From Verrucomicrobiaceae bacterium (GTDB lineage Bacteria; Verrucomicrobiota; Verrucomicrobiae; Verrucomicrobiales; Akkermansiaceae), in the NCBI GenBank assembly GCA_003820635.1, contig RPOS01000026.1, forward strand, positions 1 through 37,904: a stretch of DNA of 37,904 nucleotides, in the 5' to 3' direction. How positions within the stretch are numbered: the first letter of the stretch is position 1; each line of letters begins with the position of its first letter. The notes beneath the pieces are model-generated. The model saw nothing but the letters and a program-made list of their open reading frames with translations. It searched no databases and was not told the DNA's origin. Positions 1 to 37,904 of the stretch are shown piece after piece. Made by a program: the position numbers and the translations under genes.

Positions 1-140
1 GCGCGTCTCATGGCCCGATCCTGCCAGCCAAAACCAAGATGGCAAGCGGATTTCATACATTTTATCTGTCACTATGAAGAAGATCTGTCTCCAGATTTAC
101 CCCCTTGCGCGCCGACTTTCCTGCACTAGTTTGCCGCGCC
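1..140. other. Upstream non-coding stretch
   Basis: I see no convincing gene here. An ATG at 74 opens a short frame that runs antisense-like through the following gene and has no protein character. The segment around 45-75 is AT-richer than its surroundings and could hold the promoter of the gene starting at 141, but I cannot assign -35 and -10 boxes with confidence. Confidence 0.4.
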
Positions 141-773
141 ATGAACCGCCGGAGCGTGCTTCTCAAAGCCGCCATCGTCCTCACCATCGTGTGGGCGTCG
201 GTGTGGTGCGTGCGCAGCTACGCCGGTTCCAAGAAGGTCACCGCGGAGCGGTTGCAGTCGCGCATCGAGGCCACGAGCTTCGCCGATTGGTCGGAGCGCG
301 AAACACCGCCGAATTCCGCGGAGGCGAAACGCCGTGAGGATGAACTGCGCGAGATCGCCGCCATGGTGAACCGTCTGGATTTCCAAGAACGCGAGAAAAA
401 CCGCCACAACCGGGGCGGCGAGGAGTTTTTCCGCAAGCTCAGCCCGCAGGAGAAAAGCCTCTTCATCGACCTCACCATCATGGAGTCGATGAACCGCTTC
501 ATGGAATCGCTTGATGAGATGCCACCGGAGCAGCGGAAACGGTTCGTCGAGCAAGGGCTCAAGGAAATCGAAGCCGGCCGGACCGGCGAGGACCTGGCCC
601 GCGCCGAGGAGCTTGGAGCGGATTTGTTGGAAAAAATCAGCCAGGAAGGCATGCGGGCGTATTTCGAGAAATCCAGCACGCAGACCAAACTCGACCTCGC
701 TCCGCTCATGGAGGCGATCAACGAGACCATGCAGGGTCTCCGCGGCAACGAATTCGGCCCGCGCACCCAATGA
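141..773 (+). CDS. Membrane-anchored protein of unknown function
   Basis: This 210-residue protein is not recognised. I chose the ATG at 141 (MNRRSVLLKAA) because it puts a hydrophobic segment at residues 8-24 directly behind a basic N-terminus, giving one N-terminal membrane anchor. A TTG at 105 in the same frame would only add a non-conserved tail. The remainder is hydrophilic, strongly charged and predicted helical, with many Glu and Arg residues and a Met/Glu-rich middle (MESMNRFMESLDEMPPEQRK). Its stop overlaps the start of the pseudopilin gene in an ATGA arrangement, so the two are probably translated together and may act in the same envelope or pilus-like structure. That functional link is inference from position only. 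Confidence 0.7.
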   Translation: MNRRSVLLKAAIVLTIVWASVWCVRSYAGSKKVTAERLQSRIEATSFADWSERETPPNSAEAKRREDELREIAAMVNRLDFQEREKNRHNRGGEEFFRKLSPQEKSLFIDLTIMESMNRFMESLDEMPPEQRKRFVEQGLKEIEAGRTGEDLARAEELGADLLEKISQEGMRAYFEKSSTQTKLDLAPLMEAINETMQGLRGNEFGPRTQ

Positions 774-1282
774 TGAAACACCGCGGCTTCACCCTGATGG
801 AACTGCTCATCGTGCTGGCGGTCGTTGCCACGCTCGCGGGCATTGGCATTCCATTCGGGAGATCGGTGATGGCCAAGTCACGCGAGGCGGCGTGCTTGAA
901 TCAACTCCGCTCGCTGGGCGTGGCCTTGGAAAGTTATCTGCAAGACCACAATCAAATCCTCCCGAACCTGGCCATGGGCCGATCCTCCAAGACCGACGAA
1001 TCGCCCGTGCTTGAAACCGTTCTACTGCCGTATCTCGAAGCGCCGGACGCGTTCAAGTGCCCGCAGGATTCCACGGAGTTTGAAAAATCCGGATCGAGTT
1101 ACTTCTGGAACCACCTGCAAAGCGAGTTGCCGGTCTCGCGGTTGGTGTTTTTCGGCATCAATGACCGGCCGGACAAGATTCCGCTCATCTCCGACAAGGA
1201 GGCCTGGCACCCGAATGGCACCAATTTCCTCTACGCCGATCAAACCAGCTCGAACCGCATCCGCTTCGCCGCCACCAACTGA
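770..1282 (+). CDS. Type II secretion/type IV pilin-like protein (pseudopilin)
   Basis: This 170-residue protein begins with a class III prepilin leader: MMKHRGFTLMELLIVLAVV has the Gly-Phe cleavage site at residues 6-7, the conserved Glu five residues into the mature chain, and a long hydrophobic helix for membrane insertion and assembly. It is expected to be cleaved and N-methylated by a prepilin peptidase and to join a pilus or pseudopilus. The globular part has the Cys pair and the 'HPNGTNFLYAD' ending of the pilins expanded in Planctomycetes and Verrucomicrobia. Those usually read 'ADGH' near the C-terminus, whereas here it is 'YADQTSSN'. An ATG at 773 is an alternative start. The gene overlaps its upstream neighbour by 4 bp and is 9 bp from the ABC ATPase gene, so the three likely form one transcript. 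Confidence 0.88.
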   Translation: MMKHRGFTLMELLIVLAVVATLAGIGIPFGRSVMAKSREAACLNQLRSLGVALESYLQDHNQILPNLAMGRSSKTDESPVLETVLLPYLEAPDAFKCPQDSTEFEKSGSSYFWNHLQSELPVSRLVFFGINDRPDKIPLISDKEAWHPNGTNFLYADQTSSNRIRFAATN

Positions 1283-1291
1283 AGCCCCGCC

Positions 1292-2188
1292 ATGCTTGAA
1301 ATCCGCAGCCTGCACAAATCCTTCGGCGGCAAGCCCGCGCTGCACGATGTTTCTTTCAGCGTGGCGCGCGGTGAGATCCACGGGCTGTTAGGTCACAACG
1401 GCGCGGGCAAGAGCACCACGCTCGGCATCATCCTCGGCATGGTCATGCCGGATGGGGGCGACGTCACCATCGGCGGCGTTTCCGTGCTTGAAAACCGCTC
1501 GCAGGCGCTGCGCAAGGTCGGTGCCATCTTCGAGGCCCCGGCGTTTTACGAGTACCTCAGCGGTTGGGAAAACCTGCGCCTGCTGATGGGCTACTCCGGC
1601 GGCTTCGATGCCAAGGCCGCGCGCGAAACCGTCGAACTCGTCGGGCTTTCGAGACGCATCCATTCGAAGGTGCGCACCTACAGCCACGGCATGCGCCAGC
1701 GCCTCGCGCTCGCCCAGTCGCTGCTGCCGGAGCCGGAGTTGCTTTTGTTAGACGAACCCACCGACGGACTGGATCCCGAAGGCATCAAGTGGTTCCGCGA
1801 TTTCATCCTGCGGCTGCGCGACGAGCGTGGCATGACGGTTTTGTTCAACTCGCATCTGTTAGCCGAGGTGGAACTGATGTGCGACCGCGTGGCCATCCTG
1901 CGCGAGGGCAAGCGCGTCTTCGAAGGCGAGGTCGGCGGCCTGCACGATGATGATCTGTTGTTCGAGGCCGATCTCGAGCCATGGGAGCGAGCCACCCCGC
2001 TGATCCACGCCATGGGCGGCGAAATCCCCGTGTCAGGCCGGATCCGCCTGCCGCCCGGCGCGGACTCCGCTGCGCTGGTGGAGTCGCTCGTCCACGCTGG
2101 TATCCGGTTGCGCGCGCTGGCCCCCATCCGCCGCTCGCTTGAGGATCTCTACATGGAAATCCTCAACGGTGCGGGCAGCCCGAATTGA
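1292..2188 (+). CDS. ABC transporter ATP-binding protein
   Basis: A 298-residue ABC ATPase. Visible motifs are Walker A GHNGAGKST (residues 34-42), the signature SHGMRQR (131-137), Walker B LLLLDEP (150-156) followed by the D-loop, and the switch His in FNSHLL (188). After the nucleotide-binding domain there is a C-terminal extension of about 85 residues, as in the BcrA/CcmA-type exporters of the ABC-2 class. The usual partner, an ABC-2 membrane permease, is not adjacent: upstream is a pseudopilin and downstream is truA. The partner must be encoded elsewhere, or the ATPase serves a different complex. The start ATG at 1292 lies 9 bp after the pseudopilin stop. Confidence 0.93.
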   Translation: MLEIRSLHKSFGGKPALHDVSFSVARGEIHGLLGHNGAGKSTTLGIILGMVMPDGGDVTIGGVSVLENRSQALRKVGAIFEAPAFYEYLSGWENLRLLMGYSGGFDAKAARETVELVGLSRRIHSKVRTYSHGMRQRLALAQSLLPEPELLLLDEPTDGLDPEGIKWFRDFILRLRDERGMTVLFNSHLLAEVELMCDRVAILREGKRVFEGEVGGLHDDDLLFEADLEPWERATPLIHAMGGEIPVSGRIRLPPGADSAALVESLVHAGIRLRALAPIRRSLEDLYMEILNGAGSPN

Positions 2189-2271
2189 TGGCAATCCGAT
2201 CAGGCCTCCGTCAATGCCGCGCAACTGCCGGGCTTGCGATCCGCCGGGCGGCACGCCATCTTTGCCGCCCA

Positions 2272-3042
2272 ATGCGCTTGAAGCTCACCATTGCCTACGA
2301 CGGACGCCCCTACAACGGCTGGCAGTCGCAGGCCTGCGGCAACACGGTGCAGGACTTCCTGCTGCGCGCGCTGGAGGAGGTGGCGAAGCAACCGGTGAAA
2401 CTCCAAGGCTCCGGCCGCACCGACACTGGCGTGCACGCGCTCGGGCAGATCGCGCATTTCGATCCTCCGCCGGAAATTTCGATGAACCCCTTCAACTGGG
2501 TGCCGGCGCTCAACTGCAAGCTTCCCGCCACCATCCGGGTCATGGCCTGCGAGGAGGTGACGGCGGATTTTCACAGCCGCTTTTCCGCCACCGGGAAAAT
2601 CTATCATTATGATATCTGCACGGATCCGGTGTTGCCGCCCTTGAAAGCCGGTTTGGCGTGGCACTTGCCGCGCTTGCTGGATGCCGCGGCCTTGGAGCAG
2701 GCGCTCGCGCTGTTTTGCGGACGGCATGATTTCCACGCCTTCGCCGCATACCGCGGAAACGAAATGCCGGACATGGATTGGTTCCGCACCATCCACCGCG
2801 CGGACTTGGAAACGCTCGCCGACGGATACCGCATCACCTATGTGGGAGACGGTTTCCTTTACAAAATGGTGCGCCTGCTCACCGGTGCCGCGGTCCATGC
2901 CGCACAGGGCCGCATGCGCATGGAGGATCTGGCCGCGCTGCTTGACCAAGCGCCCGGGCTGCCGCTTGGCAAAGCCCCGAACTGCGCTCCGGCCGACGGG
3001 CTTTATCTCCAGCAAGTGCTCTACGGAACAGCCCATCCGTAA
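2272..3042 (+). CDS. truA: tRNA pseudouridine(38-40) synthase TruA
   Basis: This 256-residue enzyme converts uridines 38-40 of the tRNA anticodon arm to pseudouridine. The catalytic motif GSGRTDTGVHA carries the essential Asp at about residue 51. The first strand MRLKLTIAYDG and the 'YNGWQSQ' motif are typical of TruA, as is the later 'GDGFLYKMVRLL' segment. I chose the ATG at 2272 because the family starts at the RLKLTIAYDG strand, and the in-frame upstream stretch from 2185 overlaps the ABC gene and has no family character. It lies 83 bp downstream of the ABC ATPase gene and could be co-transcribed with it. Confidence 0.95.
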   Translation: MRLKLTIAYDGRPYNGWQSQACGNTVQDFLLRALEEVAKQPVKLQGSGRTDTGVHALGQIAHFDPPPEISMNPFNWVPALNCKLPATIRVMACEEVTADFHSRFSATGKIYHYDICTDPVLPPLKAGLAWHLPRLLDAAALEQALALFCGRHDFHAFAAYRGNEMPDMDWFRTIHRADLETLADGYRITYVGDGFLYKMVRLLTGAAVHAAQGRMRMEDLAALLDQAPGLPLGKAPNCAPADGLYLQQVLYGTAHP

Positions 3043-3052
3043 GAAAAATTGC

Positions 3053-3077
3053 GGAATAATCCCGCCGTGCCATACTC
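3053..3077 (+). promoter_or_regulatory. Possible ECF-type promoter of the sigma factor operon
   Basis: GGAATAAT at 3053-3060 followed by CATACTC at 3071-3077 resembles the GGAAT/-10 layout used by some ECF sigma factors and sits just ahead of the sigma gene start at 3090. It would fit autoregulation, but the spacer is short and no second copy is visible in the window for comparison. Confidence 0.22.
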
Positions 3078-3089
3078 CCATCCGTGCCC

Positions 3090-3638
3090 ATGAGTGAGTT
3101 TGAAGAACTCGTAGATGCCCATTATCAGGCGCTGTTCCGCTTCGCGATGTCACTGACGCGCGACTCGGCCACGGCGTGCGACTTGGTGCAGGAAACCTTC
3201 TGCATCTGGGCCGCCAAGGGCGATCAGCTGCGCGACCGCTCGAAGGCGAAAACCTGGCTCTTCACCACGCTGCACCGCGAGTTTCTCAGCCACCGCCGGA
3301 AGGCCTCCAGGTTCTCGGACGAGCCGCTCGACGAAGCCGCCGCCGAGTCAATGGCTGGTCCCGAGGAGGATGCGGACCGGCAAATGGACGGACAGCGCGC
3401 GCTGGAGTTGTTAGGTGCGCTGGACGAAACCTACCGCGCGCCACTCGCCCTCTTCTATCTCCAGCAGCACAGTTACAAGGACATCGCCAAGATCCTCGAT
3501 GTGCCGATCGGCACGGTGATGTCGCGGCTTTCACGCGGCAAGGAAATGCTGCGCCGCAAAATGATGGAGGAGCCCTCGAGCGCTCCCAAAAACATCCTGC
3601 AAATTCAAAACGGAGAACTGCAACAACACCATGGATAA
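3090..3638 (+). CDS. RNA polymerase sigma factor, sigma-70 family (ECF)
   Basis: A 182-residue ECF sigma factor with region 2 at about residues 8-72 (core-polymerase binding and -10 recognition, 'LVQETFCIWAAKG') and a region 4 helix-turn-helix at about 115-172 ('YKDIAKILDVPIGTVMSRL'). No region 1 or 3 is present, as expected for the ECF class. I prefer the ATG at 3090 over a GTG at 3084. The 3' end overlaps the next gene by 8 bp. That gene has the layout of a membrane anti-sigma factor, so the sigma factor is probably held inactive at the membrane and released by an envelope signal. The specific ECF group cannot be named from the sequence alone. Confidence 0.93.
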   Translation: MSEFEELVDAHYQALFRFAMSLTRDSATACDLVQETFCIWAAKGDQLRDRSKAKTWLFTTLHREFLSHRRKASRFSDEPLDEAAAESMAGPEEDADRQMDGQRALELLGALDETYRAPLALFYLQQHSYKDIAKILDVPIGTVMSRLSRGKEMLRRKMMEEPSSAPKNILQIQNGELQQHHG

Positions 3639-4521
3639 GGAACAGGCAAAATTCATCCTGCGGAGTTTCCGGCCGGATGGCGCGGATGTGGACGACCGCG
3701 ATTTCGCCGAGGCCCTCGCGCTGGCCATGGAAAACCGCGAACTCGGCGAATGGCTGGCGCAAGAGCGCGCCTTCGATGCCTCGTTTGCCAATGCGCTGGC
3801 CTCCGTGACACTGCCGGAAACCCTGCGCCATGACATCCTCGGCTGTCTCGCCGGCGAACGCGGGGATTTTCCGCAGGCCGAGGACGAGGTCGATGCCGCG
3901 ATGATCGGCGCGCTGGCCTCAGTCCAGCCACCCGCACAATTGCGCCGGGAAATCCTCACCGCGATGGAGCGCAGCAGTTCCGCCGCCTTTCCTCCCAAGT
4001 CGCTATGGTGGCGTCTCGCACTGCCGACGGCTGCCGCAGCCGGAGTGGCACTCGCCTTCACGCTCACCCAAAACGCAGGCGAAAAGCCGTCAGCCGTGAA
4101 TGCCGGGCGGGTGCCCGTGGATGTGGTCCAGGCGGGCTTCATCCGTGCCTACCAATCACCGCTCTTCAGTCTGGATGAAACGCGCGATGACCATGGCGAA
4201 CTCATCGATCACCTGAAATCCCGCAAGCTGCCCTGCCCCGGTTGCCTGCCTCCCGGCTTGGTCGGCGTCAAGAGCATCGGCTGCCGCGAGCTCGTCATCG
4301 ACGGCAAGCGCGGCTCACTCGTTTGTTTCGATGAGAGCGAAAACGGCGTCGTTCACCTGGTCATCTTCCGTCGCGAGGATGTGGATGGCGAGCTGCCGGC
4401 GCGCGATCACCCGACCTTCTCCCAGGAAGGCCACTGGGCCACCGCCCGCTGGGAGGATGAGCGCCACGTGTTCATCCTCTTCGGCGCCACCGATGTGCAC
4501 CGGCTGGCATCGTTGTTTTGA
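3631..4521 (+). CDS. Probable membrane anti-sigma factor
   Basis: A 296-residue protein encoded directly after, and overlapping, the ECF sigma gene. Residues 1-125 are cytoplasmic-like. One membrane segment lies at about 127-146 (WWRLALPTAAAAGVALAF), and about 150 residues follow outside the membrane. The cytoplasmic part has no HxxxCxxC zinc anti-sigma motif. It does contain a visible duplication: ALASVTLPETLRHDIL near residue 55 and ALASVQPPAQLRREIL near residue 94. The outer domain has 'CPGC' at about 205 and further Cys residues, which could make disulfides or bind metal. The anti-sigma role is inferred from gene order and topology. The family is not recognised with certainty. Confidence 0.7.
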   Translation: MDKEQAKFILRSFRPDGADVDDRDFAEALALAMENRELGEWLAQERAFDASFANALASVTLPETLRHDILGCLAGERGDFPQAEDEVDAAMIGALASVQPPAQLRREILTAMERSSSAAFPPKSLWWRLALPTAAAAGVALAFTLTQNAGEKPSAVNAGRVPVDVVQAGFIRAYQSPLFSLDETRDDHGELIDHLKSRKLPCPGCLPPGLVGVKSIGCRELVIDGKRGSLVCFDESENGVVHLVIFRREDVDGELPARDHPTFSQEGHWATARWEDERHVFILFGATDVHRLASLF

Positions 4522-4533
4522 GAAGCGGATGCT

Positions 4534-4552
4534 TCAGATCATCGCGATCTGA
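4534..4552. terminator. Hairpin between convergent genes
   Basis: TCAGATC (4534-4540) and GATCTGA (4546-4552) form a perfect 7-bp stem with a 5-base loop. It lies between the end of the anti-sigma gene (4521) and the end of alaS on the other strand (4571). It could end transcription from both sides, but there is no clear T-run after it. Confidence 0.35.
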
Positions 4553-4570
4553 CAGTTGGATGATGTCCGG

Positions 4571-7393
4571 CTATGAAACCCGAGCCATCATCGCCGCCTT
4601 GATTTCCTGAAGTTTCTCGCGCTGGGGCGCGGCACCGCGGGCTTGGTCCGGCTTGCCGCCGCCTTTGCCGCCGGCGAGGGCGGCGAGATCGCGGAGGAGG
4701 TCGCCGGCCTTGAGGCCTTTTGTTAGAGCGTCGGCCCCGCAGTGGGTGGCGAGGTGGAGTTTTTCGCCGTCATCGACGATGAGCAGCGCGGGACCGGCGA
4801 AGTTCTTTTTCTTCAGGCCGTTTTGCAGTTCCTGGAGCAATGACGCATCGGACTCGAAGGACGCGATGATTGGTCCGCCTTTGGCGACCAATTCGGCGAG
4901 CGCTTCGTCGGCGAGGGCCGCGGCTTGGGCGGATTGGATCTTCTTGATGCGCTTCTCAGCTTCGATGCCGGCTTCCTTGGTTTCCTCCAGCGTGCGCTGG
5001 CCGTGGGCGAAGGTGGCGTTGATCTGGGAAATATCGGAGCGTTCGGCGAGCATCGCTCCCATGATGTGCGGGAAGTCGTTCACTTCCACCGTGGCTTCGC
5101 CGAGAGTTGTTAGTTTTTCGTTTGCCGCGTGGAGTTTCGTGCGGGCGGCCTTGAGATCGGCGTCCCATTTCTCGACGGCCTCGTTGAGGTGCGCCCATGC
5201 GGCATCGCCACAGACGGCTTCGATGCGGCGGACGCCGGATGCGATGGCTCCCTCGGATTTGATTTTGAACAAGCCGATTTCCCGGGTGTTGCGGACGTGG
5301 GTGCCGCCGCAGAGTTCCATGGACGGGCCGTTGAGTTGGTGAGGCTCGCCACCGATCTGGACGACGCGCACGGTGTCGCCGTATTTGTCGCCGAAGAACT
5401 GCATGATGTCGGCGCGGTTCTTGATGGATGCGTGCGGAACCTCGGTCCACGAAACCGAGAGGCCTTGTTGGATCGCGCCGTTGACCATTTCCTCCATCAT
5501 GGAGAGTTGCTCCGGCGTGACGGCAGCACTGTTGAAGTCGAAGCGCAGGCGGTTTTCATCGACGGAGGAACCTTGCTGCGCGGCGTCTTTGGAAACGACT
5601 TCGTGCAAGGCCCAGTGGAGCAGGTGCGTGGCGCTGTGGTGAGCTTCGATGGGGCGGCGGCGGGTGGTGTCGAGAGTGAGGATGACTTTGTCGCCTACGG
5701 CAATTTGAGATGGGGGAATGATGTGCGCTCGGGCTTTGCCGATTTGTTGGGTGCCGGTGATGGGGAGGCTGGGACTGGTAGTCCCAGTCACTTGAAGAAT
5801 GCCGGTGTCGCCGGATTGGCCGCCCATTTCGGCGTAGAAGACGGTCTTGTCGGTGATGACGAAGAGCGCGTCTTCCTGCGGGTGGATTTCGAGGATGGTG
5901 GCTTCGACGCTGTCATGATCGAAGCCGGTGAACTCGGTGACGGCATCGGTGGAAATGTCGAGGGCGCGGACGATGTTGGTTTTCTGAGCGGCACGGGAGC
6001 GTTCCTGTTGTTGCTCCATGAGTTTCTCGAAGCGCGGCATGTCCACTTTGAGCCCGCGCTCGGCGCAGAGGAGTTCGGTGAGATCGATCGGGAATCCGAA
6101 GGTGTCGTAGAGTTCGAAGGCGATGCCTCCGGAGAGGTCATTGTTCCCAATATTGACCATCGCTTCTTCGAAGCGCTTTAGTCCGCGGTCGAGGGTCTGG
6201 TTGAAACTAGCTTCTTCCTGCGAGAATGTTTGCTCGATGACCGCTTGGCGGTTTTTCAACTCGGGGAACACATCGCCCATTTCACAGACAAGCGTGGGAA
6301 CGAGTGCTGCGAAAAATGGTTTGTCGCCAGAGAAACCGAGTTGACGACCATATCTAACCGCACGGCGCAGGATTCTACGAAGTACATAGTTCCTGCCATT
6401 GTTGCCCGGCATGATGCCGTCGGCGATGGAGAAGCTGAGAGTGCGCAGGTGATCCGCGATGACGCGGAAGGCGATGGCGGTTTTCATCTCCTCCGTGAAA
6501 GCGGAGCGGTCGGCACCGATCGCGGGGTAGATGTTGACGTATTGCTTGCCGCTGAGTTCCTCCAGCTTGCGGAAGATCGGCGTGAAGACGTCGGTGGCGT
6601 AGTTGGATGGCTTGTTAGAGAAATCCGTGAAGCCCTTGGTGCCCTGGATGATGGAGCAGGCGCGTTCGAAGCCCATGCCGGTATCGACGTGTTTGGCGGG
6701 CAGTTCGCGGAAGGTGCCGTCGGCCTCGGCATTGTATTGGATGAAGACGAGGTTCCAGATCTCGATGCAGAGGTCGGAGTCGTTGTTGACGAGCTTGCCT
6801 TGGGAATCGCCTTCGGGTGTGAGATCGACATGGAGTTCCGAGCACGGTCCGCAAGGGCCGGTTTCACCCATCATCCAGAAGTTGTCTTTTACGTTGCCGT
6901 TGACGATGTGGATGGCGGGATCGCAACCCTTGCTGCGGAACAGCGCGGCCCACAGATCGTAGGCGTCCTGGTCGAACTCACCGGGATCGCCGGGTTTCGG
7001 CGCATAGACGGATGCGTAAAGGCGGCTGGCGGGAAGTCCCCAACGCTCGACGAAGAGTTCCCAGGCCCACGAGATGGCTTCCTTTTTGAAATAGTTTCCG
7101 AAGGACCAGTTCCCGAGCATTTCGAAGAACGTGTGGTGGTAGGTGTCGTAGCCGACATCTTCGAGATCGTTGTGTTTGCCGCCGGCGCGGATGCATTTCT
7201 GCGTATCGGCGGCGCGTGGTGGATCGTAGGGAGCTTTTTCAACGCCGAGGAAATACGGCACGAAAGGGTTCATTCCGGCATTGGTGAACAGCAGGCCCGG
7301 CGACTGCGGGAGCAGCGAGGCGGAGGGCACGATGGTGTGCTGTTTCTCGCGAAAGAAATCGAGGAACGATTGGCGGATTTCGGCGGCGGTCAT
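4571..7393 (-). CDS. alaS: Alanine--tRNA ligase
   Basis: A 940-residue alanyl-tRNA synthetase that charges tRNA-Ala and edits mischarged Ser/Gly. The start MTAAEIRQSFLDFF at 7393 matches the family; a longer in-frame extension upstream runs into the next gene and is not part of it. The class II catalytic domain shows 'KCIRAGGKHNDLEDVG' and 'HHTFFEMLGNWSFG', and 'MPGNNGRNYVLRRILRRA' follows. The editing domain carries HHSATHLLH near residue 584 and the zinc-binding CGGTH near 694. The C-terminal DHHA1-type domain is present and Gly-rich ('LAALAGGKGGGKPDQARGA'). The gene begins 46 bp after the stop of the secreted unknown protein upstream and may share its transcript. A short palindrome lies in the editing domain at 5769-5787. 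Confidence 0.97.
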   Translation of the reverse strand: MTAAEIRQSFLDFFREKQHTIVPSASLLPQSPGLLFTNAGMNPFVPYFLGVEKAPYDPPRAADTQKCIRAGGKHNDLEDVGYDTYHHTFFEMLGNWSFGNYFKKEAISWAWELFVERWGLPASRLYASVYAPKPGDPGEFDQDAYDLWAALFRSKGCDPAIHIVNGNVKDNFWMMGETGPCGPCSELHVDLTPEGDSQGKLVNNDSDLCIEIWNLVFIQYNAEADGTFRELPAKHVDTGMGFERACSIIQGTKGFTDFSNKPSNYATDVFTPIFRKLEELSGKQYVNIYPAIGADRSAFTEEMKTAIAFRVIADHLRTLSFSIADGIMPGNNGRNYVLRRILRRAVRYGRQLGFSGDKPFFAALVPTLVCEMGDVFPELKNRQAVIEQTFSQEEASFNQTLDRGLKRFEEAMVNIGNNDLSGGIAFELYDTFGFPIDLTELLCAERGLKVDMPRFEKLMEQQQERSRAAQKTNIVRALDISTDAVTEFTGFDHDSVEATILEIHPQEDALFVITDKTVFYAEMGGQSGDTGILQVTGTTSPSLPITGTQQIGKARAHIIPPSQIAVGDKVILTLDTTRRRPIEAHHSATHLLHWALHEVVSKDAAQQGSSVDENRLRFDFNSAAVTPEQLSMMEEMVNGAIQQGLSVSWTEVPHASIKNRADIMQFFGDKYGDTVRVVQIGGEPHQLNGPSMELCGGTHVRNTREIGLFKIKSEGAIASGVRRIEAVCGDAAWAHLNEAVEKWDADLKAARTKLHAANEKLTTLGEATVEVNDFPHIMGAMLAERSDISQINATFAHGQRTLEETKEAGIEAEKRIKKIQSAQAAALADEALAELVAKGGPIIASFESDASLLQELQNGLKKKNFAGPALLIVDDGEKLHLATHCGADALTKGLKAGDLLRDLAALAGGKGGGKPDQARGAAPQREKLQEIKAAMMARVS

Positions 7394-7439
7394 GGGCGCG
7401 GGAGGATGCGCGAGGCCGCGGGCGGAAGTAAAGCGCGGG

Positions 7440-8390
7440 CTATGGAGTGGATGGCTCGGCAGGCTTCGCGGCGGGATTGAGGAGTTTGCCGAATTCCGCG
7501 GCCCAGCTGCGGGCGGACTTGTGGTTGATGTGTTTTTCCAGATGGCCGAGCATGCGCAATGCGGCGGCTTGCTCATCGCCATGTTTGAACAAATCGAGTT
7601 CCATCTGCCACTGGAGCTCGGGCACGGTTTCGGCGACGAAGAAATCGTATTCCGGCGGGCGGAGCTCTGCTGCGGTGCCGATTCTGCGGTTGGCGGGATC
7701 ATTTTCACCGGCCCATGATTCCTGAACGGCCATTTCCTGCTGGATGCGCCGGATCCATGCGGAACGCAGTGCTTCAAGCTGGCCGGGCTTGTGCAGCGGG
7801 GGCAACAGGATCTGCTCGTAGATCTGGCCAATGTCGCCGGGTGCCAGCGGCCATTTTTCCAACGTGACCTCGCCGATGTCGTAGGCCTTCGCGAAAACCG
7901 ATGAGGTCACCGGCTGGCTGAGGATCTGCCGGTGATCCTTGAGTTTTTCCGCGTCGCGGGCGATGGCGGCAACGATTTCCTGCACGCCGGAAATGAGCGG
8001 GTCGCGGTCGGCTTTCTCGGAGGCCGCGCGCAGGGTGAGGATCAACCAGCGGAGCTGCAGCCGCAGGGCGAGCCCGCGGCCCGGGGCGGAGAGTTTTTCG
8101 GCCTCCTTGCGTTTCCACTCGCGGAAGTCGGAGTTCTTTTTCAACTGGTCCATGAAGTCCACTTTCTCAATGCACTGGAGGTGAAACTCCGCGGCGGCTT
8201 GGTCGCCTCCGGCGGCCGCATTGTAGGCGGCGATGGCCATGCGAAACCGCGCGTCCACCTTGGAATCCGCGTTTTCGCGCAGCTTTTCGAGTTTTTCCAA
8301 AAGCGCCTCGCGATCCGCCGGGGACAAGGTCTCGGCGCCGGCCGGCTGAATGGCCAGCACCGCACCCATAGTCATGGCGAGCATTCTCAT
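7440..8390 (-). CDS. Secreted protein of unknown function
   Basis: A 316-residue protein with a likely signal peptide: MRMLAMTMGAVLAIQPAGA, with an AGA|E cleavage site. I chose the ATG at 8390; the in-frame ATG at 8402 would add four residues. The mature chain is largely helical and charged, with no metal site, catalytic motif or membrane segment that I can see. The segments 'DADSKVDARFRMAIAAYNAA' region and 'AAEFHLQCIEKVDFMDQLKK' suggest a helical-repeat or TPR-like N-terminal half. It lies directly upstream of alaS on the same strand. I do not recognise the family and infer only an envelope or periplasmic location. Confidence 0.75.
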   Translation of the reverse strand: MRMLAMTMGAVLAIQPAGAETLSPADREALLEKLEKLRENADSKVDARFRMAIAAYNAAAGGDQAAAEFHLQCIEKVDFMDQLKKNSDFREWKRKEAEKLSAPGRGLALRLQLRWLILTLRAASEKADRDPLISGVQEIVAAIARDAEKLKDHRQILSQPVTSSVFAKAYDIGEVTLEKWPLAPGDIGQIYEQILLPPLHKPGQLEALRSAWIRRIQQEMAVQESWAGENDPANRRIGTAAELRPPEYDFFVAETVPELQWQMELDLFKHGDEQAAALRMLGHLEKHINHKSARSWAAEFGKLLNPAAKPAEPSTP

Positions 8391-8578
8391 GGCGCATGAC
8401 ATGGCAAATCCCGCGATCCCGGCCAAGGGATAAGAATGCCAAGTTCAGGGCGAAGGGTGCGCAGAGGAAATTCCGATGTTATCTTGCTGCCGCGCTTCCA
8501 TTTTAAATCCCCTTAGCGTTCCTCGGCGACCTTTACGACCTTTGCGGTTCAGGTGAGCCCGGAAAAACGCGCCGCAGC
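8391..8578. other. Intergenic region with a tandem-like repeat
   Basis: This 188-bp gap separates yidC (stop at 8579) from the unknown secreted gene (start at 8390). Around 8519-8551 the plus strand reads as partly repeated blocks of the type GACCTTTACGACCTTTGCGG. Sequences of this kind recur between genes in many bacterial genomes. I see no gene and no strong terminator or promoter. Confidence 0.45.
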
Positions 8579-10429
8579 TCAGCCGCCGGTGCGCGGCGGA
8601 CGCTTCTTCTTGTCCGGTGTGACGTCGCGGATGCCGCCGGCCTGGCGTTCCTTCTGGAGTTTCTGCATTTCCGCCTGGCGCTCGGCCATGCGCTGGACCC
8701 AGGACTTGCCGGCGCCCTTCACCGGTTTGAGCTCGGGCTCGGGCACCTTGCTCATCAACCAGGTCTGGCCGATGGAGAAGATGTTCTGGGTGGTCCAGTA
8801 AAGTGCGAGCGCGGAGGCGAAGTTATAACAAAAGAAGAAGAACATGAAGGGCATGAACATGATGATGCGCTGCTGCATCTTGTCGCCCGTCATCGGTGTC
8901 ATCTTGATCTGCAGGAAGCTGGTGATGGCCATCACCACCGGCAGCAGGTTGATGGGTACGCCGGCCACGTGGGCGAGCGTGTCCGGCTGCGAGAGGTCAT
9001 TGACCCACAGGAAGCCCTGGCCGCGGAGTTCCACGGCGTATTGCAACATGCGGTAGAAGCCGAAGAAGATGGGAATCTGGAGGAACATCGGCAGGCAGCC
9101 GCCGAGCGGGTTGATGCCGAACTTCCGGTAGAGGCCCATCATCTCGGTGTTGAGCTTGTTGGGATCGTCCGGATATTTCTCCTTCAGCTTGTCCATCTCC
9201 GGCTTGAGCTTGGCCATGCGCTTCATGGTGTGCGTGGACTTGGCGTGAAGCGGCCAGATGAGGATGCGCACGGTGATGGTGAGGAAAATGATGGCGAGAC
9301 CCCACGACCAGTTTCTGGCGATGCCATCAAGCCAGCTGTGATAGGTGTTGAGCAGGAAATTGAGCGGGCGGGAGACGAACCAGAACCATCCGTATTGCAT
9401 CACATCGCCCCAGCCCTCGCCCCAGTAGCGGTCCATCCGGCGGAGCAGGTTGTTGTGCTTGGGACCGATGAAGATGCGGTATTGGAACGACTTGATTTCC
9501 GCGGGCTTGAGTTCGCCGGACGGCAGGCGCAGCCCGGCACGCACCGAGGTATGCGGCTTGGGGCCATCCGGCAGGGTGACCTGCGAGGATCTCGCCCACA
9601 TCGAGGTGATCATCGGTTCCCGTGGCCGCAGCACGGTGGCGAAGAACTGGTTGGTGACGCCGGCGAATTCGACCGTTTCCTCCGGGCTGTTGACGACGGA
9701 TTTGGCGGCGGAAAACCAGCCACCCTTGAAGGAGCTGCCGGCCGTGAAGTGAACCCGGCCGTCAGCGCGCCAGAAGAAGCCGGTCTGCTGCGGCCACTCG
9801 GCCTGATAGAGCGGCGATGCCTCGCCCATGAAAACGCTCGATTGGCTGAGGTTGAGCGCGGCGGTTGTGGCGTTTTCGATCTGCAGATCGAAGTCCAGCA
9901 GGTAGGGCGCGCCGGGTTCGCTGCCTTCATTGAGCGTGAAGGCTTTCTTGGCGATCAGGCCGCTGGCGAGCTTGGCGATGTAAACGGCCTTTTTGCCCTC
10001 GATGGATTCCTCCGCCTTGTAGGCATAGGGAGTATTATCGAGGGTCTCGTCGGCACCGGCGATGGCACCGATGGGTCCGGGGCCGAAGCGGTTCGCCGTC
10101 ACGCGGCTGGTCCTGCTGCCGACGTCGAACTCGTTCTGGAACTCGGCGTGCTTGATGCCGCCACCGATGTTGGTGAGGGTAAAGGCGACCTTGTCGTTCT
10201 TGAGCACCACGAGTTCCTCCTCGGTGGGCGGCGGCGGAGTCTCGACGGTGAGCTCGGCCGTGGTGGCGACGGCGGGCTTCTCCTCAATGGCGGCCTTGGT
10301 TTCGCTCAGTGCCAGCTCGCGTTGTTTCGCCTCGGCTTGGGCGCGCTGGTTTTGTGCGGAATAGTAGAGATTGGCGGCGAGCAGCCCGCCGCAAATGACG
10401 AGCACAGCCCAGGTTTTACGGTCGTACAT
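8579..10429 (-). CDS. yidC: Membrane protein insertase YidC
   Basis: A 616-residue YidC/Oxa1-family insertase that places proteins into the inner membrane, alone or with SecYEG. It has the Gram-negative layout: an N-terminal membrane segment (residues 8-24), a linker rich in Glu and Pro, a large periplasmic beta domain (about 75-345), then the conserved five-helix core (about 350-580) with 'LIWPLHAKSTHTMKRMAKLK' and 'NPLGGCLPMFLQIPIFFGFY'. The tail is short and basic (DKKKRPPRTGG), which can contact the ribosome. It is the last gene of the rpmH-rnpA-yidD-yidC cluster, 18 bp after the yidD stop. Confidence 0.97.
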   Translation of the reverse strand: MYDRKTWAVLVICGGLLAANLYYSAQNQRAQAEAKQRELALSETKAAIEEKPAVATTAELTVETPPPPTEEELVVLKNDKVAFTLTNIGGGIKHAEFQNEFDVGSRTSRVTANRFGPGPIGAIAGADETLDNTPYAYKAEESIEGKKAVYIAKLASGLIAKKAFTLNEGSEPGAPYLLDFDLQIENATTAALNLSQSSVFMGEASPLYQAEWPQQTGFFWRADGRVHFTAGSSFKGGWFSAAKSVVNSPEETVEFAGVTNQFFATVLRPREPMITSMWARSSQVTLPDGPKPHTSVRAGLRLPSGELKPAEIKSFQYRIFIGPKHNNLLRRMDRYWGEGWGDVMQYGWFWFVSRPLNFLLNTYHSWLDGIARNWSWGLAIIFLTITVRILIWPLHAKSTHTMKRMAKLKPEMDKLKEKYPDDPNKLNTEMMGLYRKFGINPLGGCLPMFLQIPIFFGFYRMLQYAVELRGQGFLWVNDLSQPDTLAHVAGVPINLLPVVMAITSFLQIKMTPMTGDKMQQRIIMFMPFMFFFFCYNFASALALYWTTQNIFSIGQTWLMSKVPEPELKPVKGAGKSWVQRMAERQAEMQKLQKERQAGGIRDVTPDKKKRPPRTGG

Positions 10430-10447
10430 GAATGTGTTGGGAAAGTG

Positions 10448-10753
10448 TTAGGGATGGGGTGGTCCGGCGTGTTGGCGGCGGCGGTCTTTGCGCGGCGCGG
10501 GACCCGTGGCCGGCGGGACGGGGTCATAACCGCAGCCACCCCACGGATGACAGCGGAAAATCCGGCAAATTCCCAACCACGAGCCTCGCCACGGGCCGTG
10601 CGTTTCCACCGCTTCCAGAAAATAATGCGAACAGGTGGGCGAGAAGCGGCAACCGGCGGCGGGCCCGGCGGCGAATTTCAGCATCGGATTGAGGATCCGT
10701 TGATAGAAACGGATCACCACTCGGATGACGGCGCTGAGGAGGCGGGAGATCAC
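10448..10753 (-). CDS. yidD: Membrane protein insertion efficiency factor YidD
   Basis: A 101-residue YidD-family protein that assists YidC-dependent insertion. The hallmark region is clear: '[11 protein letters not shown]', then '[19 protein letters not shown]' with its Cys-x5-Cys pattern, and '[17 protein letters not shown]' near the end. I chose the GTG start at 10753 because it overlaps the rnpA stop in a GTGA arrangement and gives the right N-terminus ([18 protein letters not shown]). The stop codon lies at 10448-10450, 18 bp before yidC. The C-terminal tail after residue 80 is Pro/Arg-rich and not conserved. Confidence 0.92.
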
Positions 10754-11115
10754 GGTTTGGTAGAGGGCCGCGCCAGCAGGCCGAGGCGGCGGGCCTGGCG
10801 CAGCCAGTCGGCCTCGAGCTCGGCGAAGGTGGCTTGGGCTGCCCCGGGGCGGGCGATGGTGACGAGAAACCGCCGGCTTTCGGCAAAGTGCGGCGCGTGG
10901 GCCTGGACCAGTGCGCGGAACCGGCGGCGCAGCAGGTTGCGGTCGTGCGCCTTGCCGCTGCGCCGGGTGGTGATGAAGCCGGTGCGCAACGTGTCGAGCG
11001 CGGCATCCTCCAAGGTGCTTAAAATGACAAACCGGCCGGCTTTCGCCTGACCGGTGGTCTTGACCCGCGCGAAATCCGCGCGGCTTGTCATGCTGCATTT
11101 CCGCGGCAGGCGCAT
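10750..11115 (-). CDS. rnpA: Ribonuclease P protein component
   Basis: A 121-residue protein subunit of RNase P, which together with the RNA subunit trims the 5' leader of tRNA precursors. The RNR signature is seen as [16 protein letters not shown], and the N-terminal '[19 protein letters not shown]' is typical. Start [15 protein letters not shown] at 11115; an internal ATG at 11091 is possible. It follows rpmH by 44 bp and overlaps yidD by 4 bp, the standard order of this operon. Confidence 0.94.
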
Positions 11116-11159
11116 GGCTGGGATGCGTTGGGCTCCCGTAGCGGCGCGGGTGCCGGCAA

Positions 11160-11342
11160 TCAGTTATGCTGCGTGGTGTGGCGCTTGAAGGGAATTTCCA
11201 CGCCCACGGGAACGAGGCGCTTGCGGCCCTTCTGACGGCGGCGGCGCAGGATGTCGCGGCCGGCCTTGGTGGCCATGCGGGCGCGGAAGCCGAATTGTTG
11301 TTTCCGGGTGCGCTTGGAAGGTTGGTAAGTGCGTTTGCTCAT
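11160..11342 (-). CDS. rpmH: 50S ribosomal protein L34
   Basis: A 60-residue L34 with the invariant basic sequence [20 protein letters not shown] and [20 protein letters not shown]. The tail after the basic core is about 15 residues longer than in Escherichia coli ([17 protein letters not shown]). It is the first gene of the rpmH-rnpA-yidD-yidC cluster and is preceded by a good promoter. In many bacteria dnaA and the replication origin lie next to this cluster, but no dnaA is present here: the upstream side is a decayed glycosidase gene. Confidence 0.97.
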
Positions 11343-11399
11343 GGCGTGGGGCCTCGGTAAAGGTTGTAACGTCCGTCCGCCGGGCGGCTCGGGGCGCGA

Positions 11400-11427
11400 A
11401 CTCTAGGCACCGCGGGCACCTTGTCAA
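11400..11427 (-). promoter_or_regulatory. Sigma-70-type promoter of the rpmH operon
   Basis: Read on the minus strand there is a perfect -35 box TTGACA (11427-11422), a 16-bp spacer, and a -10 box TAGAGT (11405-11400). The rpmH start codon is about 58 bases downstream. This is the closest match to a consensus housekeeping promoter in the window and fits a highly expressed ribosomal-protein operon. Confidence 0.7.
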
Positions 11428-11467
11428 TCCGCCAGTGGCAGAAATTTTTAAAAAGATGCCGCCGTGC

Positions 11468-13399
11468 TCAGTCCGCCGCTTCAGCCGTGCCGCCGAGGGC
11501 GACGCGCTGCACGGGGCGCAGGGTGACCGGACCGAGCAGGCCGGAGGGCAGCAGCGGATCGGTGGGTCTCACCAACAGCCAGGTGGCAAAAGTCGTGCGG
11601 CCGCCGCGCGGGGTCTGGCCGGCCTTCACCCACTCCGGGAAGCTCTTGATGCCGCCGTATGCCTGGAACCCGCTTTCAAGCGGATGGAGCTTTTCGTCGC
11701 CGATCAGGCGGTTGAGCCAGCGGTTGGTGACGGCGATGGCGATGTCATTCGCGCCGGGTTTGAGCGCGGTGGTGACATCCACGCGGAATGGCGGCTGCCA
11801 CAAGTCCGGGAAAACGCGGCCGTTCACACTGACCTCGGCGATGTTTTTCACCATGCCGAGATCGAAATGCCATTCACGCCCGGGAGCGAGGCTGTCCGCC
11901 GGCAGCCCGAAGGATTTCCGATAGGTGGCGGTGCCGGAGAAATGCTTCACGCCATCGTCCCGGTGCTGCGTCCAAGAGCCGGGCACGGCAATGCCAACCT
12001 TTTCCGGCGCGCCTTGGTTTGGCGGAAAGTGAAGCGTCCAGTCCCCATCCATCATGAGGGGATCCGGCAGCGCGACGGGTTTGACCTCCAGCGAGGTCCC
12101 GGCGGCCGTCTGGAAGGTGTGGCCGCCGCGGTCGCGCAGACGCATGACGGTGCCGTCTGCGGTGATTTCCGGCATCGGCCAGTTGCCCGGGCCCCAGTGT
12201 GACTTGCCATCGCGCGAGACATCCACCAGTGGCGGCGCGGCTTGCGGAAGATGACAAAGGCGGAGCCGGACGGGCCGAAGGTCATCGGCAGCTTGGTGAC
12301 GCCATCCACCGCCCGGAAAAGCGCGGGGCGGGTGATGGTGCCGGTGACCGGATCGAGAATTTCCGGAGCCTTGCCGCTGGCGCGGAAACGACAGATGGCG
12401 CTCTCGTGCCTGTTCTGCGAGTTGGCGACAAAGTAAATCTCCGCATCCGCTGTCCTGCGATGAATGTAGATGATCTCCGCATCGGCGGAGGAGGCGACGT
12501 AGCTGAAATCCGGAGCGCCATATTCCGCCAGAACCGCCGCCAGTGGCCGGCCCCAGATCACGCGGCCCTTGCCGAAACGGTGTTCGGTGACGGATTGGCC
12601 GTCGGAGTTCCCCCAGAGACGCTCGGCGGTTTCCCGCACTTCGCGGTCACAGTCCGGGTATCCCATCAGGCTGGGAGAGCGCAGCGGGCGCGGGCATGCC
12701 CTCGTCGTCCACGGTGAGGCGGTCTAACAGCTCCAGGTTGAATCCGTCGTAATCCACGCCCGCCGGGATCGGACCCGGATGTCATTGCGGAAACCGAGCT
12801 TGGTGGGAATGTCATCGGCCAGCAGCACGGCCACATCGGCCACGGTGTGGCCTTGTTGGAGCAACGGGCAATGTAGCGGTTTCAGGCACCGGCGGCGGGT
12901 TTCCCGGTGCGCCCGAAGTTCATGCCCGGCTGCGCGTCCACCAGCGCCGCGCCCTTGCCGGCGGAGACGCTCACTTTGGCCGAGCGCGCCAGATCCTCCG
13001 CCGCGGGATGCGCGAGGACCAGCGCGTCCTGATAGAAATTCAATACCGCCTCCGGTTGAGGCAGCTTCAGGCGCACTTGGCCCGGGCCGCTGGCCGTGGT
13101 GGCGGTCCACACGGATTTTCTCATCGAATGTTCCGGCTTGTTCCAAGGTCCGCCGAGCGCGCACCAGCCTTCGAGCGGATGCACGCTGAGCTGTATGCCC
13201 AGCCGCGCCGCCGAAGCCCGCCCCGGCCATGGCTTCCAGATCCGCGGTGAGGCCCTCGCGCGTGACATGGCTTGGCCTCCGGGGGCGGGTTTTGAAACAA
13301 GCTGTCCAAAGCCACCACCGGCGCGGGCTGGTTTCCGGAGGAAATCAAGGTTTCGGCGCACAAAGTGGCGGCAAGCAGGGGTATGAACAGGCGTCTCAT
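11468..13399 (-). pseudogene. Decayed GH106-type alpha-L-rhamnosidase
   Basis: Pieces of one glycoside hydrolase are spread over several frames. The N-terminus at 13399 has a signal peptide (MRRLFIPLLAATLCAETL) and 'LFQNPPPEAKP'. The next piece reads 'GGPWNKPEHSMRKSVW', then comes 'LLQQGHTVADVAVLLADD', then 'DYDGFNLELLDRL', then 'GYPDCDREVRETAERLWG', and finally a C-terminal beta domain with 'NIAEVSVNGRVF' and 'NRWLNRLIGDEKLHP' ending at 11468. These are family landmarks of GH106 in the right order. At least five frame changes separate them, for example near 12240 and 12665, and the central catalytic part between about 12880 and 12960 is missing. The intact enzyme would be about 1000 residues, whereas the remains could code for fewer than 650. 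It is not functional. Confidence 0.88.
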
Positions 13400-13457
13400 G
13401 GCGTTTCGAGGCAAAGCCTATCCCGCGGCATGGTGATGTCATGGACTAAGTCCGCTC

Positions 13458-13483
13458 TTGACGTAACGAAATATTTCATTACG
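13458..13483 (+). promoter_or_regulatory. arsR promoter/operator
   Basis: A 22-bp near-perfect palindrome spans 13462-13483: arms CGTAACGAAAT and ATTTCATTACG differ from symmetry at one base pair. A TTGACG -35 box at 13458-13463 runs into its left arm, and the arsR start follows 10 bp later. The position and the ArsR-type helix-turn-helix protein downstream indicate autoregulation: the apo-repressor would block the promoter and arsenite would release it. Confidence 0.72.
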
Positions 13484-13492
13484 AGAAATACC

Positions 13493-13876
13493 GTGACGAG
13501 CGACCCTGTTCAATTCTTCCGGGCCATGGCCGACGAGACGCGCTGGCGGATCGTGCGGCTGGTGATGGAGCGCGCGTTGTGCGTCTGCGAGCTGGCGGAC
13601 ATCCTTGGCATGCCGCAATCGTCGGTGTCCAGCCACGTGCAGATCATCCGCAAGGCCGGGCTGCTGGAGAGCGAGACCTGCGGCAAGTGGACGTATTTCC
13701 GCATCGCACGCGGCCAGCTTGCGCCGCTCAAGGCGATCCTCCGGCATTTTCCCGAAACCGGGCAATTCGCCAAGGATGCGCAGAATGCCGAAGCCCGCAT
13801 GGCGCGCCGCGAATCCTCCTGCTGCCCCGGTCCGGTGAAACTCGCCAGAAAACGCAAATCCGCCCTCACGCCATGA
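13493..13876 (+). CDS. arsR: ArsR-family arsenic-responsive repressor
   Basis: A 127-residue winged helix-turn-helix repressor. I chose the GTG at 13493 because it starts right after the operator and gives the normal N-terminus (TSDPVQFFRAMADETRWRIV); an ATG at 13526 is an alternative. The metal site ALCVCELADIL (Cys30 and Cys32) is the classic arsenite-sensing CVC motif in the third helix. The recognition helix is MPQSSVSSHVQIIRKAG. An extra Cys lies in 'SETCGKW', and a CC pair lies near the C-terminus (ESSCCPGP). Its stop overlaps the next start in an ATGA arrangement. It is the first gene of a four-gene arsenic operon. Confidence 0.93.
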   Translation: MTSDPVQFFRAMADETRWRIVRLVMERALCVCELADILGMPQSSVSSHVQIIRKAGLLESETCGKWTYFRIARGQLAPLKAILRHFPETGQFAKDAQNAEARMARRESSCCPGPVKLARKRKSALTP

Positions 13877-14352
13877 CACTCGCCGAACTCAAATCCCTGC
13901 TCGCCAGCTACCCCGGGCACTATTTCCGCCTCAGCCTGCCGGACGACTCGGCGGTGCCCCTTTCCTTCCACGTCACCGAAGTCGGCCGCGTCCACAAGAC
14001 CTTCCTCGATTGCGGCGGCACGCTGCGCGAAACCACCGTCTGCCAGCTCCAGGTGTGGGTGGGCGAGGATTACGACCACCGCATCGAAACCGGAAAAATG
14101 GCCGGCATTCTCGAAAAGGGGAAATCCCTGCTGCCCGACGATTCCGTGCCGGTGGAGATCGAATACGAGGACCGCGTGATCTCGCAATACACCATCGAAG
14201 GCCACGAGATGGGTGAAAACGCCGTGGTTCTGCGCCTCGCCCACAAGCACACCGAGTGCCTCGCCCCGGAGCTTTGCGGCCTGCCCTCCATCAACCGCCT
14301 CCCGACCCTCGGCGGGAAATCATCCTGCTGCGCACCCGGCCAAAGCTGCTGA
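13873..14352 (+). CDS. DUF6428-type protein of the arsenic operon
   Basis: A 159-residue protein of the type found between arsR and the ACR3 pump in arsenic operons of Bacteroidota and Verrucomicrobiota; I assign it to DUF6428 from memory of that context. There is no signal peptide or membrane segment. The core is an alpha/beta domain starting [20 protein letters not shown], with '[17 protein letters not shown]' and '[13 protein letters not shown]'. The C-terminus is Cys-rich: [11 protein letters not shown], then CCAPGQSC as the last residues, which could bind arsenite or another soft metal. It overlaps arsR by 4 bp and ends 4 bp before the pump gene. Its biochemical role is not established. 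A cytoplasmic arsenic chaperone is a reasonable inference. Confidence 0.8.
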
Positions 14353-14356
14353 AACC

Positions 14357-15448
14357 ATGAACCTCTTCGAACGCCAGCTCACCCTATGGGTCGGACTCTG
14401 CATCGTGGCCGGGATCGCCCTCGGCAAGATCGCGCCCGACCTAGCGAAAACCCTCGACGGCATGTCCATCATGGTGAACGGCGCGCCGGTCGTTTCCATC
14501 CCCATTGCCATCTGCCTGTTCTTCATGATGTATCCCATCATGGTGAAAATCGACTTCGGCGAGGTGGTGAAAGCCGGCCGCAATCCCAAGCCGGTGCTGC
14601 TCACTCTGGTCGTCAACTGGGGCATCAAGCCCTTCACCATGCTCGCCATCGCCACCCTCTTTCTCGGCGGATTTTTCAAGGATCTCCTGCCCGGCACCGA
14701 GGTCGTGAAAGACGGCAGCACGGTGGAACTCTACCGCTCCTACATCGCCGGAGCCATTCTGTTAGGCGTCGCGCCCTGCACCGCGATGGTGCTGGTCTGG
14801 GGCCACCTCGCGAGAGGCAACCAAGGCCTGACGCTGGTGATGGTCGCGATCAATTCCCTGACCATGCTTTTCCTCTACGGCCTGCTGGGCGGCTGGCTGT
14901 TAGGAGTGAATAAAATGCCCGTGCCGTGGGAGGCGCTTCTGCTTTCCGTCGGCATCTACGTCGCCCTGCCGCTGGTGGCCGGATATTTTTCCCGCACCTG
15001 GATCATGAAAGCCAAGGGGCCGGAATGGTTCGCGGATAAATTCCTCCATTACCTGACGCCCGTCTCCATCACCGCCCTGCTCGCCACGCTGGTGCTGCTG
15101 TTCTCCTTCAAAGGCGAAACCATCCTCGCCAACCCGCTCACCATCCTCTGGATCGCCATCCCGCTGGCCATCCAGACCATCCTCATTTTCGCCATCACCT
15201 ACGCCGCCGCGAAACTACTGCGTTTCTCGTATGAAGACGCCGCGCCCTCCGCCATGATCGGCGCGTCGAACCACTTCGAGGTCGCCATCGCCACCGCCGT
15301 CATGCTTTTCGGCCTCAGCTCGGGAGCAGCGCTAGCCACCGTCGTCGGCGTCCTCATCGAGGTGCCGCTGATGCTGATGCTCGTCCGCTTCTGCCAACGC
15401 ACGAAGGGATGGTTCAGCCCGCAATCATCAATCCACAATCATCAATAA
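14357..15448 (+). CDS. acr3: ACR3-family arsenite efflux transporter
   Basis: A 363-residue inner-membrane pump that exports arsenite. The sequence starts '[20 protein letters not shown]' and carries the ACR3 hallmarks '[20 protein letters not shown]' with its conserved Cys, '[14 protein letters not shown]', and '[18 protein letters not shown]'. About ten hydrophobic segments are visible. It sits between the DUF6428-type gene and arsC in the arsenic operon. The last ten residues (PQSSIHNHQ region) come from a simple AT-rich repeat at 15420-15454 and are unlikely to be conserved. Confidence 0.96.
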
Positions 15449-15454
15449 TCAATC
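15420..15454. repeat. Short AATC/ATCA-rich repeat at the acr3-arsC junction
   Basis: The stretch reads as variants of CAATCATCAAT repeated about three times. It supplies the C-terminal codons and stop of acr3 and all of the 6-bp gap before arsC. Composition differs sharply from the GC-rich genes around it. Confidence 0.55.
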
Positions 15455-15889
15455 ATGCCTCCCTGCATCCTCATCCTCTGCACCGGCAACAGTTGCCGCT
15501 CGCACCTTGCCGAAGGCATCCTTCGCCGCGCGCTCGGCGAGGGTTTCCGCGTCGAAAGCGCGGGCTCGAATCCCGCCGGCTACGTCCACCCGCTCGGCAT
15601 CAAGGCGATGGCCGAGATCGGCATCGACATCTCCGGCCACCATTCCAAGCACCTCGATGAATTTCTAACAGACGAGGTGGAGGCCGTGATCACCGTCTGC
15701 GGCAATGCCGACCAGGCCTGCCCGGTGTTTCCCGGTCAGATGAACCGCCACCACTGGCCCTTCGACGATCCCGCGCACGCCACCGGCTCCGAGGACGAGC
15801 AGATGGCCGTCTTCCGCCGCGTGCGCGACGAAATCACGCGCGTTTTCGGGGCCTACGCCGCCGGTCGCCTCGATGCGAAACGCAGCTGA
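15455..15889 (+). CDS. arsC: Arsenate reductase, thioredoxin-coupled type
   Basis: A 144-residue protein of the low-molecular-weight phosphatase fold that reduces arsenate to arsenite for export by the pump. The P-loop CTGNSCRS starts at Cys9, and Cys82 and Cys89 occur in ITVCGNADQACPVFPG. This spacing matches the three-Cys relay of the Bacillus subtilis/Staphylococcus pI258 ArsC, which is regenerated by thioredoxin. The GADDP-type acid motif is seen as 'HHWPFDDPA'. It starts 6 bp after the acr3 stop and is the last gene of the operon. Confidence 0.94.
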   Translation: MPPCILILCTGNSCRSHLAEGILRRALGEGFRVESAGSNPAGYVHPLGIKAMAEIGIDISGHHSKHLDEFLTDEVEAVITVCGNADQACPVFPGQMNRHHWPFDDPAHATGSEDEQMAVFRRVRDEITRVFGAYAAGRLDAKRS

Positions 15890-16020
15890 TCGGCTCATGA
15901 CTTACAATAAGCGGCCGCAGCGCAAGCTACTGCTTGGATCTTCCCTTCGGCCACGCCGGGCTCTGAAGATATTTACGAAAGACAGCGCCTCGATTGGTGT
16001 TATGGTCCTCAGTCATCGCC

Positions 16021-17283
16021 ATGAAATTCCCACCACTCATCCTTGTTTCCGCGTTGGTTCTGATCGGGGCCGTAGGCTTCTTTGCCGGCCGCATTTCATC
16101 GTCGGATTCGCAAGCGGATGCCGCTGTTGATGGCCCGCAGACCACCCGCTCTTCGCGAGCCTCCGGTCCTTCTTCATCTTCCGCGAGGGATGCCGCTACG
16201 GCACTCAAGGAGAGAAATTCGGCTCGTTCCTCCAACTCCGAAACGGATCGCCTGAGCCGCCTGGAAAACATCATGCGCGGCGAAAATCCGCTCGACCGCA
16301 ACCGCGCGCTGCTTGCGTTCATCGATCGACTCGCGCCCGGCGATTTCGAGGCCGCGGTCGCCCATTTCCGCAGCCTCGGCATCACCGAAAGCCGCATGGG
16401 TGAATACGCGCTGCTGCTTTCCGCATGGGCCAAGGCCGATCCCTTGACCGCGCTTTCCTACGCCAAGGAAAACACCAACAACCGCTTCGCCACCGATACG
16501 ATCCTCACCACCTGGGCCTCGCTTGATCCGGATGCCGCGCTGCGCTGGGCGGAGGCGAATCATACGGGAGATGGCGCGAATCCCCATCTCGCCGGCATCA
16601 TCCGCGGTCTCGCCGCGTCCGATCCCCAGCGCGCCACCCAGCTTCTAACAGGCATGCCCCGCAGCGTCGAGCGTGGTCAGGCGCTGGACGCGATGTTGCC
16701 ATATCTGCTGGCTCAGGGAAACGATGCCGCCCGCGCCTGGATCGAGGGCCTCACTGATGACGCGCTGCGCAATGGCGCGATGCTGCGCGCGGCTGATCGA
16801 CTTGCCGCCGCGGATCCGGCCGGCACTGTGGCGTGGTTGCTTGCCAATCCCGGCGAAGCCACCCAGCGCCGGATGGATGACGTTTACAGCACATGGGCAA
16901 GCAAGGACGAGCAGGCCGCCATGAACTCGCTGGCCACGCTTCCCGCTGGAGAAACCCGCAGCGACGCCCTGCGCGGAGTGGTCAGCAGTGTGGCCACCAA
17001 GGATCCTGCAAAAGCGGTTTCCATCATGGACCGCTATCCTGCCGATGTGAACGACCGCGTGGTGCGCAATTTCATCTGGCATTCGTTCGGCAGTGATCCC
17101 GCGATGGCCGTCAACCAGATCGCCCGCATTGGTGATGCCGGGCAACGCGACCGGATGTATAGCCGTGCGGTGGGCCACTGGCTTGAAGTGGATGCCGCGG
17201 CCGCGACCACCTGGATGCAGGCAAATCCGCTGCCGGCACCTGTTCAGGAAGAGCTCCAACGCAGTCTCAACGACGCGCGCTGA
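16021..17283 (+). CDS. Secreted or membrane-anchored helical-repeat protein
   Basis: A 420-residue protein with an N-terminal hydrophobic segment (residues 5-24, PPLILVSALVLIGAVGFFAG), then a Ser-rich linker to about residue 75 and a long series of helical repeats. Each repeat of about 33 residues follows the pattern 'W...DP.AAL.WA': AWAKADPLTALSYAKE, TWASLDPDAALRWAEA, then LAASDPQRATQLLTG and TWASKDEQAAMNSLAT. Proteins of this make-up are common in Verrucomicrobiota, and their function is not known. The repeats suggest an alpha-solenoid that binds other proteins outside the cytoplasmic membrane. The ATG at 16021 is preferred over one at 15994, which would spoil the signal segment. It has no operon partner: the gap before it is about 130 bp. 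Confidence 0.8.
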   Translation: MKFPPLILVSALVLIGAVGFFAGRISSSDSQADAAVDGPQTTRSSRASGPSSSSARDAATALKERNSARSSNSETDRLSRLENIMRGENPLDRNRALLAFIDRLAPGDFEAAVAHFRSLGITESRMGEYALLLSAWAKADPLTALSYAKENTNNRFATDTILTTWASLDPDAALRWAEANHTGDGANPHLAGIIRGLAASDPQRATQLLTGMPRSVERGQALDAMLPYLLAQGNDAARAWIEGLTDDALRNGAMLRAADRLAAADPAGTVAWLLANPGEATQRRMDDVYSTWASKDEQAAMNSLATLPAGETRSDALRGVVSSVATKDPAKAVSIMDRYPADVNDRVVRNFIWHSFGSDPAMAVNQIARIGDAGQRDRMYSRAVGHWLEVDAAAATTWMQANPLPAPVQEELQRSLNDAR

Positions 17284-17361
17284 GTGATGATGGTTTCCGG
17301 GATGGTAAGCGGTTTTCCTTAGGGCTTGCCCGCTGCGGGTTCCTCGCGCAGCTTGCCGCCC

Positions 17362-18543
17362 GTGGACGAAGAGCAAACAAAGACAAGGACTTGGAATGGA
17401 TATGTATGTCCTGGCTGCCGCACCGTTTTCCGCGTGGCTGCGGACTTCAGCGGTGCCGAAGTGATGTGCCCATCCTGCAATGAGGCCCTGCGCCTTCCCA
17501 AGACTCCCGAAGATGTGCAACCGCACTCCGTGCACCCGGTGAAACTCAAGGATGCGGATGCCGTGGACGCCGCCAAGCCCACCAAGCCGACCAAGCCCGC
17601 CCGCGGCACCGTGCATCATCATGATGACGAACCGCCGGTGCTGCGCTCGATGCTTTCCAGCTCCGATGGCCGCATGAAGCTGGCGCTGGCATTGCTCATG
17701 CCGGTGGCGGTGCTCGCCGCCGGGCTGTTGTTTTATCCCTTTGGTGAAACCACTCCGCGCGGGACTGCGGCTGCAAGCTCGCCCGCCGTTGCGCCCGGGA
17801 ACAAGCCCGCAGTGGAAACCTTGCCCGCCCCCGCGCCCCCGCCACCGCCGCCGGTTGCCGTCAATGAGCTGCCACCGCCAGTGGAGCCCGCGCCTGAGGA
17901 AGTGCCCGCCCCCGAGATCGCGGCTGCGGAACCCGCACCCGCGCCGCCCGCCCCGGAGATTGTTGAAACCGTGCCGGAAGCGCCCGCTCCACTGCCTGCG
18001 CCGGTGGAAGAACCTCCGGTAGCCGCCACCGCAGAACCTGCCGCGCCGCCGCCCGCTCTTGTGGAGGAGGATCTCGTGGAGGCCGTTCCCGCCACACCAC
18101 CGCCCGCGCCGCCAAAACCCGCGCCCGCCGTCCAAGCGGAAACCCCGCCTGCCGAAGCTCCCGCCCCGGCGGCCAAGACCACGGAACCGGTCCACACCGT
18201 CGTCCGTGGCGACACCCTCACCGACATCGCCCGCAGATATCAGGTCGGCATCGCCACCATCAGGAAAGCCAACGGCTTGAAACGCGATGTCATCCTGCTC
18301 GGCCAAAAACTCAAGATCCCCGGCGGCACCGCGCCCGCCGCACAACCCGCCGCCACTCCCGCTGCGGAAAAAACCCCGCCGCCGCCAGCCGCCGGCCCCC
18401 GCTCCCACACCGTCGTCCGTGGCGACACGCTGGAGCGCATCGCCCGTAAATACAAAGTGGAAGCACGCGCCATCATGCAGGCAAACGGCATGAAAACCGA
18501 CGTCGTCCGCCTCGGCCGCAAGCTCACCATCCCGCAACCTTAG
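17362..18543 (+). CDS. Zinc-ribbon, single-pass membrane protein with two LysM domains
   Basis: A protein of about 393 residues in four blocks. The N-terminal zinc ribbon has CPGC (Cys16/Cys19) and CPSC (Cys36/Cys39). One membrane segment at about 104-125 (LALALLMPVAVLAAGLLF) follows. A linker of about 150 residues is built of Pro, Ala, Glu and Val. Two LysM repeats close the protein, each starting HTVVRGDTL and ending in a KIP/TIP motif, and they should bind peptidoglycan. The layout places the ribbon in the cytoplasm and LysM in the wall, so it may tether a cytoplasmic partner to the cell wall. The GTG at 17362 is my choice; a TTG at 17326 is possible and no ribosome-binding site decides it. 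Confidence 0.82.
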   Translation: MDEEQTKTRTWNGYVCPGCRTVFRVAADFSGAEVMCPSCNEALRLPKTPEDVQPHSVHPVKLKDADAVDAAKPTKPTKPARGTVHHHDDEPPVLRSMLSSSDGRMKLALALLMPVAVLAAGLLFYPFGETTPRGTAAASSPAVAPGNKPAVETLPAPAPPPPPPVAVNELPPPVEPAPEEVPAPEIAAAEPAPAPPAPEIVETVPEAPAPLPAPVEEPPVAATAEPAAPPPALVEEDLVEAVPATPPPAPPKPAPAVQAETPPAEAPAPAAKTTEPVHTVVRGDTLTDIARRYQVGIATIRKANGLKRDVILLGQKLKIPGGTAPAAQPAATPAAEKTPPPPAAGPRSHTVVRGDTLERIARKYKVEARAIMQANGMKTDVVRLGRKLTIPQP

Positions 18544-18550
18544 GCCCCGG

Positions 18551-19654
18551 ATGACCCTCAAGGATCTCGGTTGGAACTCCGATTTCGAAAATGCCTTCGC
18601 GCCCTTTCGAGCCAAAGGCTGGGTGCCCGCACGCCTGATCCGCGAGTCGCCCATCAACTTCGGCGCGTTTCTCGAAGGGGGCGAGGAAATCGACGTCGTG
18701 CTTTGCGGCCGCGTCTGGCACGAGGCCGCCTGCGATGCGGACCTGCCCGCCGTCGGCGATTGGGTGGCGCTCGAGCTCGGGGATGAAAACACGGACTCGG
18801 TCATCCGCGCCACGCTGCCCCGCAAGTCATGCTTTTCCCGCAAGATGCCCGGCAACAGCTCCCAGGCCCAGGTGATCGGCTCCAACATCGACTTTGTCGC
18901 CGTCGTCACCGATGCCGGCCCGGACTTCAACCTCCGCCGCATGGAGCGCTACTTCATGCTCATCGAGCGCAGCGGCGCGAAAGCCATCGTGCTCGTCAAC
19001 AAATCCGACCTCTTTCCCAAGGAGCAGAACCAACAGGCCGCCACGGAAATCGCCGCGCTGTGGGACGGCGCCAGCGTCCACATCACCAGCGCGCTCAAGG
19101 GCGAGGGCCTCAAGACGCTGAAGAAATATCTCAAAAAAGGCGTCACCATGTGCATCGTCGGCTCCAGTGGCGTCGGCAAGTCCACCCTCGTCAACCAGCT
19201 CTACGGCGAGGAATGGCAATGGACCGGCGAGGTCAACGAAGCCACCGGCAAGGGCCGCCACACCACCACCTCCCGCGAGCTCGTCCCGCTCTCCGGCGGC
19301 GGCATGCTCATCGACAACCCCGGCATGCGCGAGATCCAGATGTGGACCGACGAGGCCACCCTGCGCGAAAGTTTCTCCGATGTGGATGAACTCGCCGCCG
19401 GCTGCCGCTTCGCCGATTGCAGCCACCGCAGCGACGCCGGCTGCGCCATCCGCCAGGCCGTCGAAAACGGCGCGCTCGATCCCGCCCGCCACGAAAGTTT
19501 CCTCAACTTGGAAAACGAAATCACCGCGCTGAAAAAACGCGCCGAGAAACGCCGCATGGCCGTCGAGCGCTGGGCCAAGCGCAGCCACCGCGTAAAAGCC
19601 CGCAACCTCGCCGACCGCATCCAGCTCGAGCGCGACGAACGCGGCGATATCTGA
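18551..19654 (+). CDS. rsgA: Small ribosomal subunit biogenesis GTPase RsgA
   Basis: A 367-residue circularly permuted GTPase that helps 30S maturation. The G-motifs come in the permuted order: NKSD (residues 150-153), then the P-loop GSSGVGKST (204-212), then DNPG (255-258). The N-terminal OB domain is present, and the C-terminal zinc site Cys285, Cys290, His292 and Cys298 is in 'CRFADCSHRSDAGC'. The switch motif GKGRHTTTSRE is intact. The tail is highly basic and helical (KKRAEKRRMAVERWAKRSHR), fitting rRNA contact. It begins 7 bp after the LysM gene. Confidence 0.95.
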   Translation: MTLKDLGWNSDFENAFAPFRAKGWVPARLIRESPINFGAFLEGGEEIDVVLCGRVWHEAACDADLPAVGDWVALELGDENTDSVIRATLPRKSCFSRKMPGNSSQAQVIGSNIDFVAVVTDAGPDFNLRRMERYFMLIERSGAKAIVLVNKSDLFPKEQNQQAATEIAALWDGASVHITSALKGEGLKTLKKYLKKGVTMCIVGSSGVGKSTLVNQLYGEEWQWTGEVNEATGKGRHTTTSRELVPLSGGGMLIDNPGMREIQMWTDEATLRESFSDVDELAAGCRFADCSHRSDAGCAIRQAVENGALDPARHESFLNLENEITALKKRAEKRRMAVERWAKRSHRVKARNLADRIQLERDERGDI

Positions 19655-19667
19655 CCGACGTGTGATG

Positions 19668-19763
19668 CTTGGAAGTCGGGACTGGTCTTGGAAACACCGG
19701 AACGCCTGTTTTCAGCGAAGGTGCTGAAAACCACACGGGACTGACGCTTGGAAAATTTTTTTT
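19668..19763. repeat. Direct repeats around a hairpin downstream of rsgA
   Basis: CGGGACTG followed by CTTGGAAA occurs at 19677-19694 and again at 19736-19755, 59 bp apart, with a third CTTGGAA at 19668. Between them lies a perfect 9-bp inverted repeat, GTTTTCAGC (19708-19716) and GCTGAAAAC (19723-19731). A run of eight T follows at 19756-19763. It may be a terminator for rsgA or a small repeat element; the hairpin is AT-rich for a terminator. Confidence 0.5.
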
Positions 19764-19824
19764 GCGATTTTGGAGGGTGACCTCCCATTTGTCCCACCCC
19801 GGAGGGTAAAAGCTGAGGCCTGCA

Positions 19825-20232
19825 ATGCCGAAACGCTGGACTTTCCACCCCTTCATCTGCTCACGCCGGACACGCCGCAACCCGCCTCATGGTGGCTGCC
19901 GCGTCCCGCGGCAGACCGTGGTCGTGGCATCCCGCCGCCGGATTCCGGAACGCCCAAACATCCCGGTCGGCAGCCCAAACGGCCCGGTCGATCTTCCAAA
20001 CGCCGTGGTCGGCACTCCAAACGGCCCGGTCGGTGCCCCAAATGCCGTGGTCGGCACTCCAAATGGCCTGGTCGATGCCTCAAATGCCGTGGTCGGCTCT
20101 CCAAACGCCCCGGTCGATGCCCCAAACGCCGTGGTCGGCACTCCAAACGGCCTGGTCGGTGCTCCGAACGCCCCCGCCGGGTGCCGCACCGTGGCCGCTG
20201 CGGATTTCCCCCATCTCCCCCCAAACCACTGA
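19825..20232 (+). CDS. Possible heptad-repeat protein (doubtful)
   Basis: An open frame of 135 residues whose C-terminal two thirds are ten units of a seven-residue repeat (PVGSPNG, PVDLPNA, VVGTPNG and similar). The first 45 residues are rich in Arg and Pro and have no protein-like pattern. The 21-bp repeat keeps all frames open on both strands, so an open frame is weak evidence. Differences between units mostly change the amino acid, which argues against selection on this reading. It ends 29 bp before the next gene. It may be non-coding. Confidence 0.22.
   Translation: MPKRWTFHPFICSRRTRRNPPHGGCRVPRQTVVVASRRRIPERPNIPVGSPNGPVDLPNAVVGTPNGPVGAPNAVVGTPNGLVDASNAVVGSPNAPVDAPNAVVGTPNGLVGAPNAPAGCRTVAAADFPHLPPNH
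19963..20172. repeat. Ten-unit 21-bp tandem repeat
   Basis: Ten head-to-tail copies of a 21-bp unit, for example GTGGTCGGCACTCCAAACGG plus one base at 20005-20025. Odd and even units alternate, giving a higher-order period of 42 bp. The invariant core is GGTCG followed by CCAAA or a close variant. There are no spacers, so this is not a CRISPR array. It lies in the gap before the unknown gene at 20262. Confidence 0.93.
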
Positions 20233-20261
20233 CAACCAATAACCAAAACCACTGATACCCG

Positions 20262-20972
20262 ATGAAAAACGAATTCGCCAACCGCCAGAACATGCACCTT
20301 GCCGTGCTCTCCCTGCTTGCCGATCCGGCCCACCTGCCGGCTTGGAAGGACCTGAACCCCACCGCCTTCACCGCCCGCGCCGCCGAGCTCGGCCCCATGG
20401 TCGATGCCCTCACCGATTTGATCGCCGGCCAGCAGGCGGACACCACCGGCCACGCCGCCGATAAGGACCGCGAGGAAGAAGAACTCGAAACCGTCGCCCA
20501 TGAGATTTCCCAGGCCCTCGCCGGATGGTTTGAGGATCAGGGCCGCGTGGCCGATGCCGCCCAGATCGATCTCTCCCGCAGCACCTGGCAGGGCCTCCGG
20601 GATGCCGACCTCATCGCCAAGGCCCGGCTGCTCCACGGAAAACTCAGCGCCGCACTCGCGGAGGATGCCGCCGCCCTTCTCGATTACGGCCTCAGCCCGG
20701 CGGATGCCACGCTGCTCGCCAAGGAAACCGCCGATTTCGAGGCCATCGTCGCCAACCCCGCCGCCGCCATTTCCGGCCGCAAGGCGCTGACCAGCTCCCT
20801 GCGCCCGAAATTCCGCGAAGTGACCGCACTGCTCGCCAAGATGGACCGCCTCGTCCTGCGCTTCCGCAAATCCGAGGCCGGCACCCGCTTTGCAGACGCC
20901 TGGCAGGCCACCCGCATCGTCCGTGATCTGGGCGAAGCCGCCCCCCCGCAGCCCGCCCCGCCCACGCCCTGA
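20262..20972 (+). CDS. Helical protein of unknown function
   Basis: A 236-residue protein that I do not recognise. The start MKNEFANRQNMHLAVLSLL at 20262 is clear, and codon use is typical of the window, so it is a real gene. It is almost wholly helical, with no signal peptide, membrane segment or Cys cluster. An acidic stretch (DKDREEEELETVAHEIS) lies at about 67-83, and the end is Pro-rich (PPQPAPPTP). Helix content and the repeated Ala/Leu heptads suggest a coiled-coil bundle. The tandem repeat lies just upstream and the restriction-methylase 182 bp downstream on the same strand. A shared function is possible but only inferred from position. Confidence 0.7.
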   Translation: MKNEFANRQNMHLAVLSLLADPAHLPAWKDLNPTAFTARAAELGPMVDALTDLIAGQQADTTGHAADKDREEEELETVAHEISQALAGWFEDQGRVADAAQIDLSRSTWQGLRDADLIAKARLLHGKLSAALAEDAAALLDYGLSPADATLLAKETADFEAIVANPAAAISGRKALTSSLRPKFREVTALLAKMDRLVLRFRKSEAGTRFADAWQATRIVRDLGEAAPPQPAPPTP

Positions 20973-20980
20973 ATCCATAA

Positions 20981-21065
20981 CCGGCAGGGCGGTCCCACCC
21001 CGCTCCGCCGTGGTTTCCGCCGTCCGGCGGATTCTCCGGCGCTGCGGGCCGCATCGCCTTGCCGG
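20981..21065. repeat. Palindromic element before the restriction-methylase gene
   Basis: CCGGCAGGGCG (20981-20991) and CGCCTTGCCGG (21055-21065) form an 11-bp stem with one mismatch, enclosing a very GC-rich interior that holds a smaller hairpin around CCGCCGTCCGGCGG (21018-21031 region). This looks like a REP or MITE-type element. It fills about half of the gap between the unknown gene and the methylase gene. Confidence 0.45.
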
Positions 21066-21154
21066 GTTTCCACAAAGCGCATCTCCTTCCCGCCGCCTGA
21101 TCCAAGAATCCGCTCGCCGCAGCGCGGGCTGGCTCCTTAGTCTCACCTCCATTC

Positions 21155-24100
21155 ATGCCAGCTCCCGATTCCGTCCTCAAGCTCTGCGAAACCTTTGCCG
21201 GCCACCGCGAGTTCTACCGCTCCGGGAACTTCAACGAGGCCCAGCTCCGCAAACAGTTCCTCGATCCCTTCTTCGCCGCGCTCGGCTGGGATATGGACAA
21301 CAACGAAGGCCTCGCCCCGCAATACCGCGATGTCATCCATGAGGACGCCCTGCGCGTCGGCCCGCATGTGAAGGCTCCGGACTATGCCTTCACCATCCAC
21401 GGCCAGCGGAAGTTCTTTCTCGAAGCGAAGAAACCCTCCGTGAACATCAAGGGCGACGTGGCACCCGCCTATCAGCTCCGGCGCTACGCATGGTCCGCCA
21501 AGCTGCCGCTCTCCATCCTTTCGGATTTCGAGGAGTTCGCCATCTACGACACGCGCATCAAGCCGGGCAAAAACGATCCCACCTCCACCGCCCGCACGTT
21601 TTACTGCACCTTCGAGCAATACGCCGAAAAGTGGGACGAAATCGCCGGCATCTTCTCCAAAACCGCCATCCTCAAGGGCTCCTTCGACAAATACGCGGAC
21701 TCCGCCAAAAAGAAAAAAGGCACCGCCGAGGTGGACACCGCCTTCCTTGAGGAAATCGAGCGCTGGCGCGACCTGCTCGCCCGCAACTTCGCGCTGCGCA
21801 ATCCCGCGCTCAACGTCCGCGACCTCAACTTCGCCGTTCAGAAAACCATCGACCGCCTCGTCTTCCTCCGCATTTGCGAAGACCGCGGCACCGAGGATTA
21901 CGGCCGCCTCCGCACCATCGCCAACGGTACCCAGACCTATCCGCGCCTGCTGGAGCTCTTCCGCGCCGCCGATGCCCGCTACAATTCCGGACTCTTCCAT
22001 TTCTCCCATGAGAAATCCCAGGCCGAGCAGCCGGACACCCTCACCCCGCACCTCGCGCTGGATGACAAGACCCTCAAGGACATCATCGCCCACCTTTACT
22101 ACCCGGATAGCCCTTACGAGTTCTCTGTCCTGCCCGCCGACATCCTCGGCTCCGTCTATGAACGCTTCCTTGGAAAAACCATCCGCCTCACCGATGGCCA
22201 CCAGGCGAAGATCGAGGAGAAACCCGAAGTCCGCAAAGCGGGCGGCGTCTATTACACGCCGTCCTACATCGTGGATTACATCGTCCAGAACACGCTGGGC
22301 GTTTTGCTCGAACCTGTAGCGGCGGTCTGTGACCGTCGCACGAATTCCGATGCATCCCAACAGCCACCGGCGGTCACAGACCGCCGCTACATTTCCATTG
22401 AGCAAGCAGCCAAGCTCAAGGTCGTGGATCCCGCCTGCGGCTCCGGCTCTTTCCTCATCGTCGCCTATCAATACCTGCTGGACTGGCACCGCGACCGCTA
22501 TTGCGAGAACCCGGAAAAATGGAGCAAGGGCAGAACCGCCACCCTCTATCAGGCGCGCGGCGGCGAATGGCGGCTCACCACCGCCGAGAAAAAGCGCATC
22601 CTCCTCAACAACATCCACGGCGTGGACATCGACGCCGCCGCCGTGGAAGTCACCAAGCTCTCCCTGCTGCTCAAAGTCCTCGAAGGCGAAACCGCCGAGA
22701 TCGCCCAGCGCGACTTCCTCAAGGAACGCGAACGCATCCTGCCGGACCTCGGCAAAAACATCCAGTGCGGCAACTCCCTCATCGGCCCGGATTTCTACGA
22801 TGCTCCTGAAATGGACCTGCTCGACGATGAAGCGCGCTACCGCGTCAACGTCTTCGATTGGAAAGCCGCTTTTCCAGAGGTGTTCAAGCAGGGTGGCTTC
22901 GATTGTGTTATCGGGAATCCACCGTATGTGCGCATCCAGGCGATGAAGGAATGGGCTCCCATCGAAGTGGAAATTTACAAGAAAACCTATCGCTCCGCCG
23001 CGTCCGGAAATTATGACATCTATGTCGTCTTCGTTGAAAAGGCGCTCCAACTGCTGAGCGTCAAAGGCCGTTCCGGCTACATCCTGCCGCACAAATTCTT
23101 CAATGCCCAATATGGACGCAATCTCCGCGAGTTGATCGCCAAGGGACGCCACTTGTCGGAAATCGTTCATTTCGGTGATCAGCAGGTTTTTTCCGGCGCA
23201 ACCACCTACACCTGCCTGTTGTTCCTGGACCGCGAATACAAGCCAACTTGCCCGTTCGTGAAAGTCCATGATCTGGAGGCATGGAGAAACCGGATCGATG
23301 AAGTGAGAAAAATCGCCAGCCAGGGTGGATCAAGCGTCGGCGAGGATCAGGCGATCTATCGAATCCAGCGAGCTGCAATCGATGAAGTCGTCACCATCGG
23401 CGATATTCCACTCGCTCAACTCGGAGGTGATGATTGGAACTTCGGTGTCGGACGGCTAGCCAAACTCATGCGGAAACTTCAGGCGAGTCCGGTGAAACTG
23501 GGAAACATCGCCCGGCTGTTTGTCGGAATCCAGACGGATGGAGACGCGATTTTCATCCTGCATGATGCGACAGGCGGCTCCAAAACCACCGAAGCATACT
23601 CGAAGGCTCTCGATTCGAGAGTTGTGGTGGAAAACACATTGCTGCGCCGCCTTCTGAAAGGATCCGTCAATTTGGATCGATATGAAATCCGGGATGATGG
23701 GAAGCGATTGATCTTCCCTTATGCACCGGACTCTCCAAACGAACTTGTTCCGATGGATCAAATCGAACGGAACCAGCCAAACGCCGCGAAATACCTCAGG
23801 GAACTTGAGCGGGTCCTGAAAAAACGTGGCAAAGGAAAGCTCGGAAACGCATGGCATGGATACGTTTACAAAAAGAATCACGGGCGGCTGGCTGGCCCGA
23901 AAATTCTCTGCCCGGCGATCGCCCGTGGCGCTGCGTTTGCCTATGATTTCACTGGTGATTTCTTTTTCACTGGTAGCGGAAGCGGAGGAGGCGGCGCGTA
24001 TGGCATCCGGCTCAATGATGATCAGAAAATCGCTTCTGAATGGCTGCTGGGTGTTTTGAACTCAAAATTGGCGGATTGTTTTTTCAAATTGAACAGCACG

Positions 24101-24385
24101 CCGTTTCGTGGTGGATGGATCGCACTGACGAAGCAGCATATCGAGGTTCTCCCAATTCGCCTCATCGACTTCACCAACCCCGCCGATGTCGAGAAGCACG
24201 ACCGGATGGTTTCGCTGGTGGAGCGGATGCTGGAGCTGGTGCCGAAGCGGCGGGCGGAGAACAACCCGCAGGTGGCGGCGCAGCTCGACGCGCAGATCGC
24301 CGCGACGGACCGCCAGATCGACCGACTCGTCTATGATCTCTACGGCCTGACGGAAGAGGAGATCAAGCTGGTGGAGGGCGCGTGA
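21155..24385 (+). CDS. Type IIG-like restriction-modification enzyme (Eco57I-type methylase)
   Basis: A 1076-residue fusion of nuclease, adenine methyltransferase and specificity parts. The N-terminal PD-(D/E)xK site is seen as APDYAF (Asp76) and FFLEAKKP (Glu90, Lys92). The helical linker follows, then SAM-binding motif I DPACGSGSFL near residue 425 and the catalytic NPPY motif GNPPYVRI near residue 587, typical of gamma-class N6-adenine methylases. Residues about 620-1000 hold the target-recognition region. A C-terminal helix (DAQIAATDRQIDRLVYDLYG) closes the protein. Such enzymes cut and protect DNA with one polypeptide. Two oddities are a palindromic element inserted in frame at residues 387-413, just ahead of motif I, and a lower-GC recognition region. 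No frameshift is visible. Confidence 0.92.
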   Translation: MPAPDSVLKLCETFAGHREFYRSGNFNEAQLRKQFLDPFFAALGWDMDNNEGLAPQYRDVIHEDALRVGPHVKAPDYAFTIHGQRKFFLEAKKPSVNIKGDVAPAYQLRRYAWSAKLPLSILSDFEEFAIYDTRIKPGKNDPTSTARTFYCTFEQYAEKWDEIAGIFSKTAILKGSFDKYADSAKKKKGTAEVDTAFLEEIERWRDLLARNFALRNPALNVRDLNFAVQKTIDRLVFLRICEDRGTEDYGRLRTIANGTQTYPRLLELFRAADARYNSGLFHFSHEKSQAEQPDTLTPHLALDDKTLKDIIAHLYYPDSPYEFSVLPADILGSVYERFLGKTIRLTDGHQAKIEEKPEVRKAGGVYYTPSYIVDYIVQNTLGVLLEPVAAVCDRRTNSDASQQPPAVTDRRYISIEQAAKLKVVDPACGSGSFLIVAYQYLLDWHRDRYCENPEKWSKGRTATLYQARGGEWRLTTAEKKRILLNNIHGVDIDAAAVEVTKLSLLLKVLEGETAEIAQRDFLKERERILPDLGKNIQCGNSLIGPDFYDAPEMDLLDDEARYRVNVFDWKAAFPEVFKQGGFDCVIGNPPYVRIQAMKEWAPIEVEIYKKTYRSAASGNYDIYVVFVEKALQLLSVKGRSGYILPHKFFNAQYGRNLRELIAKGRHLSEIVHFGDQQVFSGATTYTCLLFLDREYKPTCPFVKVHDLEAWRNRIDEVRKIASQGGSSVGEDQAIYRIQRAAIDEVVTIGDIPLAQLGGDDWNFGVGRLAKLMRKLQASPVKLGNIARLFVGIQTDGDAIFILHDATGGSKTTEAYSKALDSRVVVENTLLRRLLKGSVNLDRYEIRDDGKRLIFPYAPDSPNELVPMDQIERNQPNAAKYLRELERVLKKRGKGKLGNAWHGYVYKKNHGRLAGPKILCPAIARGAAFAYDFTGDFFFTGSGSGGGGAYGIRLNDDQKIASEWLLGVLNSKLADCFFKLNSTPFRGGWIALTKQHIEVLPIRLIDFTNPADVEKHDRMVSLVERMLELVPKRRAENNPQVAAQLDAQIAATDRQIDRLVYDLYGLTEEEIKLVEGA
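22315..22391. repeat. Palindromic element inserted in frame in the methylase gene
   Basis: A perfect 21-bp inverted repeat: left arm 22315-22335 beginning TGTAGCGGCGGTC, right arm 22371-22391 ending GACCGCCGCTACA, with a 35-bp centre. It translates as VAAVCDRR and AVTDRRYI around a Ser/Gln-rich loop. It sits between the helical linker (VQNTLGVLLEP) and motif I, where related enzymes usually have only a few residues. The reading frame is kept. Confidence 0.9.
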
Positions 24386-24437
24386 CCCGAATTGATGCCA
24401 TCGAAACCCCTCATCCCGGAGGGATCGCAGCCAGTAG

Positions 24438-24475
24438 CCCGGGGTCGAGGGAGCGGGAGCGACGACCACCCCGGG
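24438..24475. repeat. GC-rich hairpin element
   Basis: CCCGGGGT (24438-24445) pairs perfectly with ACCCCGGG (24468-24475) over a 22-bp loop rich in GAG and GCG. It lies 50 bp after the methylase gene stop, and its sequence style matches repeat elements spread between genes in Verrucomicrobiota. It may also end methylase transcription. Confidence 0.5.
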
Positions 24476-24763
24476 ACCGGGCATCCAAAAAAGCCGCGCC
24501 TGGCATGGGTGCCAGCGGTGGCCGTGATCGTCTTCATGGGCTGAAGCGTGCGCTGTCCCGCGCAATGGCGTGAAGGATGGCGGAGCGGCCGTCGCGGGTT
24601 TTTGCGGAGTTGGAGGCAGGTCAGGCGTCAGGAGGGACGGCTTGTTCTCCTCTTGTATCCGTCTTGCCCGCGTTCCAGCCGCTTCCAACAGCGGTGCTGC
24701 AAACACAGCACGCATCACCCGTCGCTGAAGCCATGGCCGACAAGTAAGGGAGCAATGCCCGAC

Positions 24764-24793
24764 CCTGGAGTGATGGAAGCGAATCACTCCGGG
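24764..24793. repeat. Hairpin element upstream of menC
   Basis: An 11-bp stem (24764-24774 with 24783-24793, one G-T pair) closed by an 8-base loop. The arms contain GGAGTGAT and ATCACTCC. No T-run follows, so a terminator is unlikely. A dispersed repeat or a menC leader structure are both possible. Confidence 0.5.
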
Positions 24794-24898
24794 ATATCCG
24801 ATTCGGTGGTTTGCCTGATGATTCATTGAGTGGGTATGCGCGGCACGGTCAAGGTACGGTTGCCATGCGGGTGGGGATGGATTATCGATCCGGCGTTG

Positions 24899-25867
24899 AT
24901 GGACCTGCCCGCCCGCAAACCGCTGATTTCCCGCTACCGCCTGAAGGCGCGCGGGTTTTTGAACGCCATCTCGAATCGCCGGGAATTCGAGGGCGCGCTG
25001 ATCCAGATCGACGGCGGCTATGGCTGCATCCACCCGTGGCCGGAACTGGGCGATCCGCCGCTGGAGAAGTGTCTTGCGGATCTGGCGGGCGAGCGGCGCT
25101 GGCCGGTTGTGCGGCGCGCGGTCCGTTGTGCCGACTACGACCGCGTGGCGCGGCGTTTCGAGCACTCGCTGTTTGAGGAAATGGAGGTGCCGGACAGCCA
25201 TGCCACGCTTTCCATCGCACGGGTGGAAGGAGTGGCCCGCGCGGTGGAGGCCGGGTTTTCCGTGATCAAGCTCAAGGCGGGATCGAATCCCGCGGCGGAG
25301 GCGAGGTTTCTCGATGAGATGACGGCGGAGTTTCCGCAGTTGAAATGGCGGCTGGATTTCAACGAGTGCCTGGAACCCGGAGCCGCCGCGGGATTTCTAA
25401 CAGGGCTGGCGGAGCAAACCCGCGCCGCCATCGACTTCGTGGAAGACCCGTGTCCGTATTCGGAGTCCGCATGGAAGGAGCTCCACCGGCAGACGCGCGT
25501 GAAGCTAGCCGTGGATCGCGAGGCGGCTCCGCTCAGCTCCGCGGCGCAGGTGATGGTGATCAAGCCGGCGATCGACGAGCCGTTTCTGTTAGGCGAGGCG
25601 GCGCTGCGCAACCAGCAGCGCGTGGTGATGACCAGCTACATGGACCACCCCGTGGGCCAGGCCTTCGCGGCGTGGGAGGCGGCGCGGCTGGGTTTGCAGT
25701 TTCCCGGGCTGGTGGGCTTGTGCGGCTTGCAGACTCATCATTTGTTCGAGCCGGACGCGTTCACGGAATTGCTGGGTCCGTGGTCGCCGGTGTTCCAGCC
25801 GCCGGCCGGCAACGGGCTGGGTTTCGATGACTTGCTCGACGCGCTGCCATGGACCCGTCATTACTAA
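24899..25867 (+). CDS. menC: o-Succinylbenzoate synthase (enolase superfamily)
   Basis: This enzyme dehydrates SHCHC to o-succinylbenzoate in menaquinone synthesis. The enolase-superfamily barrel residues are in order: the Lys pair in VIKLKAGS, metal ligands in DFNE, DFVEDP and AVDREA, and the second catalytic Lys in VMVIKPA. I set the start at the ATG at 24899 (MDLPARKPLISRYRLKARGF), because the family begins close to the YRLKAR strand; ATG 24836 or GTG 24830 would add about 20 residues of unclear value. From 24899 it has 322 residues, normal for the family. menE follows 52 bp downstream, which supports the assignment over other enolase-superfamily members. Confidence 0.88.
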   Translation: MDLPARKPLISRYRLKARGFLNAISNRREFEGALIQIDGGYGCIHPWPELGDPPLEKCLADLAGERRWPVVRRAVRCADYDRVARRFEHSLFEEMEVPDSHATLSIARVEGVARAVEAGFSVIKLKAGSNPAAEARFLDEMTAEFPQLKWRLDFNECLEPGAAAGFLTGLAEQTRAAIDFVEDPCPYSESAWKELHRQTRVKLAVDREAAPLSSAAQVMVIKPAIDEPFLLGEAALRNQQRVVMTSYMDHPVGQAFAAWEAARLGLQFPGLVGLCGLQTHHLFEPDAFTELLGPWSPVFQPPAGNGLGFDDLLDALPWTRHY

Positions 25868-25869
25868 AA

Positions 25870-25900
25870 GGAACGTGGCGGCGCTTTGCAACCGCCATGC
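25870..25900. repeat. Small hairpin between menC and menE
   Basis: TGGCGG (25876-25881) and CCGCCA (25892-25897) form a 6-bp stem around CGCTTTGCAA. The style is like the GC-rich palindromes near the methylase gene. It may reduce read-through or be a degenerate repeat copy. Confidence 0.35.
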
Positions 25901-25919
25901 CCATCCCACCCATGCCGCG

Positions 25920-27056
25920 ATGACACCCGGAATCATGGTTTCCCCCTCGTTTTGGAGCGATCCGGACGTCTTCGCGGCGGGGGATTTTCCCGGGAAAATC
26001 CCAGCCCTGCCGGAGTTGCGCGGGCACGTGCTCTTCCCGACCTCCGGCAGCTCCGGCGCGCCGAAATGGATCGCGCTCGCGAAAACCGCGCTGCTCGCTT
26101 CCGCAGCGGCGGTGAACCGCCACTTGGAGGTCACGCAAGCCTCGTGCTGGGGCCTTGCACTGCCCTTGCATCACGTCGGCGGTTTTGGCGTGGTGGCGCG
26201 TGCGCATGAGTCCGGCTGCCGCTTGGCCACCTTCGGGCGGCGCTGGGATGCGCCCGCTTTCGCCGCGTGGCTTGCGGAAAACGCGGTCACCCACACCTCG
26301 CTCGTGCCGACACAGGTGCATGATCTGGCGGCGGCGGGCATCCAGGCGCCGCCGTCGCTGCGCGCCGTGGTGGTGGGTGGCGGGCATCTCGATGTGGAAA
26401 CCGGAAGCGCCGCGCGCGCGCTCGGCTGGCCGGTGCTGGCGAGTTATGGCATGACTGAGGCAGCGTCGCAAATTGCCACCCAGGATTTCTCCGCGCTGCA
26501 ATATCCCTACCGGGCGGCACCGATTCCCCTGTTGCCGATCTGGCGCGCGGAAACCACCGTCGATCAAAAACTCCGCATCGCCGGCCCGGCCCTGTTTTCC
26601 GGTATGCTGCTCAGGGAAAACGAAACCTGGCACTTCCAAGCGCGCGGCGGCGAATGGCATGAAACGAGCGACCGCGTTTTGTTAGACAACCATCTGCTCA
26701 CGCCACTCGGCCGCGCGGATCTGCGGGTGAAGGTGCTCGGCGAGTTGGTGGACCTGGAGGAGATCGAGCGCAAACTCGCCGCAGCGTCCGGTGGCGCGTT
26801 AAGCCCCGGCAGTTTCGTGGTGGCCGCGCAGCCGGACCCGCGCATGGAGCACAGGCTGGTGCCTGTGTTCGATGCCAGCGTGGCCGCGAGCGCGGTTCAG
26901 GATGCTCTCGCCGCCTACGCGGCGCAGGCTCCGGGTTTCCGCAGGCTCGGCCCGGCGGTGACGCTTGATCCCCTGCCACGCAGCGCCTTGGGGAAGCCCC
27001 GCCGCGCGGAGATTGCCGCCCGGATTGCGTCAGGAGAGCGGTCTTTTGGAAAATAA
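25920..27056 (+). CDS. menE: o-Succinylbenzoate--CoA ligase (AMP-forming)
   Basis: A 378-residue adenylate-forming ligase that activates o-succinylbenzoate with ATP and CoA, the step after menC. The P-loop PTSGSSGAPKW is at about residues 40-50, the A5-type motif ASYGMTEAASQ at about 178, and the ATP-contacting 'DRVLLDNHLLTPLGRADLRVKV' follows, with the conserved C-terminal Lys in ALGKPRRAEI. It is about 80-100 residues shorter than the Escherichia coli enzyme, mostly at the N-terminus. ATG 25935 is an alternative start. Directly downstream of menC on the same strand. Confidence 0.88.
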   Translation: MTPGIMVSPSFWSDPDVFAAGDFPGKIPALPELRGHVLFPTSGSSGAPKWIALAKTALLASAAAVNRHLEVTQASCWGLALPLHHVGGFGVVARAHESGCRLATFGRRWDAPAFAAWLAENAVTHTSLVPTQVHDLAAAGIQAPPSLRAVVVGGGHLDVETGSAARALGWPVLASYGMTEAASQIATQDFSALQYPYRAAPIPLLPIWRAETTVDQKLRIAGPALFSGMLLRENETWHFQARGGEWHETSDRVLLDNHLLTPLGRADLRVKVLGELVDLEEIERKLAAASGGALSPGSFVVAAQPDPRMEHRLVPVFDASVAASAVQDALAAYAAQAPGFRRLGPAVTLDPLPRSALGKPRRAEIAARIASGERSFGK

Positions 27057-27070
27057 TGTTCAAGAGAACA
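27057..27070. promoter_or_regulatory. Short palindrome upstream of the Whirly-like gene
   Basis: TGTTC (27057-27061), AAGA, GAACA (27066-27070): a perfect 5-bp inverted repeat in an AT-rich pocket between menE and the next gene. It could be an operator. No family can be named. Confidence 0.3.
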
Positions 27071-27134
27071 CTTTTTCGCTTGCGCCCCATGACAAGGCGC
27101 TTCATGGTGCTGCGGTATCCAAACCAACCATGCC

Positions 27135-27620
27135 ATGAAAACCAACGTCCTTGAACCTGCTGCCGTGCCGTCTGTCTCCCCCACCGCCACGGAACGCACA
27201 CCGGATTACGCGATCTACAAGCCGAACTCCCGCGGCACCGGCGGCGTGGTCCGCTTCGGCCTCAACCGGGCCAAAGGTGCCGTGTTTGTCGATGCCGCCA
27301 GCCAGTGCGGCGAGAAGCAGTTCGACTGGGAAAACAAGATCACCATGAAATGGGGGCTCTCGGACATCGGTCCGGTGCTCGCCACGCTCCAAGGCCGGCT
27401 GCCCCAGGCCAAGCTCTTCCACCAATCGGAAAAGGCCAACAGCGCGTTTGAGCTCACGCCGCGCGAGGATCCGGAACGCGCGCCCTATTTCCTGAGCATT
27501 TCCCGGCAGGACTCCGGTGACAAATCACTGCGCAAGGTGACCATTGGCCTCACCCACGGCGAGGCGGCCATTCTGGAAACGGCCCTGCGCGCCGCTGTGA
27601 GCCGCCTGCTGCGCTGGTGA
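27135..27620 (+). CDS. Whirly-like single-stranded nucleic-acid-binding protein
   Basis: A 161-residue cytoplasmic protein. After a flexible N-terminus (about 20 residues) the domain runs to the last residue. Its order of landmarks matches plant Whirly proteins: a Gly-rich strand, then AKGAVFVDAA, EKQFDWENKIT (plant: RQYDWSRKQ), LSDIGPVLATL (plant: VTEIGSIISL), LFHQSEKAN (plant: FFHDPNKG), YFLSISRQ (plant: FFNLSVQN), and a closing helix with GEAAILETAL and RLLRW (plant: AEFAVLVSAF and YLLGW). Plant Whirlies bind single-stranded DNA in plastids and mitochondria and protect organelle genomes. If the match holds, this protein would bind single-stranded DNA or RNA. The alternative is another member of the PUR/MRP fold. 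It stands alone, 93 bp before trkA. Confidence 0.6.
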   Translation: MKTNVLEPAAVPSVSPTATERTPDYAIYKPNSRGTGGVVRFGLNRAKGAVFVDAASQCGEKQFDWENKITMKWGLSDIGPVLATLQGRLPQAKLFHQSEKANSAFELTPREDPERAPYFLSISRQDSGDKSLRKVTIGLTHGEAAILETALRAAVSRLLRW

Positions 27621-27713
27621 GGGGCTTTCTTGGGATGCCCTTTTGGGATTGCTCCGGTCCGGGCGGGTTTCTAACCTCACCCGGCCGGGCGGCATCCCTC
27701 CGGGCTCACTTGC

Positions 27714-29063
27714 ATGAACATCATCATCGTCGGCGCGGGTGAAATCGGGAGGCATCTGGCGGCCCGACTGTCCCAAGAGGCGCACAACATTTCCGTGATC
27801 GAAAAGGATCCGGTGCTCGCTGCGGAACTTGAGCAGGCAATCGATGCCAAGGTGATCCACGGCAATGGTTCCAGCGTGGAGGACCTGGTGGAGGCGGATG
27901 TCGGCGAGTGTGAGTTGTTTCTTTCGCTCACTTCATCGAACACCGCCAACCTGATGTCCGCCTCGATGGCCAAGGCGATGGGCGTGGCCAAGGTGATCAG
28001 CCGGGTGCACCCGGGCCTCCAGCGCGAGGAATGGTTGTTCGATTTCAAAGGGCACTTCGGCATCGACCATCTCTTCAGCTCGGAGCGGCTCACCGCCATC
28101 GAGCTGGCGAAATACGTGCGCAATCCGGATTCCATCGAAATCGAGGAACTCGCGCGCGGCCGCATCGAGCTGCAACAGCTCAAGATCGGCGACAAGGCGG
28201 ACGCCTGCGGGTTGAGCCTGCGGAAACTCAACGCGCCATCCGGCATCCGGCTGGCGATGGTTTCGCGCGATGGCGGGCATTTCGTGCCGGATGCGGAAAC
28301 CGTGCTGCAGGCGGGCGACGTGGTGACGATCTTCGGCGAGCCGCGCAAGTTGCGCGACTTCGCGGAAAGGCTGCAGGGCAAGCAGGCGAAAAAGGAACGG
28401 CTGCGGGTGGTGATTTTCGGCGGCAATGAATACGGCTTCACGCTCGCCCAGATGCTGGAGAGCCTGGATTGCTCGGTGCGCGTGTTCGAGCGGGATCCGG
28501 CGCTGTGCGCGAAACTCGCCGACCGCCTGGCCAACACCACGGTGATCCATGCGGACGCGACCGTCGTCGCGGAGCTCGAAGAGGAGCAGGTGGGCGAGGC
28601 GGACTTTTTCATCGGCACCAGTTCGGATGACGAGGACAACGTGATGTCCTGCCTGCAGGCGCACACACTGGGCGTTAAAAACTGCCTCACGCTGATTCAC
28701 CGGGCGGATTACGCGGCGGCCATTTCCGCCAGCGGCCATCATTTCGGCATTCGTGCCGCAGTCAGCCCTCGCGAGGCGACGCGCAAGGAGATCCAGCGCT
28801 TCATCACCAGCGACCGCTACCACGTGATGAAAACTCTCGAAGGCGCGCTGCTCATCGAGATCCGGGTGGGCAAGGGCTCGATCGCCGCAGGCCACATGGT
28901 CCATGAGGTGGCATGGCCCGCGGGTGTGGTGCTGGTGGGGCAACTGCGCGGCATCCATGCCGAGGTGCCGGGGCCGGATGATGTTCTGTTAGCCGGAGAT
29001 CATCTCTACGCAGTGGTGGCACAGGGCGCGTTGAAGGCCATGGTGAAACTGCTGGAGGAATAA
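27714..29063 (+). CDS. trkA: Trk system potassium uptake regulator TrkA
   Basis: A 449-residue cytoplasmic gating subunit with two tandem RCK units. Each has a Rossmann NAD-binding domain: GAGEIGRHLA at residues 7-16 with the acidic residue after strand 2 (SVIEKD), and VVIFGGNEYGFTLAQ near 238. In the second the glycine pattern is altered to GGNEYG. Each Rossmann domain is followed by a TrkA_C domain; the first (ELARGRIELQQLKIGDK) is well preserved. NADH or ATP binding to this ring opens the TrkH channel. trkH follows 18 bp downstream, so the pair is complete. Confidence 0.94.
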   Translation: MNIIIVGAGEIGRHLAARLSQEAHNISVIEKDPVLAAELEQAIDAKVIHGNGSSVEDLVEADVGECELFLSLTSSNTANLMSASMAKAMGVAKVISRVHPGLQREEWLFDFKGHFGIDHLFSSERLTAIELAKYVRNPDSIEIEELARGRIELQQLKIGDKADACGLSLRKLNAPSGIRLAMVSRDGGHFVPDAETVLQAGDVVTIFGEPRKLRDFAERLQGKQAKKERLRVVIFGGNEYGFTLAQMLESLDCSVRVFERDPALCAKLADRLANTTVIHADATVVAELEEEQVGEADFFIGTSSDDEDNVMSCLQAHTLGVKNCLTLIHRADYAAAISASGHHFGIRAAVSPREATRKEIQRFITSDRYHVMKTLEGALLIEIRVGKGSIAAGHMVHEVAWPAGVVLVGQLRGIHAEVPGPDDVLLAGDHLYAVVAQGALKAMVKLLEE

Positions 29064-29081
29064 CCGGACACCGCCGCAATC

Positions 29082-30572
29082 ATGAATTTCCGCCTTGTCG
29101 CCCACATCACCGGCATCCTTCTGCTGTTGCTAGCCGCAGCGATGGTGGCCTGCGGCATTTTCGCCCGGCTCGATGTGGTGGCCGGCGACAAACCCGCGAT
29201 GATCGCGCTGTTCCAAGCCGCAGGCATCACCGGCGTGGTGGCGGCGTTGATGATTTTCGGTGGGGGCTGGAGGATGGAGGTGAAACGCATTCCGCGGCGG
29301 GAAGCGGTCGTGGTAGTGGGTCTAGGCTGGCTGCTGAGCAGTTTACTGGGCGGATTGCCTTACATGCTGTGCCCGCCCGGACTCAACATGGCGGGGGCTT
29401 TTTTCGAAAGCGCCTCGGGTTTCACCACTACCGGTTCCTCGGTGATGACGGATATCGAGATCTGGCCGCGCGGTCTGTTGATGTGGCGTTCGGTGACGCA
29501 GTGGCTGGGCGGCATCGGCATCCTGGTGCTGTTCGTTGCGGTGCTTTCCTATCTCGGGCTGGGCTCGAAATCGCTGTTTCAAAACGAGTCTTCGTTCCGC
29601 GGTGGCGAGTCCGGCATGGCACGCATCCATGACACCTCGCTGGCGCTGCTCAAAATCTATTTCTGGATCACGACCATCTGCGCCATCGGCCTGCGCGCGA
29701 TGGGCATGTCTTGGTTCAACTCGATTTGCCATACGATGGCGGCCGTCTCCACCGGCGGTTTCAGCACGCATAACAAGAGCATCGGTTTCTACTCGGGATG
29801 GAGCAATGGTTGGCTGATCGAGCTTTGGATCACGATCATCATGTTCCTGTGCAGTCTTAATTTCCTGCTCTACGTGGTGCTGCTGCGCAAGAACTGGCGC
29901 CGCCTGCGCGAGGAGGAGGATGGCAGGTGGCTGTTAGGGATTTGTGTCGTTTTCATATTGGTGATCGCCTCAGGCCGCGCCTGGCATGGCGACGCGCCGT
30001 TCGTGCAGGCGTTGCGGGATGCCTCTTTCGTGGTGGTCACCATTGTTTCCACCACCGGCTTCGGCACTGCGGACTATGAACTGTGGCCTGCGTGGTCGAA
30101 GGTGTTGCTGGCGTTGCTGATGCTGATGGGTGCCTGTTCGGGCTCCACGGCCGGCGGCTTCAAGGTCGGGCGGCTGCTGGTGTTTTTGAAATCCGCGCGT
30201 CACGAGGTGGTGCGCGCCTTCCGGCCGAACCTCGTTTTCCGGTTGGTGGTCAATGGCAACACGATCAACGACGAGGCGCGCTCCCGCACCATGTTCTTTC
30301 TGGTGATGTATCTCATGATCTGTGTGTTTTCCACGGCGGCGGTCGGTTTTCTGGAAGCGGGCACCGACATTTCCATGGAAACCTGCGTCGGTGCGGTGCT
30401 CGCGACGATTTCCAACATCGGCCCCGGCTTCGGTGCCGTCGGCCCCACCGAAAACTTCGGCCACTTCCGCGAGGCCACTCAGGTCTATCTGGGGCTTCTG
30501 ATGATTCTCGGCCGCCTGGAACTCTTCGCGCTGCTCGTGCTGCTCTTCCCGAGCGCCTGGAAGAGATACTGA
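29082..30572 (+). CDS. trkH: Trk system potassium uptake protein TrkH
   Basis: A 496-residue membrane channel subunit for K+ uptake. Four pore loops are visible, each ending in a selectivity Gly: SGFTTTGSSVMTD, VSTGGFSTHNKS, VSTTGFGTADY and ISNIGPGFGAVGPTENFG. The intermediate-gate 'GACSGSTAGGFKVGR' motif follows the third loop. About ten to twelve hydrophobic helices surround them. It is translated just after trkA, and the two are almost certainly one operon. Confidence 0.95.
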   Translation: MNFRLVAHITGILLLLLAAAMVACGIFARLDVVAGDKPAMIALFQAAGITGVVAALMIFGGGWRMEVKRIPRREAVVVVGLGWLLSSLLGGLPYMLCPPGLNMAGAFFESASGFTTTGSSVMTDIEIWPRGLLMWRSVTQWLGGIGILVLFVAVLSYLGLGSKSLFQNESSFRGGESGMARIHDTSLALLKIYFWITTICAIGLRAMGMSWFNSICHTMAAVSTGGFSTHNKSIGFYSGWSNGWLIELWITIIMFLCSLNFLLYVVLLRKNWRRLREEEDGRWLLGICVVFILVIASGRAWHGDAPFVQALRDASFVVVTIVSTTGFGTADYELWPAWSKVLLALLMLMGACSGSTAGGFKVGRLLVFLKSARHEVVRAFRPNLVFRLVVNGNTINDEARSRTMFFLVMYLMICVFSTAAVGFLEAGTDISMETCVGAVLATISNIGPGFGAVGPTENFGHFREATQVYLGLLMILGRLELFALLVLLFPSAWKRY

Positions 30573-30599
30573 ATTTGGTGAGAAAAGATGAAAAAACAC

Positions 30600-30621
30600 T
30601 TGTAAAAATCATTCTTTTTAC
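30600..30621 (+). promoter_or_regulatory. Operator-like palindrome and promoter of the toxin-antitoxin pair
   Basis: GTAAAAA (30602-30608) and TTTTTAC (30615-30621) form a perfect 7-bp inverted repeat with a 6-bp centre, 13 bp before the antitoxin start. TTGTAA at 30600 could be the -35 box. Antitoxins usually repress their own operon, so this is the natural site. The whole 30575-30634 gap is AT-rich. Confidence 0.5.
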
Positions 30622-30634
30622 TCATTTTTGCGGC

Positions 30635-30841
30635 ATGAGAATCACCATCGACATTGAAGAACAGTTTTTGGCGGATGCCATGCGGCTGACGGGCGAGAGC
30701 AAGAAAGGCCCGGCGGTGGTCAAGGCGGCGCGTGAATTCGTGCGCCGCCAGATGGCCCGGGAGTTCGGCCGCAAAGTGATTGAGGGCGAGTTCGGCGATT
30801 ATCCGATGACCAACGATCAAATCGAGGACTACGACCGATGA
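30635..30841 (+). CDS. VapB-type antitoxin
   Basis: A 68-residue antitoxin. The N-terminal half (MRITIDIEEQFLADAMRLTG) has the ribbon-helix-helix look with the short beta strand RITIDI and a following helix. The C-terminal part is acidic (NDQIEDYDR) and would wrap the toxin. It overlaps the toxin gene by 4 bp (ATGA), the usual coupling in VapBC systems. It would neutralise the PIN-domain toxin and repress its own promoter. Confidence 0.85.
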   Translation: MRITIDIEEQFLADAMRLTGESKKGPAVVKAAREFVRRQMAREFGRKVIEGEFGDYPMTNDQIEDYDR

Positions 30842-31278
30842 CCCCTCTGGTCATGAACTCCTTGGTCATCGTCGATACCAGCGCATGGATCGAAACTCAT
30901 CGCCGCGATGGATCTCCGGCGGTGAAGCTAGCCGTGCGCGGCTTGCTGGATGAGTTCGAGGCAGCGCTCTGCGGTCCGGTGGAGATGGAATATCTCGGCG
31001 GCGTGAGGCCGGAGGAACGCGAGAGGCTGCAGGCATGGTGCAACGTGCTGCCCTATGTGCGCAACGACCAGAAACTCTGGCGCAAGGCGGCGGCAAATTT
31101 CGCACTCCTGAAAAAAAAGGGCATCACCGCGCCATGGAACGACGTGCTCATCGCCACCATCGCTCTGGAGAACGGCTGCCGCGTTTATGCCGTGGACAAG
31201 CATTTCACCGCGATGGCTCCGCTGCTCGGATTCCATCTCTATCAGCCGGGCTACGGCGGCTCCTACAATCCCGAATGA
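30838..31278 (+). CDS. vapC: VapC-type PIN-domain ribonuclease toxin
   Basis: A 146-residue PIN-domain toxin, slightly longer than average because of the N-terminal MTPLVMNS; an ATG at 30853 (MNSLVIVDTSAW) is a plausible start. Acidic active-site residues are visible: Asp13 in VDTSAWIE, Glu49 in GPVEMEYL, Asp101 in WNDVLIATIA and Asp119 in YAVDKHF. These hold Mg2+ for RNA cleavage, with tRNA or rRNA as common targets in the family. It directly follows and overlaps the antitoxin gene. Confidence 0.92.
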   Translation: MTPLVMNSLVIVDTSAWIETHRRDGSPAVKLAVRGLLDEFEAALCGPVEMEYLGGVRPEERERLQAWCNVLPYVRNDQKLWRKAAANFALLKKKGITAPWNDVLIATIALENGCRVYAVDKHFTAMAPLLGFHLYQPGYGGSYNPE

Positions 31279-31291
31279 CATATCTCCACTC

Positions 31292-32050
31292 ATGAAGCTC
31301 CTCTCCTGGAACGTGAACGGCATCCGAGCGGTGCTTGGCAAGGGCTTCGGCGACTTTGTTTCCGCCGAGCGCCCGGACATCCTCTGCCTGCAGGAAACCA
31401 AGGCCCGCCCGGAGCAGGTGCAGCTGCCGCTGGAACTCGGCGGTTATCAGGCGTTCTGGAGCTCCGCGGAAAAACCCGGCTACTCGGGCGTGGCGGTTTT
31501 CACCCGTGAGAAACCGCTGGATGCAAAGGAAGGCCTCGGCATCGACGAGCACGACAAGGAAGGCCGCGTGCTCACGCTGGAGTTTCCGGATTTCATTCTC
31601 GTGAATGTTTACACGCCGAACGCGCAGGACGAACTCCGCCGGCTGCCTTACCGGCTTTCGTGGGACGAGGCGTTTCGCCGGCACGTCGCCCGCGAGGCGG
31701 CGCGCAAGCCCGTGATCTTCTGCGGCGACCTCAACGTGGCGCATCAGGAAATCGACATCGCCAGGCCAAAGGAGAACCGCCGCAGCCCGGGCTTTTCCGA
31801 CGAGGAGCGCGAGAGTTTCTCCAAGTTGTTAGATATGGGATTCACCGATACCTTCCGCCACCATCATCCGGACAAGCCGGCCGCCTATTCGTGGTGGTCC
31901 TACCGCGCCGGAGCCCGGCAGAAGAACGTCGGCTGGCGCATCGACTACTTCGGCGTTTCCACGCCGTTTGTGAAAAACGTCGCGACTGCGGAAATCCTGC
32001 CGCACTTCCACGGCTCGGACCACTGCCCGGTGGGCATCGCTCTGGGCTGA
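31292..32050 (+). CDS. xth: Exodeoxyribonuclease III
   Basis: A 252-residue AP endonuclease and 3'-5' exonuclease of the ExoIII family that repairs abasic sites and 3' blocks. Conserved motifs: LLSWNVNGIRAV at the start, LQETKA with the metal-binding Glu, GDLNVAHQEIDIARPK, WRIDYF and HGSDHCPVGI at the end with the catalytic Asp-His pair. It begins 13 bp after the toxin gene but is an ordinary repair gene. Its promoter may lie in the toxin coding region. Confidence 0.95.
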   Translation: MKLLSWNVNGIRAVLGKGFGDFVSAERPDILCLQETKARPEQVQLPLELGGYQAFWSSAEKPGYSGVAVFTREKPLDAKEGLGIDEHDKEGRVLTLEFPDFILVNVYTPNAQDELRRLPYRLSWDEAFRRHVAREAARKPVIFCGDLNVAHQEIDIARPKENRRSPGFSDEERESFSKLLDMGFTDTFRHHHPDKPAAYSWWSYRAGARQKNVGWRIDYFGVSTPFVKNVATAEILPHFHGSDHCPVGIALG

Positions 32051-32206
32051 GGCGGCCGCTCACAGTTTTTCCGGCGACGAAGAGCCAAACAATTCGCGAC
32101 TGCTATCGGGCCAGAAGCCTTTCGATTTCATCTCAATCTCCCGTCAATCGCGCTCGTTGTGCGCTTTTGATGTTCAAATTCCAGTCCCCTTATGGCGGCG
32201 AAGCGC
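32051..32206. other. Gap between convergent xth and dxr
   Basis: These 156 bp lie between two genes that end towards each other. I see no gene, no clear hairpin with a T-run, and no repeat copy of the kinds found elsewhere in the window. Confidence 0.4.
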
Positions 32207-33397
32207 TCAGATCTGGCTTTGATCCGCCGATTGCTCACAAAACGCCGCGGCATGTTGGCGCGCCCATTGATCCGCGGCGACGACGGCTTCGAGAGTTGAG
32301 GACGCTTGCACTTCATGGGCATCCATGACGGCAGCGACGCATTGCCATATGCCGGGGAAGGAGAGTTTGCCGGCGCGGAAGGCGTCCACGGCCACTTCGT
32401 TGGCGGCGTTGAAGGCAGCGGGCAGAGTGCCGCCGGTGAGGCCGGCCTTCCTTGCCAGCGCGAGCGCGGGGAAATCGGCCTCGCGCGGCGCTTCGAATTC
32501 GAGTTTGGCGAGCGCCGGGAAATCCAGCGGTTGCAGGCCTCCTTTCACGCGTTCCGGCCAGGTGAGCGCGTATTGGATCGGGAAACACATGTCGGTGCGG
32601 CTCATCTGCGCCAGCACCGAGCCGTCGGTGAACTCGACCATCGAGTGGATGATGCTCTGCGGATGGATCACCACGTCGATGCGCTCCATGCCGATGCCGA
32701 AGAGCCAGCGCGCCTCGATCATTTCCAGGCCCTTGTTGAAGAGCGTGGCGGAATCGATGGTGATTTTCGGTCCCATGTCCCAGGTGGGATGGTTGAGTGC
32801 CTGCTCGGGAGTGACGTGGGCGAGTTGGTCGGCCGGAAGATTCCGGAACGGCCCGCCGGAGGCTGTTAGAACGAGCCGTGAAACCTCGTCCGCACCGCCA
32901 AGGTGGCCGTCGAGGCATTGGAAGATCGCGTTGTGCTCGCTGTCCACGGGCAGGAGTTTCACGCCCTTGCGTGCGGCGGCGGCGGTGATCACCTCGCCGG
33001 CCATGACGAGGATTTCCTTGGAGGCGATGGCGAGATCCTTGCCCGCCTCGATGGCCGCCAGCGCCGGATGCAGCCCGGCGGTGCCGACGATGGCGACGAG
33101 CACGATGTCCGCTTCCGTTAGAACAGCGAGCTCGTCCAAGCCCTCCGGCCCGGTGTGGAGGGTCACGTTCTCCGGCAGCAGCGCGCGCAGCTCCGCGGCC
33201 TTCGAGGCATCATGGATGGCCACGTGGCGGACGCCCGTCTCGCGGGCTTGGGCGGCGAGCGCTGCGACATTCGAGCCCGCTGCAAGGCCGACGATCTCGA
33301 TGTGGTCCGGCAGTTCGCGCGCGACCTTGAGGGTGGAGGTGCCGATGGAACCGGTGGAGCCTAACAGGACAACGCGGCGCTTGCGGTGGGGAGTCAT
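32207..33397 (-). CDS. dxr: 1-Deoxy-D-xylulose-5-phosphate reductoisomerase
   Basis: A 396-residue enzyme of the MEP isoprenoid pathway. NADPH binding: LLGSTGSIGTSTLKV at about residues 11-25. Metal and substrate: ASKEILVMAGE, DSEHNAIFQCL with the metal Asp and Glu, TASGGPFR, and the long HPTWDMGPKITIDSATLFNK stretch with NKGLEMIEARWL after it. The start ATG at 33397 is preceded by cdsA on the same strand, whose stop overlaps it by 4 bp (ATGA). So cdsA is upstream and dxr downstream in one operon, linking phospholipid and isoprenoid precursor supply. Confidence 0.97.
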   Translation of the reverse strand: MTPHRKRRVVLLGSTGSIGTSTLKVARELPDHIEIVGLAAGSNVAALAAQARETGVRHVAIHDASKAAELRALLPENVTLHTGPEGLDELAVLTEADIVLVAIVGTAGLHPALAAIEAGKDLAIASKEILVMAGEVITAAAARKGVKLLPVDSEHNAIFQCLDGHLGGADEVSRLVLTASGGPFRNLPADQLAHVTPEQALNHPTWDMGPKITIDSATLFNKGLEMIEARWLFGIGMERIDVVIHPQSIIHSMVEFTDGSVLAQMSRTDMCFPIQYALTWPERVKGGLQPLDFPALAKLEFEAPREADFPALALARKAGLTGGTLPAAFNAANEVAVDAFRAGKLSFPGIWQCVAAVMDAHEVQASSTLEAVVAADQWARQHAAAFCEQSADQSQI

Positions 33398-34314
33398 GCG
33401 GCGGGAAGCAGGAACCATTTCAGATAGAAATACAGCGCCGGGGCGGTGAAGCAGACGCTGTCGATGAGGTCGAGCGAGCCGCCGATGCCGGGCAGCATGC
33501 GGCCGGAGTCCTTGGCGTCGAGCGCGCGTTTCACGATGCTTTCCGCGAGGTCGCCGATCACCGCGAGGATGGCGAGCAGGAAGCCGAGAATCACCACATG
33601 TTTCCAACCGCCGAAAAACGCGAGTTCGCCCGGAAACGCCGCGTAAAGCCCGCAACCGGCGAGTTGTGCGAAGAACAGCGCGCCGCCGAAGCCCTCCCAG
33701 GTTTTCCCCGGGCTGACGTGCGGGATCATCTTGTGGCGGCCGATCAGAGAGCCGGTGATGTAGGCGCCCATGTCGGTGAACTTGGTGACCGCCAGCAGCC
33801 ACAGCAACAGGAAGGCGCCCGGCCCGCTTACCCGGCCGGGAACGTCGAGCCCGCCGGGCACCGCGAAGATCAGATGCGCAGTGAAGTTGAATAAAAAAGC
33901 GATGTAGCCAAAGCCCAGCACGGTGGCCGCCACGGCGAGCAGGGCTTCGATGCCGCGCACCGGTTCGCGGAGTTGCAAGGTGAAGGCTCCTGCCAGCGCG
34001 ATGAAAAACACCAGCGCCTCCAAGCCGGGCGGAGGTGTTTTTCCCGCCAGCAGAAACCCATACAAGGCCGCGCAGTAAGCCACCGCCAGCAGCAGCCCGA
34101 AGCGCGGAAAACACCGGACATTCGCCGCCCGCAGCATGCGGAAATATTCGATGGTGGCGATGACGGTGAGCAGGCCGATCAATCCGAGAAAGGCCCACGA
34201 AACGTGGCTCACGAAAACCGCGCAGACCAAGGCCCACAGCGAGACCGTGCTGGCGCTGCGCCGGGCGAAGACGAGCGCCTTGGATGGTGCGGGTGGCGTC
34301 GGATTGTCAGCCAT
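33394..34314 (-). CDS. cdsA: Phosphatidate cytidylyltransferase
   Basis: A 306-residue inner-membrane enzyme that makes CDP-diacylglycerol. About eight hydrophobic segments span residues 35-300. The family signature is near the C-terminus: SPGKTWEGFGGALFF, then GDLAESIVKRALDAKDSG and MLPGIGGSLDLIDS. I chose the ATG at 34314 (MADNPTPPAPSKA) because the earlier in-frame ATG at 34353 adds only a basic tail. It overlaps dxr by 4 bp. Confidence 0.95.
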   Translation of the reverse strand: MADNPTPPAPSKALVFARRSASTVSLWALVCAVFVSHVSWAFLGLIGLLTVIATIEYFRMLRAANVRCFPRFGLLLAVAYCAALYGFLLAGKTPPPGLEALVFFIALAGAFTLQLREPVRGIEALLAVAATVLGFGYIAFLFNFTAHLIFAVPGGLDVPGRVSGPGAFLLLWLLAVTKFTDMGAYITGSLIGRHKMIPHVSPGKTWEGFGGALFFAQLAGCGLYAAFPGELAFFGGWKHVVILGFLLAILAVIGDLAESIVKRALDAKDSGRMLPGIGGSLDLIDSVCFTAPALYFYLKWFLLPAA

Positions 34315-34455
34315 GAGTCGCTGAATCCAAGACGGCCGTTCCGGCCGTGGCAACTCATTCCATCAATTCCCGCGCAACCTTTTTCCAGAGCCAGGGTTTC
34401 AACTGCCAGACCGGACCCCGTTGGCGGTCCCACATCACCAAACCAAAACGCAATC

Positions 34456-34944
34456 ATGAAAACGACAGCATGGATGACAGTAGGCGCATTGATCGGCAGC
34501 TGCCTGATCGCCACCGCTCAAGATGGACCAAAGCGTCCGAAAGGCCCAGGCCCCCACGGCGGCCCGCCGCCCGAAGTGGTCAAGGAATTCGACAAGGACG
34601 GAGACGGCAAGCTCTCCCCGGAAGAACGCACCACCATGCGCGAAGCCCACAAGGCCAAGATGGAGGAGCGCAAAAAAGAAATGCTCGCCAAGTATGATGC
34701 CGATAAGGACGGCAAGCTCAGCCCAGATGAGCGCGAAAAGATGAAAGCCGGCCAAAAAGCCGAAATGCTCAAGAAATTCGACAAGGACGGCGACGGCAAG
34801 CTCAGCCCGGAAGAACGTGAAGCCATGCCGAAGCCACCCCGTGGCCCGGGTGGCCCCAAGGGTAAGCGCGGTCCGCACGGCCCCGGCGGCCCGCACGGCC
34901 CGGGTCCAGGTCCCGGCGGTCCTGATGCGCCCCCTGCCGAATAA
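34456..34944 (+). CDS. Secreted EF-hand calcium-binding protein
   Basis: A 162-residue protein with a signal peptide (MKTTAWMTVGALIGSCLIATAQ). It has three EF-hand loops with ideal ligand spacing: DKDGDGKLSPEE, DADKDGKLSPDE and DKDGDGKLSPEE, at about residues 46, 82 and 108. The first and third loops are nearly identical at DNA level, a sign of recent duplication. A Lys/Met-rich helix links them, and the tail is a Gly-Pro-His repeat (GPHGPGG). It should bind Ca2+ outside the cytoplasm. Its partners are not visible here. Similar small EF-hand proteins are common in Planctomycetes and Verrucomicrobia. Confidence 0.88.
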   Translation: MKTTAWMTVGALIGSCLIATAQDGPKRPKGPGPHGGPPPEVVKEFDKDGDGKLSPEERTTMREAHKAKMEERKKEMLAKYDADKDGKLSPDEREKMKAGQKAEMLKKFDKDGDGKLSPEEREAMPKPPRGPGGPKGKRGPHGPGGPHGPGPGPGGPDAPPAE

Positions 34945-35042
34945 TCCCGGCCATTGAATCAAAGCACACCCAGCCGTGGTCCGCTCTGCCGGATCACGGC
35001 TCATTTGTCGCGGAAGTGCGGGATGCAGCCCGCCATTTCCCG

Positions 35043-35229
35043 ACAAACAATCCGCTGGCATCGGTAAGGCCGTCGGGTTGAGCCAGTCCAAACGCACGCG
35101 GAAACCGGGAATCACCCGGCTTGCGATCCAGCCGTCCTCAGGCTCCGCCGCTTCGAGATACTCGCCATTGTGCAAGTGGAAGCGGTGGTCGAGCGTCACA
35201 GGATCCAGTGTCCAATTTCCCCATCCGCA
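35043..35229 (-). pseudogene. Remnant of a Uma2-family protein
   Basis: On the minus strand, about 60 residues read as the C-terminal part of a Uma2-family (PD-(D/E)XK-like) protein: 'HNGEYLEAAEPEDGWIASR' and 'VIPGFRVRLDWLNPTALP'. The expected catalytic N-terminal part, about 120 residues, is absent, and there is no start codon with a plausible leader. The segment lies in the 343-bp gap between the EF-hand gene and the topoisomerase gene, which otherwise holds nothing I recognise. Confidence 0.55.
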
Positions 35230-35287
35230 CGCCTTATGAAGCCTGCGCTTGCGCCGCCGCCACCCTGCCACTAAGCAACCGCCAGCA

Positions 35288-37270
35288 ATGACGCACGACC
35301 CCGACCAACATGCCTCGCTCGGCGCGATGTATTCGGATTATTTCCTCGATTACGCCTCCTACGTGATTCTTGAGCGCGCCGTGCCGCACCTTTACGATGG
35401 CTTGAAACCCGTGCAGCGGCGCATCCTCCACGCGATGGATGAGATCGACGACGGCCGCTACAACAAAGTGGCCGGCATCGTGGGCAACACGATGAACTAC
35501 CACCCGCACGGTGACATGTCGATCAGCGCGGCCATCGTCCAGCTCGGTCAGAAGGACCTGCTTATCGATACACAGGGAAACTGGGGCAACACGCTCACCG
35601 GCGATGGTGCCGCCGCCCCGCGCTACATCGAGGCGCGTCTCACCAAGTTCGCCAACGAGGTGGTTTTCAACCCCAAGACCACCAAGTGGCTGCCTAGCTA
35701 CGATGGTCGTCGTAAAGAGCCGGACACGCTGCCGGTGAAATTTCCACTACTGCTGGCGCAGGGAGTCGAGGGCATCGCCGTCGGTCTTGCCTGCAAGGTG
35801 CTGCCGCACAATTTCAACGAACTCATCGAGGCGTCCATCGCCGTGCTGAGAAACGAACCGTTCACCCTGCTGCCGGATTTCCCCACCGGCGGCATCATGG
35901 ATGCCAGTGACTACCGCGACGGCCTGCGCGGCGGCAAGATCCGCGTCCGCGCCCGGATTTCCGTGGAAAAGAAAGGTATGCTGCGCATCACCGAGATCCC
36001 CTTCGGCACCACCACCGGCGCGCTGATGGACTCGATCGTCGCCGCGGCCGACAAGGGCAAGATCAAGATCCAGAAGATCGAGGACAACACCGCCGCCAAC
36101 GCCGACATCCTCGTCCACCTGCCCGCCGGAGCCGATGCGGAAACGACACGCGACGCGCTGTTCGCCTTCTCCGATTGCGAGCTGACCATCTCGCCCAACG
36201 CCTGCGTCATCGCCGATGGCAAGCCGCAGTTCATGGGTGTCTCGGACATCCTCAAGCGCGTCACCCACCAGACCCGCGAGCTGCTCAAGCAGGAGCTCGA
36301 GATCAAGCTCGGCGAACTCGCCGAAAAATGGCATTTCAGCTCGTTGGAGAAGATCTTCATCGAAAACCGCATCTACCGCGACATCGAGGAATGCACCACT
36401 TGGGAAGCCGTGCTCAAGGCCATCGACGACGGCTTGAAGCCTTTCAAGAAACTCCTCAAGCGCGAGGTGACCGAGGACGACCTCGTCCGTCTAACGGAAA
36501 TCAAGATCAAGCGCATCTCCAAGTTCGACTCCTTCAAGGCGGATGAGGAGATCAAGGGTCTGGAGAAATCCATCGACGAAACAGAGAAGAATCTCCGCAA
36601 CCTGACGAAGTTCACCATCAAGTGGTATGAGGAGCTCGGCAAAAAGTATGGCAAGGGCAGGGAGCGCAAGACCGAGATCACCTCGTTCGACCGCGTGGAC
36701 CGCACCCAGGTCATCGCCGCCACCGAGACGCTTTATCTGGATGCCAAGAACGGTTTCGCCGGCTACGGCCTCAAGAAAGACGGCGAGCCAGTGGAGAAAT
36801 GCTCCACCATCGATGATATCATCTCATTCACCCAGGACGGCAAGATGCGCGTGATGAAAGTGGCGGAGAAAGTCTTCGTCGGCCAGAAGCCGCTGCGTGT
36901 CGCCGTGTTCCGCAAGGATGAGGATTTGATTTACTCGATGATCTACCGCGACGGCAAGGACGGTCCTATTTTGGCAAAGCGCTTCACGGTGGGCGGCATC
37001 ACTCGTGACAAGGAGTATGATCTGACAAAGGGGCGTCCCGGCACCCGCGTGCTCTACTTCGCCGTGCACAAGAGCAACGAGGAAAGCAGCGCGCAGATGC
37101 TTCTCGTGCACCTCAAGCCCGCGCTGCGCATGCGCAATCTCATCCGGCCGCTGCACTTCGCGGAGTTTGGCATCAAGAGCCGCTCATCCGGCGGGAACCT
37201 GGTCACCAAGCACGGCATCGAGAAGATCGTGCGGGCTCCCAAGGATTACGATCCCACGCTGGGAGCCTGA
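35288..37270 (+). CDS. DNA gyrase/topoisomerase IV subunit A (ParC-like)
   Basis: A 660-residue type IIA topoisomerase subunit that cuts and rejoins DNA. The winged-helix core starts 'YASYVILERAVPHLYDGLKP'. The catalytic Tyr is Tyr113 in APRYIEARL, with Arg112 before it. The segment after HPHGD reads MSISAAIVQLGQ, so the Ser and Asp that bind quinolones in Escherichia coli GyrA (83 and 87) are Met77 and Ala81 here. This fits the second A-subunit type found in Bacteroidota and relatives. The C-terminal beta-propeller is shortened, with about 180 residues after the coiled coil. No B subunit is adjacent. Start ATG at 35288; an in-frame extension upstream is not family-like. Confidence 0.94.
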   Translation: MTHDPDQHASLGAMYSDYFLDYASYVILERAVPHLYDGLKPVQRRILHAMDEIDDGRYNKVAGIVGNTMNYHPHGDMSISAAIVQLGQKDLLIDTQGNWGNTLTGDGAAAPRYIEARLTKFANEVVFNPKTTKWLPSYDGRRKEPDTLPVKFPLLLAQGVEGIAVGLACKVLPHNFNELIEASIAVLRNEPFTLLPDFPTGGIMDASDYRDGLRGGKIRVRARISVEKKGMLRITEIPFGTTTGALMDSIVAAADKGKIKIQKIEDNTAANADILVHLPAGADAETTRDALFAFSDCELTISPNACVIADGKPQFMGVSDILKRVTHQTRELLKQELEIKLGELAEKWHFSSLEKIFIENRIYRDIEECTTWEAVLKAIDDGLKPFKKLLKREVTEDDLVRLTEIKIKRISKFDSFKADEEIKGLEKSIDETEKNLRNLTKFTIKWYEELGKKYGKGRERKTEITSFDRVDRTQVIAATETLYLDAKNGFAGYGLKKDGEPVEKCSTIDDIISFTQDGKMRVMKVAEKVFVGQKPLRVAVFRKDEDLIYSMIYRDGKDGPILAKRFTVGGITRDKEYDLTKGRPGTRVLYFAVHKSNEESSAQMLLVHLKPALRMRNLIRPLHFAEFGIKSRSSGGNLVTKHGIEKIVRAPKDYDPTLGA

Positions 37271-37299
37271 CAACTCTGGACCAGACATTGTCAAAGCCA

Positions 37300-37335
37300 T
37301 TGACTCCGCCCGGGTAATGAGCGTATGCTCATTAC
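37300..37335 (+). promoter_or_regulatory. Promoter with operator palindrome before the NifX-type gene
   Basis: A perfect 9-bp inverted repeat, GTAATGAGC (37314-37322) and GCTCATTAC (37327-37335), with a GTAT centre. The start codon at 37338 adds another ATGAGC half-site. A TTGACT -35 box lies at 37300-37305 and TATGCT at 37324-37329 could be the -10 box, so a bound repressor would cover the -10 element. Confidence 0.65.
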
Positions 37336-37337
37336 AA

Positions 37338-37757
37338 ATGAGCGCAGCACCAGCCGTCTCCACCACCCGTGACTTCATCCGCATTGCCATCCCGATGAAA
37401 GCCGGTGCGTTCTGCGAGCACTTCGGCGAGGCCCGTCAGTTTCGCTTCTACGAGGGCAAGCGGCAGCAGCGCATGCTCGATGGAATCGGCCGCTTCGACG
37501 CTCCGGCACACCAGCCGGGAAGCCTGCCAAGGTGGCTTGCTGCACAGCAGGTCGATCTGCTGGTGGTTTCAGCCATCGGCGAGCGGGCGCTGATCATGCT
37601 GGCGGATGCAGGCATCGAGGTGTGTCTCGCCGATGGTCCGCGGGCACCGGACCAGCTCGCCCACGCCGCCCACGCCGGTCGCCTGCCACGCGCCACAATG
37701 CTCAACTCCCGCTGCCACGGTCACCATGGACACGCAGATGATTGCCACTCTTACTGA
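37338..37757 (+). CDS. NifX/NifB-type iron-molybdenum cluster-binding family protein
   Basis: A 139-residue protein of the dinitrogenase cofactor-binding fold, the small family typified by MTH1175. The fold is shown by IRIAIPMKAGAFCEHFGEA (strand, then the His of 'HFGEA') and by VDLLVVSAIGERALIMLADA and IEVCLADG. The C-terminus is unusual: CHGHHGHADDCHSY, with two Cys and five His in the last 14 residues, which could bind Fe, Cu or Ni. No nitrogenase gene is in the window, so a general metal-cluster or metal-handling role is more likely. The ATG at 37338 is favoured because it follows the palindrome; ATG 37317 lies inside it. Confidence 0.82.
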   Translation: MSAAPAVSTTRDFIRIAIPMKAGAFCEHFGEARQFRFYEGKRQQRMLDGIGRFDAPAHQPGSLPRWLAAQQVDLLVVSAIGERALIMLADAGIEVCLADGPRAPDQLAHAAHAGRLPRATMLNSRCHGHHGHADDCHSY

Positions 37758-37904
37758 AGAACCCGTGCTCACGCATCCGAGCCACGATCATTGTTTCGCC
37801 TGTGGCAAGCTGCAGCCCGCGGGCCTGGGTCTGCGCTTCACCGCGACTGCCAATGGGGCGGTGAGCGCCTTCTGGCAGCCATCCGAAAGCTATCAGAGCT
37901 ATCC
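37726..37904 (+). CDS. PaaI-like hot-dog thioesterase (partial)
   Basis: The first 59 residues are visible before the window ends. The start is MDTQMIATLTEEPVLTHPS (ATG 37726) or the ATG at 37738, overlapping the end of the upstream gene in another frame. 'HDHCFACGKLQPAGLGLRF' is the typical entrance of PaaI-type hot-dog thioesterases that keep a HxCFACG motif. The overlap suggests translational coupling with the NifX-type protein. The active-site part lies outside the window. Confidence 0.72.
   Translation, partial: MDTQMIATLTEEPVLTHPSHDHCFACGKLQPAGLGLRFTATANGAVSAFWQPSESYQSY

Follow-up and report, generated by a model that had tools for sequence, protein, structure and literature searches.

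A probable GTAG-type REP dimer in frame within a predicted type IIG-like restriction-modification gene, in a loop that holds different repeats in homologous methylases

The closest described elements are the GTAG-type REPs (repetitive extragenic palindromes), of which 24 families have been published, with stems of 5–13 bp and loops of 2–20 nt (Table 1 of the source), and with dimers that are most often arranged head-to-head (Di Nocera et al. 2013, PMC3733652). According to this source, most REPs are intergenic; intragenic GTAG REPs are also published for Opitutus terrae, a verrucomicrobium, and more than half of the intragenic REP inserts, taken over the species studied, are dimers or groups encoding 20–30 amino acids. 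The recB genes of two Xanthomonas carry different REPs at about one site, and the same authors speculate that proteins of DNA repair could have been altered by REPs within their genes. Mobilization of GTAG REPs by RAYTs, the REP transposases, is put forward there as a hypothesis, and RAYT genes with flanking REPs are termed REPtrons. In-frame REPs are already known from many unrelated genes, and the element described here would belong to this known kind.

The window analyzed here is the whole stretch of 37,904 nucleotides from a Verrucomicrobiaceae bacterium (contig RPOS01000026.1), and coordinates refer to it unless another locus is named. The plus-strand ORF at 21155..24385 (1076 amino acids) was assigned by Pfam and Foldseek to a type IIG-like restriction-modification gene, in which HSDR_N, N6_Mtase/MmeI_Mtase/Eco57I and TaqI_C place a nuclease N-terminus, an N6-adenine methyltransferase and a specificity domain on one predicted chain. 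The best Foldseek match is the CamA adenine methyltransferase 7rfl, with M.BseCI, BrxX, BpuSI, MmeI and DrdV as lower matches, and the gene is presumably active. Pfam matches were obtained for six of the nine neighboring ORFs (RsgA, OSBS, AMP-binding, TrkA, TrkH, and DNA topoisomerase/gyrase A), and no restriction gene was found among the nine scanned. The palindrome lies in frame within the 1076-residue ORF, between the helix TPSYIVDYIVQNTL (22256..22297, plus strand; residues 370–385 of the model, ending YIVQNTLG), which we take to be motif X, and DPACGSGSF (22427..22453, plus strand; mostly invariant in 60 aligned homologues), presumably SAM motif I; the initial annotation, which had placed the repeat between the linker and SAM motif I, was right on this point. 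We call this insert-bearing loop, between motifs X and I, loop A. In the AlphaFold model built with 60 homologues (mean pLDDT 81.7), residues 389–410, flanked by the helix 370–385 and a strand at 423–425, have a pLDDT below 50 (35 and 38 by ten-residue blocks), and the modeled insert segment is best taken for a floppy excursion, probably a disordered loop.

The element is built on a perfect 21-nt inverted repeat with arms at 22315-22335 and 22371-22391, and exceeds every other perfect inverted repeat found in the window with loops of up to 120 nt; first-order Markov shuffling of the window, done 100 times, gave at most 15 nt. Arms, ORF and shuffles thus agree with the perfect in-frame repeat at 22315..22391 first reported from the sequence. 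The arms extend to 22315-22338 and 22368-22391, with a length of 24 nt, a complementarity of 96% and 29 nt between them. Each 21-bp arm is also a small hairpin of its own, missed in the initial annotation, with an unpaired GTAG, an 8-bp stem and a 3-nt loop. The GTAG ends face outward, and repeat search and folding give two REP units arranged head-to-head at 22316..22390 (plus strand), a 75-nt core that encodes VAAVCDRRTNSDASQQPPAVTDRRY and has a folding energy of -47.9 kcal/mol (z -8.8). Unit 1 (22316..22338, plus strand) consists of GTAG and a CGGCGGTC-TGT-GACCGTCG hairpin and has a form often seen in relatives; the spacer of 29 nt occupies 22339..22367 (plus strand); and the inverted unit 2 (22368..22390, minus strand) consists of GTAG and a CGGCGGTC-TGT-GACCGCCG hairpin. 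Only one frame of the forward REP unit is free of stops, the other frames reading TAG or TGA, and the gene uses the stop-free one, giving VAAVCDRR..VTDRRY. The exact 12-base start of the arm occurs in both arms and nowhere else within the window. Scans of the window against Rfam (gathering threshold) and for tRNAs gave no matches, and the 75-bp dimer had no match in a plasmid collection.

The 77-bp palindrome is very probably a head-to-head dimer of a GTAG-type REP, a short non-autonomous repeat. Both arms carry the unpaired GTAG at the end of the stem-loop, the stem of 8 bp and the loop of 3 nt lie within the published ranges, and the head-to-head order is that of the commonest published dimer; dispersal is a further likeness, observed here in relatives (PMC3733652). 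With the REPs of O. terrae in the same source, the element shares both the position in frame inside a gene and the phylum, so that the statement of the initial annotation that no such case was known in this phylum is not supported. The comparison with the palindromic elements of Rickettsia made in that annotation holds in that these, too, are described in PMC3733652 as in-frame palindromic repeats in genes, but they belong to another host and, according to the same source, end in CGTC in R. conorii, whereas the unpaired tag here is GTAG. The host gene differs from the published cases in kind, insofar as the main text of PMC3733652 contains the strings "restriction" and "methyl" zero times.

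We searched 99 relatives, defined as genomes related to the closest named genome (G001, a Luteolibacter sp. MAG), for the 20-base arm pattern GTAGCGGCGGTCTNTGACCG and found 323 exact matches in 22 of them, with 12 in G001, 58 in G057, and 132 in G056; the reversed pattern had no match in the 99 genomes. The dispersed-repeat style suspected in the initial annotation is borne out, for the relatives, by these counts. In 40 stretches (209 kb) taken around arm matches in G001, G061, G057, and G056, of which seven lack any unit even when one mismatch is allowed, the units occur as 26 singles, six head-to-head pairs, four same-direction pairs and three larger groups. That single units prevail in the relatives counts against the explanation favored below. 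The six head-to-head dimers, in G001, G061, and G057, measure 84–97 bp, compared with 75 bp in the window. The dispersal of the repeat, as observed in relatives, is part of the direct evidence.

The closest loci, L001 (in G001) and L002, are 86% and 85% identical to the window methylase, and three adjacent genes of the window (2143-4518) resemble genes beside the L001 methylase, with 71–90% amino acid identity, by which we take the window for a close verrucomicrobial relative. Loop A measures 42 amino acids in the window gene and 22 in L001 and L002; it reads GKLLTP-ETENP-ISLPEAAKLKV in the nearest loci versus GVLLEP-[25 aa]-ISIEQAAKLKV in the window. The repeat encodes 25 residues, roughly the 26 given in the initial annotation, but the net gain over L001 and L002 is only 20, because the ETENP/ETEKP of these loci (15 bp) has no counterpart here. 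Accordingly, none of the nearest relatives offers a clean empty site (a net difference of 60 bp plus the 15 bp without counterpart), and no target duplication is readable in the DNA alignment with the nearest loci; replacement or local recombination is therefore as possible as simple insertion. Both an insertion with local loss and an exchange between repeats with common ends are compatible with this comparison.

The homologue set comprises 121 proteins, the window protein and 120 listed of 7997 scored, with loop A readable in 120. Among these listed homologues, loop A ranges from 14 to 81 amino acids and reaches at least 30 in 28 of the 120 readable proteins, contrary to the initial view that related enzymes have almost nothing at this place; nor do the listed homologues all carry the segment. 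The window's repeat type is found at loop A in two of the 121 proteins, P0001 and P0013. At the protein level, a second, GTRG-tagged type (VAAITGRR..DDRR) is present in four listed homologues and a third type (GSAGVPPAS..QDARAP) in five. For the second type, the back-translated DNA pattern matches 17 times across 10 of the 99 relatives (control 0), with head-to-head pairs at three of the 17 loci; the guessed pattern of the third, in its presumed form, has 22 matches in 11 of the 99 (control 1), with head-to-head pairs in two of the 16 loci listed. Twelve repeat-like peptide patterns run against the 121 proteins hit only loop A, except that P0019, P0041, and P0054 each have a single match of the KKGG type, which we take as chance. 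A peptide search for further carriers, which the initial annotation had proposed, yielded one protein of similar length (P0013) out of five candidates; the in-frame copies in other genes, described below, came from DNA searches instead.

Loop A also holds repeats in other phyla. In L070 (Chloroflexi) two units of an unrelated GTAG repeat stand there head-to-head as a dimer; this repeat has nine matches in its own genome, two of them the loop copy (control 1). In L074 (Spirochaetia) loop A contains another palindrome, of the AGCAAGGGGTTGC type, whose half-site has 31 matches in its own genome, again with two from the loop copy (control 0). Both inserts are weaker inverted repeats, with scores of 15 and 10 versus 21 in the window. 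In a wider set of 254 rows (121 proteins and 133 locus rows, a few of which are pieces of one gene), loop A, measured between anchors, reaches at least 30 amino acids in 39 rows. Nine distinct, DNA-backed genes with a loop of at least 30 amino acids, the window excluded, were each tested for palindromes with 100 windows from the same gene as background: two reached p 0.03 or less and seven failed, and therefore loop A tolerates long inserts generally, with only some of them palindromic. A core-column map of the 254 rows shows inserts of at least 10 amino acids at residue 691 of P0003 in 74 rows and at residues 385 and 387, in loop A, in only 13 and 11, partly because the aligner splits loop A over columns; by this measure loop A is not the place richest in inserts. 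Residue 691 is a third insert position, and short palindromic inserts (score 14–15) occur there in L208 and L211, from the Chloroflexi phylum search. As a separate observation, the methylase homologues P0066 and P0075 bear Fic and DUF433 domains at the C-terminus.

What is new is this recurrence of different repeat types in one loop of homologues, across phyla, of which we noticed no counterpart in the accessible part of PMC3733652. One loop filled with unrelated repeats in several phyla provides a natural series for studying the conversion of mobile DNA into protein sequence and the kinds of loop that permit it. The anatomy of the dimer, its frame, and the empty and differently filled homologues are direct observations. 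From them we favor, with good confidence, the explanation that a GTAG REP dimer entered a permissive loop and was kept since the frame was preserved. A REP dimer of the type spread in the G001-related genomes would have entered the motif X–motif I loop of the methylase, and it would have been retained because the frame was kept, being read in the only stop-free forward frame of its first unit. Loop A would be permissive, repeatedly taking up mobile-element DNA, as shown by three or more types of repeat among close homologues, by palindromes of unrelated sequence in a Chloroflexi and a Spirochaete gene and, at the loop B described below, by RAYT domains. That the enzyme tolerates the insert in a near-neutral manner seems likely to us.

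The dimer may instead have come to the site by recombination rather than transposition, either through swapping of REP dimers at their shared ends (GT[AG]GCGGCG..CGCCGCTAC) or through movement of gene segments between homologues, and we consider this a distinct possibility, short of probable. The two REP types with common ends have identical junction codons, and the junction LL[ETS]P followed by VAA, with DRR[YH] followed by IS at the other end, is common to six of six VAA-type carriers. In a quick tree of the 47 of 121 homologues whose loop ends in two chosen motifs, built with the insert left out, the 13 carriers (five, four and two of the three repeat types and two others) are scattered and need 13 changes by class or 12 by presence. 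The GVLL variant just ahead of loop A is found in nine of the 13 carriers and in none of the 34 non-carriers, and the ETEKP stretch of the relatives is absent from these carriers. However, 18 of the 44 inner branches of this tree are open, and the pattern is therefore one of scatter and not proof of separate insertions, which makes it uncertain evidence for recombination as well. Moreover, recombination accounts for exchange but not for first arrival, and it does not explain why the homologous genes from Chloroflexi and Spirochaetia hold palindromes of unrelated sequence.

Entry of a REP dimer into a permissive loop, the reading preferred here, also has to be weighed against roles for the insert itself. 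The hairpin in the coding sequence may act at the RNA level, slowing ribosomes or RNase and so tuning expression; its folding energy and z-score speak for this, as does the argument in PMC3733652 that REPs are in many cases transcribed and could function as RNA, but the Chloroflexi and Spirochaete inserts are weaker inverted repeats, and we regard such an action as unlikely. It is more unlikely still that the insert was selected to modulate or switch the enzyme beside the cofactor site. Its place between motifs X and I and its recurrence in homologues would suit such a role; against it, the insert types are unrelated, 92 of the 120 readable listed loops are shorter than 30 amino acids, the segment is predicted to be disordered, and REPs are in frame in unrelated proteins also. 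The suggestion in the initial annotation that the extra loop alters or switches activity gains no support; nothing computed points that way. A chance palindrome, or an old loop that was never inserted, was rejected as having next to no probability, since, for all the variation in loop A length within the family, the shuffles stop at 15 nt versus 21 and relatives hold many scattered copies of the unit, while the control matched nowhere.

Units of the window's type are in frame in a U32 peptidase (Pfam) at the identical place in G001 and G057, whose proteins are 84% identical, and in an M3 peptidase of G061, between its two Pfam domains. The second-type repeat is in frame in an aminoacyl-tRNA synthetase at the same place in G057 (assigned by Pfam) and G032 (by eye), and in a UvrA-like protein of G017 (by eye). 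Together, the in-frame copies of both types lie at the loci L147, L181, L163, L259, L265, and L256, and they agree with the intragenic REPs of PMC3733652. As for the agent of dispersal, a RAYT may mobilize the REP. Y1_Tnp (RAYT) domains are present in 96 of the 99 relatives, but a RAYT-like ORF was found in only one of the 40 stretches (209 kb), about 510 bp from a REP, which is about chance given the genome density. No enrichment of REPs near RAYTs was seen in these stretches with a small, insensitive HMM made from nine sequences, which may miss distant RAYTs and which replaced a stricter motif scan. Because REPs are not enriched near RAYTs here, we rate RAYT mobilization of the window REP, for GTAG REPs a published hypothesis, as plausible only. 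At positions 120-599 of L149, two REP units are read through in frame within a short ORF that contains RGLIRWLRPDYQNP and, judged by eye, resembles the end of a further DNA methyltransferase; a RAYT ORF follows at 881-1384.

A second loop of the methylase, loop B, lies before NPPY (residues 557-560 of P0003); in the window it is counted from the alignment at 22883..22894 (plus strand), just before GGFDCVIGNPPY, and is empty, whereas some homologues carry repeats or RAYT domains there. Repeat-like inserts are present at loop B in L058, L220, and L069, and a near-complete Y1_Tnp (RAYT) domain lies there in frame in P0095 (profile positions 21-121 of 121) and in L233 (18-121 of 121). In L233 (G815:C43), a perfect palindrome of 30 bp starts 77 nt past the RAYT YIRNNHIKHRETWG motif, within the methylase frame. 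A RAYT followed by a palindrome recalls the REPtrons of PMC3733652, but here the transposase domain is in frame within a methylase and the palindrome is single-copy. As a dispersed repeat this palindrome was ruled out, having a single occurrence in its genome.

A search with the RAYT region of P0095 as the query gave 39 proteins, P0095 included, from 621 candidates. Precomputed Pfam assignments have Y1_Tnp together with N6_Mtase and Eco57I in 39 of these 39 (P0095 and P0122-P0159), which is not proof of a preference for methylases, as the query holds some methylase sequence and the candidates are of about 690–2194 amino acids. The motifs DH[VI]H and Y[IV]..N..[KR] are found in all 39 RAYT-bearing proteins. 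The RAYT stands ahead of NPPY in 36 of the 39, mostly at one site, the exceptions being P0128 and P0130, without NPPY after the RAYT, and P0138, with the RAYT after NPPY; by hand count, the alignment to P0003 breaks at residues 557-559 in 28 of the 38 RAYT-bearing proteins that could be aligned. On a tree of columns projected from P0003, which covered 37 of the 39 RAYT rows, the other two being short of columns, and every second one of the 120 others (60 rows), the presence of a RAYT needs six changes, at least two of them forced by starred branches, with long branches flagged; 500 shuffles of RAYT presence gave a mean of 29.9 changes, and none was as low as six. In addition, rough RAYT and host identities correlate across 38 proteins (r 0.37; 0 of 1000 permutations). 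We read these results as suggesting a few origins of the nested RAYTs, followed by partly shared descent. As an observation apart, P0122 and P0123, both with a nested RAYT, also have motif X–motif I loops of 191 and 198 amino acids.

The protein names in one source already say "methylase subunit/REP element-mobilizing transposase", and a literature search covering titles and the starts of abstracts found no paper on nested RAYTs in methylases. It is conceivable, though doubtful, that this methylase family has turned into a landing platform for REP-type elements: two loops of the SAM-binding domain would take in REPs in frame time and again, and the REP transposase that many homologues hold, mostly just ahead of the catalytic NPPY, might be a functional component. 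If so, one protein would perform both methylation and the cutting or copying of REPs, and the DNA binding of the methylase could, for instance, guide nicking or the choice of target. The nested RAYTs would offer a testable link between REP mobilization and restriction-modification enzymes.

Elsewhere, the window contains a 21/42-bp tandem array at 19954-20173, with about 10 units of 21 bp, within a minus-strand open stretch (ORF 19887-21152) that has no Pfam match. The plus-strand ORF at 20262-20972 has a 66% match to L263; it may be the real gene at this place, in which case the tandem array may lie upstream of it.
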